NCBI GenBank assembly: GCA_001003725.1
Contig: LCPR01000004.1
Coordinates: 1 to 44,546, forward strand
Length of the DNA stretch: 44,546 nucleotides
Direction of reading: 5' to 3'
Source: Candidatus Saccharibacteria bacterium GW2011_GWC2_48_9
Lineage (GTDB): Bacteria; Patescibacteriota; Saccharimonadia; Saccharimonadales; Saccharimonadaceae
The position numbers and the translations under genes are program-made. The first letter of the stretch is position 1; each line of letters opens with the position of its first letter. This document shows positions 1 through 44,546 of this stretch, one piece after another. The notes beneath the pieces are model-generated. The model worked only from the letters and a program-made list of their open reading frames with translations. It did not search any database and was not told the DNA's origin.

Positions 1-287
1 TGCGGGTGAAAATCACCCATCACAGACCCTACTACAGTTGCACTTTTGCGGAACTTAGCGCCCGCGCGCAGTCCATCGCGGTTCATCGTATGAAGAATAC
101 GGCGATGTACCGGCTTTAACCCGTCGCGCACATCTGGCAGCGCACGATCGATAATCACACTCATAGAATAGCGAAGGAAGCTATACTCCATTACATCTTC
201 AACAGTACGATGTTCGAGCCCTTCTACAGGTTCCGGCACGCCATTGTCTAGAATTTCTTCATCGTTAGGTAATGTGTTGTCGTCCAT
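1..287 (-). CDS. gyrA: DNA gyrase subunit A, N-terminal fragment (cut by window edge)
   Basis: The minus strand from 287 reads [12 protein letters not shown], then [34 protein letters not shown] and SVMGDFHP. These are the conserved first ~95 residues of type IIA topoisomerase A subunits, ahead of the catalytic tyrosine, which lies outside the window. The ATG is one base after the gyrB stop, so the two subunits are co-transcribed. GyrA with GyrB forms the A2B2 gyrase that negatively supercoils DNA. ParC is the alternative; the gyrB-gyrA order favours gyrase. Seen: start and conserved block. Inferred: the rest of the protein. Confidence 0.9.
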
Positions 288-288
288 A

Positions 289-2274
<1,986 letters not shown>

Positions 2275-2312
2275 TCACTGTTTCTCGAATTTCAGCTATT
2301 TACAACTCTTCT

Positions 2313-2341
2313 ATTATACCGCACAACTATTGTTCACTCAA
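2313..2341 (-). promoter_or_regulatory. gyrB promoter
   Basis: On the minus strand: TTGAGT, 17-base spacer, TATAAT. It is about 45 bases upstream of gyrB, giving a short leader with a Shine-Dalgarno. It sits back to back with the plus-strand promoter of the next gene. Confidence 0.7.
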
Positions 2342-2342
2342 G

Positions 2343-2371
2343 TTGATTGTACTGAACATATTTCTTATGCT
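2343..2371 (+). promoter_or_regulatory. Promoter for the 2416 surface-protein gene
   Basis: TTGATT, 17 bases, TATGCT. The transcript would start near 2378, about 38 bases before the ATG at 2416. It is divergent from the gyrB promoter with one base between the two -35 boxes. Confidence 0.5.
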
Positions 2372-2415
2372 AAAATCATAAGTAGTTTCAAGGGTAATCA
2401 TATGGGCACACAAAC

Positions 2416-3648
2416 ATGTTTCGAAAAATAATCTCTAACCTTTCTTTCAGTCCCAGTCTAATGGGAGAGCTAGGGTTCTATGCAAAACAACTCAAACATG
2501 AGGAACGTATACGCCTATTTGGGCTAGTGTTTACTGCCCTTGCCCTGACTATCCACTCGATTGCAGCCTTGAGCCCACCAGAGTCTGCAAATAATGCTCA
2601 CGCAAACGACATCCTCTACGGAGGTATCTCCAGCCAAGCAGATTTGCTTGCGAAATATGATCGCAACGAACAGAGCATACGAGACATCATGACATCCCTC
2701 GGTATAACAAGGTCGGAGCTCCAGCAAACAAGCGAAACAAGCAGGACACCAAGCGGACTACGGTTCGTAGGAAGCAAGCTGCGCATATCGAGCCATTCTA
2801 AAAGCGAACATGTTGTCACCTACACCAAATCATCCGGCGAATACGAAGATGTGTATTTTACAGCAAATAGCGTACTGCCGCCATCTGCGCATACTCAAAA
2901 TGCTACATACCGTTCAGTGCTCACGGGCACATCTTCATCACAAGGTGCTTTTGCGGTAGATGTCGCATCGGGCAATATTCTACTAGAGAATCCGCCCATC
3001 TCGTCAGTGGATCAAACCTGCACATATAAAAATGGAGCCGATGCCACAAATACAACAGAGCCATCAGCTGCATGCAACAATGTGCTGACATACAGCAATT
3101 CAGCATTCAATGACACGCAGCGAGCGGCGGCTACAACAACTACGGCACAGAGCAGTGATCGAATCACCTATATACTCAAGGCACGCAATACAGACAGTGA
3201 GCCGACGGAGGTGTATTTCACAAGTCATCTCACCGACATACTTGAATACTCAGATCTGACAAATACAAAAAACGGTGTTTTTGACCAAATAACAAAAAGT
3301 ATTTCCTGGGCGCCTGTCACAGTTATGCCCGGCGAGACGGCATCACGCAGCTTTTCCGTGAGACTTAAGTCAGCTATACCTGCAACGGCCCAAGGAACGA
3401 GCAATCCTTTATCATACGACTGCACTATGACCCACGGATACGGAGACGTTATGAATATAAGCGTTCAGTGTCCCCCTGTCAAAACCATTGAATCGCTCGC
3501 CACTCACCTACCGGTAATTACTACGTCCGTAAATCTAGCGCTCGGGGGTGGACTTGCACTTCTAGTACTGTACTTCTATCTACGCGCACGACAACAACGA
3601 GAAGAACTACGTCTTATCAGAAAAGACATTAACACAGGAAGTTTATAG
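2416..3648 (+). CDS. Membrane-anchored extracellular protein with DUF11-like domain
   Basis: 410 residues, not assignable to a named family. A cytoplasmic N-terminus (about 1-33) is followed by a hydrophobic segment at about 34-52. A Ser/Thr-rich exported region spans about 55-365, and a second membrane helix at about 373-390 ends in a basic tail (RARQQREELRLIRK). Residues about 245-325 (DRITYILKARN, then TDILEYSD, then VTVMPGETASRSFSVRLK) resemble the beta-sandwich DUF11 repeats of surface proteins. The likely form is an extracellular loop tethered at both ends. The next gene follows after 11 bases and is probably co-transcribed. Function unknown. Confidence 0.75.
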   Translation: MFRKIISNLSFSPSLMGELGFYAKQLKHEERIRLFGLVFTALALTIHSIAALSPPESANNAHANDILYGGISSQADLLAKYDRNEQSIRDIMTSLGITRSELQQTSETSRTPSGLRFVGSKLRISSHSKSEHVVTYTKSSGEYEDVYFTANSVLPPSAHTQNATYRSVLTGTSSSQGAFAVDVASGNILLENPPISSVDQTCTYKNGADATNTTEPSAACNNVLTYSNSAFNDTQRAAATTTTAQSSDRITYILKARNTDSEPTEVYFTSHLTDILEYSDLTNTKNGVFDQITKSISWAPVTVMPGETASRSFSVRLKSAIPATAQGTSNPLSYDCTMTHGYGDVMNISVQCPPVKTIESLATHLPVITTSVNLALGGGLALLVLYFYLRARQQREELRLIRKDINTGSL

Positions 3649-3659
3649 GAGGCAAACCA

Positions 3660-4085
3660 ATGTCAGATCAACCCACCCCACTAGCCGACCAACACCCTAC
3701 AGCGCCAGATCCACGCAAAGACAATGGTGCACAGCATCGCTCATCACATGCAAAAGACACTGCGTTCGATCATACGATGCAGCAGGCACAATCTCACATG
3801 AATAAACCGCAGCGCCTGTTTAGTCGCTTCATCCATATAAAATTCATCGCCTCTATAAGTGACATTGTAGGTGGCACGATAGCTCGACCAAATACAATCC
3901 TATACGGAGCCTTGTCGGTGCTTGTTCTGACGGCTGTTTTTTACACCGCAGCAAAAGTCTATGGCTATAATCTCTCTGGAGCAGAATCAGTCGCTGCATT
4001 CTTTTTAGGGTGGCTCATAGGTATGACAATCGATTACACACAGGTATTACTGCGTGGCGGTCGTCAACGCAACAAGCGCTCTTAG
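3660..4085 (+). CDS. Hypothetical two-helix membrane protein
   Basis: 141 residues with an AGGAGG ribosome site about 7 bases before the ATG. The first ~45 residues are polar, disordered-looking and rich in Gln, His, Pro and Asp. Then come FSRFIHIKFIASISDIVGG, a membrane helix at about 82-100 and a second at about 108-127, ending in basic GGRQRNKRS. It is probably co-transcribed with the preceding surface protein and could be its membrane partner. I do not recognise the family. It converges on the minus-strand operon ending at 4124, and I see no clear terminator in the 38-base gap. Confidence 0.7.
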   Translation: MSDQPTPLADQHPTAPDPRKDNGAQHRSSHAKDTAFDHTMQQAQSHMNKPQRLFSRFIHIKFIASISDIVGGTIARPNTILYGALSVLVLTAVFYTAAKVYGYNLSGAESVAAFFLGWLIGMTIDYTQVLLRGGRQRNKRS

Positions 4086-4123
4086 ATAGCCTCGTTACTC
4101 CACACCGTAGATTAATCGCGATA

Positions 4124-7100
4124 TTATCGTATCTTGATTGATACTTCGCCATCGGCAACCTGCGTAGGCAAAGCTGAGGAAACGTCGCTCGACGGTACTG
4201 GCACCTGCGGAGCGGGCTGCTGAGGAGCTTGTTGCTGCGCACTTACCATATTCTGACCTGTAGCGAATACGGCCTGCTGCGGCGGTGACACCGGCCCCAG
4301 ATTTGAAACCGGAGCGTACGATTGTTGCCGAGGAATGTACTGCTGAGAATAATTAGTCTGGGGCGGCTGCACAGATGGTTGGGGCCCGCCAATAAATGAC
4401 TGCTGCGGAGCTTGTTGTTGTGGAGCGTACAGTGGTGGCGGTGTTTGTATCGCCGTAGCAGTACCTTGTTGCCACCCTTGCGGCGGCTGTTGCGGGACGC
4501 CCGTCGTATTCATAGTAGCGACAGGAAGAGCGGGAGGAGCAGGCTGCGCTTGAGGTTGTAGCGGTTGCTGCGCTGGCTGGCGAACAAATCCTGGACGCCC
4601 TACACCAGCTTGTTGACGCTTGGCCAGCCAATCATCTAAGAACGAAGAGCCTCCCGGCTGAGCACCTGGTGATGCCGCACCTATACGGTTGCCGTTTCCT
4701 GGACCCATAGCCGGTTTGGGTCGCGACGTAATTCGCCGAGCAATATCAGCCTCTACATCGGCTCGAGGACGCCCATGCTTAGTAGCAGAAAGCTTCTTCA
4801 TTGCGCCAGAGAGCTTATCGTTCGATTTAGCTAGTGGCGGCGTAAACGACATACTAAACGGCGCAGATGGTGTGTTGTTAACCATAACTGTGGCGATGCC
4901 TTGGAAGTTAGGCATCTTAGTCAGATCATCAACAGTAAATACCGGTTCAAATTTCTTAACGAGCATCTCGGCGTCCGTCACACCAATACGGCCAGATACA
5001 ACAGTACCGACGTTACCGATTATTGCCTCTCGTATTTTATCCGTCAGCTGCGTCATAAACTGATTGGCCATAATCAGACTCAAGCGATATTTTCGCGCTT
5101 CAGAGAGTATCGACTCAAAGCTCTCGGTCATGAAGTTTTGGAACTCATCGACATACAGACTGAAATCTTCACGTTGATCTTCGGGTATGTCGGCACGACT
5201 CATCGCGGCCGCCTGAAACTTCATCACAAAGATGATACCAAGTAACTTTGAGTTCAACTCACCCATTCGGCCCTTAGAAAGATTCACGATCAAGATTTTG
5301 CGATTATCCATGATATCCCGCAAATTGAAGCCCGACTTTGTCTGTCCAATAATATTACGCATCGCATCGTTACTGATAAACGGTCCGAATTTCGAAGCCA
5401 CCCAGCTCACCAACTCACCGGCTTCACTGGACTTCTGCGACGCAGGCCATTCTTTTGTCCAAAACTCGAGCACAGTCGGATCCGTCACGTACTTAAGCTT
5501 GCTTTTCATAAACTCCGAGTCAACAAGTACCTTCGGTATATCAATAAACGTTCCGCCCTCTGGGTCGCTCATGAGCAGCAGCGCCGCATTACGAAATATA
5601 TGCTCTAAGCGTGGGCCAACGATACCGGTGTGCCCTGGATCGTACAGACCATACAACATATTGATTGCTTCCTGCACCAGAAAGTCTTTCTGGTCCGGAG
5701 TGCTGTACTCAAACATATTCAGCCCAATAGGATTGTCCATGTCAGCAGGATTAAAGTAGATGACGTCTTCTACACGCTCTTTAGGCACTGCACCCATCAA
5801 TATCTCCGCCGAGTCACCGTGTGGATCTATAAAGGCAAATCCCCTCCCATCCATCATGTCCTGATACGCGAGATTTTCGAGGAATTTCGATTTACCGGTA
5901 CCTGTCTGGCCAATCATATATAAGTGGCGGCGGCGATCATTGGCACTCAGACGTATAGGCTTCTTGATACCCCGAAACTCGTTATATCCTATCAAGAACC
6001 CTTCGTCCATCACTTCAGTCGGACCGTCCACCTGTTTACTCATCTGACGCTTCACTTGTGCGCTCGGGATGCTCTTTTGATCGGGCAAGTGAAACAGCGT
6101 CGCGAGTTCAACGGTGTTTAATATATTCGTTTTGAGACTCTGCGGGAAGAATCGAAATATAAATGATGTAATTAAATCATCAACATTGCGAGTTGGCGTA
6201 AATACGAATCCGTTATTTGCTGGCGAATCAAACAGTGAAAATGCTGCAACAAGATTTTTAAGGAGTGTTTGCGAACGTTCTGCTGTTGATGAAGATACAA
6301 CAACGCGTACTAATATCTCATATCCTGGGTAGCGCGTCTTTTCTTCGATAGCATCAATACTCTGTTGTTCAAGCGCCGTAAGCTGCCTATCGACACCATT
6401 CTCCTCCGAGTGACCCTCTTTTGCGCCAACCATACCACCGAAACCACCATGCTTACCAGCAGCACGGTCCTTCTTTACACGTTCTACTGCGTTTGTTGAT
6501 GCCTTAATCCAGCCCTGACTTGCGGGTCGCATCAATATCTGAACACCCACTCCATCCTCGCGACCAATGATAGACAACGCATTGAGAATAGCCCTCGAAG
6601 CATCTCTTTTCGTATCCTGATAGGTTGCAATAGGATATACATAACTCTTTTTTAGAGAAAACTCACCACCAATTACCGAACTAGCCCGCGTATCTTTCGT
6701 AAAAATATTATGCTCCTCTACTTCTTCAAGTCGAGCAGATGGATATGCGGCAATCACAGACTGACGCACGACATCAATCAGGACTATTGGCACAACCGTA
6801 TAGTAGTAGATCAGCCCCTCTTTAGCCACTATCTCAAATGAGATATGCCGTTGACCATAAATGCGATGCTTGAACCCGCGTTGTGCGGTACTGGCGATAA
6901 TGTTATACATCACCTGCGCCTGTGACAAGAGTTCATCTGTCACTTCGCGTTCGTCGCGTCCACCGCGATCTAAATCTTCGCTCGTAGGCGGCAGATGAAT
7001 AAGCATTGGTACCATTTTGAGGCCACGTTCGTAATTTTTAGCCTCGCGTAGCGTATTTTGATACAGCATATACAAGAGAACAGCGGACACTGATGCCACT

Positions 7101-7138
7101 ATCAAGATTGCAAATACTCCTATAATTATTCCTAACAC
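4124..7138 (-). CDS. VirD4/TraG-like type IV secretion coupling ATPase with Pro/Gln-rich tail
   Basis: 1004 residues, GTG start. One N-terminal membrane helix (about 2-24) is followed by a ~350-residue region without obvious motifs and then a hexameric ATPase domain. Walker A is GQTGTGKS (410-417), Walker B is LYVDEFQNF (661-669), and the FIDPHGDSAE motif is at 437-446; all are typical of TraD/TrwB/VirD4 and DUF87-type DNA-pumping ATPases. The last ~200 residues are low-complexity Pro/Gln, and the stop follows SIKIR. The gene ends a three-gene minus operon, 15 bases after the previous gene. Known family role: coupling DNA or protein substrates to a membrane channel. No relaxase or VirB channel gene is visible here, so DNA or protein transport is inference. 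Confidence 0.85.
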   Translation of the reverse strand: MLGIIIGVFAILIVASVSAVLLYMLYQNTLREAKNYERGLKMVPMLIHLPPTSEDLDRGGRDEREVTDELLSQAQVMYNIIASTAQRGFKHRIYGQRHISFEIVAKEGLIYYYTVVPIVLIDVVRQSVIAAYPSARLEEVEEHNIFTKDTRASSVIGGEFSLKKSYVYPIATYQDTKRDASRAILNALSIIGREDGVGVQILMRPASQGWIKASTNAVERVKKDRAAGKHGGFGGMVGAKEGHSEENGVDRQLTALEQQSIDAIEEKTRYPGYEILVRVVVSSSTAERSQTLLKNLVAAFSLFDSPANNGFVFTPTRNVDDLITSFIFRFFPQSLKTNILNTVELATLFHLPDQKSIPSAQVKRQMSKQVDGPTEVMDEGFLIGYNEFRGIKKPIRLSANDRRRHLYMIGQTGTGKSKFLENLAYQDMMDGRGFAFIDPHGDSAEILMGAVPKERVEDVIYFNPADMDNPIGLNMFEYSTPDQKDFLVQEAINMLYGLYDPGHTGIVGPRLEHIFRNAALLLMSDPEGGTFIDIPKVLVDSEFMKSKLKYVTDPTVLEFWTKEWPASQKSSEAGELVSWVASKFGPFISNDAMRNIIGQTKSGFNLRDIMDNRKILIVNLSKGRMGELNSKLLGIIFVMKFQAAAMSRADIPEDQREDFSLYVDEFQNFMTESFESILSEARKYRLSLIMANQFMTQLTDKIREAIIGNVGTVVSGRIGVTDAEMLVKKFEPVFTVDDLTKMPNFQGIATVMVNNTPSAPFSMSFTPPLAKSNDKLSGAMKKLSATKHGRPRADVEADIARRITSRPKPAMGPGNGNRIGAASPGAQPGGSSFLDDWLAKRQQAGVGRPGFVRQPAQQPLQPQAQPAPPALPVATMNTTGVPQQPPQGWQQGTATAIQTPPPLYAPQQQAPQQSFIGGPQPSVQPPQTNYSQQYIPRQQSYAPVSNLGPVSPPQQAVFATGQNMVSAQQQAPQQPAPQVPVPSSDVSSALPTQVADGEVSIKIR

Positions 7139-7153
7139 GATCCGCCCTACTTC

Positions 7154-7579
7154 TTAATCATTACTTGCACCAACCTGCCGGCCATATCTTTTAGAGAGAT
7201 AGTCTCGTTGCAGCTCTCCGATAGCTTTCTCCCTGGCATACGGATTGTCCTTGGTTTGCAGTATTACCTGCTTTGCCCGATCTACCCACTCTTTTTCTAT
7301 CACATCATCATCATTTGCTGCAGTAGGGTTAGCGACAGGCGAAGTTGCCGCGTTATCGACGGGCGGTTGAACAGTTGGCATAGCAACTTGTTGCAGTGGC
7401 GGGGCAGCCGGTGGAGGTGGCGGAGCTAATTCGACAGCACTTCTCTGCTCTACCCTTTCCGGAGAAATAGTTTGCAGAGCTTCAGGCGAAGCAAAATTAG
7501 GCGGAACCTCGTAAGATTCCATCTGTGGTATCGGCTGCTGCTCCGGTGAGCGTGAACCTGGCGATAACTCTGGCTGCAT
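7154..7579 (-). CDS. Pro-rich hypothetical protein, operon partner of the VirD4-like ATPase
   Basis: 141 residues. Residues 1-90 are disordered and rich in Pro, Gln and Ala, including an APPPPPAAPP run. The last ~45 (VIEKEWVDRAKQVI, then DNPYAREKAIGELQRDYLSK) look like a compact helical domain. There is no signal peptide or membrane helix. It lies 44 bases after the 4-TM gene and 15 bases before the ATPase gene. The shared Pro/Gln-rich character with the ATPase tail suggests a scaffold or partner; that is inference. Family unknown. Confidence 0.65.
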   Translation of the reverse strand: MQPELSPGSRSPEQQPIPQMESYEVPPNFASPEALQTISPERVEQRSAVELAPPPPPAAPPLQQVAMPTVQPPVDNAATSPVANPTAANDDDVIEKEWVDRAKQVILQTKDNPYAREKAIGELQRDYLSKRYGRQVGASND

Positions 7580-7623
7580 ACCTGTTAGTATAGCACAAAC
7601 ATAAGCGAGAATCTGCTACTAAA

Positions 7624-8010
7624 CTACGATGTTTGCCGAGAGATATAGAGGCAACCAATAGCAAGTAATGCAATCACCAAAAAGAATTCAGCAACCCCAA
7701 CTTGTCCGACGGATCGCAAGCTAACCAATATGACAGGACCAAGCGCAAGAATTGACGCATAATAATACGCTTTACGCACACTCACATCTCCCGCCACATG
7801 ACCAGTGCGGTCACTGTAGAGCAGTTTTAGTAAAATACGATGGCATAGAAAAATAAAAAAAGTCAGTATAGTAACTGACAGAATGTACGAGAGCAAAAAT
7901 ACTGCTAAGATTCCCATTGCGCCCGCTTCGGTTGGAGGCATGGTAATCAGAAGATAGCCTAAGGCTGTTGCTGAAAGTAATCCTATGATAGTGAGCAATT
8001 TTGCAAACAT
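7624..8010 (-). CDS. Four-helix membrane protein, first gene of the VirD4-like operon
   Basis: 128 residues almost entirely of hydrophobic helices: about 5-23, 31-58, 84-102 and 106-123. A basic loop (HRILLKLLYSDRTG) joins the halves. I do not recognise the family. Size and hydrophobicity recall small membrane components of secretion systems, but I see no VirB2/TrbC-type signal peptide. A TATACT -10 box at 8018-8023 is only 7 bases from the ATG with no ribosome site, so the message may be leaderless. Confidence 0.65.
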   Translation of the reverse strand: MFAKLLTIIGLLSATALGYLLITMPPTEAGAMGILAVFLLSYILSVTILTFFIFLCHRILLKLLYSDRTGHVAGDVSVRKAYYYASILALGPVILVSLRSVGQVGVAEFFLVIALLAIGCLYISRQTS

Positions 8011-8017
8011 TATTTAT

Positions 8018-8023
8018 AGTATA
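8018..8023 (-). promoter_or_regulatory. -10 box abutting the start codon at 8010
   Basis: TATACT on the minus strand, 7 bases before the ATG. No convincing -35 is present. If used, transcription starts at or next to the start codon. Confidence 0.4.
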
Positions 8024-8084
8024 CAGGATATCAAGGGTGTCCGAGTAGTAGTCTTCACGAATATTCTTCGGCAACCACCGCTAG

Positions 8085-8416
8085 AATAAATAAAAGGGCG
8101 GGCGAAGCGATACTCAACTACCACTCAAGACGACTGACCGCTCGAGAAATTACTCGAGCATATTCTTGTAGGTGTATTCCTCACTCTACGTCCAGTAGTT
8201 TCATGACTTCTTAGAACTCAAAGGTTTTACCGGACGCAGAGCTGTACTAACAGCTACTACGCGCTCCACGTCAACGATTTGACGGAGCTTCGACAGCACC
8301 ATGAAACAAAGATTGTGACATGTTACCGTCGAATATTCGTCAAACCACACCAGGTTTGAGTAGAGCAGAAGGCTAAATTGTTAAGGTTTTTTGCTTTGTT
8401 TGTTTTTGTAAAGCGT
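8085..8416 (-). ncRNA. Candidate structured non-coding RNA, unknown family
   Basis: A strong promoter at 8423-8451 fires into ~330 bases with no long reading frame. The sequence is dense in short perfect hairpins: TCAAACC/GGTTTGA near 8340, CGTCAA/TTGACG with a four-base loop at 8268-8283, AGCTGT/ACAGCT with a four-base loop near 8243-8258, and GCTCGAG/CTCGAGC at 8140-8159. It contains no SRP-type GGAAG/GCAGCC signature and does not resemble RNase P RNA or tmRNA, which are both elsewhere in the window. A 33-codon minus frame (8201-8302, starting MVLSKLRQIVDVERVV) runs through it without a ribosome site, so a small protein is a weaker alternative. The 3' end is not defined; a CGCCCGCCCTTTT stretch near 8090 is my guess. 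Confidence 0.5.
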
Positions 8417-8422
8417 ACTTTT

Positions 8423-8451
8423 ATCCTAGCAAAGCATAGGCATAATGTCAA
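8423..8451 (-). promoter_or_regulatory. Strong promoter of the 8085-8416 RNA
   Basis: Perfect TTGACA at 8446-8451, 17-base spacer, TAGGAT at 8423-8428 on the minus strand. Predicted start is near 8416. No long reading frame follows. Confidence 0.7.
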
Positions 8452-9384
8452 GACCACACGAGTAAAATATAGATGTGTTAAAAACATTACTTGTTATTTT
8501 TTATATCATTAACAGATATAAGTGCTGTGTGTTGTTAAAATTAATAAAGTATATTTCTTACAACGATTGTTATTACATCGCCCGCAAATACAGTAATTTT
8601 TGGTAAAAATATTATCACTTTTTATGCCAATATATAAAGTGGCCATCAATACCCAGGACAAGCTATCAATCCCCGCCTTGAGGTAAAAGAACCAAATCCA
8701 GGCAAACCCGAGACAACCGGAGCCAGTATCACATGTTCCGCGCAAGTCTATCGACAAGACACACATACATGTCACTCTCAAAGTATGTGTGTCTATGCGC
8801 AGATGCATGGTCCTCTAAAAGCACGCCAAGCACTAAGCACGCCACGGACCCATAAACGATATACGAAATAAGATCATTTCACCTAATTGTCACGAGCGGC
8901 ACATTCGCACATCATGCATTTGAGTATGACCTGTAACATAATCAGTCGGTTGCTAATCGACGAAGTGTGAAATTATTTCGCTACTGAGCCCTCGACATCG
9001 CTTCTATACTGCGGACCTATATAAAAGCCCCACGCACAGCAACGTCTATGCAGCTTTATCCTCTACACACGCATCGCGCAACTATTCATGGCATCTGCGG
9101 GGCGTAGCAGCGCGAGTATCTATAGGCACGACTTCGAAGCTGTCATTTTTCGTTCTCACCCATTACGCAGCAGGTGCCGAACTTTGCTTTTATCCAAAGA
9201 CCCTAGTGTCGCAGACATAGCACCCCCGCAGAAGCAAAACAAAGTTGCTGTACCGTAGCGAGCTTGCCTATATAGCAAGATACATCCCTCCTGCCCAATC
9301 TAGTGGTATTATTTTATGCAAAACACCATATCTAGCTTATCCACACACCTCAATAACTTCATATAAAAATCTTTTGCAAAATCA
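8452..9384. other. Gene-free stretch, no supported function
   Basis: About 930 bases without a convincing gene on either strand. The first ~170 bases are AT-rich. A 12-bp inverted repeat lies at 8757-8794 (AGACACACATAC and its complement, 14-base loop). A direct repeat of AGCACGCC lies near 8820-8845. One perfect DnaA-box-like TTATCCACA lies at 9337-9345. A 56-codon plus frame from 9088 has no ribosome site and no recognisable domain. I see nothing else that I can support. Confidence 0.5.
8757..8794. repeat. 12-bp inverted repeat
   Basis: AGACACACATAC at the left arm and its exact complement at the right arm, with a 14-base loop. There is no adjacent T-run, so it is not an obvious terminator. 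It could be an operator or an RNA hairpin. Confidence 0.5.
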
Positions 9385-9413
9385 TTGACACAAGCGCTTT
9401 GCCGTCATATTAT
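9385..9413 (+). promoter_or_regulatory. Strong promoter of a short intergenic RNA
   Basis: Perfect TTGACA, 17-base spacer, TATTAT. Predicted start is near 9420. No ATG occurs before the terminator ending at 9517, so the product should be RNA. Confidence 0.7.
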
Positions 9414-9419
9414 AGGGGT

Positions 9420-9525
9420 AGCTTCTGAATAAAAAACTTGTACAGAAGCCAAAAATAAACAGCATATTACAAAAACTCCACATACAAAACGACCGTTCCT
9501 CGCAGGCGGTCGTTTTGCTTGTTAT
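9420..9525 (+). ncRNA. Candidate small RNA of about 105 bases
   Basis: The RNA is bounded by a consensus promoter (9385-9413) and a strong hairpin terminator (9485-9517). The 5' end folds as GCTTCTG (9421-9427) with CAGAAGC (9443-9449). An A-rich unpaired stretch of ~35 bases follows, then the terminator stem. There is no ATG between promoter and terminator. The layout is that of a trans-acting sRNA; family and target are unknown. tmRNA lies downstream on the opposite strand, with its own terminator between. Confidence 0.55.
9485..9517 (+). terminator. Terminator of the 9420 small RNA
   Basis: Stem CAAAACGACCG / CGGTCGTTTTG with an 11-base loop. It is GC-rich at the top and ends in TTTTG on the plus strand. 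Confidence 0.7.
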
Positions 9526-9588
9526 ATGCACTTCACCACCGGCTCATTGACACAAATCAATGTGTTCACAGATCAATAAATATAGAGT

Positions 9589-9632
9589 AAACGAAAATAT
9601 TCCATCTTATTACGGATGGAATATTTTCGTTT
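9589..9632 (-). terminator. tmRNA terminator
   Basis: A perfect 18-bp stem (AAACGAAAATATTCCATC and complement) with an 8-base loop, directly after the tmRNA CCA end on the minus strand. It is AT-rich but long, and its A-tract/T-tract arms let it act in both directions. Confidence 0.65.
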
Positions 9633-10037
9633 GGTGGAGCTGCGGGGTACTGCCCCCCGGTCCGACAGGTAACATGGATATTCGTCTACAAGCTTAGGCT
9701 ATATTAAATTGTTTTATAACTCGTCGTGACTAAAATATAGTCAGAAACATCACGCCGGGTTACGCGGAAAAAGTCCCACGCGTAGGCCGCTTCCCTACGC
9801 GCAGCAAGCGACAAGTATATATCACTCAAACTCGCCGTGTCGCCTAGCGAATTCAAATGACTGCGTTAGTTACGCAGCAACTGCTGATGTTGCAGGTGTA
9901 AATGCTGAAGCAAATACACGAAGCTTCTCAGTAGCTTTGTCTGTAATTGTGTTTACAATTAAAAATGTACTGTACGGGTACGGTCGACTTGCAAAATATC
10001 CTGTTAAATTCCCATCGTCGAAAGCTATGTCAGCCCC
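9632..10037 (-). ncRNA. ssrA: Transfer-messenger RNA (tmRNA)
   Basis: 406 bases, one-piece. The 5' end GGGGCTGA followed by TTCGACG is the canonical tmRNA start. The acceptor arm pairs GGGGCTG with CAGCTCC before A-CCA, which is encoded. The tag frame reads through ITDKATEKLRVFASAF to an end in ATSAVAA, stop at 9870-9872. The resume codon is uncertain; GTA at 9954-9956 would give a 28-residue tag. tmRNA with SmpB rescues stalled ribosomes and tags the nascent chain for proteolysis. Odd: the T-arm is CGGGG-GGCAGTA-CCCCG, so the usual TTCRA loop is missing. Confidence 0.92.
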
Positions 10038-10051
10038 AAACCAATACACTT

Positions 10052-10060
10052 ATTATACCA
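10052..10060 (-). promoter_or_regulatory. Extended -10 promoter of tmRNA
   Basis: TGGTATAAT on the minus strand, 14 bases before the tmRNA 5' end. There is no clear -35, which suits an extended -10 promoter. The few extra bases imply 5' trimming, as by RNase P. Confidence 0.55.
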
Positions 10061-10095
10061 GATAGCTACTAAATATGATATCCTAAAAAGTACTT

Positions 10096-11610
10096 ATGGT
10101 CACCAAAGTTAACTGCGTCGCACCGGTAGGGTTCTCGGGGTCACTCGTCGAAGTTGAGTGCGACGCCAAGCGCGGACTGCCCGCCCTTCAGATAGTCGGC
10201 ATGGGAAACAAGGCAATTGACGAGGCAAAGGAACGGGTTCGTAGTGCCATCACAAACTCATTACTGGAATTTCCGGCGTCAAAAGTGACCATCAATCTCG
10301 CACCGGCAGAACTTCCCAAGGATGGCTCACACTACGACCTCGCAATAGCCGTTGCCATCCTTGCGGTCAGTGGTCAGCTTAAACAAACAGAGATAAACAA
10401 CAGTGTCTTCGTGGGCGAGTTAGCACTCGACGGTAGTATTCGGGCCGTGCGTGGCATTATTAACGCAGTTGAATGCGCACAGGCGAACGGCATCGACACC
10501 ATATATGTCCCGAAAGCAAACCTAGAACAAGCACTACTGGTCGAGAATATTACAATTATTCCTCTGACAAACCTCAAGCAACTTTTTCTCCACCTCAAGC
10601 AAGAGTTACGACTAACCGAAGCTATACGCGATACCCAGGTAGTAACACCCTCGGTCACACCTCTTTATTCTCTCGATGCTATCAGCGGCCAAGACCAAGC
10701 TAAACGCGCACTCATCATCGCCACCGCAGGACGTCATAACATTCTCCTCAACGGACCACCCGGATCCGGCAAGACGCTACTCGCCAAAACAATGACGCAT
10801 CTCTTGCCTCAGCTCACACCCAAGGAGCGCATAGCCGTTACGAAACTTCACAGTCTATCTGGTGAGTCTACTCAAGAAATAGTCTCAAGGCGTCCATTTC
10901 GCTCACCTCACCATACGGCGAGTCGCACAGCACTCATAGGTGGTGGTGCAAAGCCAAAACCAGGAGAGATAAGCCTTGCACACCACGGAGTACTCTTCCT
11001 CGATGAGATTCCAGAGTATCCTCGCTCAGTACTAGAGTCGCTGCGGCAGCCGCTAGAGGACCGACAGGTATCGATAGACCGTGCCCAGGGCCACCTTACC
11101 TACCCTGCCGACTTTATGATGGTTGCCACCATGAACCCATGCCCCTGTGGCTATTACGGTGATGAAGTCAAAGAATGCACGTGCAGTCTACTGCAGATCA
11201 CCAGCTACCAAAAGCGACTGTCCGGACCACTGCTCGATCGTATTGATCTCACGCTCACCGTCCCGCGGGTTCCGACACACCAATTTCTCAAGCAGACACC
11301 AAGTGATTTTCCACAACATAAAAGTGCTATTCAGTTAATAAAAATAGCGCTAGATCGTCAACTTTCCAGATATAAGAGTAGTGATAAATACAACTCGTCG
11401 CTGTCCAGCAACAATATTGCTCAGTCGACACTTCTGAGCGATAGTGCCGCAGAAATCCTCAACCGCGCCAACGACACACTCAGCCTCAGTGCTCGAAGCT
11501 ACTTCAAGACAATCAAGGTTGCACGCACAATCGCAGACATTGCTGACTCCGACACAATAGAGCCAGCCCATATCGCCGAGGCGCTTCAATACAGACAGCT
11601 CACCACATAA
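10096..11610 (+). CDS. comM: ComM/YifB-family Mg-chelatase-like AAA+ ATPase
   Basis: 504 residues, full length for the family. An N-terminal Lon-protease-like fold (about 1-170, with NLAPAELPKDGSHYDLAIA) precedes the AAA+ core. Walker A is GPPGSGKT (220-227) and Walker B is VLFLDEIPEY (299-308). A Cys cluster MNPCPCGYYGD lies near 346, and a C-terminal helical Mg-chelatase-like domain follows. In Gram-negative bacteria ComM is a hexameric helicase that extends branch migration during natural transformation. With the type IV pilus genes in this window, a role in DNA uptake is plausible inference. No terminator separates it from the infC promoter. Confidence 0.93.
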   Translation: MVTKVNCVAPVGFSGSLVEVECDAKRGLPALQIVGMGNKAIDEAKERVRSAITNSLLEFPASKVTINLAPAELPKDGSHYDLAIAVAILAVSGQLKQTEINNSVFVGELALDGSIRAVRGIINAVECAQANGIDTIYVPKANLEQALLVENITIIPLTNLKQLFLHLKQELRLTEAIRDTQVVTPSVTPLYSLDAISGQDQAKRALIIATAGRHNILLNGPPGSGKTLLAKTMTHLLPQLTPKERIAVTKLHSLSGESTQEIVSRRPFRSPHHTASRTALIGGGAKPKPGEISLAHHGVLFLDEIPEYPRSVLESLRQPLEDRQVSIDRAQGHLTYPADFMMVATMNPCPCGYYGDEVKECTCSLLQITSYQKRLSGPLLDRIDLTLTVPRVPTHQFLKQTPSDFPQHKSAIQLIKIALDRQLSRYKSSDKYNSSLSSNNIAQSTLLSDSAAEILNRANDTLSLSARSYFKTIKVARTIADIADSDTIEPAHIAEALQYRQLTT

Positions 11611-11615
11611 AACAC

Positions 11616-11644
11616 TTGCACCGACCACTGAAATCTGATAAGAT
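11616..11644 (+). promoter_or_regulatory. infC operon promoter
   Basis: TTGCAC, 17-base spacer, TAAGAT, starting right after the comM stop. The leader is about 42 bases and includes a small GAGTA/TACTC hairpin and an AAGGAG ribosome site. Confidence 0.65.
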
Positions 11645-11692
11645 TGTATTCGAGTAATTTCGACTACTCAGCTAACAAGTTACAAGGAGACG

Positions 11693-12202
11693 ATGATTAA
11701 CAAATCAGTTCGTGTTAACGAGCAGATCCGAGCTAAGGAACTGCGAGTTATCGGCACAGAAGGTGAACAACTAGGCATAATATCTCTCGCAGAGGCTCGT
11801 CGCCTCGCGGACGAAGCAGGTGTAGACTTGGTTGAAATTTCGCCAAACGCCGATCCATCCGTAGCAAAACTCATCGACTGGGGTAAATTCCAGTATCAAA
11901 AGATGAAAGAGCTACAAAAAAATCGCAAAAAGGCGAAGCAAAGCGAACTCAAGCAGATGCGACTTGGCCTCAAGATTGGTTCAAACGATCTTGAAATCAA
12001 GCTGCGAAAGATTCGTGAATTTCTCGTCAACGGCGACAAAGTAAAAATCATGATTTTCTTCCGTGGCCGTGAAATGGCACACAAAGAACTCGGTTTTGAA
12101 CTTATGGACCAAATTATTGCGAAACTTGAAGACGATGCAGTAGTCGAGCAAAAGCCTCAGATGGCTGGCCGCAATCTGAGCATAACCGTAAGGAGTAAAT
12201 AA
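11693..12202 (+). CDS. infC: Translation initiation factor IF-3
   Basis: 169 residues. The N-domain begins NKSVRVNEQIRAKELRVI and includes EARRLADEAGVDLVEISPNA, DPSVAKLIDWGKF is the linker side, and the C-domain includes FLVNGDKVKIMIFFRGREM. IF-3 binds the 30S subunit, checks the start codon and prevents premature 50S joining. The start is a normal ATG with AAGGAG upstream; many bacteria use AUU here for autoregulation, so that control is absent. Its stop overlaps the rpmI ATG by one base. Confidence 0.97.
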   Translation: MINKSVRVNEQIRAKELRVIGTEGEQLGIISLAEARRLADEAGVDLVEISPNADPSVAKLIDWGKFQYQKMKELQKNRKKAKQSELKQMRLGLKIGSNDLEIKLRKIREFLVNGDKVKIMIFFRGREMAHKELGFELMDQIIAKLEDDAVVEQKPQMAGRNLSITVRSK

Positions 12203-12399
12203 TGCCAAAGCTAAAGACGCACAAAGGAACTGCGAAGCGTGTAAAAATTACCGGTACCGGTAAAATTACCCGTGCTCGTGCTTTCGGCGGTCATATGCTT
12301 GCGAAGAAAAGCAAGAGCCGCAAACGTGCCATCAACACGACTGCTATAGTCACAGGTGGCATGGCCAAAAATGTTAAACGAGCCCTAGGAGTAAAATAA
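12202..12399 (+). CDS. rpmI: 50S ribosomal protein L35
   Basis: 65 residues, starting [20 protein letters not shown]. It is strongly basic and of normal family length. It overlaps the infC stop in a TAATG junction, implying coupled translation, and rplT starts one base after its stop. Confidence 0.97.
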
Positions 12400-12400
12400 T

Positions 12401-12742
12401 ATGCGAGTTAAACGAGGTGTAGCAGCACGCGCTAAACACAAAAAAATCCTAAAAGCCGCTAAAGGCATGCAACATAACCGAACTCGTAGTTTCCGCCTAG
12501 CCAAACAAGCGGTGACACGAGCTCTACAATACGCGTATCGCGACCGACGCAACAAAAAGCGCGACCTCCGCGGACTTTGGATTACTCGTATCAATGCAGC
12601 AGCACGTCTGCAAGGTACGACATACAGCAAATTGATGGCTGGACTTAAAAAAGCCAACATCGAGCTTGATCGCAAGATTCTATCTGAACTCGCGGCAAAA
12701 GAACCAAAAGCGTTTGAAGCTGTAGCTAAAAGCGCAGAGTAA
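12401..12742 (+). CDS. rplT: 50S ribosomal protein L20
   Basis: 113 residues with the conserved blocks [21 protein letters not shown] and [18 protein letters not shown], typical of L20, an early 23S rRNA-binding assembly protein. It is last in infC-rpmI-rplT and is followed by a strong hairpin terminator. In other bacteria L20 represses its own operon through an mRNA structure; I see no such structure in the one-base rpmI-rplT junction. Confidence 0.97.
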
Positions 12743-12763
12743 GCCTTTTACCTCTTCGATACA

Positions 12764-12793
12764 TTAAATACCCGCCAATTGGCGGGTATTTAA
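12764..12793. terminator. Bidirectional terminator between rplT and rnpB
   Basis: A perfect 13-bp stem TTAAATACCCGCC with complement and an AATT loop. It serves rplT on plus and the RNase P RNA on minus. Confidence 0.8.
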
Positions 12794-12796
12794 TTT

Positions 12797-13141
12797 GACA
12801 GTCTGCCTGTAAGCCGGGTTCTGTCGTGGACGATCATCTATCTAGTCATGCCGTTGCCAGCACAATCAAGCGGATCTTTGTGATACATGAGCAGACGAAC
12901 AGCCTATGTGCTCATATATCTCCTTGCAGCGGACAGGGTTTACCTCCTCCGTACGTCACCGCACGTCGCTGTGAGCTCTTACCTCACTCGTTTCGCCCTT
13001 ACCTCCGAAGAGGCGGTATAGTTTCTGTGGCACTTTCCCTAGGGTCACCCCCGGTCGCCGTTAGCGACTGTCCTGTTCTACGCTGCCCGGACTTTCCTCT
13101 TACGCGGCTATACCTCGCAAGCGATCGTCTAACAAACTGTC
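12797..13141 (-). ncRNA. rnpB: RNase P RNA (catalytic subunit)
   Basis: About 345 bases on the minus strand. Universally conserved parts are present: the P4-side GAGGAAAGTCCGGGC near 13080-13100 and the 3' ACAGAACCCGGCTTACAGGC near 12805-12825. Helix P1 closes GACAGTTTG (13133-13141) with CAGACTGTC (12797-12805), which fixes both ends. RNase P matures tRNA and tmRNA 5' ends. A TATAAT at 13148-13153 sits seven bases upstream. Confidence 0.95.
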
Positions 13142-13147
13142 TTAGCT

Positions 13148-13153
13148 ATTATA
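13148..13153 (-). promoter_or_regulatory. -10 box of rnpB
   Basis: TATAAT on the minus strand, directly after the end of the upstream Nudix-RNase H gene. No good -35 is visible. Transcription would begin at the 5' strand of helix P1. Confidence 0.55.
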
Positions 13154-13155
13154 CC

Positions 13156-14043
13156 TCAGCTTGCTGAGTTTGATGAGCCTGGTTTTCTGTGCGTATCTAG
13201 AATTTTATTTACTTCTGCATCCGCAAGCGTATTGAATTCTCGTCGTACATGCACAAACCTCACGTCCTCAAACTGAGCCAACAAATCAACAATACGCTCA
13301 TTAATAGGCCACAACTCCCTATTCTTAATGGTATAGATACCTTTCATCTGATTGACCACCATCAAGCTATCGAGACGATACTCAAGTCGTCGATATCCCA
13401 GCTCAAGCGCACGCTCTAAGCCGAGTAATAAGCCTTGATACTCTGCTTGGTAACTTGTGGTAATACCGAGAAATACTCCACCTTTTTCAATCACCGTTCC
13501 ATCTGGGTTCTCGAGAACATATGCCGCTGCCGACTCACCCGGATTGCCTCGTGATCCCCCATCTGAATACATAATATATCTACTATTCGATGTATTTATA
13601 TCATCGATAGTAACAGTTTTGATTATAGATTCATCTGTCGATATATTTTGCTCACTTAAACCAAGCAGTACTTGTGATGATTCAGTAATATCTCTATGTT
13701 GTATTTTAGACTTACTTTGCCAAATTGCTTTATCGTAATTTTCACTCAATGAAACTGTCGCGGTGTCGACCGTTACGAGATATACAATGAAGACATATTG
13801 CAGCCCGTGGTCATCTGGATCGATATACGAAATGACGTCGAAAAGCTGCACAGAAACCGGTGCCAGACCAGCGTCTTTCACCAAGTAGCGCCTCAAAGCA
13901 TCTTCGGGCTGCTCACCATGTTCAATCTTACCACCTGGTAATTCAAACTTTCCAAGAATAGAAGCGCGACCATTGGCTCGGCGTATGAGTAAAGTTTGAT
14001 CATTTCTGCGGACTAGCGCCCGTACTGCAGTACGTTGTTTCAT
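13156..14043 (-). CDS. Nudix-domain/RNase HI fusion protein with degenerate Nudix box
   Basis: 295 residues in two domains. Residues about 1-140 have the Nudix fold, with box G38-KIEHG-E44 then R52-YLVKDAGL. The three glutamates of the canonical REUXEEXGU motif are Y53, K56 and D57, so pyrophosphohydrolase activity is doubtful. Residues about 153-285 are RNase HI with acidic residues D161 (YSDGGSRGNPG), E201 (QAEYQGL), D225 (RLDSLMVV) and D275 (NTLADAEVNK), all intact, so RNA-DNA hybrid cleavage is likely. It sits between tRNA-Pro and rnpB on the same strand, and the three may share transcripts. Confidence 0.85.
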   Translation of the reverse strand: MKQRTAVRALVRRNDQTLLIRRANGRASILGKFELPGGKIEHGEQPEDALRRYLVKDAGLAPVSVQLFDVISYIDPDDHGLQYVFIVYLVTVDTATVSLSENYDKAIWQSKSKIQHRDITESSQVLLGLSEQNISTDESIIKTVTIDDINTSNSRYIMYSDGGSRGNPGESAAAYVLENPDGTVIEKGGVFLGITTSYQAEYQGLLLGLERALELGYRRLEYRLDSLMVVNQMKGIYTIKNRELWPINERIVDLLAQFEDVRFVHVRREFNTLADAEVNKILDTHRKPGSSNSAS

Positions 14044-14086
14044 ATATCTCTATTAAATAAATTCTTTAATACTGGTAATCTAAATT

Positions 14087-14162
14087 TGGTCGGGATGACT
14101 GGACTTGAACCAGCGGCCTCACCACCCCCAGCGGTGCGCGCTACCAACTGCGCCACATCCCG
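14087..14162 (-). tRNA. tRNA-Pro (anticodon GGG)
   Basis: Acceptor CGGGATG/CATCCCG, discriminator A, encoded CCA. The anticodon stem CACCG/TGGTG encloses loop CTGGGGG with anticodon GGG. T-arm is GCTGG-TTCAAGT-CCAGT. It lies 43 bases upstream of the Nudix-RNase H gene on the same strand. Confidence 0.95.
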
Positions 14163-14173
14163 TTTTTTAGTAC

Positions 14174-14313
14174 AAAAAGTCCAGGACCGGCGCTTGATAT
14201 ATCCCCGCGCATGTGCAAGGTGGGTTATCTCACAGCGTCTCCTCAGAGACACAGAATGTTGAATTCCCTATCAAAATGACGTTAGGAAATCATATACGCC
14301 GACTTCCTGGACA
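14174..14313 (-). ncRNA. Candidate structured small RNA, unknown family
   Basis: About 140 bases on minus. The predicted start falls on the first base of a closing helix: GTCCAGGA (14305-14312) pairs with TCCTGGAC (14179-14186), extended inside by CGGCG/CGCCG. The 3' helix strand is followed at once by TTTTTG, as in an intrinsic terminator. Inside are three hairpins: TTTCCTA/TAGGGAA, an imperfect stem topped by GTCTC-TGAG-GAGAC, and a CCC/GGGG stem. I find no SRP core (GGAAG with GCAGCC) and it does not look like the long rod of 6S RNA. It is preceded by a good promoter. Function unknown. Confidence 0.55.
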
Positions 14314-14319
14314 CCTCTT

Positions 14320-14349
14320 ATTATACACCCTATGCAGCGCGCAAATCAA
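14320..14349 (-). promoter_or_regulatory. Promoter of the 14174-14313 RNA
   Basis: TTGATT (14344-14349), 18-base spacer, TATAAT (14320-14325) on minus. The -35 overlaps the stop codon of the M50 protease gene. Read-through could also supply tRNA-Pro. Confidence 0.65.
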
Positions 14350-14981
14350 ACGCCAAGCAGCAACCTGAATACGCCCAAGATGGCGTCTATAGCGCTTGTC
14401 ATTATCGATCCGAGGAATGAACCCGCAAACAACACGAGCGCGAAAACAATCAGTAAGCCCGCCTGTTCAAACACTTCCATGGCCCGACGGATGAACTCAG
14501 GTGCGAGCGCATATAGCACGCGGGATCCGTCTAGCGGCGGTATCGGCAACATGTTAAATACAAAGAAACCGAGGTTAATCTGCACTGCAAGTGAGAGGAT
14601 ATAACCAGTTAGCGAACCAAGTGCGGGGTCTAGGAGCACAAGCGCGACAAATGATAGGAATGCAAAAAGTAAATTCACCAAAGGCCCAGCAAGCGCAACA
14701 AGCGCCGCGCCGAACTCTTCATAGCGCACTCGCGCCGGATTAAACGGCACAGGCTTGGCTCCACCGAATATAGGGCCACCTACTACCGCTAACATTACCG
14801 GCAGTAGTATCGTCAAAAAAGGGTCAATGTGCTTAATGGGATTCAGCGTCAAACGACCCTCATCTTTGGCAGTGTCGTCACCTAGCCAGTGCGCCATAAA
14901 ACCGTGCATCGCTTCATGTATCGTCATCGACACCAGCACAACACCAACTGTGACAATTACTCGTAGTACAACATCATCCAT
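14346..14981 (-). CDS. Site-2 protease family (M50) membrane metalloprotease
   Basis: 211 residues, polytopic. The zinc motif is H22-EAM-H26 in the first helix, and the third ligand is D151 in NMLPIPPLDGS; both match the short S2P/YdiL-like M50B group. Five to six hydrophobic segments are visible and there is no PDZ domain. Family members cleave substrates inside the membrane, often anti-sigma factors or signal-peptide remnants. It stands alone, divergent from rpmB, and no substrate is suggested by neighbours. Confidence 0.9.
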   Translation of the reverse strand: MDDVVLRVIVTVGVVLVSMTIHEAMHGFMAHWLGDDTAKDEGRLTLNPIKHIDPFLTILLPVMLAVVGGPIFGGAKPVPFNPARVRYEEFGAALVALAGPLVNLLFAFLSFVALVLLDPALGSLTGYILSLAVQINLGFFVFNMLPIPPLDGSRVLYALAPEFIRRAMEVFEQAGLLIVFALVLFAGSFLGSIMTSAIDAILGVFRLLLGV

Positions 14982-15031
14982 TGAGTACTATTATACCGTA
15001 AGTGTGACGCAATACATACTCCCCTTGCACC

Positions 15032-15060
15032 TTGACGCTTCGGCCTCTATACGCTACAAT
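15032..15060 (+). promoter_or_regulatory. rpmB promoter
   Basis: TTGACG, 17-base spacer, TACAAT. Leader of about 33 bases with a GTGGAAG ribosome site. Confidence 0.7.
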
Positions 15061-15099
15061 AGTACGGATTGATTAATTAATAAGTGGAAGTAACAGATC

Positions 15100-15327
15100 A
15101 TGGCATCACGATGTGACCTCACAGGTAAACGAGCTCAATACGGACACAATGTCAGTTTTTCTTTGCGCCGTACTAAGCGTACTTTCAAGCCAAATCTACA
15201 AAAGAAAACTTTCGTTGTAGACGGCCAGAAAGTAACTATGACCCTGAGTACTCAGGCTATTCGTACGCTCAAGAAAAAAGGTATCTTGCCAAAAAGTGGC
15301 AAAGCCTTACTTGTGCCGATTAGCTAG
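15100..15327 (+). CDS. rpmB: 50S ribosomal protein L28
   Basis: 75 residues, starting MASRCDLTGKRAQYGHNVS, with the SLRRTKRTFKPNLQKK block of L28. The first Cys is present but the full four-Cys zinc set is not. It is a single-gene unit with its own promoter and an 18-bp terminator stem; rpmG does not follow. Confidence 0.96.
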   Translation: MASRCDLTGKRAQYGHNVSFSLRRTKRTFKPNLQKKTFVVDGQKVTMTLSTQAIRTLKKKGILPKSGKALLVPIS

Positions 15328-15344
15328 CAGCTCGAATTATCTCG

Positions 15345-15384
15345 AAAACATTTAACCCCCGCAAATGCGGGGGTTAAATGTTTT
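15345..15384. terminator. Bidirectional terminator between rpmB and the 15402 gene
   Basis: A perfect 18-bp stem (AAAACATTTAACCCCCGC and complement) with an AAAT loop and T-tracts on both sides. It serves two converging units. Confidence 0.85.
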
Positions 15385-15401
15385 TATATGCCGCTACCTA
15401 T

Positions 15402-16040
15402 TTATGTTCGATTAAGTGTCACAACCGTCAGCACAGCAGGAATTGATGACGCACCCTTGATCTTATACTTACCACCGCCCTCTTCAACCGGAGCACCGAG
15501 TTCTTTGATGAACGTATCCACTGTATCCTGGGGGACCTCATACTTTAGTGCATCGTCAGCATAATGCACTGGAATCACAACTTTCGGCTCTATCTGACGC
15601 ACCACTGCCGCTGCACTCGTCGCATCTAACGTATAGCCACCGCCACCGACTGGCAGAATCAAGATATCAATAACACCCAACGCTTCTAATTGGTCCTCGC
15701 TTAGCTTTGGGTCAATATTTCCAAGTAAGGCCACGTTTGTTTCACCAATGCCTACCCGATAGATCGTCGAAAGCATGTCACTGCTGCCGGCATCGATGTG
15801 TCGACGTGCAGATGCGCCGTGTATCGAAAAATCACCAAATTCATAATCACCGGCCCACTCAACCACAAGTTTCGCATCTGGATTACGCACGATGAAGCGC
15901 TCTTCAGTTGCAAGTTCTACCAAATCTTTTGTGTTAACATCCTTTAACCCTACAACCGAAAGTTTAGGGTCGGTTACTACAGTCGTACCTTTCGTCGAAA
16001 GTACTACAGTATTTCCACCTTTATATTCTATATCAAACAT
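15402..16040 (-). CDS. Degenerate metallo-beta-lactamase-fold protein
   Basis: 212 residues resembling the COG2220 group: VEWAGDYEFGDFSIHG, LLGNIDPKLSEDQLEALG, DILILPVGGGGYTLDATSA and IEPKVVIPVHY are the later core motifs. The zinc-binding HxHxDH that should follow the first beta strands (residues about 25-55) is absent; that stretch reads DVNTKDLVELATEE. Hydrolase activity is therefore doubtful, and a regulatory or structural role is more likely. It ends the thrS-headed operon, 8 bases after the winged-helix gene. Confidence 0.75.
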   Translation of the reverse strand: MFDIEYKGGNTVVLSTKGTTVVTDPKLSVVGLKDVNTKDLVELATEERFIVRNPDAKLVVEWAGDYEFGDFSIHGASARRHIDAGSSDMLSTIYRVGIGETNVALLGNIDPKLSEDQLEALGVIDILILPVGGGGYTLDATSAAAVVRQIEPKVVIPVHYADDALKYEVPQDTVDTFIKELGAPVEEGGGKYKIKGASSIPAVLTVVTLNRT

Positions 16041-16048
16041 TATTCCTC

Positions 16049-16642
16049 CTATATTGACAGTAATTTATCGGTATCTACTAACACGGCATGCTTACCATTG
16101 ATAATCTCAGTGACAAATTTATCACGGACACTCAGTCGATAGTAAAACTCTTCGTACGGCATGCTAGTGTAGTTGAGTTCGCGGCCTTCTACTTTTTCAG
16201 CTGCCTTCACGGCTGCTTTGAGCTTTGCAGCGGGCACATCACCTACAAGCAGCACGTCTATGGCGCTTGCCGAGCCCCTAACAAGCACACCGGCCGTCAC
16301 GACTAAGCGCACACCGGGCAGCTGCGCAAAATCGTCCGTCCAAGATTTGCTTGAACCGGCAACCGCAGCTGCTTTTGTCTCAACTTGCTCATCCGCAAAT
16401 ATCGCCCTGAGCGGCACATAATATTCATACCGCTGGTTGATTTCGTAATAGAGCTTATTATCGTCGTTCTTGCTAGTAATAATGCCTATGCCCATCATAT
16501 TCGACAGCTCACGGCGAACAGAATTGATCTGCTCATCTATAAGGCGAGTTATTTCACGCACATAAAAAGACTTACCTGGATTGTTCAGGAATAGATGCAA
16601 AAGTTTTACCCTTGTTTTTGAACCAAATAGTGCGTCAATCAT
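16049..16642 (-). CDS. Winged-helix DNA-binding protein with nucleotidyltransferase-like C-domain
   Basis: 197 residues. Residues about 1-75 form a winged helix: FGSKTRVKLLHLFLNNPGKS, FYVREITRLIDEQINSVRRE and MGIGIITSKNDDNKLYYEIN. Residues about 100-190 (GVRLVVTAGVLVRG, then IDVLLVGDV) have the outline of a MNT-type nucleotidyltransferase fold, but I do not see an intact GS...DxD pair. Likely a transcription regulator; target unknown. It lies between miaA and the degenerate MBL-fold gene, with an 8-base gap to the latter. Confidence 0.7.
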   Translation of the reverse strand: MIDALFGSKTRVKLLHLFLNNPGKSFYVREITRLIDEQINSVRRELSNMMGIGIITSKNDDNKLYYEINQRYEYYVPLRAIFADEQVETKAAAVAGSSKSWTDDFAQLPGVRLVVTAGVLVRGSASAIDVLLVGDVPAAKLKAAVKAAEKVEGRELNYTSMPYEEFYYRLSVRDKFVTEIINGKHAVLVDTDKLLSI

Positions 16643-16678
16643 TCTCTTATTTCTGTATTTAATACTGTTAACATGATA

Positions 16679-17557
16679 TCACGAACTCACTGGGCGAGCG
16701 AGTATATCGGATAAATAGTGTTCGGCTTCTTCTAGCGTATGCCACTCGATGTATTTATTTCTCTTCAGCCATGTCATCTGGCGCTTAGCGAGTCGCCAAT
16801 CGAGTGTATTAAATTTTTCTTTTATTTCTAACAACGTTTTTTCTTTAGCCAAATATTGACGCACTAATGGGTAGATATTTCCTGTCATTGCTTCTGATTC
16901 CCATCCATAAATTTTGCCCAACTTTTTAGCTTCTTCCACAACACCATTGTTAAATATGTGTTCAGTTCTGTTGCGTATCCTAGACCTCAACACATCTCTA
17001 TTCGTTGCTATTCCTACAATAATAGCTGAATCAATTGGCGCGCGTTTCCTTTTGTGGTTACTGCCGTTCAGTTCAATTGCACGCACAAGATGTCGCGCAT
17101 TCTTGAAGTTTTCCGGTAATAATATGTTGTTTGTTTTGCAATACTCTTGAAGCTGCTGAACACTCATATTAGCGTAGACTTTTCGCCGCTCCTCTTGCAC
17201 GTTGTCGCCAAATTGGTAGTCAAATATCAGTCCATCTACATAGAGACCAGTGCCCCCCACCAGAAAAGGAATATGACCACGACCCTTTATTTCTTGAATT
17301 TTTCGCGTAGCATATTCCTTAAAATCAGCTGCCGTAAAACGATCGCCTGGATCTACCAGATCAAGGCCCCAGTGTGGGACGGTACTTTGCTCATCTAGCG
17401 TGGGCTTTGCTGTACCAACATCCATGCCACGGTACACTGTGCGGCTGTCGGCACAAATAATTTCTCCGTCGAAACGCTGCGCCAACGAGATAGCAAGTGC
17501 CGTCTTACCACTTGCCGTCGGACCAACAAGAACAATCAAAGGAAGTTCGGATGCCAT
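16679..17557 (-). CDS. miaA: tRNA dimethylallyltransferase
   Basis: 292 residues. The P-loop VGPTASGKTAL (about 11-21), ADSRTVYRGMDVGTAKP and the catalytic-side VGGTGLYVDGLIFDY are conserved, and QMTWLKRNKYIEW near the C-terminus is the family tRNA-contact block. It transfers dimethylallyl to A37 of tRNAs that read UNN codons. It overlaps the end of the upstream alkyltransferase-like gene by 22 bases, so the two are translationally linked. Confidence 0.96.
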   Translation of the reverse strand: MASELPLIVLVGPTASGKTALAISLAQRFDGEIICADSRTVYRGMDVGTAKPTLDEQSTVPHWGLDLVDPGDRFTAADFKEYATRKIQEIKGRGHIPFLVGGTGLYVDGLIFDYQFGDNVQEERRKVYANMSVQQLQEYCKTNNILLPENFKNARHLVRAIELNGSNHKRKRAPIDSAIIVGIATNRDVLRSRIRNRTEHIFNNGVVEEAKKLGKIYGWESEAMTGNIYPLVRQYLAKEKTLLEIKEKFNTLDWRLAKRQMTWLKRNKYIEWHTLEEAEHYLSDILARPVSS

Positions 17558-17850
17558 CGTAGATCCTCAAAATTTACCACCTTATTGTCTATGCATTGAA
17601 TGCCGTCCTGCAACAGAAGCTGTCGCTGCACGTCAGGACCACCCGGGAATCCTACTGCGAGGCCGCCGCGACGGTTGACTAGCCGATGCCAAGGAAGTTC
17701 AGGATTACCGTAGTGTGCGATGCCTCCGACTACTCTGCTTGCATACGCACTTCCAGCCAGGGCAGCCACGTCTCCATATGTCGTCACCTTGTCAGCTGGT
17801 AGCTGTGATATGATTTTTTCAACTCGCACACGAAAATCAGCGTTTGGCAA
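17536..17850 (-). CDS. Alkyltransferase-like protein (ATL)
   Basis: 104 residues with the MGMT C-domain fold: VTTYGDVAALAG, SRVVGGIAHYGNPELPWHRLVNRRGGLA. At the alkyl-acceptor position the usual PCHR is PWHR (W54), so it cannot remove alkyl groups itself. ATL proteins bind O6-alkylguanine and hand lesions to nucleotide excision repair. It overlaps miaA at its 3' end and the NT5C-like gene at its 5' end (14 bases). Confidence 0.92.
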   Translation of the reverse strand: MPNADFRVRVEKIISQLPADKVTTYGDVAALAGSAYASRVVGGIAHYGNPELPWHRLVNRRGGLAVGFPGGPDVQRQLLLQDGIQCIDNKVVNFEDLRWHPNFL

Positions 17851-18421
17851 TGTATGCTATCTCCTTCTCGACAGCCGCCCAGTCAGCACAGCGTATGGCG
17901 ATGTCAGATGAATCATTTTGCTGCCAAGGGTACTCCCCGAACCACAAGCCGTGAATAACACCGTAGGACGCAGCATCAACCAGATGTTTAAGATTGTCAT
18001 CGACGAGCACATCGGCGCCAATGCGTCGACATATTTCACCCTTACTGCCGTCTAATCCGACATGTTCAACACTGGCAAAACATTTACCAAAATGAGACTC
18101 AATCATACCATTGGTGACAGCCATCACTGCGACCGGCCTAGCTGTCACTAGATGCAATTCATACTCAGTAGCTAGCCTGTGTACTGCGGTGACGGCATCT
18201 TCAAATGGTGGCGTTCCAGCATATTCCGGCGAACTTTGTATTTCCAATATTCGGCCGTGAATAGTACCTCTATCTGCATTCCATCCCGGATACGCAGAGC
18301 TGTGTGCGTGCTCCAACTCTACTGCCGTCTGATAAAGCGTGTTATACCGTTCAACTATCCGAATCGTTGAAGGCAGCAGCACGTCATCACAGTCAATTGC
18401 GACTACAAGCTTTTTTGCCAT
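17837..18421 (-). CDS. HAD-family 5'(3')-deoxyribonucleotidase-like phosphatase
   Basis: 194 residues from the chosen start MAKKLVVAIDCDDVLLPS. A longer in-frame start at 18496 would overlap thrS by 71 bases and adds a non-conserved tail, so I reject it. The HAD nucleophile pair is D10-C-D12. LHLVTARP is motif II, and ADVLVDDNLKHL carries the C-terminal acidic motif. The layout matches the NT5C group, which dephosphorylates nucleoside monophosphates; the substrate is not certain. It follows the thrS stop by 4 bases. Confidence 0.8.
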   Translation of the reverse strand: MAKKLVVAIDCDDVLLPSTIRIVERYNTLYQTAVELEHAHSSAYPGWNADRGTIHGRILEIQSSPEYAGTPPFEDAVTAVHRLATEYELHLVTARPVAVMAVTNGMIESHFGKCFASVEHVGLDGSKGEICRRIGADVLVDDNLKHLVDAASYGVIHGLWFGEYPWQQNDSSDIAIRCADWAAVEKEIAYIAKR

Positions 18422-18425
18422 ACAA

Positions 18426-20237
18426 CTAGAGGCTCTCCAGGTATCCGGCAAGCATATCGAGTGCGACACTCTGTTCGCCGCCTTGGGTACGAACACTCAC
18501 TTCACGTGCAGCCTGATCTTTTGGCCCCACTATCAACTGCACAGGAATCTTCATGGCTGTGGCTTCACGAATCTTCTTGCCCAAACTCTCATTTCGCATG
18601 TCCGTTGTAAATCTCACTTCGTTGTATTTCAGTGGTTTCATCAACACTACCTCTGATAATGTTGCTTTAATTTCATCAACATATTCAACGACCGTATCAT
18701 TGATTGTCAGTATACGGACCTGCTCTGGCGCAGCCCAAAACGGAAACCAGCCAGCTGTATGCTCAATGAACACACTCATAAACCGCTCGATTGAACCTAG
18801 TAATGCACAGTGAATCATAACCGGCGCTTTTGCGTTACTTTCGCTATCAATATACTCAAGCTTAAGCCTGGTGGGTTGCACAAAATCAAGCTGTGCCGTA
18901 GCAAGCTGGTGTTCGCGGCCAATCGCATCCGTTGCCATAAAATCAATCTTGGGTCCGTAAAATGCCGCTTCGCCCTCCTGCTCAAAATAGTCAAGCTCGT
19001 TTGCAATAACAGCGTTTTTTAGCTGCTCCTGCGCCGCCCCCCAAAGTGCCATATCGCCAAGATATCCGTCACCGTCATCTCGATAGCTCAGTCGAACACG
19101 TAGCTTCATGTCCACAGTCGAATATATCTCACGCACGCACGCAAGGAGACTGTGAATCTCAGCTTCTATCTGATCTTCGCGACAAAACACGTGACTATCG
19201 TCTTGCGTCAGCGAGCGGACACGACTAAGCCCGCCGAGCTCTCCTGTCTTTTCGTCCCGGTAGTCAGTCGTTGTTTCCAGAAAACGAACTGGCATATCTC
19301 GATAGCTGCGTGACTTACTCGCAAAAATTTGGGTATGATGCGGACAATTCATTGGCTTGAGCGCCATTTTGTCGTCGGTTTCTTGGCTAGTCACTAAAAA
19401 AAGCTCATCGCCAAATTTTGCCCAGTGCCCCGACGTTTCGTACAGAGAAGTTTTGGTGATATTTGGTGTCCAAACTTTCTCAAAGCCATAGGCCTCCCGG
19501 AGCTGATTGGAATATCTCGACAACACCTCGCGTATCACCGTACCTCGAGGTGTGAACATTGGCAGCCCAGCTCCAACAAGTGGTGACATCGTATATAGGT
19601 CGAGTTCTTTACCGAGCTTGCGATGATCGCGCAACTTTGCTTGCTCAAGATTCTCAAGATACATATCCAACTGCTCTTGGGTTGCAAATGCTACGCCATA
19701 CAGCCGTTGCATTTGTGGATTTTTTTCATTGCCTCGCCAGTACGCACCTGCAATGCGGAGCAACTTGAATGCGCCCACATCTTTGGTATTAGCTACATGC
19801 GGACCTCTACATAGATCTGTAAAGATACCGTTCTTATAGAACGAGACGTTTTCAACTGCCGCATCACCCTCAGCAGCAAGCCCCAACTCATCGGCGTCTA
19901 GATCCTTGGCGATGGTTGTACCACTTCTCTTAAGATCATTGAGCAATTCTTCTTTATATGGCTGATTGTTCTGCTTTGCCCAGTCGATCGCTTGGTCTAT
20001 CGGCATCTCAAATCGTTCGAAATCATCACCGTACTCTATGATTCCCCGCATTGTCTTTTCTATCTTTGCAAAATTCGCTTCTGATATTTTACGCTCACCG
20101 AGATCAATATCGTAATAAAAACCATTTTCTACCACCGGGCCTACGCCAAATTTTGCCTCTGGCCATAGTCGCTTTACCGCTGCGGCCGTGATGTGCGCCA
20201 AGCTATGGCGCATTGCGTGTAGCTGTTCTTCGTTCAT
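18426..20237 (-). CDS. thrS: Threonyl-tRNA synthetase lacking the TGS domain
   Basis: 603 residues. It starts almost directly at the editing (SAD) domain: MNEEQLHAMRHSLAH with HxxxH at 11-15. The ~60-residue N-terminal TGS domain of E. coli ThrRS is missing. The class II core shows TPRGTVIREVLSRYSNQLRE, KPMNCPHHTQIF (zinc Cys), RFLETTTDYRDEKTG and the C-terminal anticodon-binding fold with VQLIVGPKDQ. It charges tRNA-Thr; a tRNA-Thr gene is at 23651. It is preceded by a T-box-like leader with a terminator, and heads a six-gene operon. Confidence 0.96.
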   Translation of the reverse strand: MNEEQLHAMRHSLAHITAAAVKRLWPEAKFGVGPVVENGFYYDIDLGERKISEANFAKIEKTMRGIIEYGDDFERFEMPIDQAIDWAKQNNQPYKEELLNDLKRSGTTIAKDLDADELGLAAEGDAAVENVSFYKNGIFTDLCRGPHVANTKDVGAFKLLRIAGAYWRGNEKNPQMQRLYGVAFATQEQLDMYLENLEQAKLRDHRKLGKELDLYTMSPLVGAGLPMFTPRGTVIREVLSRYSNQLREAYGFEKVWTPNITKTSLYETSGHWAKFGDELFLVTSQETDDKMALKPMNCPHHTQIFASKSRSYRDMPVRFLETTTDYRDEKTGELGGLSRVRSLTQDDSHVFCREDQIEAEIHSLLACVREIYSTVDMKLRVRLSYRDDGDGYLGDMALWGAAQEQLKNAVIANELDYFEQEGEAAFYGPKIDFMATDAIGREHQLATAQLDFVQPTRLKLEYIDSESNAKAPVMIHCALLGSIERFMSVFIEHTAGWFPFWAAPEQVRILTINDTVVEYVDEIKATLSEVVLMKPLKYNEVRFTTDMRNESLGKKIREATAMKIPVQLIVGPKDQAAREVSVRTQGGEQSVALDMLAGYLESL

Positions 20238-20240
20238 ACT

Positions 20241-20443
20241 ATACCTCTGTTATTTTATAAATAAAAACATGCGATCGATAGATTTACAGCATAAATCCAT
20301 ATATCGCATGTCTCGGGCCCATCCGGCTACAAAGCCTTGTGATGTCAATGGGCGGTTCCACCGGACTTTTACTTGTAACGCGACGTTTCGTACGTCTCGA
20401 TGCCCCACGAAGCTCGGCGGGCGGTTACTCCGCGTCAATGCTT
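20241..20443 (-). promoter_or_regulatory. T-box-like leader of thrS
   Basis: About 200 bases of minus-strand leader. It contains CGGTGGAACCGCC, with the T-box core TGGAACC at 20354-20360. GTCCGG just before it can pair with CCGGAT about 35 bases later, as the antiterminator A1 helix does. Upstream, a helix TGACGCG/CGCGTTA encloses AGTA on its 5' side and GAA followed by ACG on its 3' side. This recalls a loop E specifier with a Thr codon. An intrinsic terminator follows before thrS. Known: T-boxes sense uncharged tRNA. Inferred: uncharged tRNA-Thr relieves termination here. The short stem I is atypical. Confidence 0.6.
20261..20311 (-). terminator. Attenuator terminator in the thrS leader
   Basis: ACATGCGAT (20303-20311) pairs with ATCGCATGT (20267-20275), and an inner GATTTA/TAAATC stem caps it. 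TTTTTATTT follows on the minus strand. The thrS ribosome site (AGAGG) and ATG lie just beyond. Confidence 0.75.
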
Positions 20444-20449
20444 ACTTTC

Positions 20450-20479
20450 ATAGTACCCTACTCACCCCCGTTATTGCAA
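20450..20479 (-). promoter_or_regulatory. thrS operon promoter
   Basis: TTGCAA (20474-20479), 18-base spacer, TACTAT (20450-20455) on minus. The -35 hexamer is the same palindrome used on the plus strand by tRNA-Val. Confidence 0.6.
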
Positions 20480-20502
20480 CACCTCTCGATATCTGCTAAT
20501 AT
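20474..20502 (+). promoter_or_regulatory. tRNA-Val promoter
   Basis: TTGCAA (20474-20479), 17-base spacer, TAATAT (20497-20502). It starts about 27 bases before the tRNA. Confidence 0.65.
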
Positions 20503-20535
20503 AGTGGAGCTTGGGAATATTCCATACAGCAGTAT

Positions 20536-20612
20536 GGGCGATTAGCTCAGTTGGCTAGAGCGCGTCATTGACGTTGACGAGGTCGGGGATTCGAGCTCCT
20601 CATCGCCCACCA
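20536..20612 (+). tRNA. tRNA-Val (anticodon GAC)
   Basis: Acceptor GGGCGAT/ATCGCCC, discriminator A, encoded CCA. Anticodon stem CGTCA/TGACG with loop TTGACGT gives GAC. T-loop TTCGAGC. Followed by its own terminator. Confidence 0.95.
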
Positions 20613-20626
20613 CAAGATTATTACGA

Positions 20627-20664
20627 TATAAATAACCAGCTTCTAGTAAAGCTGGTTATTTATA
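20627..20664 (+). terminator. tRNA-Val terminator
   Basis: A 16-bp stem TATAAATAACCAGCTT with complement and a short CTAGTA loop. Confidence 0.75.
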
Positions 20665-20854
20665 TATTTACCTGCATCACTTCGTCCTGCACTCAGCCAA
20701 GCGAAACACAAATACTACCAACATGGACTAAACAAACGTCGTGCACTATCGCTTTTACGCTTATCCACCGTTATTCATACTTTTCCACATTGATATTCAG
20801 CCAAAGAACCATCTCAATATACCTGGCGTGATATATAGATCAAGAAATACGTAG

Positions 20855-20883
20855 TTGACAAAATATATTGCTTATGCTATATT
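20855..20883 (+). promoter_or_regulatory. Strong promoter of the 38-residue gene
   Basis: Perfect TTGACA, 17-base spacer, TATATT. The ATG at 20890 is 6 bases after the -10, so transcription should begin at or beside the start codon. The segment 20858-20873 (ACAAAATATATTGCTT) matches the NrdR-box consensus at 13 of 16 positions by my count. Confidence 0.75.
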
Positions 20884-20889
20884 GTGAGT

Positions 20890-21006
20890 ATGGCAAACGA
20901 GAAAACAGTAAAACAAACACATAAGCCATCGGTACTTGCCAACTTCAAACTCGGTTACGAGTATGATCTTACGTGGGCAGAGATACACAAACAACTCAAA
21001 AAATAG
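20890..21006 (+). CDS. Small 38-residue basic protein, apparently leaderless gene
   Basis: The frame ATG to TAG encodes MANEKTVKQTHKPSVLANFK followed by 18 more residues ending in AEIHKQLKK. It is basic, soluble and without a signal peptide; the C-terminal third looks helical. It is tightly framed by a consensus promoter ending 6 bases before the ATG and a strong terminator 26 bases after the stop. That framing is the main support for a real gene. There is no ribosome site. nrdR lies downstream on the same strand. I do not recognise the family. Confidence 0.65.
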   Translation: MANEKTVKQTHKPSVLANFKLGYEYDLTWAEIHKQLKK

Positions 21007-21032
21007 TCGCGTTGCATTTTAACGGACTTTTT

Positions 21033-21066
21033 ACCACCAGACTTCACAGTCTGGTGGTTTTTCTTT
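21033..21066 (+). terminator. Terminator of the 38-residue gene
   Basis: ACCACCAGACT / AGTCTGGTGGT with a TCAC loop, then TTTTTCTTTT. Confidence 0.85.
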
Positions 21067-21136
21067 TGCGACTTACCCACAATAGCATATACGTTTTCCA
21101 CTAGCATTTTTAATAGCTATATGACAATATGTAGAT

Positions 21137-21622
21137 ATGATATGTATATATTGCTTGCACGATAAGACGATGACACCTAACTCTCGCCCACACAAATCAC
21201 GACCAGTGACATGGCGCAGGCATCGTTGTGCCAACTGTAAAGGAGTATTCACGACGTACGAACGACCCTCGCTAGAAGATATGACGATAGTCGCAGACAA
21301 CCAGAAACGGGACCCCCGTACGTTTTCACTAGGCAAGCTGATACAGAGCGTCCACAGCTCTCTACCACCCTCAGACACACGCCCACATGACAGCTACGAA
21401 CTAGCGCTATCTGTTGAGCAGCACCTTATTCGTAAATATGACCTCAATGCCCCTATCACAAAACTAGCTCTCGCCCAGGAGACACATGCAATTTTAAAAA
21501 GATTTGACGCTGTTGCCGGCCTACAGTACGGCGCGCAACATCAACTTATTACTTCGATCCGACGTCGCGGGAGGCCCTCCACCACTGCCACCAATGCTCT
21601 CGATGCCTCTGAACTCGCCTAA
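21137..21622 (+). CDS. nrdR: NrdR-like ribonucleotide reductase repressor
   Basis: 161 residues. The N-terminal zinc ribbon has C3, C6, C31 and C34, the same spacing as known NrdR, followed by FTTYERPS. Residues about 46-140 match an ATP-cone domain, including VADNQKRDPRTFSLGKL. NrdR senses ATP/dATP and represses nrd genes through paired NrdR boxes. The last ~25 residues are low-complexity and their codons overlap the convergent glycosyltransferase gene by 74 bases. No nrd gene is in the window. The ATG has no ribosome site and lies close to a weak -10, so it may be leaderless too. Confidence 0.82.
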   Translation: MICIYCLHDKTMTPNSRPHKSRPVTWRRHRCANCKGVFTTYERPSLEDMTIVADNQKRDPRTFSLGKLIQSVHSSLPPSDTRPHDSYELALSVEQHLIRKYDLNAPITKLALAQETHAILKRFDAVAGLQYGAQHQLITSIRRRGRPSTTATNALDASELA

Positions 21623-23246
21623 TTTCGCTAACTGTCGCTTTTTCCGTCACGTCAAACTTATCAAGATACCTGCCAAACATTAGATGCAACTGCGCGTTAA
21701 GTGCAGAAGTGGCACCATACGCTATCGCAGTTACTGGCATGAGAATCCACTGCGCCAACATTAGAAAAGTACGGTGGCGCTTATACCGTTCAGGGCGAGG
21801 AGGAAGCATCCTAAACGAGAAGAAAATAGATATACAGAGACCCACTAACGCGATCTGCTGCAGGGCGCTCACGATCACGGGCAACTGGTGTGCAGGTATA
21901 CTTCTTGCAGATTCTGGGCTCAATAAGAGTGGAATCCACCCGCCTATTGCGATCAATATAGAGACACTGGCCAACGTAACGTGACTATCGAGCAGCTCAA
22001 TGAGCTTAACGAGTCCATCACTAAGCGGCACCTTTCGACCTTTGCCAAGCACCCTTGTTGCAACATACGGCACATCCGATGCACCATAAGCCCAGCGACG
22101 CAGCTGCTTAAACTGAGCCACTAGAGTCTTCTTGTAGGTCTCAGACAATACCGCATCTTGATAGATAGGTACATAGATAGGAGTCACCGCGTAATCACCT
22201 TTAAAGAAGAAGTAGCTTCTCCAGAATTGGTGTCCGTCTTCTACGATTGAGCGTTTGCTCCAAAACCCCATGGCCGCAAGCGCAGTGAGCGGCTGCGAGT
22301 GCGATGCAAAATTACGCAGCCTATCTGGGCGCATAGCTGAAATAATGTTCCAAAACGAGTTACCCGTCGCGACAACACGCATCGGCGCGGGAACATCCCA
22401 GATATTGTTGAGGAACAAAGAGATCGGCTGATATGATAGCCGCTGCCTATTTAAATGTACGATGTATTCATATGACACATAATCAAAATACGCCTTATGA
22501 GGACGATTGTCACAGTCTAGCGTTGTTACGATAACATCATCGAAATTTTCTTTCTGCTGCTTGAGTTTGCGGGCTAAAAACTCACCCGCATATGTGATGT
22601 TACCGCCCTTACCCACTACTTCGTCTGGTAAGCCTTCTGGGTGACCAACTGTGTAAAATGCACCGAACTTCGAACCGTATCGCTGCTTGAGTGTTTTTGC
22701 TGTCTGCTTAATACTCTCGCCACCCCGCTGTTCGTAGGCAAATACAATAATAAGCTGCTTACTATCGATAGTTGTCGCAAGAAGTGATTTGATAGTGGGC
22801 TCAATTACATCAATAGATTCATTGTATGCCGCAATGATAACAGCGTGCTTGAGTTGTGATGGCTTCGGATATGCGGCTGGATTGGCAACTATTGCGCGAA
22901 GATTGCGAAGGTGGATGGACTGACCGAACTGGGAAACTGTCCGCTTTTCTTCGTGCGTTAGACTACCCTCGGGTTGCTCAAGATCAATCAAGCGGCGGTG
23001 CCAGTCGATTTCCTGAGCAGACGTCAGGTGTCGATATCCTCGTACGGTGTGCGTGGCGATAATAACAGCACGAGTCAGCGCCGTGAGTATGATCAGAAGC
23101 AAATACATACTCGCAATTGCAGCATCATACCAAGTAAGTATAAATAGCAGAAGTACCGTACCGATACTCAGTACACCTGGCACAATCTCAAACAGACGAT
23201 ACATTTTCGTGCGCTTACCGAGAGGGATTTCGAGTGATTCTGTCAT
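21549..23246 (-). CDS. Membrane-bound family 2 glycosyltransferase
   Basis: 565 residues. Two N-terminal helices (about 20-38 and 44-65) and a soluble linker precede the GT2 catalytic domain (about 132-400). HAVIIAAYNESIDVI, the TTLDCDNRP metal motif, the VEDGHQFWR acidic motif and FKQLRRWAYGA are conserved. At least three C-terminal helices follow. This architecture is that of processive or lipid-linked polysaccharide synthases at the cytoplasmic membrane; the sugar is unknown. It follows the 125-residue membrane gene by 3 bases. Its last 74 bases overlap the 3' end of nrdR on the other strand. Confidence 0.88.
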   Translation of the reverse strand: MTESLEIPLGKRTKMYRLFEIVPGVLSIGTVLLLFILTWYDAAIASMYLLLIILTALTRAVIIATHTVRGYRHLTSAQEIDWHRRLIDLEQPEGSLTHEEKRTVSQFGQSIHLRNLRAIVANPAAYPKPSQLKHAVIIAAYNESIDVIEPTIKSLLATTIDSKQLIIVFAYEQRGGESIKQTAKTLKQRYGSKFGAFYTVGHPEGLPDEVVGKGGNITYAGEFLARKLKQQKENFDDVIVTTLDCDNRPHKAYFDYVSYEYIVHLNRQRLSYQPISLFLNNIWDVPAPMRVVATGNSFWNIISAMRPDRLRNFASHSQPLTALAAMGFWSKRSIVEDGHQFWRSYFFFKGDYAVTPIYVPIYQDAVLSETYKKTLVAQFKQLRRWAYGASDVPYVATRVLGKGRKVPLSDGLVKLIELLDSHVTLASVSILIAIGGWIPLLLSPESARSIPAHQLPVIVSALQQIALVGLCISIFFSFRMLPPRPERYKRHRTFLMLAQWILMPVTAIAYGATSALNAQLHLMFGRYLDKFDVTEKATVSEIRRVQRHREHWWQWWRASRDVGSK

Positions 23247-23249
23247 AAT

Positions 23250-23627
23250 TTAAAAGGAGAACGCAATGCCTAAAATACGATGCAACATAATGGCAGCAAA
23301 CAGCACTACACCAATTGATAGCCATGCAAACCCAATAGCGGGGACTCTGCCTTTTGCGCTATATAGCTTTACGCCAACCGCAGTATGCAACGCGGCGATA
23401 ACTACAAAAAAGAGAGGGTATGCAAGTGCATAATACCACTGCGTGGCATAGAAATTGACACCGCCAAACGACGTATAGTGCGTATAGACCTGGATGTCTG
23501 AAGGTGAAATTTTTACCCCAAAGTAAATTGCTAGCACGCTACTTAATAGAATTAAGCCAGCAAAAACAGCCGTCATGACGCGGTCGTGCACAATGAGCCT
23601 CACTGAGTTGATAATTGATTCTCGCAT
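23250..23627 (-). CDS. Small membrane protein upstream of the glycosyltransferase
   Basis: 125 residues with three to four helices (about 18-37, 65-85 and 97-117) and an extracellular-looking loop (SDIQVYTHYTSFGGVNFYATQ). Ribosome site AAGAGGA precedes the ATG. The 3-base spacing from the glycosyltransferase suggests a joint complex. It starts 24 bases after tRNA-Thr on the same strand, so read-through from the tRNA promoter is likely. Family unknown. Confidence 0.7.
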   Translation of the reverse strand: MRESIINSVRLIVHDRVMTAVFAGLILLSSVLAIYFGVKISPSDIQVYTHYTSFGGVNFYATQWYYALAYPLFFVVIAALHTAVGVKLYSAKGRVPAIGFAWLSIGVVLFAAIMLHRILGIAFSF

Positions 23628-23650
23628 CTGTCCTCTTAGTATATCAGATA

Positions 23651-23726
23651 TGGAGCCGCTGACCGGATTTGAACCGGTGGCCTACGCTTTACGAAAGCGC
23701 CGCTCTACCAGCTGAGCTACAGCGGC
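23651..23726 (-). tRNA. tRNA-Thr (anticodon CGT)
   Basis: Acceptor GCCGCTG/CAGCGGC, discriminator T, encoded CCA. Anticodon stem GCGCT/AGCGT with loop TTCGTAA gives CGT, which reads ACG. An extended -10 (TGCTATAAT) lies about 20 bases upstream, back to back with the tRNA-Asp promoter. Confidence 0.95.
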
Positions 23727-23764
23727 ATGACTATTAGCACGGATTATTATAGCATATCCACCCC

Positions 23765-23793
23765 TTGCGCAGTAGGAGTATCTTTGGTATGAT
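23765..23793 (+). promoter_or_regulatory. tRNA-Asp promoter
   Basis: TTGCGC, 17-base spacer, TATGAT; start expected near 23800, a few bases before the tRNA. Confidence 0.6.
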
Positions 23794-23804
23794 TGTCTAA
23801 GTCT

Positions 23805-23882
23805 GCGCTCGTAGTGAAGTTGGCCCATCACGCCTCCCTGTCACGGAGGAGATCGCCGGTTCGAATCCGGTCGGGCGCGCCA
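23805..23882 (+). tRNA. tRNA-Asp (anticodon GTC)
   Basis: Acceptor GCGCTCG/CGGGCGC, discriminator G, encoded CCA. D-arm GTGA/TCAC. Anticodon stem CCTCC/GGAGG with loop CTGTCAC gives GTC. T-loop TTCGAAT. Confidence 0.95.
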
Positions 23883-23903
23883 AATTAGAATTTTCGAGAA
23901 ATT

Positions 23904-23926
23904 ATCGCCCATTGAGGCGATTTTTT
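23904..23926 (+). terminator. tRNA-Asp terminator
   Basis: ATCGCC / GGCGAT stem with a run of T on plus, abutting the stop of the convergent fic gene. Confidence 0.65.
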
Positions 23927-25006
23927 CTAGGCAAGATCTATGCTTGCAGGTGGAGCAGTTTCCTTGGGTGAGGCGCTTCGGGCGATTTCGCCATTGTAGT
24001 ATGCGGCAATTTCAATAACATCTTCCCTATTGGCAACATCGATCAACTTCTTCACGTATGTGGCGATGGCACGCTCCGAGTTATTCCACCATTTTATAAT
24101 TTCCTCTTTTGAGAGAGTCGGCAAAAAGTCATTGCCATTCAAAAATGCACGAGAACCATCGGACGATGTGTGTATAAAATCCTTTATTCTCTCGGGCTCA
24201 AACGTCTTCATAAGAGATATCATGGTCATGCCGCCGCTCTCCATCGTACGATAGAGCATAAGGCGACCTTGTGCATCGATATCATCTGCTACCGCAAGTT
24301 CTTCAGGCGTGTACTCACCGGCAAATGCATCGGGGTACCCATCATAGATGGATACTGGTGGTTTGTCGCCGAATGCCTCTGTATATCCGTGCTCCTCCAT
24401 GACACCCGAGAACATTTCCGAACGAATCGTACGATCTATGCCGCTTATAGTAGGGTTTGGATTTACCACTTCACGACCTTTCGTATTTTCAAGCAGAGAC
24501 GAGTAGCGCTCCTGAGTTTCTAATGAACCGTCGTAGCCCTCTGAGAGTAATGCGTATGTAATGCGAGCCGTGCGACCGTTACCGTCCGCAAAGTAGTGGA
24601 TTGCGTTGATTGACAGACCAAGCGTTAAACCTACCATCTCTGGATCATCGAGATTCTGTGCCTTTTCAAATGCCATTTTCAGCAGCTTATCACGGAAATT
24701 CTGATGTGGCGGACGATATGAAATCTCTGTACCCATCAAGCCGCTTTCGGACCTTACACGTGAATTACTGACTCTACCGCGTTCAGCAGTAGGAATATTT
24801 CGCTCAACGCCATTTACAAAACTAAGATATTTCTTAAAACCATCGTAATCGAGTGAATCGAGAAAAATCTTCGATTTCTCGGGCGTACCAAAGATCTCTG
24901 CCGCGTGCAAACGCTGCATAATTTTGACGGTCCTCGCAAGATCAAGCTCGTGATCTTGAACAGGTTCCTGCTGTTCTGTGTGTGGCGTAGTGCGTAGCTC
25001 TGTCAT
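23927..25006 (-). CDS. Fic-domain protein (predicted AMPylase)
   Basis: 359 residues. The Fic loop is HYFADGNGR (137-145), matching HxFx(D/E)GN(G/K)R with Tyr in place of the common Pro; the catalytic His137 and the anion-binding GNGR are intact. Fic enzymes transfer AMP or other nucleotide parts to protein hydroxyls. The ~85 residues before the domain are helical and the ~200 after it carry no recognised domain. No antitoxin-like small gene is adjacent, and I could not place an inhibitory S/TxxxE(G/N) helix with confidence. It is single-gene, with a perfect -35 promoter and an A-rich leader lacking a ribosome site. Confidence 0.88.
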   Translation of the reverse strand: MTELRTTPHTEQQEPVQDHELDLARTVKIMQRLHAAEIFGTPEKSKIFLDSLDYDGFKKYLSFVNGVERNIPTAERGRVSNSRVRSESGLMGTEISYRPPHQNFRDKLLKMAFEKAQNLDDPEMVGLTLGLSINAIHYFADGNGRTARITYALLSEGYDGSLETQERYSSLLENTKGREVVNPNPTISGIDRTIRSEMFSGVMEEHGYTEAFGDKPPVSIYDGYPDAFAGEYTPEELAVADDIDAQGRLMLYRTMESGGMTMISLMKTFEPERIKDFIHTSSDGSRAFLNGNDFLPTLSKEEIIKWWNNSERAIATYVKKLIDVANREDVIEIAAYYNGEIARSASPKETAPPASIDLA

Positions 25007-25035
25007 ACTTTTTGTTTTTTATTGCCGTTGTTAGC

Positions 25036-25064
25036 ATAATAACATGCTTATGTATAAATGTCAA
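25036..25064 (-). promoter_or_regulatory. Strong promoter of the fic gene
   Basis: Perfect TTGACA (25059-25064), 17-base spacer, TATTAT (25036-25041) on minus, about 29 bases from the ATG. Confidence 0.75.
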
Positions 25065-25176
25065 TGTTACTCGTACTTATTCCCCGAACACACATGGCAG
25101 CAGAGAGGCAGGTACGTTTTCAATCTGGCGCGCATCTGTTACACTAAAAATACGGCAAAACGTAACCAAAATAAAC

Positions 25177-27019
25177 ATGAAACATCTATTTAAAGTAGCA
25201 TCCCCTATCTCCTTGGCATTAGTCGTGTTCTTTTATGCTGCCTCTGCTGCCCCCGTACATGCTGTCGCCGGAAGTATCTACTTCTCGCCTGGCAGCGGTA
25301 CGCACGTAAACGGCTCAAGCTTCACTGTGGACGTGCGCGCAAAGGTACCAGCGAACGGATGGTTCGGCGGCGGAGCGACTATCGGTGTCACCTATCCTAT
25401 GAACCTACTACAGGTTACTAGCACAAGCGTGAATGGCCGGTGTGCTTGGCGGGTCAAATCCGAGGGCTGTCAATGGCACCGTGTCATATAGCGTACTAAA
25501 CTATCCAAGTAAGGCGATTAACGATGAGAAAATATTTACTATTACCTTTAAGGCAATTGCTACTGGCTCGGCTACACTAAATTTTAGTGCAAACACCTCA
25601 GTAAACGATGGGCCAACATCAAAAAAATCCAGCACTTTTACGATACAAAATCCCACCTGTCCAGCTGGTCAAATAGGAACACCGCCAAACTGTCGCATCC
25701 CGCCCCCTCCGACTCCGGTACCGACACCCACGCCTCAACCCACACCTCAACCGACCACACCAAAGCCTACCCTCGCTCCTGCCCCAGCGCCTACTCAACC
25801 AAGCAGCCCAGCGCCCGCGCAGCCCTCTGCACCAGTTGACGAAGCTGAAAAAGAAAAACCTATGCCGACGCCAGAAAAAGTCGTAGAGCTTGATTTTGAG
25901 GAAATAACCGTACAGCCAGCTTTCGCGACAGCTAGTATCGACTGGCAAACGGCGACCAAAGCCGCCAGTACGTTCACATACGGCACCTCTGCCGCATCGC
26001 TTGATACGGACGTCGAGGTGGAGGCCAACAAGGACGGCATGCAGTTCTCGACACGCCTCCAGGAGCTTCTGCCTGGCACTACCTATTATTATCAAATAGT
26101 CGCAAAAGCGAATAAGGATCAAACCGTTATCGAAACGGGCCAATTCACCACCAAGGCATATCCTGTCACTATTCGTGTCACGCAAGACTCTAAGCCCACA
26201 AAAGATGTGACACTAAAGCTACGTGGCAGTGATGACACTTACACAACAAACGATAAAGGACAAGTTGATTTGTCACTACCGCCTGGCAAATATACACTTA
26301 CAATCACAAAAGACTCACTCGAAAGTGAACAAGTATTTACCGTGAAGGCGCTTGAGATCACGGATGACAAAGCGCCCAAAACACAGGTGATGAATGTTGC
26401 AATAGCAACAGTTACTTCGGCCAAGGAAAGCACTAATTATCTTTTTGTTGCAATAATCGCTACGATTGGCATATTACTTGTAGGTATTGGTGTATGGTTA
26501 GTCATTCGACACAAACGACACACATCAGACGAAAATCAATTTACCTATAGTTCGATTGTTGAGTCTACACCGTATGAGCCACAATCAGCCTCAAGCGAAA
26601 TGGCTAATACCGAGATAACGTGGCAGACTCCAGCTACGGCAGGTATATATGCCACACCAGCATCTGTACAGATTCAGCCGATATACTCACCACAGCCACA
26701 ATACTACACTACTCAACAGCCCGAAAGCATGCCAGAAGAAGAACCGCTCGACATGTGGAGCGCAGCTGAAACTCAAAACACACCCAACACGACTACCGCT
26801 CCACCAGTACAACAGCCTTATGTTCAACCTGAAACCGAGGTCAGCGCGCCTATCACCACTCCTACACCCCAGCAATCAATAGAGACCACCGATACACAGC
26901 AGCCCTGGAAACAAGCGTCAGTACCCCCTCAAAGCTACTCCGCTCCACCGGCTCAAAGCCAAACACGCATTGACTACATGTTTGAACCAGACAACAGTCT
27001 TGCTATTCGCCACTCGTAA
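25177..27019 (+). pseudogene. Frameshifted surface protein: cohesin-like, fibronectin-like and PEGA-like domains
   Basis: The 5' part starts MKHLFKVASPISLALVVFFY (signal peptide) and runs in frame to LLQVTSTSVNG at 25436. It then breaks and would stop at 25491. The next frame continues the same beta-sandwich as GVLGGSNPRAVNGTVSYSVL and stays open to 27019. Dropping one C at 25437-25438 joins both into ~613 residues. Order: signal peptide; cohesin-like domain (about 35-150); a Pro/Thr linker; a fibronectin III-like domain; a carboxypeptidase-regulatory/PEGA-like domain; one membrane helix; a cytoplasmic Gln/Pro tail. Either a recent single-base mutation, phase variation or a sequencing error. 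Codon character stays gene-like on both sides. Confidence 0.8.
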
Positions 27020-27025
27020 GTAGCT

Positions 27026-27628
27026 TTATGAGCTGTGCTGATATCGCTCAGCTACCGCCTGCCAATCAACTACGTCCCACCACGCTTTTATATAGTCGCC
27101 TCGCACATTCTTGTAATCCAAGTAGTAGGCGTGCTCCCACACATCTAGCCCGAGAATCGGCTCATTGTCACCCTGCATAAGTGGGTTGTCTTGGTTCGGC
27201 GAAGATATGATTTCTAGGTCTGGCTGCAGCCAGACCCATCCACTGCCAAATAATGCCGTTGCTTGCGCACTAAACGTATCGACAAAGCTCTGAAAACTAC
27301 CGTACTTCTCCACTATAGCTGCACCGAGGTCACCACTGGGCTGACCGCCACCGTCTGGACTCATGCTCTGCCAAAACAACGTATGGTTGTAGTGTCCACC
27401 TCCGTTATTTCGTACTGTTGTACGAATATCATCGGGAAGAGAACCGAGCGATGAGAGCAGTAAATCAAGTGATTCGGGAGCGTGACTTTCCGCATCCTTG
27501 AGCGCTGTGTTTAATTTATCAACATACGCCTGATGATGCTTACTGTGGTGTAACTGCATAATATCTGCACTGATACTTCGTGAGAGAGCATCGTATTCAT
27601 AACCTAGTGATGGTATTGTATATGACAT
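27026..27628 (-). CDS. sodA: Superoxide dismutase, Mn/Fe family
   Basis: 200 residues, full length. Metal ligands are H27 (QLHHSKHH), H82 (HYNHTLFW), D162 and H166 (LDVWEHAYYL). G77 and Q146 (SPNQDNPL) are the residues usually found in Mn-type rather than Fe-type enzymes, so manganese is more likely; metal choice from sequence is only a guide. No signal peptide, so cytoplasmic. It is last in a minus operon, 9 bases after the foldase gene, and its stop is 6 bases from that of the convergent surface gene with no hairpin between. Confidence 0.95.
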   Translation of the reverse strand: MSYTIPSLGYEYDALSRSISADIMQLHHSKHHQAYVDKLNTALKDAESHAPESLDLLLSSLGSLPDDIRTTVRNNGGGHYNHTLFWQSMSPDGGGQPSGDLGAAIVEKYGSFQSFVDTFSAQATALFGSGWVWLQPDLEIISSPNQDNPLMQGDNEPILGLDVWEHAYYLDYKNVRGDYIKAWWDVVDWQAVAERYQHSS

Positions 27629-27637
27629 ATAAACCTC

Positions 27638-28720
27638 CTATTTGGTTTGGTTTTGCACCCGTGATTTCGTCTCGGGTACGGAAATAAAGTACTCCACCTT
27701 GCCGTCTTCTTTTAAGTTTTCGATCTGCTGAGTAAACTCTTTCAATGGAACTTTTATAAACTGATAGTTAATTTCGCCGTCACTATTGGTATCGAGTAGT
27801 TTGACGAAATAATACCCATCACCGCTCAACGGTTTAATCGGCCCAGTTATCTCGCCGTCTTTAAGGTTTGAGGCGGCAACAGCCAGCCCGCCGTCCTTAT
27901 TGTCACGGTTCACCCATCCAGATGTCAACACTTGAGCGTCAGCTGACTTTGCATATTGCTGAGCAATCACCGCAAGGTCGCGCGTAGGATCCTTGTCGAG
28001 TATTTTCTTGATCTCATCGGTTGCTTTTTGTGCAACCTCGTCGACTTCATATGCTACCGTCTGCCTCAGTAAGCTCTCACGAAGGTAATAGCGATTCTCA
28101 GAAGGAGACAAACCGTATAACTGTTCGACGGAGCGGTCGATAACATCCTGGCTAATATCCGCCTGCCCAGAAGAGGTCTGAATAAGCGCCTTGATGGCTT
28201 CGTCTATCCGCTCATCGGTAATTTCTATGTCGTAACGATCGGCAAGCTTCTGGGCGTACGTATCTGTTACAGCATTTTGCATAGCCTGAGCTTTGTAGAA
28301 GTCATAGACACTTTCATTATCACCACCACCGGCGTACTGCGCTTCATTAGCTTTTTCAGCGGTGTTGAGGTAAGTTTCCGACATTTTGTAGTTGAGCAGG
28401 TAGTCGCCGTAACGCACATACTCACCATCCACCTTGGCCACGGGTAGCGGCACGACACGCGTGATACGATAGTAAAATTCATCGGTAGTCTGCGTTTTAT
28501 ATAGCAACCACCACGATACTCCGAGAAAAAGTGTCAACACCGCAAACCCAATTGCTAGCGCGGTGAGTACGAGTCGATGCTTAGTGTATTGTACAGGGTA
28601 TTTAAAACGGCGCCCACCCGCCAAGATGCGCTCTCGATGCTCAGCGACCGTCTCGTTGGTTATCCGAGTCGGCTTGGCTGTTTTCTTCTGCCTCTTCATC
28701 TTCGATATAAGCTTCTTCAT
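27638..28720 (-). CDS. Membrane-anchored SurA/PrsA-like foldase (parvulin-type peptidyl-prolyl isomerase)
   Basis: 360 residues. A basic cytoplasmic N-terminus (about 1-48) is followed by a membrane helix at about 50-73. Then comes a SurA_N-like helical region (DGEYVRYGDYLLNYKMSE, YAQKLADRYDIEITDERIDE) and a parvulin-like domain (about 245-325: DLAVIAQQYAKSADAQVLTSG, GEITGPIKPLSGDGYYFVKL). These proteins help fold exported proteins outside the membrane. The first codons overlap the PH-domain gene by 80 bases; a second Met at 28699 would shorten that to 59. Confidence 0.82.
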   Translation of the reverse strand: MKKLISKMKRQKKTAKPTRITNETVAEHRERILAGGRRFKYPVQYTKHRLVLTALAIGFAVLTLFLGVSWWLLYKTQTTDEFYYRITRVVPLPVAKVDGEYVRYGDYLLNYKMSETYLNTAEKANEAQYAGGGDNESVYDFYKAQAMQNAVTDTYAQKLADRYDIEITDERIDEAIKALIQTSSGQADISQDVIDRSVEQLYGLSPSENRYYLRESLLRQTVAYEVDEVAQKATDEIKKILDKDPTRDLAVIAQQYAKSADAQVLTSGWVNRDNKDGGLAVAASNLKDGEITGPIKPLSGDGYYFVKLLDTNSDGEINYQFIKVPLKEFTQQIENLKEDGKVEYFISVPETKSRVQNQTK

Positions 28721-29228
28721 TTACTCCTCGTTCTGCATCTTCCACCGCATCCTGCAGTGTGTTGTAAATTTTTTGTGGATGCTCCACGTTACGGATGGTG
28801 AGATCTCCCACATACGTCTGTATGACAATCGTTCCAAATCCGAAAAGTTCCCCACTTATTCCTGGTATATTATAGCTTATGTTGTGGATTTTTGACAGCT
28901 TGAGCTCTACTACGTCGCTCCCAAAAAAGCCGTGCTGCGTTACCTGACGAAGCCGTTGATTGGTCAAGATAAACACGGTGAAGTACCACATGACAAATTG
29001 ATACGAAAACAGGATTAACCCGAGTACAAGCCCGGCGATTGGCAGAAGAAACAGCTCTAGTTGAGTCTGCCATATCAAAGGCGGTATAGAGCTCAATGCA
29101 AATGGTATGAGCAGCATGTAGAAGCCTTTTCGCATAGCAATCATGTGACGGCGGAACACAAAAAGTAGCTCTTCATCGTCACGCTGTCCATCGAATGCTT
29201 TCGGGCTGTTGTTGCTTTTACTAGACAT
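28641..29228 (-). CDS. Bacterial PH-domain (bPH2/DUF304) membrane protein
   Basis: 195 residues from MSSKSNNSPKAFDGQRDDEE; a frame start at 29309 would run back into the upstream gene and is rejected. Two hydrophobic segments (about 35-55 and 60-80) precede the PH-like fold (NQRLRQVTQHGFFGSDVVEL, KIHNISYNIPGISGELFGFG, TIVIQTYVGDLTIRNV). The tail is very acidic (EEAYIEDEEAEE). Family role unclear; often tied to membrane stress. It lies 14 bases after the nucleotidase-like gene. Confidence 0.82.
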   Translation of the reverse strand: MSSKSNNSPKAFDGQRDDEELLFVFRRHMIAMRKGFYMLLIPFALSSIPPLIWQTQLELFLLPIAGLVLGLILFSYQFVMWYFTVFILTNQRLRQVTQHGFFGSDVVELKLSKIHNISYNIPGISGELFGFGTIVIQTYVGDLTIRNVEHPQKIYNTLQDAVEDAERGVNEEAYIEDEEAEENSQADSDNQRDGR

Positions 29229-29242
29229 GGCTATATTATACC

Positions 29243-29866
29243 CTACTCGGCTTCCATAGAGCCTCGAATAGTGTCGAGTGTCTGAATAACCTCCGCCGAG
29301 TCGCGCCAACTAAGCAATCGGAATGCTGCTGTCGACATAGGCACCGTTGCCGGATGCTGCCAGCCAAACAGCACATGCTGCCAACTCGCAAGGTCTTCGC
29401 CACCGCCAGGCCCTCTTGGTACATGGGGCCGATCATCAATAAGCGCCACACCAGGATATTTCCACTTTTCTTTATCAAAAATTGCATTCTCGAGTACACT
29501 CGATCCAAACTCTTTTGCAAGTGTGCGCTTGAGCGATAAGCGCTTGCCTTCGACTGCACTCGGATTACTCGTAAGCGGTGCTGAGGCAATTATCGGATTG
29601 TATCCATTGTCTAACATCGCCTGCCACGCTTCTACCGCACCTTCCTTGAGGTCTAGGTTGCAAAAAAATTCCGGATCATTGTAGATTTGCTTAATCTGCT
29701 CGTGTAGGTCTGCGGGATAATCCTCAGTAATGTAAAAATTTGCTCGTTCAACACGATCAGTAGTGCCAATACTCTCCAAAATTGGAGCGTCAAAATCAAA
29801 AAGCGTATTGTCCATATCTATCAGTACATCATGTGTTACACGCTTACTCATTGCAGCTTCTTTCAC
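29243..29866 (-). CDS. NT5C-like HAD 5'-nucleotidase/deoxyribonucleotidase
   Basis: 207 residues, or 202 from the second Met at 29851. The HAD motif is DMDNTLFDFD with both nucleophile-region Asp present. IIASAPLTSNP is motif II, KEKWKYPG places the Lys, and GVALIDDRPHV is the final acidic motif. The arrangement matches NT5C deoxyribonucleotidases. It is the second such enzyme in the window (the other at 17837) and they are clearly different in sequence. It starts 17 bases after tRNA-Arg on the same strand. Confidence 0.82.
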   Translation of the reverse strand: MKEAAMSKRVTHDVLIDMDNTLFDFDAPILESIGTTDRVERANFYITEDYPADLHEQIKQIYNDPEFFCNLDLKEGAVEAWQAMLDNGYNPIIASAPLTSNPSAVEGKRLSLKRTLAKEFGSSVLENAIFDKEKWKYPGVALIDDRPHVPRGPGGGEDLASWQHVLFGWQHPATVPMSTAAFRLLSWRDSAEVIQTLDTIRGSMEAE

Positions 29867-29882
29867 TGTTACGGATACAATT

Positions 29883-29959
29883 TGGTACCCCGGGCAGGAG
29901 TCGAACCTGCAACCTTATCCTTAGGACGGATCTGCTCTATCCAATTGAGCTACCGAGGC
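29883..29959 (-). tRNA. tRNA-Arg (anticodon CCT)
   Basis: Acceptor GCCTCGG/CCGGGGT with a terminal G-T pair, discriminator A, encoded CCA. Anticodon loop GTCCTAA gives CCT (reads AGG). The base pair closing the anticodon stem is G-A, a mismatch. T-loop TTCGACT. Confidence 0.92.
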
Positions 29960-29968
29960 GTATGGCTT

Positions 29969-29974
29969 ATTATA
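29969..29974 (-). promoter_or_regulatory. -10 box of tRNA-Arg
   Basis: TATAAT on minus, 9 bases upstream of the tRNA. The expected -35 position falls in the ndk terminator hairpin and is not consensus. It probably also serves the nucleotidase-PH-foldase-sod operon by read-through. Confidence 0.5.
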
Positions 29975-29979
29975 TCAAA

Positions 29980-30004
29980 AACGACCCCTGATAGCGAGGT
30001 CGTT
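29980..30004 (-). terminator. ndk terminator
   Basis: AACGACC / GGTCGTT with an 11-base loop and TTTG on minus, between ndk and the tRNA-Arg -10 box. Confidence 0.65.
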
Positions 30005-30022
30005 GATGAATAAAACGAGAGA

Positions 30023-30532
30023 CTACCTTGTGAACTTCTCGTGTAGCGCTTCGTAGTCGAACAGTTCTGGTGCAGCAAACCAATGTGCAATTTCCTGTGC
30101 GGCTTCGGCAGGATCGCCAGAGGCATGAATAAGGTTTGGAATTCCTTTTTTCTTGTTATCTGCATACGCGTAGCTCATGTGACTGAAATCACCGCGAATA
30201 GTACCGGGCTGAGATGACTTTGGTTCAGTACCACCAACCATCTTGCGCACAAGTGCCACAGACTCAACTCCCTCAAGCACCATCGCGATAACCGGACCTT
30301 CGCCCATCATCTCCAAAGTAATATCAAAGATGTTCTCGCCCGCACGCGTTTTGAGTTTGCCAATATCTTCGTAATGAGTGAAATAGTGCTTGCTATCTGG
30401 CGCCAGCATCTTTGTGCCAACAATACGCAGACCGACCCTTTCAAAACGAGTTAAAATCTCTCCCACCAACCCGCGCTGCAATGCGTCCGGCTTAAATACA
30501 ATCAGTGTCTGTTCGAGTTCGGTCTTTGCCAT
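30023..30532 (-). CDS. ndk: Nucleoside diphosphate kinase
   Basis: 169 residues. QTLIVFKPDALQRGLVGEI is the family start, the phosphorylated His is H136 in NLIHASGDPAEAA, and RGDFSHM precedes it. It transfers gamma-phosphate between NTPs and NDPs. It is about 20-30 residues longer than typical bacterial NDK, with the extra length around 55-75 (between the first helices) and at the C-terminus. Own -10 (TATACT at 30563-30568), AAGGAG ribosome site and terminator: a single-gene unit. Confidence 0.95.
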   Translation of the reverse strand: MAKTELEQTLIVFKPDALQRGLVGEILTRFERVGLRIVGTKMLAPDSKHYFTHYEDIGKLKTRAGENIFDITLEMMGEGPVIAMVLEGVESVALVRKMVGGTEPKSSQPGTIRGDFSHMSYAYADNKKKGIPNLIHASGDPAEAAQEIAHWFAAPELFDYEALHEKFTR

Positions 30533-30579
30533 AATGCTCCTTTGTTTACTTCTCTTTTACCTAGTATACCGCACTTCGC

Positions 30580-30608
30580 TGGTCACCTCTAGTCCGCCGC
30601 GCTATACT
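30580..30608 (+). promoter_or_regulatory. Promoter of the Xer recombinase gene
   Basis: TGGTCA, 17-base spacer, TATACT. The ATG at 30616 is 7 bases after the -10, with no ribosome site, so the mRNA is probably leaderless. Confidence 0.55.
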
Positions 30609-30615
30609 AGAAGTA

Positions 30616-31542
30616 ATGGAATCACCAGACACTTACTTTTCTTCTCTCATGTACGACTTCGTCGAGTCACTCGAGGTCGAAGGCGGACGTTCTAGTAAAA
30701 CCGCCGAGAACTACACGCACTACCTGGAACGTTTTTCAGATTTTGCTGGTGACATATCAGTAGAGCACATCACCTCTGATATGATACGAAAATATCGTCT
30801 CTGGCTTAATCGATATAAAAATGACAACGAGGAAACTTTATCGCTAAACACCCAGAGCTACCACCTCATCGCGCTGCGTGGGTTCTTGCAGTACCTCACT
30901 AAGCGCGACATAACCTCGCTTTCTCCCAATAAAATAGAGCTACCAAAAACAGTACGTAAACAAGTTACATTCCTTCATTTCGACGAAGTTGAGCGTTTGC
31001 GAGCGCAGATTGACACAGGAGACGAAGCTGGACTACGCGACCGAGCCATCACGGAGTTATTTTTCTCAAGTGGACTGCGCGTTTCAGAGCTTTGCAACCT
31101 CAACAGGGATCATATCAACACATCCCGCCGAGAGTTTATGGTACGAGGAAAAGGCCAAAAAGACCGCCCCGTATTTATTAGTGATGCGGCAGCTGATACG
31201 CTAGAGAAATACCTCGATGCTCGCACAGACAGTTTAGCGCCACTGTTTATCAGCTACAGCCGTAATGCAGGCCATGTCGATACATCTGGCGAATATCGAA
31301 GACTGACACCCCGTAGTGTGCAGCGCATGATTAGTAAATACGCGCGGCTCGCCGGCATCACAAAACACGTCAGTCCTCACACAATGCGCCACAGTTTTGC
31401 CACTGACCTACTCATGAACGGTGCAGACATTCGCAGTGTGCAAACTATGCTAGGTCACAGCAATATCAGCACCACACAGGTGTATACGCACGTTACCGAT
31501 GAGCATTTGCGAGAAGTGCATGAAAAATTTCATAGCGACTAA
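30616..31542 (+). CDS. xerC: Xer-type tyrosine recombinase
   Basis: 308 residues. The N-terminal SAM-like core-binding domain (about 5-100) precedes the catalytic domain with R155 (SSGLRVSEL), K182 (GKGQKDR), H255 and R258 (HTMRHSFATDLL), H281 (LGHSN) and Y290 (TQVYTHV), so the full catalytic set is present. XerC/XerD or the single-recombinase XerS/XerH role resolves chromosome dimers at dif; I see no dif-like site in the window. XerC versus XerD cannot be decided. There is no phage or transposon context. Confidence 0.9.
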   Translation: MESPDTYFSSLMYDFVESLEVEGGRSSKTAENYTHYLERFSDFAGDISVEHITSDMIRKYRLWLNRYKNDNEETLSLNTQSYHLIALRGFLQYLTKRDITSLSPNKIELPKTVRKQVTFLHFDEVERLRAQIDTGDEAGLRDRAITELFFSSGLRVSELCNLNRDHINTSRREFMVRGKGQKDRPVFISDAAADTLEKYLDARTDSLAPLFISYSRNAGHVDTSGEYRRLTPRSVQRMISKYARLAGITKHVSPHTMRHSFATDLLMNGADIRSVQTMLGHSNISTTQVYTHVTDEHLREVHEKFHSD

Positions 31543-31570
31543 AAATGCCGGCCACATGGCCGGCATTTTT
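31541..31570. terminator. Bidirectional terminator between xer and the pilin cluster
   Basis: AAAAATGCCGGCC and its complement with an ACAT loop; long T-tracts on both strands. Confidence 0.85.
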
Positions 31571-31589
31571 TTAAATGGGTGGTAGCTAC

Positions 31590-32879
31590 CTATGGTCGGG
31601 TAAGATCCGGACACGAGGTTGGTGCATCATCACGATAGTCGTCTGGATCATCAGTCACGACAAAGTTTTTACAAATATCGCTCTTAGAACCAACCGCCAC
31701 TCTTGGATACGGCGCCTCGTTGGCGTCTGCCGATTCTACGCGCGAGACTACACGCCTCAACACATCGTTTGCGCGGCCAGTAACATCTATTTCGGGTTGT
31801 ACATTCTTAAATTTGACACAGCCAATTTCTACGATACTATTATCGTCACACTCAGCGCTGCTCGCGCTATTGATCAAACTCACACGAAAACTCGTGTCTC
31901 GATACATCGATGCGAGCGTGAGGTAATGAAATGTATTGGCGTCGCGGCCGCTAGGCAACTGCACATATGTCGTACACATGTAGCCTTGCGTCAAATTTTC
32001 GTCACACGTGGCTTCAACCGGATAATTGGCTATTTTACCCTCAAGATTGTCTTGGTTAGCACTCGTTAGCGGACGATGTAGGTCGGCATTGTTGAGATTA
32101 AATGCGGTGTTTTTTGTGCCACCAAGCCCTGTGGTACTAGAGTAGAAAAACGCTGCACGAGCAGTGTCGTCCATGTTGTTCAGATTCACAGCACCAGGTT
32201 GATACTGCATCACACCTGCACGCAGTACTGCACCGCGATTTTCATTGCGCCACTCCGCTTTTGTTGGGAGTCGTAAATAATCAGCTCTCTGTGCTGGCGG
32301 AACTTCATCGTCGTTCAATGAGCCAAACTCTGGGTCATTCGACCCAAGGTCCATATCCTCACGCTGCAACCAGTCGATACGCACGATATCAAACTCGGCA
32401 CCGTCGGTCTTAAGAGGCACAAGCCGAATGTCCCCTTCATTGCGAGTCTTGCCAACGAACGTCTCTGTGTCTGGAGATATCTTCACACAAGTATATGCCT
32501 GCTGTAGCGCTGCTGCGGGGTCATCTGTTTCTGTTTGCTGCACTTTCTGTTCACTTCTATCACTAGCTGCACCGAGTGCGCCGTTGATAGTGTTGCACTC
32601 GTTACGCTCAATAGCCGTACGGATATCGGTACATGCTACAGTGGTAAGATTGCGCTCCTGACAGTCAGCATATTGCGCAAGCACCCGTTTTGCGTCTTCT
32701 GTACCGGCATATGCAGAATCAAGCGCACTCTGTGCTAAATCATTATCTGTTGACTCCTGTTGATCAGACAACATCAAGATAGTGAATCCAACCGTGACAG
32801 CAACAAACAACATTGCCGAAAAGACAACGACGAATAATGACACCGCCCCCTGTTGTTTCGTACGTCTTACTAGATTCAT
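31590..32879 (-). CDS. PilX-like type IV pilus accessory protein
   Basis: 429 residues from MNLVRRTKQQGAVSLFVVVF. The AAGGGGGATCAG ribosome site just upstream supports this start over the frame start at 32906. A basic N-terminus and one long hydrophobic helix (about 14-38) are followed by a large extracellular region with seven or more Cys, suited to disulfides. QQGAVSLFVVVFSAML resembles the PilX/GspK start, which lacks a classical FTLIE motif. It is last in the pilus locus, 33 bases after a PilW-like gene, and probably a tip or priming component. Confidence 0.75.
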   Translation of the reverse strand: MNLVRRTKQQGAVSLFVVVFSAMLFVAVTVGFTILMLSDQQESTDNDLAQSALDSAYAGTEDAKRVLAQYADCQERNLTTVACTDIRTAIERNECNTINGALGAASDRSEQKVQQTETDDPAAALQQAYTCVKISPDTETFVGKTRNEGDIRLVPLKTDGAEFDIVRIDWLQREDMDLGSNDPEFGSLNDDEVPPAQRADYLRLPTKAEWRNENRGAVLRAGVMQYQPGAVNLNNMDDTARAAFFYSSTTGLGGTKNTAFNLNNADLHRPLTSANQDNLEGKIANYPVEATCDENLTQGYMCTTYVQLPSGRDANTFHYLTLASMYRDTSFRVSLINSASSAECDDNSIVEIGCVKFKNVQPEIDVTGRANDVLRRVVSRVESADANEAPYPRVAVGSKSDICKNFVVTDDPDDYRDDAPTSCPDLTRP

Positions 32880-32912
32880 GTCTGATCCCCCTTTTGCTTC
32901 TATCATAGCACG

Positions 32913-33839
32913 TTAATTTCCTATTCTACCCGTTCGTGCGACAAACTCAATCTTGTTAACGGCGCAGTATTCACCCTCGTTCTGTGTCGCCTGTGCAGGA
33001 GGCTTACACACCTGGTTAGAGCTTATGAGTCCGTTTTGCGTGTTCTCGTCACCGTTTTGCGTGCCCACGGTCAACTTAATGTAATAAAACGTAGAAATAG
33101 CCGTAATGTCATCTGTCCTCTGCTCGGAGGTTGGCTTAAGGGGGGTTTCAATCGAGAAGTTATAAAGAACCAGCTCGTTGTTTCCCGAGCCAAAGACGCT
33201 CGCATAATCCGCTTCATCACCAAGCGCACTATCATGGGTCGTACTTGTTGCCGTGTCACCTGCTGGCAAGCGACACATTTCCTTAGCCGGATCGCGCTTT
33301 TTTATGAAGCGTACTGGAATTTGCTCTGCACTACCGTCAGTAGCCGTGCGTGTCACGAACTGAATAGGATACCCGCCCGATGGCGCGCTAGTACTGCCCG
33401 GCGTGGAGTAGCGCGTCGCCCCACCAGCGCCGAATACCGTGCTGCGCGTCGCACGAATTGCCCCGCCAGTATTCCATATATATGAATATACACCTGTACA
33501 TAAGCGTCCACCTGCGTCGTTACTATAATAATCCACCTCACTATTGTTGCCTCCAGGACTCACAGCTTGTTGCAATGTTTTTGCATAGACTGGCTGATCG
33601 TCTTCAACAAACTGCAATCTAAACGCATCGGCACTAGAGACACTTTGCTGCATGTCGCGCACTACTATTCGCGAGACTTCGTTCACTTCTTTGAGTGTCA
33701 GCCCTTTGTTATATAGACCCATAACCTGAATGATAATAAGCGATATAAGAATTAAAAGTGAACCTATAAACCCAATAGATAACACCAACTCTATAAGAGT
33801 AAAGCCCTCTCTTCGTTGTGATTTACGCATTCGGGACAT
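32913..33839 (-). CDS. Prepilin-like protein (PilW-type minor pilin)
   Basis: 308 residues. The prepilin peptidase site is REG|FTLIELVLSIGFIGSL with Glu at +5, then a hydrophobic helix of about 22 residues and a long globular domain with Cys near the C-terminus (NQVCKP, GEYCAV). PilW-type minor pilins help initiate pilus assembly. Its start overlaps the upstream prepilin gene by 17 bases. Confidence 0.85.
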   Translation of the reverse strand: MSRMRKSQRREGFTLIELVLSIGFIGSLLILISLIIIQVMGLYNKGLTLKEVNEVSRIVVRDMQQSVSSADAFRLQFVEDDQPVYAKTLQQAVSPGGNNSEVDYYSNDAGGRLCTGVYSYIWNTGGAIRATRSTVFGAGGATRYSTPGSTSAPSGGYPIQFVTRTATDGSAEQIPVRFIKKRDPAKEMCRLPAGDTATSTTHDSALGDEADYASVFGSGNNELVLYNFSIETPLKPTSEQRTDDITAISTFYYIKLTVGTQNGDENTQNGLISSNQVCKPPAQATQNEGEYCAVNKIEFVARTGRIGN

Positions 33840-34461
33840 ACAACCTCACTATCGTGCCTAATTTCATCACTCCACCGCCCGCTCCAGGGGAATCCCAGCA
33901 CGCACGAATATGAAAATCGTAATATCGTGTTAACGTGAGCCGAGTGCGACTAGGGTCAAGGTTAGACGAAACTGGCTGAACCCAGAGCATATTAGACTCG
34001 GCGGGCAGGCCGTCGACTGTTTGTATTTGCGCGAATGTTGCCGTCGTCGCAAAGTTTCGAGCTATCTGTCCATTTTTAGGATTTATGAAAAATGCATTTG
34101 GCGGTAAGTTGTCTGGGGTACATTCCTCAAAGGTAGTGATACGATTGTAATCGTCTGCCGACGGACTTGGCTGGAGCGCAGCATTACTAGAAGAGCTGCC
34201 AGCGCCAATAGCCTTATCCCATTCTGCCGATTCAGTAGTACCGTTACGACCAATCGCCGTTAACTTTGCATTGTTGAGATGCCTCAGTAGCTCAGCCTGG
34301 GTGTCGATCTGGTTCCTCACGAGATTTATTTCTAGGGCATTCTGCGCAGATGCGATACCCTGATTCATAATCACAATAGTGCCAACGGCTACTGCGCTAA
34401 AAATCGAAACCGCGAATAATACTTCTATCAATGTGTCACCGCGCTGTGCTCGTCTTAACAT
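33823..34461 (-). CDS. Prepilin-like protein (PilV/GspI-type minor pilin)
   Basis: 212 residues. A short leader MLRRAQRG precedes DTLIEVLFAVSIFSAVAVGT; Glu at +5 is present, while the +1 residue is Asp rather than Phe or Met. One membrane helix, then a globular part with two Cys. It overlaps both neighbours (7 and 17 bases), so translation is coupled. Confidence 0.82.
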   Translation of the reverse strand: MLRRAQRGDTLIEVLFAVSIFSAVAVGTIVIMNQGIASAQNALEINLVRNQIDTQAELLRHLNNAKLTAIGRNGTTESAEWDKAIGAGSSSSNAALQPSPSADDYNRITTFEECTPDNLPPNAFFINPKNGQIARNFATTATFAQIQTVDGLPAESNMLWVQPVSSNLDPSRTRLTLTRYYDFHIRACWDSPGAGGGVMKLGTIVRLYVPNA

Positions 34462-35285
34462 TCTGGAGCTCCCTCGGTGTTATTGAGCCGTGTTTCGACG
34501 TCGCCAGGCCCTGTTGCAGATTTTTGCACAATTACAGCCATTCTTTGGCCCGGCTCAAGCGAGCCACTCAGGTCTGCCATGCAAAACTTCACGCTTTTCG
34601 CGTACTCTGCGCTGAGTCGCGAACCAAGGTCTTGGTAATTGATTGTATCTGGCTCTTGAGCTAATAGATTGTAGGTTTGAACTGTACCATCTATCGGAGA
34701 GCGCAAAATAAGCAGGGATGTACGCGTCATGGCATTAGACCCACTCGACACCGCTGCTAGACCCCAGTCTAATTGGTCTTCTTCTACGAGCGCGCTACTA
34801 CCAGTGTACTGCGCAATCTGATAGCGAGCGTTGATGGCCGATATACCGCCATCTGTCGCGACATTGGCGCCACTTTGCTGGTTCGCATAGTACTGCCCCA
34901 TATCTAGATCGGCACGTTGCTTAGCCACAACAGGCGTGATGCGTAGCTTGGACATGTTGCTTGCAGGTATAACCTCAACCAAGCGACCGACATACAAACA
35001 GTCCGAAGTTCCCCTTAGGGTTGTCGCCGATGGGTTGCCAGCGATATATTCACAAGGATCGACATTGGTAGTCTCATTGTTGACAGTATTACTGTTGGTC
35101 AAGCTATATACTTTTGCATACTGAGAGCTTATTTTATTGCGAAACGACTCGACGCCGTCTCGATAATGTTGATCGTTGAGAGAACCTGCAGCGTTTACCA
35201 AAATACCGGAAATCAAAAGACCGGTGATTGCTAAAAACAGCATCAACTCTATTATCGTAAAACCAGATGAAAATCTGCTACCCAT
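34455..35285 (-). CDS. Prepilin-like protein (GspH/FimT-type minor pilin)
   Basis: 276 residues. The leader MGSRFSSG precedes FTIIELMLFLAITGLLISG with Glu at +5. The globular part contains paired Cys (DPCEYIAGN and SDCLYVGRL) and a final PEC. It is the first of the four clustered prepilin/PilX genes and follows pilD by 31 bases. Confidence 0.84.
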   Translation of the reverse strand: MGSRFSSGFTIIELMLFLAITGLLISGILVNAAGSLNDQHYRDGVESFRNKISSQYAKVYSLTNSNTVNNETTNVDPCEYIAGNPSATTLRGTSDCLYVGRLVEVIPASNMSKLRITPVVAKQRADLDMGQYYANQQSGANVATDGGISAINARYQIAQYTGSSALVEEDQLDWGLAAVSSGSNAMTRTSLLILRSPIDGTVQTYNLLAQEPDTINYQDLGSRLSAEYAKSVKFCMADLSGSLEPGQRMAVIVQKSATGPGDVETRLNNTEGAPEC

Positions 35286-35316
35286 TTGTGATTGATTATA
35301 GCATAAGCGTTACTTT

Positions 35317-36210
35317 TTAGAACAAAACCGTACCAATATAGAAATCGAGGATATTTTGACCAAATAATACCGTGATAACAAACGCGGCAATAAGGAATGG
35401 CCCAAATGGGACTCGAGACGTGCGGCTAAGCTTTTTACTCACCATAGCCGGAAGAAGCACCAGGCAACCTATGAGGTTTGCAAGGAATATCAGCAACACG
35501 CCATATTCCCATGAGGGCAACATGAGCGCAAATGGTACCAGTAATTTAACATCTCCAAAACCTATCCACCCACCGCGTGATATGACATACAGCAGGCCGT
35601 AAAAACCTGGCAGCACTGCAAGTGTAATACCGATCCCAAGCAATTCACCGCCCAGTAACGGTGCAGGGATGTCCGCGAGACGTAGTGACACAAAAATGAG
35701 CGCAAGGATGGCAATGAGTATCGTAATGCGATCTAGAAGCAAGAACCACCGCGCATCGTACATCCAGTGAATCGCCAGTAGCACCAGCATGATACACCAA
35801 ATCACTAAGTAGACTATGCCTTGCGTATCGAACATATATGGCCACACAAGATACGACACCACGAACGAGGCCCCAACAAGCACTTCTGCGAGTATTTCCA
35901 TCTTACCTATGGGCTTTTTGCAGGTTCGACATTTCCCTCTCGTTGATACCCAGCTTACGATAGGAATCAAATCATATGCACGGAGTTCACGACCGCAGTG
36001 CAAACATATAGAGCGATCCTGGAATGCAGATGTCTTACTACGCGTAGCGAGGCGCGTCACCTGGGTCTTCTCGCTTACCTCAATAGTGAGACCCTCTTTC
36101 TTGTCGTCAGCGAGCTGACGCACCCGTAGCCGCCACACTGTCGCAGCAGCGAAGCTGCCAAGCGCTGAGCCTAGTAAAAAAAGTCCGAGCGCAATACCTA
36201 CACTAATCAT
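35317..36210 (-). CDS. pilD: Type IV prepilin peptidase (A24)
   Basis: 297 residues, polytopic. The cytoplasmic zinc loop CLHCGREL ... CRTCKKPIG has four Cys and is the methyltransferase-type N-domain. The catalytic aspartates are in YDARWFLLLDRIT and GFGDVKLL (GxGDxKL). It cleaves the leader peptides of the pilins in this locus and probably N-methylates them. It lies after the pilA terminator, followed by the minor prepilins. Confidence 0.93.
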   Translation of the reverse strand: MISVGIALGLFLLGSALGSFAAATVWRLRVRQLADDKKEGLTIEVSEKTQVTRLATRSKTSAFQDRSICLHCGRELRAYDLIPIVSWVSTRGKCRTCKKPIGKMEILAEVLVGASFVVSYLVWPYMFDTQGIVYLVIWCIMLVLLAIHWMYDARWFLLLDRITILIAILALIFVSLRLADIPAPLLGGELLGIGITLAVLPGFYGLLYVISRGGWIGFGDVKLLVPFALMLPSWEYGVLLIFLANLIGCLVLLPAMVSKKLSRTSRVPFGPFLIAAFVITVLFGQNILDFYIGTVLF

Positions 36211-36238
36211 AAGCTATATCATACGCTATCTGGCATTT

Positions 36239-36275
36239 AAAACAAAGCCCCGGGAGTACCGGGGCTTCTTGTTTT
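36239..36275 (-). terminator. pilA terminator
   Basis: A CCGGGGCTT-type stem (AAGCCCCGG on the opposite arm) with a 5-base loop and flanking A/T arms, 25 bases after the pilA stop. It separates pilA from pilD. Confidence 0.75.
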
Positions 36276-36299
36276 AAATATGTTTGCGTCTTAGACTAA

Positions 36300-36806
36300 C
36301 TACGCTTCAACACACTGAACGCCGCCACCTTCGAGTCCTTTGGCGATTGCAACCTTACGCGCTGTTGCAGAGCCACCAGTTATCTGGCTACTAGCAAAGT
36401 CACATTTTCCACCAACTCGGTAAAAAATACGTGCTGCATTTGATGGAGTTGAGTATGTGTCGGTGAATCGCGCATCTGTAAACGCTACGTTTCCAGTACC
36501 CGTCAAGTTTACAAGAGTATAATCTTCTCCCGCAGGGTCAGCAAACTGATCGCCGTCTCTTTGCATGTAAGCCGTAATAAACGCCGCATTTAGCGTTGGC
36601 AGACTACCTCGATTAGTTGACTTGTAGTTATTTACTGTGGATTGCAAACGACTAATGTCATTCTTGCGTGTTGTATCGCGTTGGTTACGCTGGAGCGCTG
36701 GCAATGCAATGAAAACCATCAACATGATCAATGCTGCGATTGCGAGCACGAGCACGACTTCGATGATTGTAAAGCCTTCGTCCTTTTGTTTACGTACATT
36801 ATTCAT
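36300..36806 (-). CDS. pilA: Major type IV pilin
   Basis: 168 residues. The leader MNNVRKQKDEG precedes FTIIEVVLVLAIAALIML with Glu at +5. The long N-terminal helix and a small globular head with two C-terminal Cys (GGKCDFASSQ, VQCVEA) form the D-region disulfide of many pilins. It is the only pilin gene here with its own promoter and terminator, which suits high, separate expression of the fibre subunit. Ribosome site AAAGGTGG. Confidence 0.9.
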   Translation of the reverse strand: MNNVRKQKDEGFTIIEVVLVLAIAALIMLMVFIALPALQRNQRDTTRKNDISRLQSTVNNYKSTNRGSLPTLNAAFITAYMQRDGDQFADPAGEDYTLVNLTGTGNVAFTDARFTDTYSTPSNAARIFYRVGGKCDFASSQITGGSATARKVAIAKGLEGGGVQCVEA

Positions 36807-36849
36807 AGGAATTTTCCACCTTTCGTATGAAACCTATTACTGTTGTTGT

Positions 36850-36865
36850 ATATCTGCGCAGATAT
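36850..36865. repeat. Perfect 16-bp palindrome in the pilA leader
   Basis: ATATCTGCGCAGATAT lies between the pilA promoter and its ribosome site, about 9-24 bases after the predicted start. A palindrome without a loop favours a protein operator over an RNA hairpin. Confidence 0.5.
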
Positions 36866-36880
36866 TGAGCGCTTATGCTT

Positions 36881-36909
36881 ATCATAGCGTACACGCCCAG
36901 TACTGTCTA
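36881..36909 (-). promoter_or_regulatory. pilA promoter
   Basis: TAGACA, 17-base spacer, TATGAT on minus, immediately before the end of pilC. Gives a leader of about 70 bases. Confidence 0.65.
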
Positions 36910-36912
36910 TAG

Positions 36913-38130
36913 TTAATTTAGGTTACCGCCGGTAACTGTTACGAGGCTGTAAATCGGGAACAAGATCGCCACAACAATACCACCTGCAGATACCGCCATC
37001 ACCACCATCAATAGAGGTTCTATGATTGTTGATATGGCTTTAATCTGCTCATCGAGTTCGTCTTCGTATACTTTTGCGACCTTGCCGAGCATCTGATCGA
37101 TCTGGCCAGACTGCTCACCTATACGAATCATCTGAGGGATCAATGGCATGATATAGTCCTGCCCCTTAAGTGCCTTCGAAAGCGCCACACCGCCCTTCAC
37201 CTGCTCTTCTGCATTATGAATGCTCTGGCCCACAAAGGTGTTATTCACCGCCTCTGCCGATATACTCAGCATGTCGAGCATCGGCACGCCAGTACTCAGC
37301 AACGTCTCTCCTGTACGCGTAAATCGCGCCATGTACAGTTTTCGAAACAGTGCCTTCAATAGAGGTGCATTTAGCTTAAGGCGATCAGACGCTCGACGCC
37401 CTGAGTCTGTTTGCATATATTGACGGAAAAAGTATATAGCTATTGCCAGCACTATAAGCACTAGGTACCAGAAATTAATGATGAATGACGAAGTTGTCAC
37501 CAATGCCTGCGTCAAAAACGGCAGATCTTTACCAAGTCCCTCATACAGCTGAGCAACTTGCGGCACGATTGTCACCATCATAAATACGATAACGCCGATG
37601 ATCACGAGCATCACGATAGCCGGATAGTACATAGCACCTCGTATCTTGCGAACCGACTCAGCATCTTTTTCTTGTTGGTCGGCAATACGGCGCAGTGCCA
37701 TATCGAGCGTACCGGAAATTTCACCAGCACGAATCAAGGCAAGGAACACCCTGTCGAACACCTGCGGATGCTTTGCAAACGAATCCCCTAGCGAGTGGCC
37801 GCCTTCGACGGACACTATGATATCTTGCACAACATCTCGCATTTTTGGATTTTGCGTCTGTTCAATAATTGTATGTAGGCTCTGCGACAGAGGCAGACCC
37901 GCTTCGATGAGTGTTGCCAGCGAACGCGTAAACGTAACTTTGTCTTTCGTCGATATGCGCTGCGTTAAACGTGTAAGTAGATTTGTGCCTGACTCTTCTT
38001 GGATAGATAACGGAGACAGACCTTGTGCTATAAGTACCTTGGCGGCTTCACGCTCAGATTCAGCCTGAACCACAGACTTAACAATCTTTTTCGTCTGCTC
38101 ATCCTTGGCTGAATATGTAAACCGTAACAT
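36913..38130 (-). CDS. pilC: Type IV pilus inner-membrane platform protein
   Basis: 405 residues with two GspF repeats: FTRSLATLIEAGLPLSQSL (about 85-105), LGDSFAKHPQVFDRVFLALI, and the second copy with FTRTGETLLSTGVPMLDML. Three helices, near 165-195, 215-240 and 375-400. PilC connects the PilB and PilT motors to the growing fibre. It starts 3 bases after the pilT stop. Confidence 0.95.
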   Translation of the reverse strand: MLRFTYSAKDEQTKKIVKSVVQAESEREAAKVLIAQGLSPLSIQEESGTNLLTRLTQRISTKDKVTFTRSLATLIEAGLPLSQSLHTIIEQTQNPKMRDVVQDIIVSVEGGHSLGDSFAKHPQVFDRVFLALIRAGEISGTLDMALRRIADQQEKDAESVRKIRGAMYYPAIVMLVIIGVIVFMMVTIVPQVAQLYEGLGKDLPFLTQALVTTSSFIINFWYLVLIVLAIAIYFFRQYMQTDSGRRASDRLKLNAPLLKALFRKLYMARFTRTGETLLSTGVPMLDMLSISAEAVNNTFVGQSIHNAEEQVKGGVALSKALKGQDYIMPLIPQMIRIGEQSGQIDQMLGKVAKVYEDELDEQIKAISTIIEPLLMVVMAVSAGGIVVAILFPIYSLVTVTGGNLN

Positions 38131-38133
38131 GAA

Positions 38134-39204
38134 TTAACCTCTTACAATCCTTTCAAACTCACCCAAATCAACTGCGTAGTTGCGCGCTTCGTCGTATGTA
38201 ACAGTACCCGACTGCACAAGACCAGCAAGTGTTCGGTCCATTGTCTGCATACCGAGTTCGGCACCCGTCTGGATGACGGCGTCGAGTTGATGGCTCTTGC
38301 CTTCACGAATAATATTGCGCACCGCAGAGTTGGCGACGAGTATTTCTGCTGCCACCACACGACCGCCACCGATAGACGGCACCAGACGCTGCGAACAGAT
38401 GCCCATCAAGATGTTTGCCAGCTGCGAGCGGATTTGAGGCTGCTGGTGTGGTGGGAAAACGTCAATCATGCGATCGATCGACTGAGCTGCAGAGTTGGTG
38501 TGTAGGGTTGCGAACACGAGGTGTCCTGTTTCGGCGATCGTCACAGCTGCCGAGATTGTCTCGAGGTCGCGCATCTCACCGATCAATACTACATCTGGAT
38601 CTTGACGCAAGCTCGAACGCAAAGCTGCCGAGTAGCTATAGGTATCATAGTGAATTTCTCGCTGCACAATCACAGATTTCTTAGACTTGTGAGTAAACTC
38701 GATCGGGTCTTCAATGGTAATGATGTGATGAGCTCGCTCGGTATTGATCTTATCGACGATAGCCGCGAGTGTCGTCGACTTACCAGAGCCGGTTGGGCCT
38801 GTGACGAGCACGAGACCACGAGGGTACTCTGAAAATTTCATCACAACAGGTGGCATGCCAAGTTCCGTGATCGACTTGATCTCATTTGGAATGAGACGCA
38901 GTGCAGCCGCGAGATTTCCACGCTCATGAAACGCGTTCACACGAAAACGGCCAAGTGTACCAAATGCGAAGCTAAAGTCAAACTCCTTGTCTTTCATGAG
39001 TACTTGGCGCTGGTCTTCATCAAGAATTGCAAAGATCAAACGCTCGACAGTCGCTTCATCAAGTTTATCTGTACCTGGTACCGGTATCAACGACCCGTCG
39101 ACGCGAAGCATCGGAGGTAATTCAACCTGAATGTGAAGATCGGACGCTTTCTTGCGAACAACTTCTTCTAGTAGCACCTCTATTCTTAGTTCTTGGTTCG
39201 TCAT
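38134..39204 (-). CDS. pilT: Type IV pilus retraction ATPase
   Basis: 356 residues. Walker A is GPTGSGKS (136-143); the Asp box TIEDPIEF, Walker B DVVLIGEMRD and the His box TGHLVFATLHTN follow. The retraction signature AVRNIIREGK is near 290, close to the AIRNLIRE of known PilT. Its presence implies retractile pili, hence twitching or DNA pulling. Between pilB and pilC. Confidence 0.95.
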   Translation of the reverse strand: MTNQELRIEVLLEEVVRKKASDLHIQVELPPMLRVDGSLIPVPGTDKLDEATVERLIFAILDEDQRQVLMKDKEFDFSFAFGTLGRFRVNAFHERGNLAAALRLIPNEIKSITELGMPPVVMKFSEYPRGLVLVTGPTGSGKSTTLAAIVDKINTERAHHIITIEDPIEFTHKSKKSVIVQREIHYDTYSYSAALRSSLRQDPDVVLIGEMRDLETISAAVTIAETGHLVFATLHTNSAAQSIDRMIDVFPPHQQPQIRSQLANILMGICSQRLVPSIGGGRVVAAEILVANSAVRNIIREGKSHQLDAVIQTGAELGMQTMDRTLAGLVQSGTVTYDEARNYAVDLGEFERIVRG

Positions 39205-39222
39205 ATTGCCTTCCCTTTTATT

Positions 39223-40980
39223 CTACACCGTCACTCGGTTTACTTCTTCTAATGTTGTAATTCCATTGATTGCCTTGAGATACCCATCTTGGCGCATCGT
39301 TACCATCCCCTGTTCGATTGCCATGCGCTGAATTTCGGCACTCGTAGAGCGAGTCGTGATGAGCTTCTGAATCTCTTCAGAAATATCCATTACCTCATAT
39401 AATCCTGCACGACCACTATACCCACCTGGATTTGCAGGCGTATCTTTACCAAGCGCAAGGTCATAACTAGCTTGATTTGCTAGCGGCAAGCTTTCGTAGC
39501 CCATATCCGCAGACATCTGCGCAACTTCTTCTTTTGTCTTGGGCAGCAGGTGCGAAATTGTCGAGGTAATATTTTGTGTCTCGATGGCTGTAGATTTATA
39601 GATATCTCGCTTCTTAGCGATACGTCGCACGAGGCGCTGACCGATAACTGTATTGACGGTACTTGCGATCAGGAAAGGCTCGATTCCCATATCGAGTAAA
39701 CGCGGCAGTACTCCGGCTGCCGAGTTGGTGTGCAGCGTACTAAATACCAAGTGCCCTGTAAGCGCCGCCTGGATAGCCAAGTTCGCAGTCTCTGCGTCAC
39801 GAATCTCACCTACCATCACTACATCGGGATCCTGACGCAAGATCGAACGTAGTCCATTGGCAAACGTCAGCCCTACATCTGCGTTAACTTGAATCTGGTT
39901 AACACCGTTCATCTTATACTCGACTGGGTCTTCTAGAGTAACGATATTGATAGATTCGTCTTTTATCTCTTTGATTAGCGCGTAGAGACTTGTCGACTTA
40001 CCGGAACCAGTTGGACCAGAGGTAAGCACCATGCCATTTGGCCGGTGAACACCCTTGCGAATAGTACGTAGAGCTCGTCCAGCGTAGCCCATCTCTTCTA
40101 GGTCAAATGTATTGCCAGACTTGTCAAGCAAACGAATCACTACTTGCTCACCCCAGATCACTGGGCTAATAGCGATACGAAGGTCGACTTCCTTGCCTGA
40201 TACGTTCACGCCAAATTGACCATCTTGCGGTACGCGGTGTTCATCGATCTTGAGTTCTGAGAGAATCTTAATACGACTGACGAGCGCAGGCTCAATACTT
40301 TTAGGTAGCTTCATGACTTCGCGCAATACACCGTCTATACGAAAACGAATCATTAGCACTGCTTCGAGAGGCTCAACGTGGATATCGCTCGCTCGCGTCT
40401 TGATTGCATATTCCAAAATAGTGCTTAGTGCACGACTGATTGGCGAATCTTGCACGATAGTTTTGACGTTTGCAGCGGCGGCCGACTGACTCTCTGTCTG
40501 CGACACTTCTGCCGCTTCATCGACAGTACTCAAATCTGTTTTGTATTGTTCAAGAATATGGCGCACGCTTGACTCCGACGCCATAAACACCTTAATAGGT
40601 CGCTGGATAACATTGGATAGATAGTCCACAGCTTGGACGTTGTTTGCGTCAATCATGGCGATAGCCAGACGGTTCTGAACTTCAGCCAGCGGCACTGCCA
40701 TAAACCGCTCAGCCACATCTGCGCTCAGTAATCCAAGCACGTCTTGGCTAATGATCGTTGAAATAAGATTAACGTATGGCACACCTGATACGTAGGCAAT
40801 GGAGTGTGTCAGTAGCTCCTCGTCGATAATCTTCTGGTCGACAAGTACCGCGACGAGCTGGCGATTGGTAGTGAGCGCCTCCTGTTCGGCTTGCTCAATT
40901 ACTTCACGCGCTACCAAGCCCTCGTCTATCAGGACGTTTCTGAGGTTGTCTTGGATATCAGCGGTGAGTAGTGATGACAC
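39223..40980 (-). CDS. pilB: Type IV pilus extension ATPase, without the tetracysteine zinc motif
   Basis: 585 residues. An N-terminal MshEN-like domain (about 1-150) precedes the ATPase: SGPTGSGKST (321-330), TLEDPVEY, DVVMVGEIRD, TGHLVFSTLHTN. After QRLVRRIAKK the usual four-Cys zinc element of PilB/GspE is absent; that part reads RDIYKSTAIETQ. It drives pilin addition. It lies 18 bases from each neighbour. Confidence 0.95.
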   Translation of the reverse strand: MSSLLTADIQDNLRNVLIDEGLVAREVIEQAEQEALTTNRQLVAVLVDQKIIDEELLTHSIAYVSGVPYVNLISTIISQDVLGLLSADVAERFMAVPLAEVQNRLAIAMIDANNVQAVDYLSNVIQRPIKVFMASESSVRHILEQYKTDLSTVDEAAEVSQTESQSAAAANVKTIVQDSPISRALSTILEYAIKTRASDIHVEPLEAVLMIRFRIDGVLREVMKLPKSIEPALVSRIKILSELKIDEHRVPQDGQFGVNVSGKEVDLRIAISPVIWGEQVVIRLLDKSGNTFDLEEMGYAGRALRTIRKGVHRPNGMVLTSGPTGSGKSTSLYALIKEIKDESINIVTLEDPVEYKMNGVNQIQVNADVGLTFANGLRSILRQDPDVVMVGEIRDAETANLAIQAALTGHLVFSTLHTNSAAGVLPRLLDMGIEPFLIASTVNTVIGQRLVRRIAKKRDIYKSTAIETQNITSTISHLLPKTKEEVAQMSADMGYESLPLANQASYDLALGKDTPANPGGYSGRAGLYEVMDISEEIQKLITTRSTSAEIQRMAIEQGMVTMRQDGYLKAINGITTLEEVNRVTV

Positions 40981-40998
40981 TAGTGCGCTCCTTTAACG

Positions 40999-41358
40999 TT
41001 AATTAGTATTTTGTGCGTCCTGCGGTGCGGCCGAGTCTGGCGGCAGAGTCTCGTTCGATGGCGACGCTTCTGCACCTTCTGCAGCCTCGGAGCTACCAGT
41101 ACACTGATCGCTTGAATCATCTTCACTGGTACCGCTTGATTGATTTGTCTCGACACAGACCTCTACGGTCGGATTGATAGCTGAACTGTTAAACGTACGC
41201 TTAGCTGGCTGCACAATATCTTCAGAGATTTCTTCAGCTTGTTCTACTTTGACAGATTGCTTAATCTTTTCGCCTAGTAGCGACTGCGCCAATGTGAATG
41301 TCAGCAACATGCTTAGCGATGCCACAAGAATTATCATAGCTACTTCTGAACGTTTCAT
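40999..41358 (-). CDS. Small single-helix membrane protein in the pilus operon
   Basis: 119 residues. A membrane helix at about 7-28 (AMIILVASLSMLLTFTLAQS) precedes an acidic, Ser/Glu/Pro-rich outside region with a short core (INPTVEVCVETN). It overlaps the pilO stop by one base and precedes pilB by 18. Its position is where other bacteria keep pilP, but I see no lipobox or PilP fold, so it is not a clear homologue. Confidence 0.7.
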   Translation of the reverse strand: MKRSEVAMIILVASLSMLLTFTLAQSLLGEKIKQSVKVEQAEEISEDIVQPAKRTFNSSAINPTVEVCVETNQSSGTSEDDSSDQCTGSSEAAEGAEASPSNETLPPDSAAPQDAQNTN

Positions 41359-42035
41359 TATTGTTTCACCTCCTGCGTAGTCAGGCTTAGATCTTGCGCG
41401 GGCAAGTAGTACGCGCTACCTGTTATTTGAAGTGAGACGTTGCTACCCGAGCTGGTTGCGTTAATCGTTTTCACGTTGACTGCGCGAATTGACTTCTCGA
41501 GACGCTGCAATGCCTGGCTAAGCGCGTTGGCATCACCTGATATTGAGGCTGAAAACGGAAGCTCTTGTAGCCCGCCATCAAGTCCTTCCTCTGCAAGCAC
41601 TTGCCCCGATGCAGCCGACGGGTCAACCGACAGCGCATCCACTGTCAAACCGGCTACACCGCTAAACAGTTTCTGTTGCAAGGAAGCACCTAGTGCTAAA
41701 CGGTTGTCGTCTGCAGGTAGAGCATCGAGTATCGATTGCAGCGGACGCGAGTCTGTCGTGAGGCTCACTCGTTCAAGCTCTTCGTTCGTGTTAAGCACGC
41801 GAATATTTGCTTCAAGGTCCGGAACTGCTTCGATATTACTTCTCAGCACTTCCCTAGTTTCACTTTTCATACCAATAATCTTTTGGTTAAAGACAATGGT
41901 CTGCACAAGTAGAAACGCAACAACCAGCACTGCACCTAGCGCACATGAAGCCCCAGCCACCCAAAACATGACTGTTTTGCGTGTCTTAGCGATAAGATTG
42001 CGCTTTCTAATGATACCGTCTATATCTTTTCTCAT
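41358..42035 (-). CDS. pilO: PilO-like alignment-complex protein
   Basis: 225 residues. Cytoplasmic basic start (IRKRNLIAKTRKT), one helix at about 23-46, a coiled-coil-like stretch and a ferredoxin-like C-domain ending SLQITGSAYYLPAQ. Placement after pilN with an ATGA overlap supports PilO. Sequence similarity to known PilO is low, as is usual for this family. Confidence 0.8.
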   Translation of the reverse strand: MRKDIDGIIRKRNLIAKTRKTVMFWVAGASCALGAVLVVAFLLVQTIVFNQKIIGMKSETREVLRSNIEAVPDLEANIRVLNTNEELERVSLTTDSRPLQSILDALPADDNRLALGASLQQKLFSGVAGLTVDALSVDPSAASGQVLAEEGLDGGLQELPFSASISGDANALSQALQRLEKSIRAVNVKTINATSSGSNVSLQITGSAYYLPAQDLSLTTQEVKQ

Positions 42036-42817
42036 TGCGCCGCTCCTTCGTTGTTTGTTTCGCTCGTATCAAATAGCGACTGAGGAAGACGTTTGTATGA
42101 GTCTGTTACATTACCCCTATCGAGACCGCGTACTCGCAGAATGTCGATTTTTTCATCAAATAGCAGCGGGTCGTAGATGAAAGTAAGTCGGAAACTGACC
42201 GTTTTGCGCTGGTCGTTGTCGCTTTGTGCGTATGACAAGTCAGATAGCGTCACTTCAGATGCGATTTGTGCAGACTGCTCGTCCTTTGCGGTTGTTTTGG
42301 GCTCTTCACTAAATTCGTTTGGCACTGTATCAGGAGTCGCTTCCATGTAATACAGCTTCATGCCCTCGATATTCTTACGAAACACTTCAGCTGCGTCAAA
42401 CCCACGAGTGTCAGTCTGGGCGACTAGTGTAATGGTATTGGTGGCCGTATCAACACTAAAGGAGTTGAGGGTTACGCTATTGGCAGTATCTTTAGCGGTT
42501 GCCTCAACCAAGAGATTAAAGATACGAGACGTCATTGCCTTCTGTTCGTGCGTAGACTGGATACTTTCAAGTTGGTTTTGCACCGTTACCGTATTATCTA
42601 TGTCTGCGATATTGCGGAATTTTGCATCTTCGGACTTAATCTGACTAGTAAGATTGTTCGTATACACAGCCTGACCACCGATAATAAGTACCAAGATAAC
42701 TAGCACAGCTACCGAAGCTATCATAACAACTATAGACGACGATATGACGATATTGCGATGTTGTTGGGCTTTGATGAGTTCAAGCTTTACATCTGGTACG
42801 AGATTGACCTGGATCAT
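42032..42817 (-). CDS. pilN: PilN-like alignment-complex protein
   Basis: 261 residues. It starts MIQVNLVPDVKLE, the short cytoplasmic NL(L/V)P motif that docks on PilM. One helix (about 23-48), a coiled coil and a C-domain follow. Linked to pilM by a TAATG overlap and to pilO by an ATGA overlap. The ~70-residue C-terminal extension (SYAQSDNDQRKTVS onward) is longer than in classical PilN. Confidence 0.85.
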   Translation of the reverse strand: MIQVNLVPDVKLELIKAQQHRNIVISSSIVVMIASVAVLVILVLIIGGQAVYTNNLTSQIKSEDAKFRNIADIDNTVTVQNQLESIQSTHEQKAMTSRIFNLLVEATAKDTANSVTLNSFSVDTATNTITLVAQTDTRGFDAAEVFRKNIEGMKLYYMEATPDTVPNEFSEEPKTTAKDEQSAQIASEVTLSDLSYAQSDNDQRKTVSFRLTFIYDPLLFDEKIDILRVRGLDRGNVTDSYKRLPQSLFDTSETNNEGAAQ

Positions 42818-43863
42818 TATTCAGCCTCCCTTTGCGCAAGTCCTACAGCTGTAGCAAATTCAAACTCGGTTGCAAGAATTTTCTGCCTGTCTGTGTCCGA
42901 CATGTTCACTTTTTGCCACGGACTTGTTACTTGCGTCGCAACCTGTGTTTTACTACCGATATATTCTGCCAAGTTTGGAATTACGCCGGCATATCCTGAG
43001 AGATGAATACTGCTGATAGATTCTGTGGCATATTTATTCTGAAAGAATTTGATTGATTTAACAATTTCTGACACGAAGTTGTCCAACACACCTTCGATAG
43101 CACGAAACACTTGTCCTTCAAGACGATCCGGCGCGAGCCCAAACTTTAAGACAAACTGCGTTGCTTGATCTTCTTTGATGTTGAGATTCTGCACAATGGC
43201 ACTTACCAAAGCTTTGATGCCCATAGGGAGTGTACGCACCAGCACAGGTCGTTCACCAATCGTCACAACGATATCGGTCGACAACTCACCAATATCGAGT
43301 ATCACGTGCGCTCCAGTCGCATTAGCTGGCAGCAAAGAACGAGTCAACGCAATTGGATCAGGTTCTGCGGCAATCACGTTAAAGCCCAGTGAGTCGATCG
43401 ACTCGATCAAGCCCTCTACGTAATTTTGCGCAGTGCTTGCAAGCAGCACCTCTTGCTTCTTGGCGTTGTTTGGCGATGGGCCGAGCACAGTCCAGTCTAT
43501 CTTGGCATCGTCGAGCGGCATCGGGATATACTGATCCGCCTGGTATTTCAGAGTACTGCGAAGTTCGCTATCTGACATCACGGCCATTTCAATGATTGTC
43601 GTGAATGTTTTTGTCGATGGCAGCCCTACTGCGACATCTTTAGTGTGGATTCCTGCTTGCCCAATTGTGGACATGAGCGCGTTGCCGAGCTTTTTACGGC
43701 TCTCTGGTGAGTCACTTGCTATGATTTTTGGATCTAGACCGGTGTACCCTACGTGCTCTAGCTTCCAGCGGCCCTCTGTTGCTTTCGATAATTGCACAAC
43801 TCGAATTGACTTTGTGCCGATATCAAGAGCAAAGTATTCGCCCATCCCTTTGAATATATTCAT
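42817..43863 (-). CDS. pilM: PilM actin-like pilus protein
   Basis: 348 residues from MNIFKGMGEYFALDIGTKSI. The first possible ATG (43875) overlaps the -10 box of the operon promoter, so I take the next one. The actin-like phosphate-1 motif is ALDIGTKSIRVVQL, phosphate-2 is HVILDIGELSTDIVV, and IHLSGYAGVIPNLAEYI is the adenosine motif. PilM polymerises or rings under the membrane and binds the PilN tail. First gene of the pilM-N-O-x-B-T-C operon. Confidence 0.93.
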   Translation of the reverse strand: MNIFKGMGEYFALDIGTKSIRVVQLSKATEGRWKLEHVGYTGLDPKIIASDSPESRKKLGNALMSTIGQAGIHTKDVAVGLPSTKTFTTIIEMAVMSDSELRSTLKYQADQYIPMPLDDAKIDWTVLGPSPNNAKKQEVLLASTAQNYVEGLIESIDSLGFNVIAAEPDPIALTRSLLPANATGAHVILDIGELSTDIVVTIGERPVLVRTLPMGIKALVSAIVQNLNIKEDQATQFVLKFGLAPDRLEGQVFRAIEGVLDNFVSEIVKSIKFFQNKYATESISSIHLSGYAGVIPNLAEYIGSKTQVATQVTSPWQKVNMSDTDRQKILATEFEFATAVGLAQREAE

Positions 43864-43873
43864 ATTGCTTTTC

Positions 43874-43903
43874 ATTATACATAAGCACTATCTGTTATTG
43901 CAA
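43874..43903 (-). promoter_or_regulatory. pilMNO-BTC operon promoter
   Basis: TTGCAA (43898-43903), 18-base spacer, TATAAT (43874-43879) on minus. Predicted start is near 43867, only about 4 bases before the ATG at 43863. Confidence 0.7.
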
Positions 43904-43917
43904 GTAAATCGCCATAA

Positions 43918-43942
43918 ATAAAACCTCCTTGTAAAAAGGAGG
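43918..43942 (-). terminator. Terminator after the partial gene at 43961
   Basis: CCTCCTT / AAGGAGG stem with TTTTATTT on minus, upstream of the pilM promoter. Confidence 0.7.
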
Positions 43943-43960
43943 CTCTATTTGTGCTACGTA

Positions 43961-44546
43961 TTAATAGCGTGGAGGGAGATCTATAGTGTTAGTAGTAACA
44001 TATTTTTTACTAGCACTATCGACATAACTCGCAGCCCAGATATATGCGTCTGGCCGTAAGTTAAAGTTCTCGCCAGGAATACTTTGCGATACCGTCGTTT
44101 CCGTACCTTGGTCCTTACCACCGTTACGACGGAGCATGAGTAGCTCTGCCGATACAGGACCGTTGACCGTCAGCCTGCTATCACATAGACCGCGTGAGCG
44201 AGGAATATTCTCTACGTTGCCAACTGGCTGACCCGTACGGCAGGTGTTGATTGTACCCTGTGGATTTATTAGCCATGCGTCAACCTGTGCGACCGTATGG
44301 TTGATGTTCAGCTTGTAGTTGGTTGACTCCGTAGCGGGGGCTACAACAACCTGCGAGATGTCCCCTATCGAGTTGTATTCGGTAGGTATCTGTATATTAG
44401 AGGCGATGTTTACAATCGTGTTCTCCTGTGCGAGCAGTATGATTGATCTGTTGGTCGGCAGCACGCCATCGGCTGTCACGGTGACAGTAGCATTTGGTCG
44501 TAGCACATACACACCCGCGTCAAGCGTCGACAGGTTGACGCTGTTT
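43961..44546 (-). CDS. C-terminal part of an extracellular protein (5' end outside window)
   Basis: The frame is open from the window edge (NSVNLSTLDAGVYVLRPNAT) to a stop at 43961, so only the last ~195 residues are seen. The visible part is beta-rich, with VTVTADGVLPTNRSIILLAQ and SRLTVNGPVSAELLMLRRNG, two Cys (INTCRTG and GLCDSR) that may form a disulfide, and no C-terminal membrane helix. It could be a large pilus-associated or surface protein. It has a separate terminator, so it is not in the pilM operon. Function unknown. Confidence 0.75.
   Translation of the reverse strand, partial: NSVNLSTLDAGVYVLRPNATVTVTADGVLPTNRSIILLAQENTIVNIASNIQIPTEYNSIGDISQVVVAPATESTNYKLNINHTVAQVDAWLINPQGTINTCRTGQPVGNVENIPRSRGLCDSRLTVNGPVSAELLMLRRNGGKDQGTETTVSQSIPGENFNLRPDAYIWAASYVDSASKKYVTTNTIDLPPRY

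Follow-up and report, generated by a model that had tools for sequence, protein, structure and literature searches.

6S RNA (SsrS) is typically about 180 nt long. It mimics a promoter in the open state and attaches to holoenzyme, RNA polymerase that contains the primary sigma factor, and a short product RNA transcribed from it leads to its rearrangement and release (PMC9130861). Ms1 of Actinobacteria came to notice through its resemblance to 6S and was shown to bind core polymerase only; it is about 300 nt long and possesses extra hairpins at both ends (PMC9130861). A search of one library of open-access papers found no relevant paper on 6S RNA in Saccharibacteria, Patescibacteria or the candidate phyla radiation. 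One literature match for '6S RNA' was discarded, as the term there means SRP RNA.

The window analyzed here is the whole stretch of 44,546 nt from Candidatus Saccharibacteria bacterium GW2011_GWC2_48_9. Judged from sequence comparison and covariation, its minus strand very probably encodes the 6S (SsrS) RNA of Saccharibacteria, with its own sigma-70-type promoter and a rod fold. A preliminary description had noted a structured RNA of 140 bases at this place and had considered that it fits neither SRP RNA nor 6S RNA. The observation was confirmed and the interpretation overall is partly supported. The predicted features are listed in the table.

Predicted features of the RNA locus in the window, with the evidence on which each is based
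Feature	Position	Strand	Basis or remark
6S-like RNA, ~140 nt	14174..14313	(-)	start 14313 predicted; R2 match, fold energy, homologues
-35-like hexamer TTGATT, spacer 18 nt	14344..14349	(-)	consensus match only, alone not significant
-10 box TATAAT	14320..14325	(-)	box kept in homologues
Closing helix P1, 5' arm GTCCAGGA	14305..14312	(-)	sequence; own-versus-swapped arm test
Helix P2, 5' arm	14296..14302	(-)	both sides change in all 7 pairs
Central bubble, 5' strand ATATGATTTCCTAACGTCATTTTGATA	14269..14295	(-)	strong sequence conservation; possible weak hairpin
P4-P5, 5' side GGGAATTC, within 6S motif UAGGGAG	14261..14268	(-)	motif; covariation analysis
Terminal hairpin GTGTCTC-TGAG-GAGACGC	14235..14252	(-)	both sides change in all 7 pairs
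P5-P4, 3' side and 6S motif ACCCACCT	14216..14230	(-)	motif; covariation analysis
Central bubble, 3' strand with hairpin CCTTGC...GCGGGG	14194..14221	(-)	98.5% of cells paired
Helix P2, 3' arm	14187..14193	(-)	covariation
Closing helix P1, 3' arm TCCTGGAC	14179..14186	(-)	sequence; own-versus-swapped arm test
tRNA-Pro(GGG)	14087..14162	(-)	16 nt past closing helix; possibly co-transcribed

A discrete structured RNA with a predicted promoter of its own was confirmed at 14312-14179 (-). The closing helix, which had been described as perfectly paired, is composed of 8 perfect pairs between GTCCAGGA and TCCTGGAC with 118 bases between the arms. On the minus strand the 7 bases AAGAGGT separate TATAAT from its 5' arm. 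The start of transcription had been predicted to fall at this helix, and the homologues agree with it: among those with a clear helix, its start is mostly situated 6-7 nt past the -10 box. TATAAT was found exactly in 88 of 110 homologues and as a near match in a further 21. Among distant loci, a -10 box with at least 5 of 6 positions matching was observed just upstream in 12 of 20, against 2.0 expected. The promoter scan by itself was uninformative, with 4 sites found against 5.3 expected. The RNA is about 140 nt long here and mostly 130-160 nt among family members with a clear closing helix.

The agreement of promoter, fold and T-run put forward in the preliminary description stood for the fold and the conserved box and was weaker than described for the T-run. 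TTTTT lies at 14178-14174 directly 3' of TCCTGGAC; it is short, is often missing in relatives and was not scored as a terminator. T-runs were not enriched in loci without a following tRNA compared with loci which have one, and the T-run was rejected as a terminator.

The RNA proved to be widespread in the family. Homologues were found by blastn in 18 of the 61 genomes searched, the window's own genome counted, and a covariance model, R1, was constructed from 18 family homologues for a core of 115 positions. R1 detected the RNA, with one copy per genome, in 137 of the family's 151 genomes and in 101 of 105 when only genomes at least 90% complete are considered. All four sampled members of genus g10 (G012, G092, G117, G131), two of them at least 97% complete, showed no R1 match, and the RNA may be lost in this genus or too diverged.

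The predicted folding energy of the 140-nt stretch is -53 kcal/mol, whereas shuffled versions average -37 (z -3.8), and none of 200 shuffles was as good. The closing helix was analyzed at a fixed distance from the -10 box, with arms swapped between genomes as control. Arms from the same genome gave a mean score of 8.7 against 5.6 for swapped arms, and a score of at least 7 was reached by 90 of 109 own-genome arm pairs compared with 17% of swapped pairs. In the inner structure, 91% of cells were paired across 100 aligned sequences, which also contained 623 cells with double-sided changes against 166 in shuffles. The covariation score of 0.507 compares with 0.192 for shuffled alignments, none of 500 shuffles was as high, and sliding controls remained at or below 0.093. 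The closing helix and three inner helices show heavy compensatory change, the inner support coming from P2, P5 and the terminal hairpin. Absence of such changes from the closing helix in relatives had been named beforehand as evidence against the fold; they are abundant. The three GGG:CCC pairs show almost no variation. The hairpin on the 3' side varies little in the family and has the form CCUGG...CCAGG across the phylum.

Between P2 and P4 lies a stretch with strong sequence conservation and no convincing covariation. A helix GAUA:UAUC and a 5'-strand hairpin were tried as fixed elements and rejected, the former being paired in 75-78% of cells and the latter in 87%, with changes which mostly break pairs. 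Since the candidate helices of this stretch are mostly broken by changes, an open bubble describes it better, and the lack of convincing covariation is expected for a bubble. From the multibranch fold with three internal hairpins proposed earlier, the terminal and 3'-side hairpins were retained; neither the 5'-side hairpin nor the GAUA:UAUC helix was. The RNA is modelled as a rod in which closing helices P1 and P2 are followed by a large central bubble and then by a terminal stem, and the covariation supports this 6S plan.

Relationship with 6S RNA was analyzed by model comparison. Rfam model RF00013 had no listed match in the window, whatever the E-value, and at the RNA locus only chance matches were found even at E 10, so the link to 6S runs through intermediate sequences. 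In divergent relatives, RF00013 weakly matched the R1 locus in 5 of 14, and no other family covers that place. A second covariance model, R2, was constructed from 20 loci defined by RF00013, with the window excluded and R1 not used in the selection; of these 20 loci, 16 fall short of the gathering score of RF00013, and roughly half of the 20 are R1 loci too. Wherever two models matched the same genome they marked the same place and strand: R1 and RF00013 in 18 of 18 shared genomes, R1 and R2 in 83 of 83, and R2 and RF00013 in 29 of 29. R2 matched the window at 14175-14315 with 53 bits and an E-value, rough as for all home-made models, of 4.7e-11, with nothing else in the 44.5-kb window scoring better than E 0.96. 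It also recovered 58 of 58 further loci defined by R1 or blastn. On E. coli K-12 ssrS it gave an end-to-end match at 484-667 (annotated 484-666) with an equally rough E of 1.8e-7. R1 gave no match on E. coli ssrS, and therefore the bridge to 6S needs R2. The agreement of the models in place and strand, together with the R2 matches on the window and on ssrS, argues that the RNA is 6S by descent.

The features by which 6S RNA is recognized point in the same direction. The homology runs via intermediates, the closing stem, bubble and terminal stem are all found, and the RNA shares with 6S the signature UAGGGAG...CACCCACCU, whose motifs flank the bubble, as well as the 3'-strand hairpin. The usual 6S length of about 160-200 nt, which is not strictly defining, is not reached at about 140 nt. 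On these comparisons the RNA is a short, strongly diverged relative of the known 6S family, and its gene is real and well conserved. The exclusion of 6S in the preliminary description did not hold; it is understandable because RF00013 itself misses this form. A significant match to a known family had been set there as a finding that would refute the reading, and a link of this kind was found through the intermediates, though the direct RF00013 search of the window was negative.

A relative of 6S by ancestry or by shape may also work like Ms1, binding and storing core polymerase without sigma as in Actinobacteria. Ms1 itself was at first taken for a 6S look-alike (PMC9130861), and the polymerase form bound cannot be read from sequence. 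At about 140 nt, the present RNA is far from the Ms1 length of about 300 nt and lacks the extra end hairpins, the 6S motif is kept and the matches are to models derived from 6S, which makes an Ms1-like role quite improbable. That the RNA is a new structured RNA unrelated to known families, the view first taken, fits the Rfam search at E 10, which gave only tRNA and chance matches in the window. This view is contradicted by the full positional agreement with RF00013 in relatives and by R2 matching both the window and E. coli ssrS, and it is very improbable.

The neighbours named in the preliminary description, tRNA-Pro, a Nudix-RNase H fusion and RNase P RNA, were all found again. The upstream gene encodes a family M50 peptidase, and tRNA-Pro(GGG) follows downstream, and then the Nudix-RNase H fusion; Rfam matches nearby are tRNA-Pro, RNase P RNA and tmRNA. 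Among the 109 family loci, 45 have a tRNA on the same strand within about 125 nt past the core, always tRNA-Pro(GGG) and mostly at 20-45 nt. This arrangement, with the tRNA 16 nt downstream here, would suit an element that acts as leader of, or in the processing of, tRNA-Pro or the Nudix-RNase H gene, with no independent RNA. More than half of the family loci have no tRNA in the examined stretch, yet they retain promoter and fold, and many distant relatives likewise do not keep the gene order; the probability of such an element is close to nil. For the 6S RNA itself, the T-run, being short, no richer where the tRNA is missing and not scored as a terminator, makes read-through into tRNA-Pro plausible. 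The sequence suggests that in some genomes the RNA and tRNA-Pro may be carried on a joint transcript, which would be split by RNase P making the tRNA 5' end.

Two further features of the neighbourhood were observed. The protein encoded at 13156-14043 (-) has an N-terminal Nudix and a C-terminal RNase H-like domain, and this fusion recurs in other Saccharibacteria. Between 9632 and 14313 (-), tmRNA, RNase P RNA, tRNA-Pro and 6S are situated on one strand within about 5 kb, a notable cluster of stable-RNA genes.

SRP RNA, for which the genome otherwise has no detected candidate, was rejected with practical certainty, as already judged in the first description, because the SRP signature is absent, RF00169 and RF01854 are unmatched and a search of the genome for proteins containing an SRP54/FtsY GTPase domain was negative.

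Search for the SRP pathway gave a separate observation. PF00448 (SRP54/FtsY GTPase) had no match in this genome, which is 97.75% complete, and 14 of 14 control genomes were positive. Among 40 relatives, PF00448 gave only short, weak matches of P-loop type, and SRP RNA over the cut-off was found in 0 of 41 genomes. The SRP pathway in the order looks lost or unrecognisable.

Across the phylum, R1 matched 94 of 380 sampled genomes. RF00013 gave 30 matches in the same 380 genomes, and four of them (G211, G379, G449 and G343) were over the cut-off. Combination of R1, R2 and RF00013 placed the RNA in 161 of the 380. Almost every copy in the phylum escapes the standard 6S profile, and the analysis provides a model better suited to annotation of these genomes. 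The global transcription brake formed by 6S seems to be retained in tiny, mostly host-dependent bacteria with genomes of about 1 Mb. As some Saccharibacteria are cultured, the RNA may offer a handle on how cells idle when they are detached from the host.

By analogy with known 6S RNAs, the bubble would mimic melted promoter DNA and the RNA would sit in the active site of the polymerase that bears the primary sigma factor and lower transcription under shortage of nutrients or of the host cell. On return of nucleotides, the 5' bubble strand would serve the polymerase as template for a short product RNA, synthesized leftwards, and the complex would dissociate. If synthesis starts, as in known cases, where the 5' bubble strand has its inner edge, the product RNA would reach the 5' end of this short RNA after about 20 nt. 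Polymerase binding, product RNA and physiological role are all inferred from this analogy.

The Saccharibacteria form might also be a functionally distinct 6S variant, with a release switch formed by UUUUCC:GGGGAA and a 3' end generated by RNase P cutting a joined tRNA-Pro, which is considered rather unlikely. The alternative pairing is 81-98% compatible but nearly invariant. If such a variant exists, the unusually conserved 5' bubble strand would re-pair with the 3' strand, the release switch would differ from the E. coli one, and the RNase P cut would tie the supply of 6S to tRNA processing.

Among known systems, Ms1 has in common with the Saccharibacteria RNA a 6S-like shape with a central bubble (PMC9130861) and differs in its length of about 300 nt, its extra end hairpins and its binding of core polymerase, whereas the Saccharibacteria RNA has about 140 nt and no such hairpins. 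The other 6S RNAs of the phylum, such as those of G211, G379, G449 and G343, possess the same core motifs and match R2; these four lie over the RF00013 cut-off while the Saccharibacteria form lies under it. With 6S/SsrS (RF00013; E. coli ssrS, B. subtilis 6S-1) it shares the rod with closing stem, bubble, 3'-strand hairpin and terminal stem, the motif UAGGGAG...CACCCACCU, a single-copy gene with its own predicted promoter, and homology by intermediate models. It differs from 6S/SsrS in having about 140 nt instead of about 180 nt, in falling under RF00013 detection, and in a long, strongly conserved 5' bubble strand (AUGAUUUUCCUAA...) in which support for a hairpin is weak. Its neighbour in Saccharibacteria is tRNA-Pro, while in E. 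coli this place is taken by the fau/ygfA gene.
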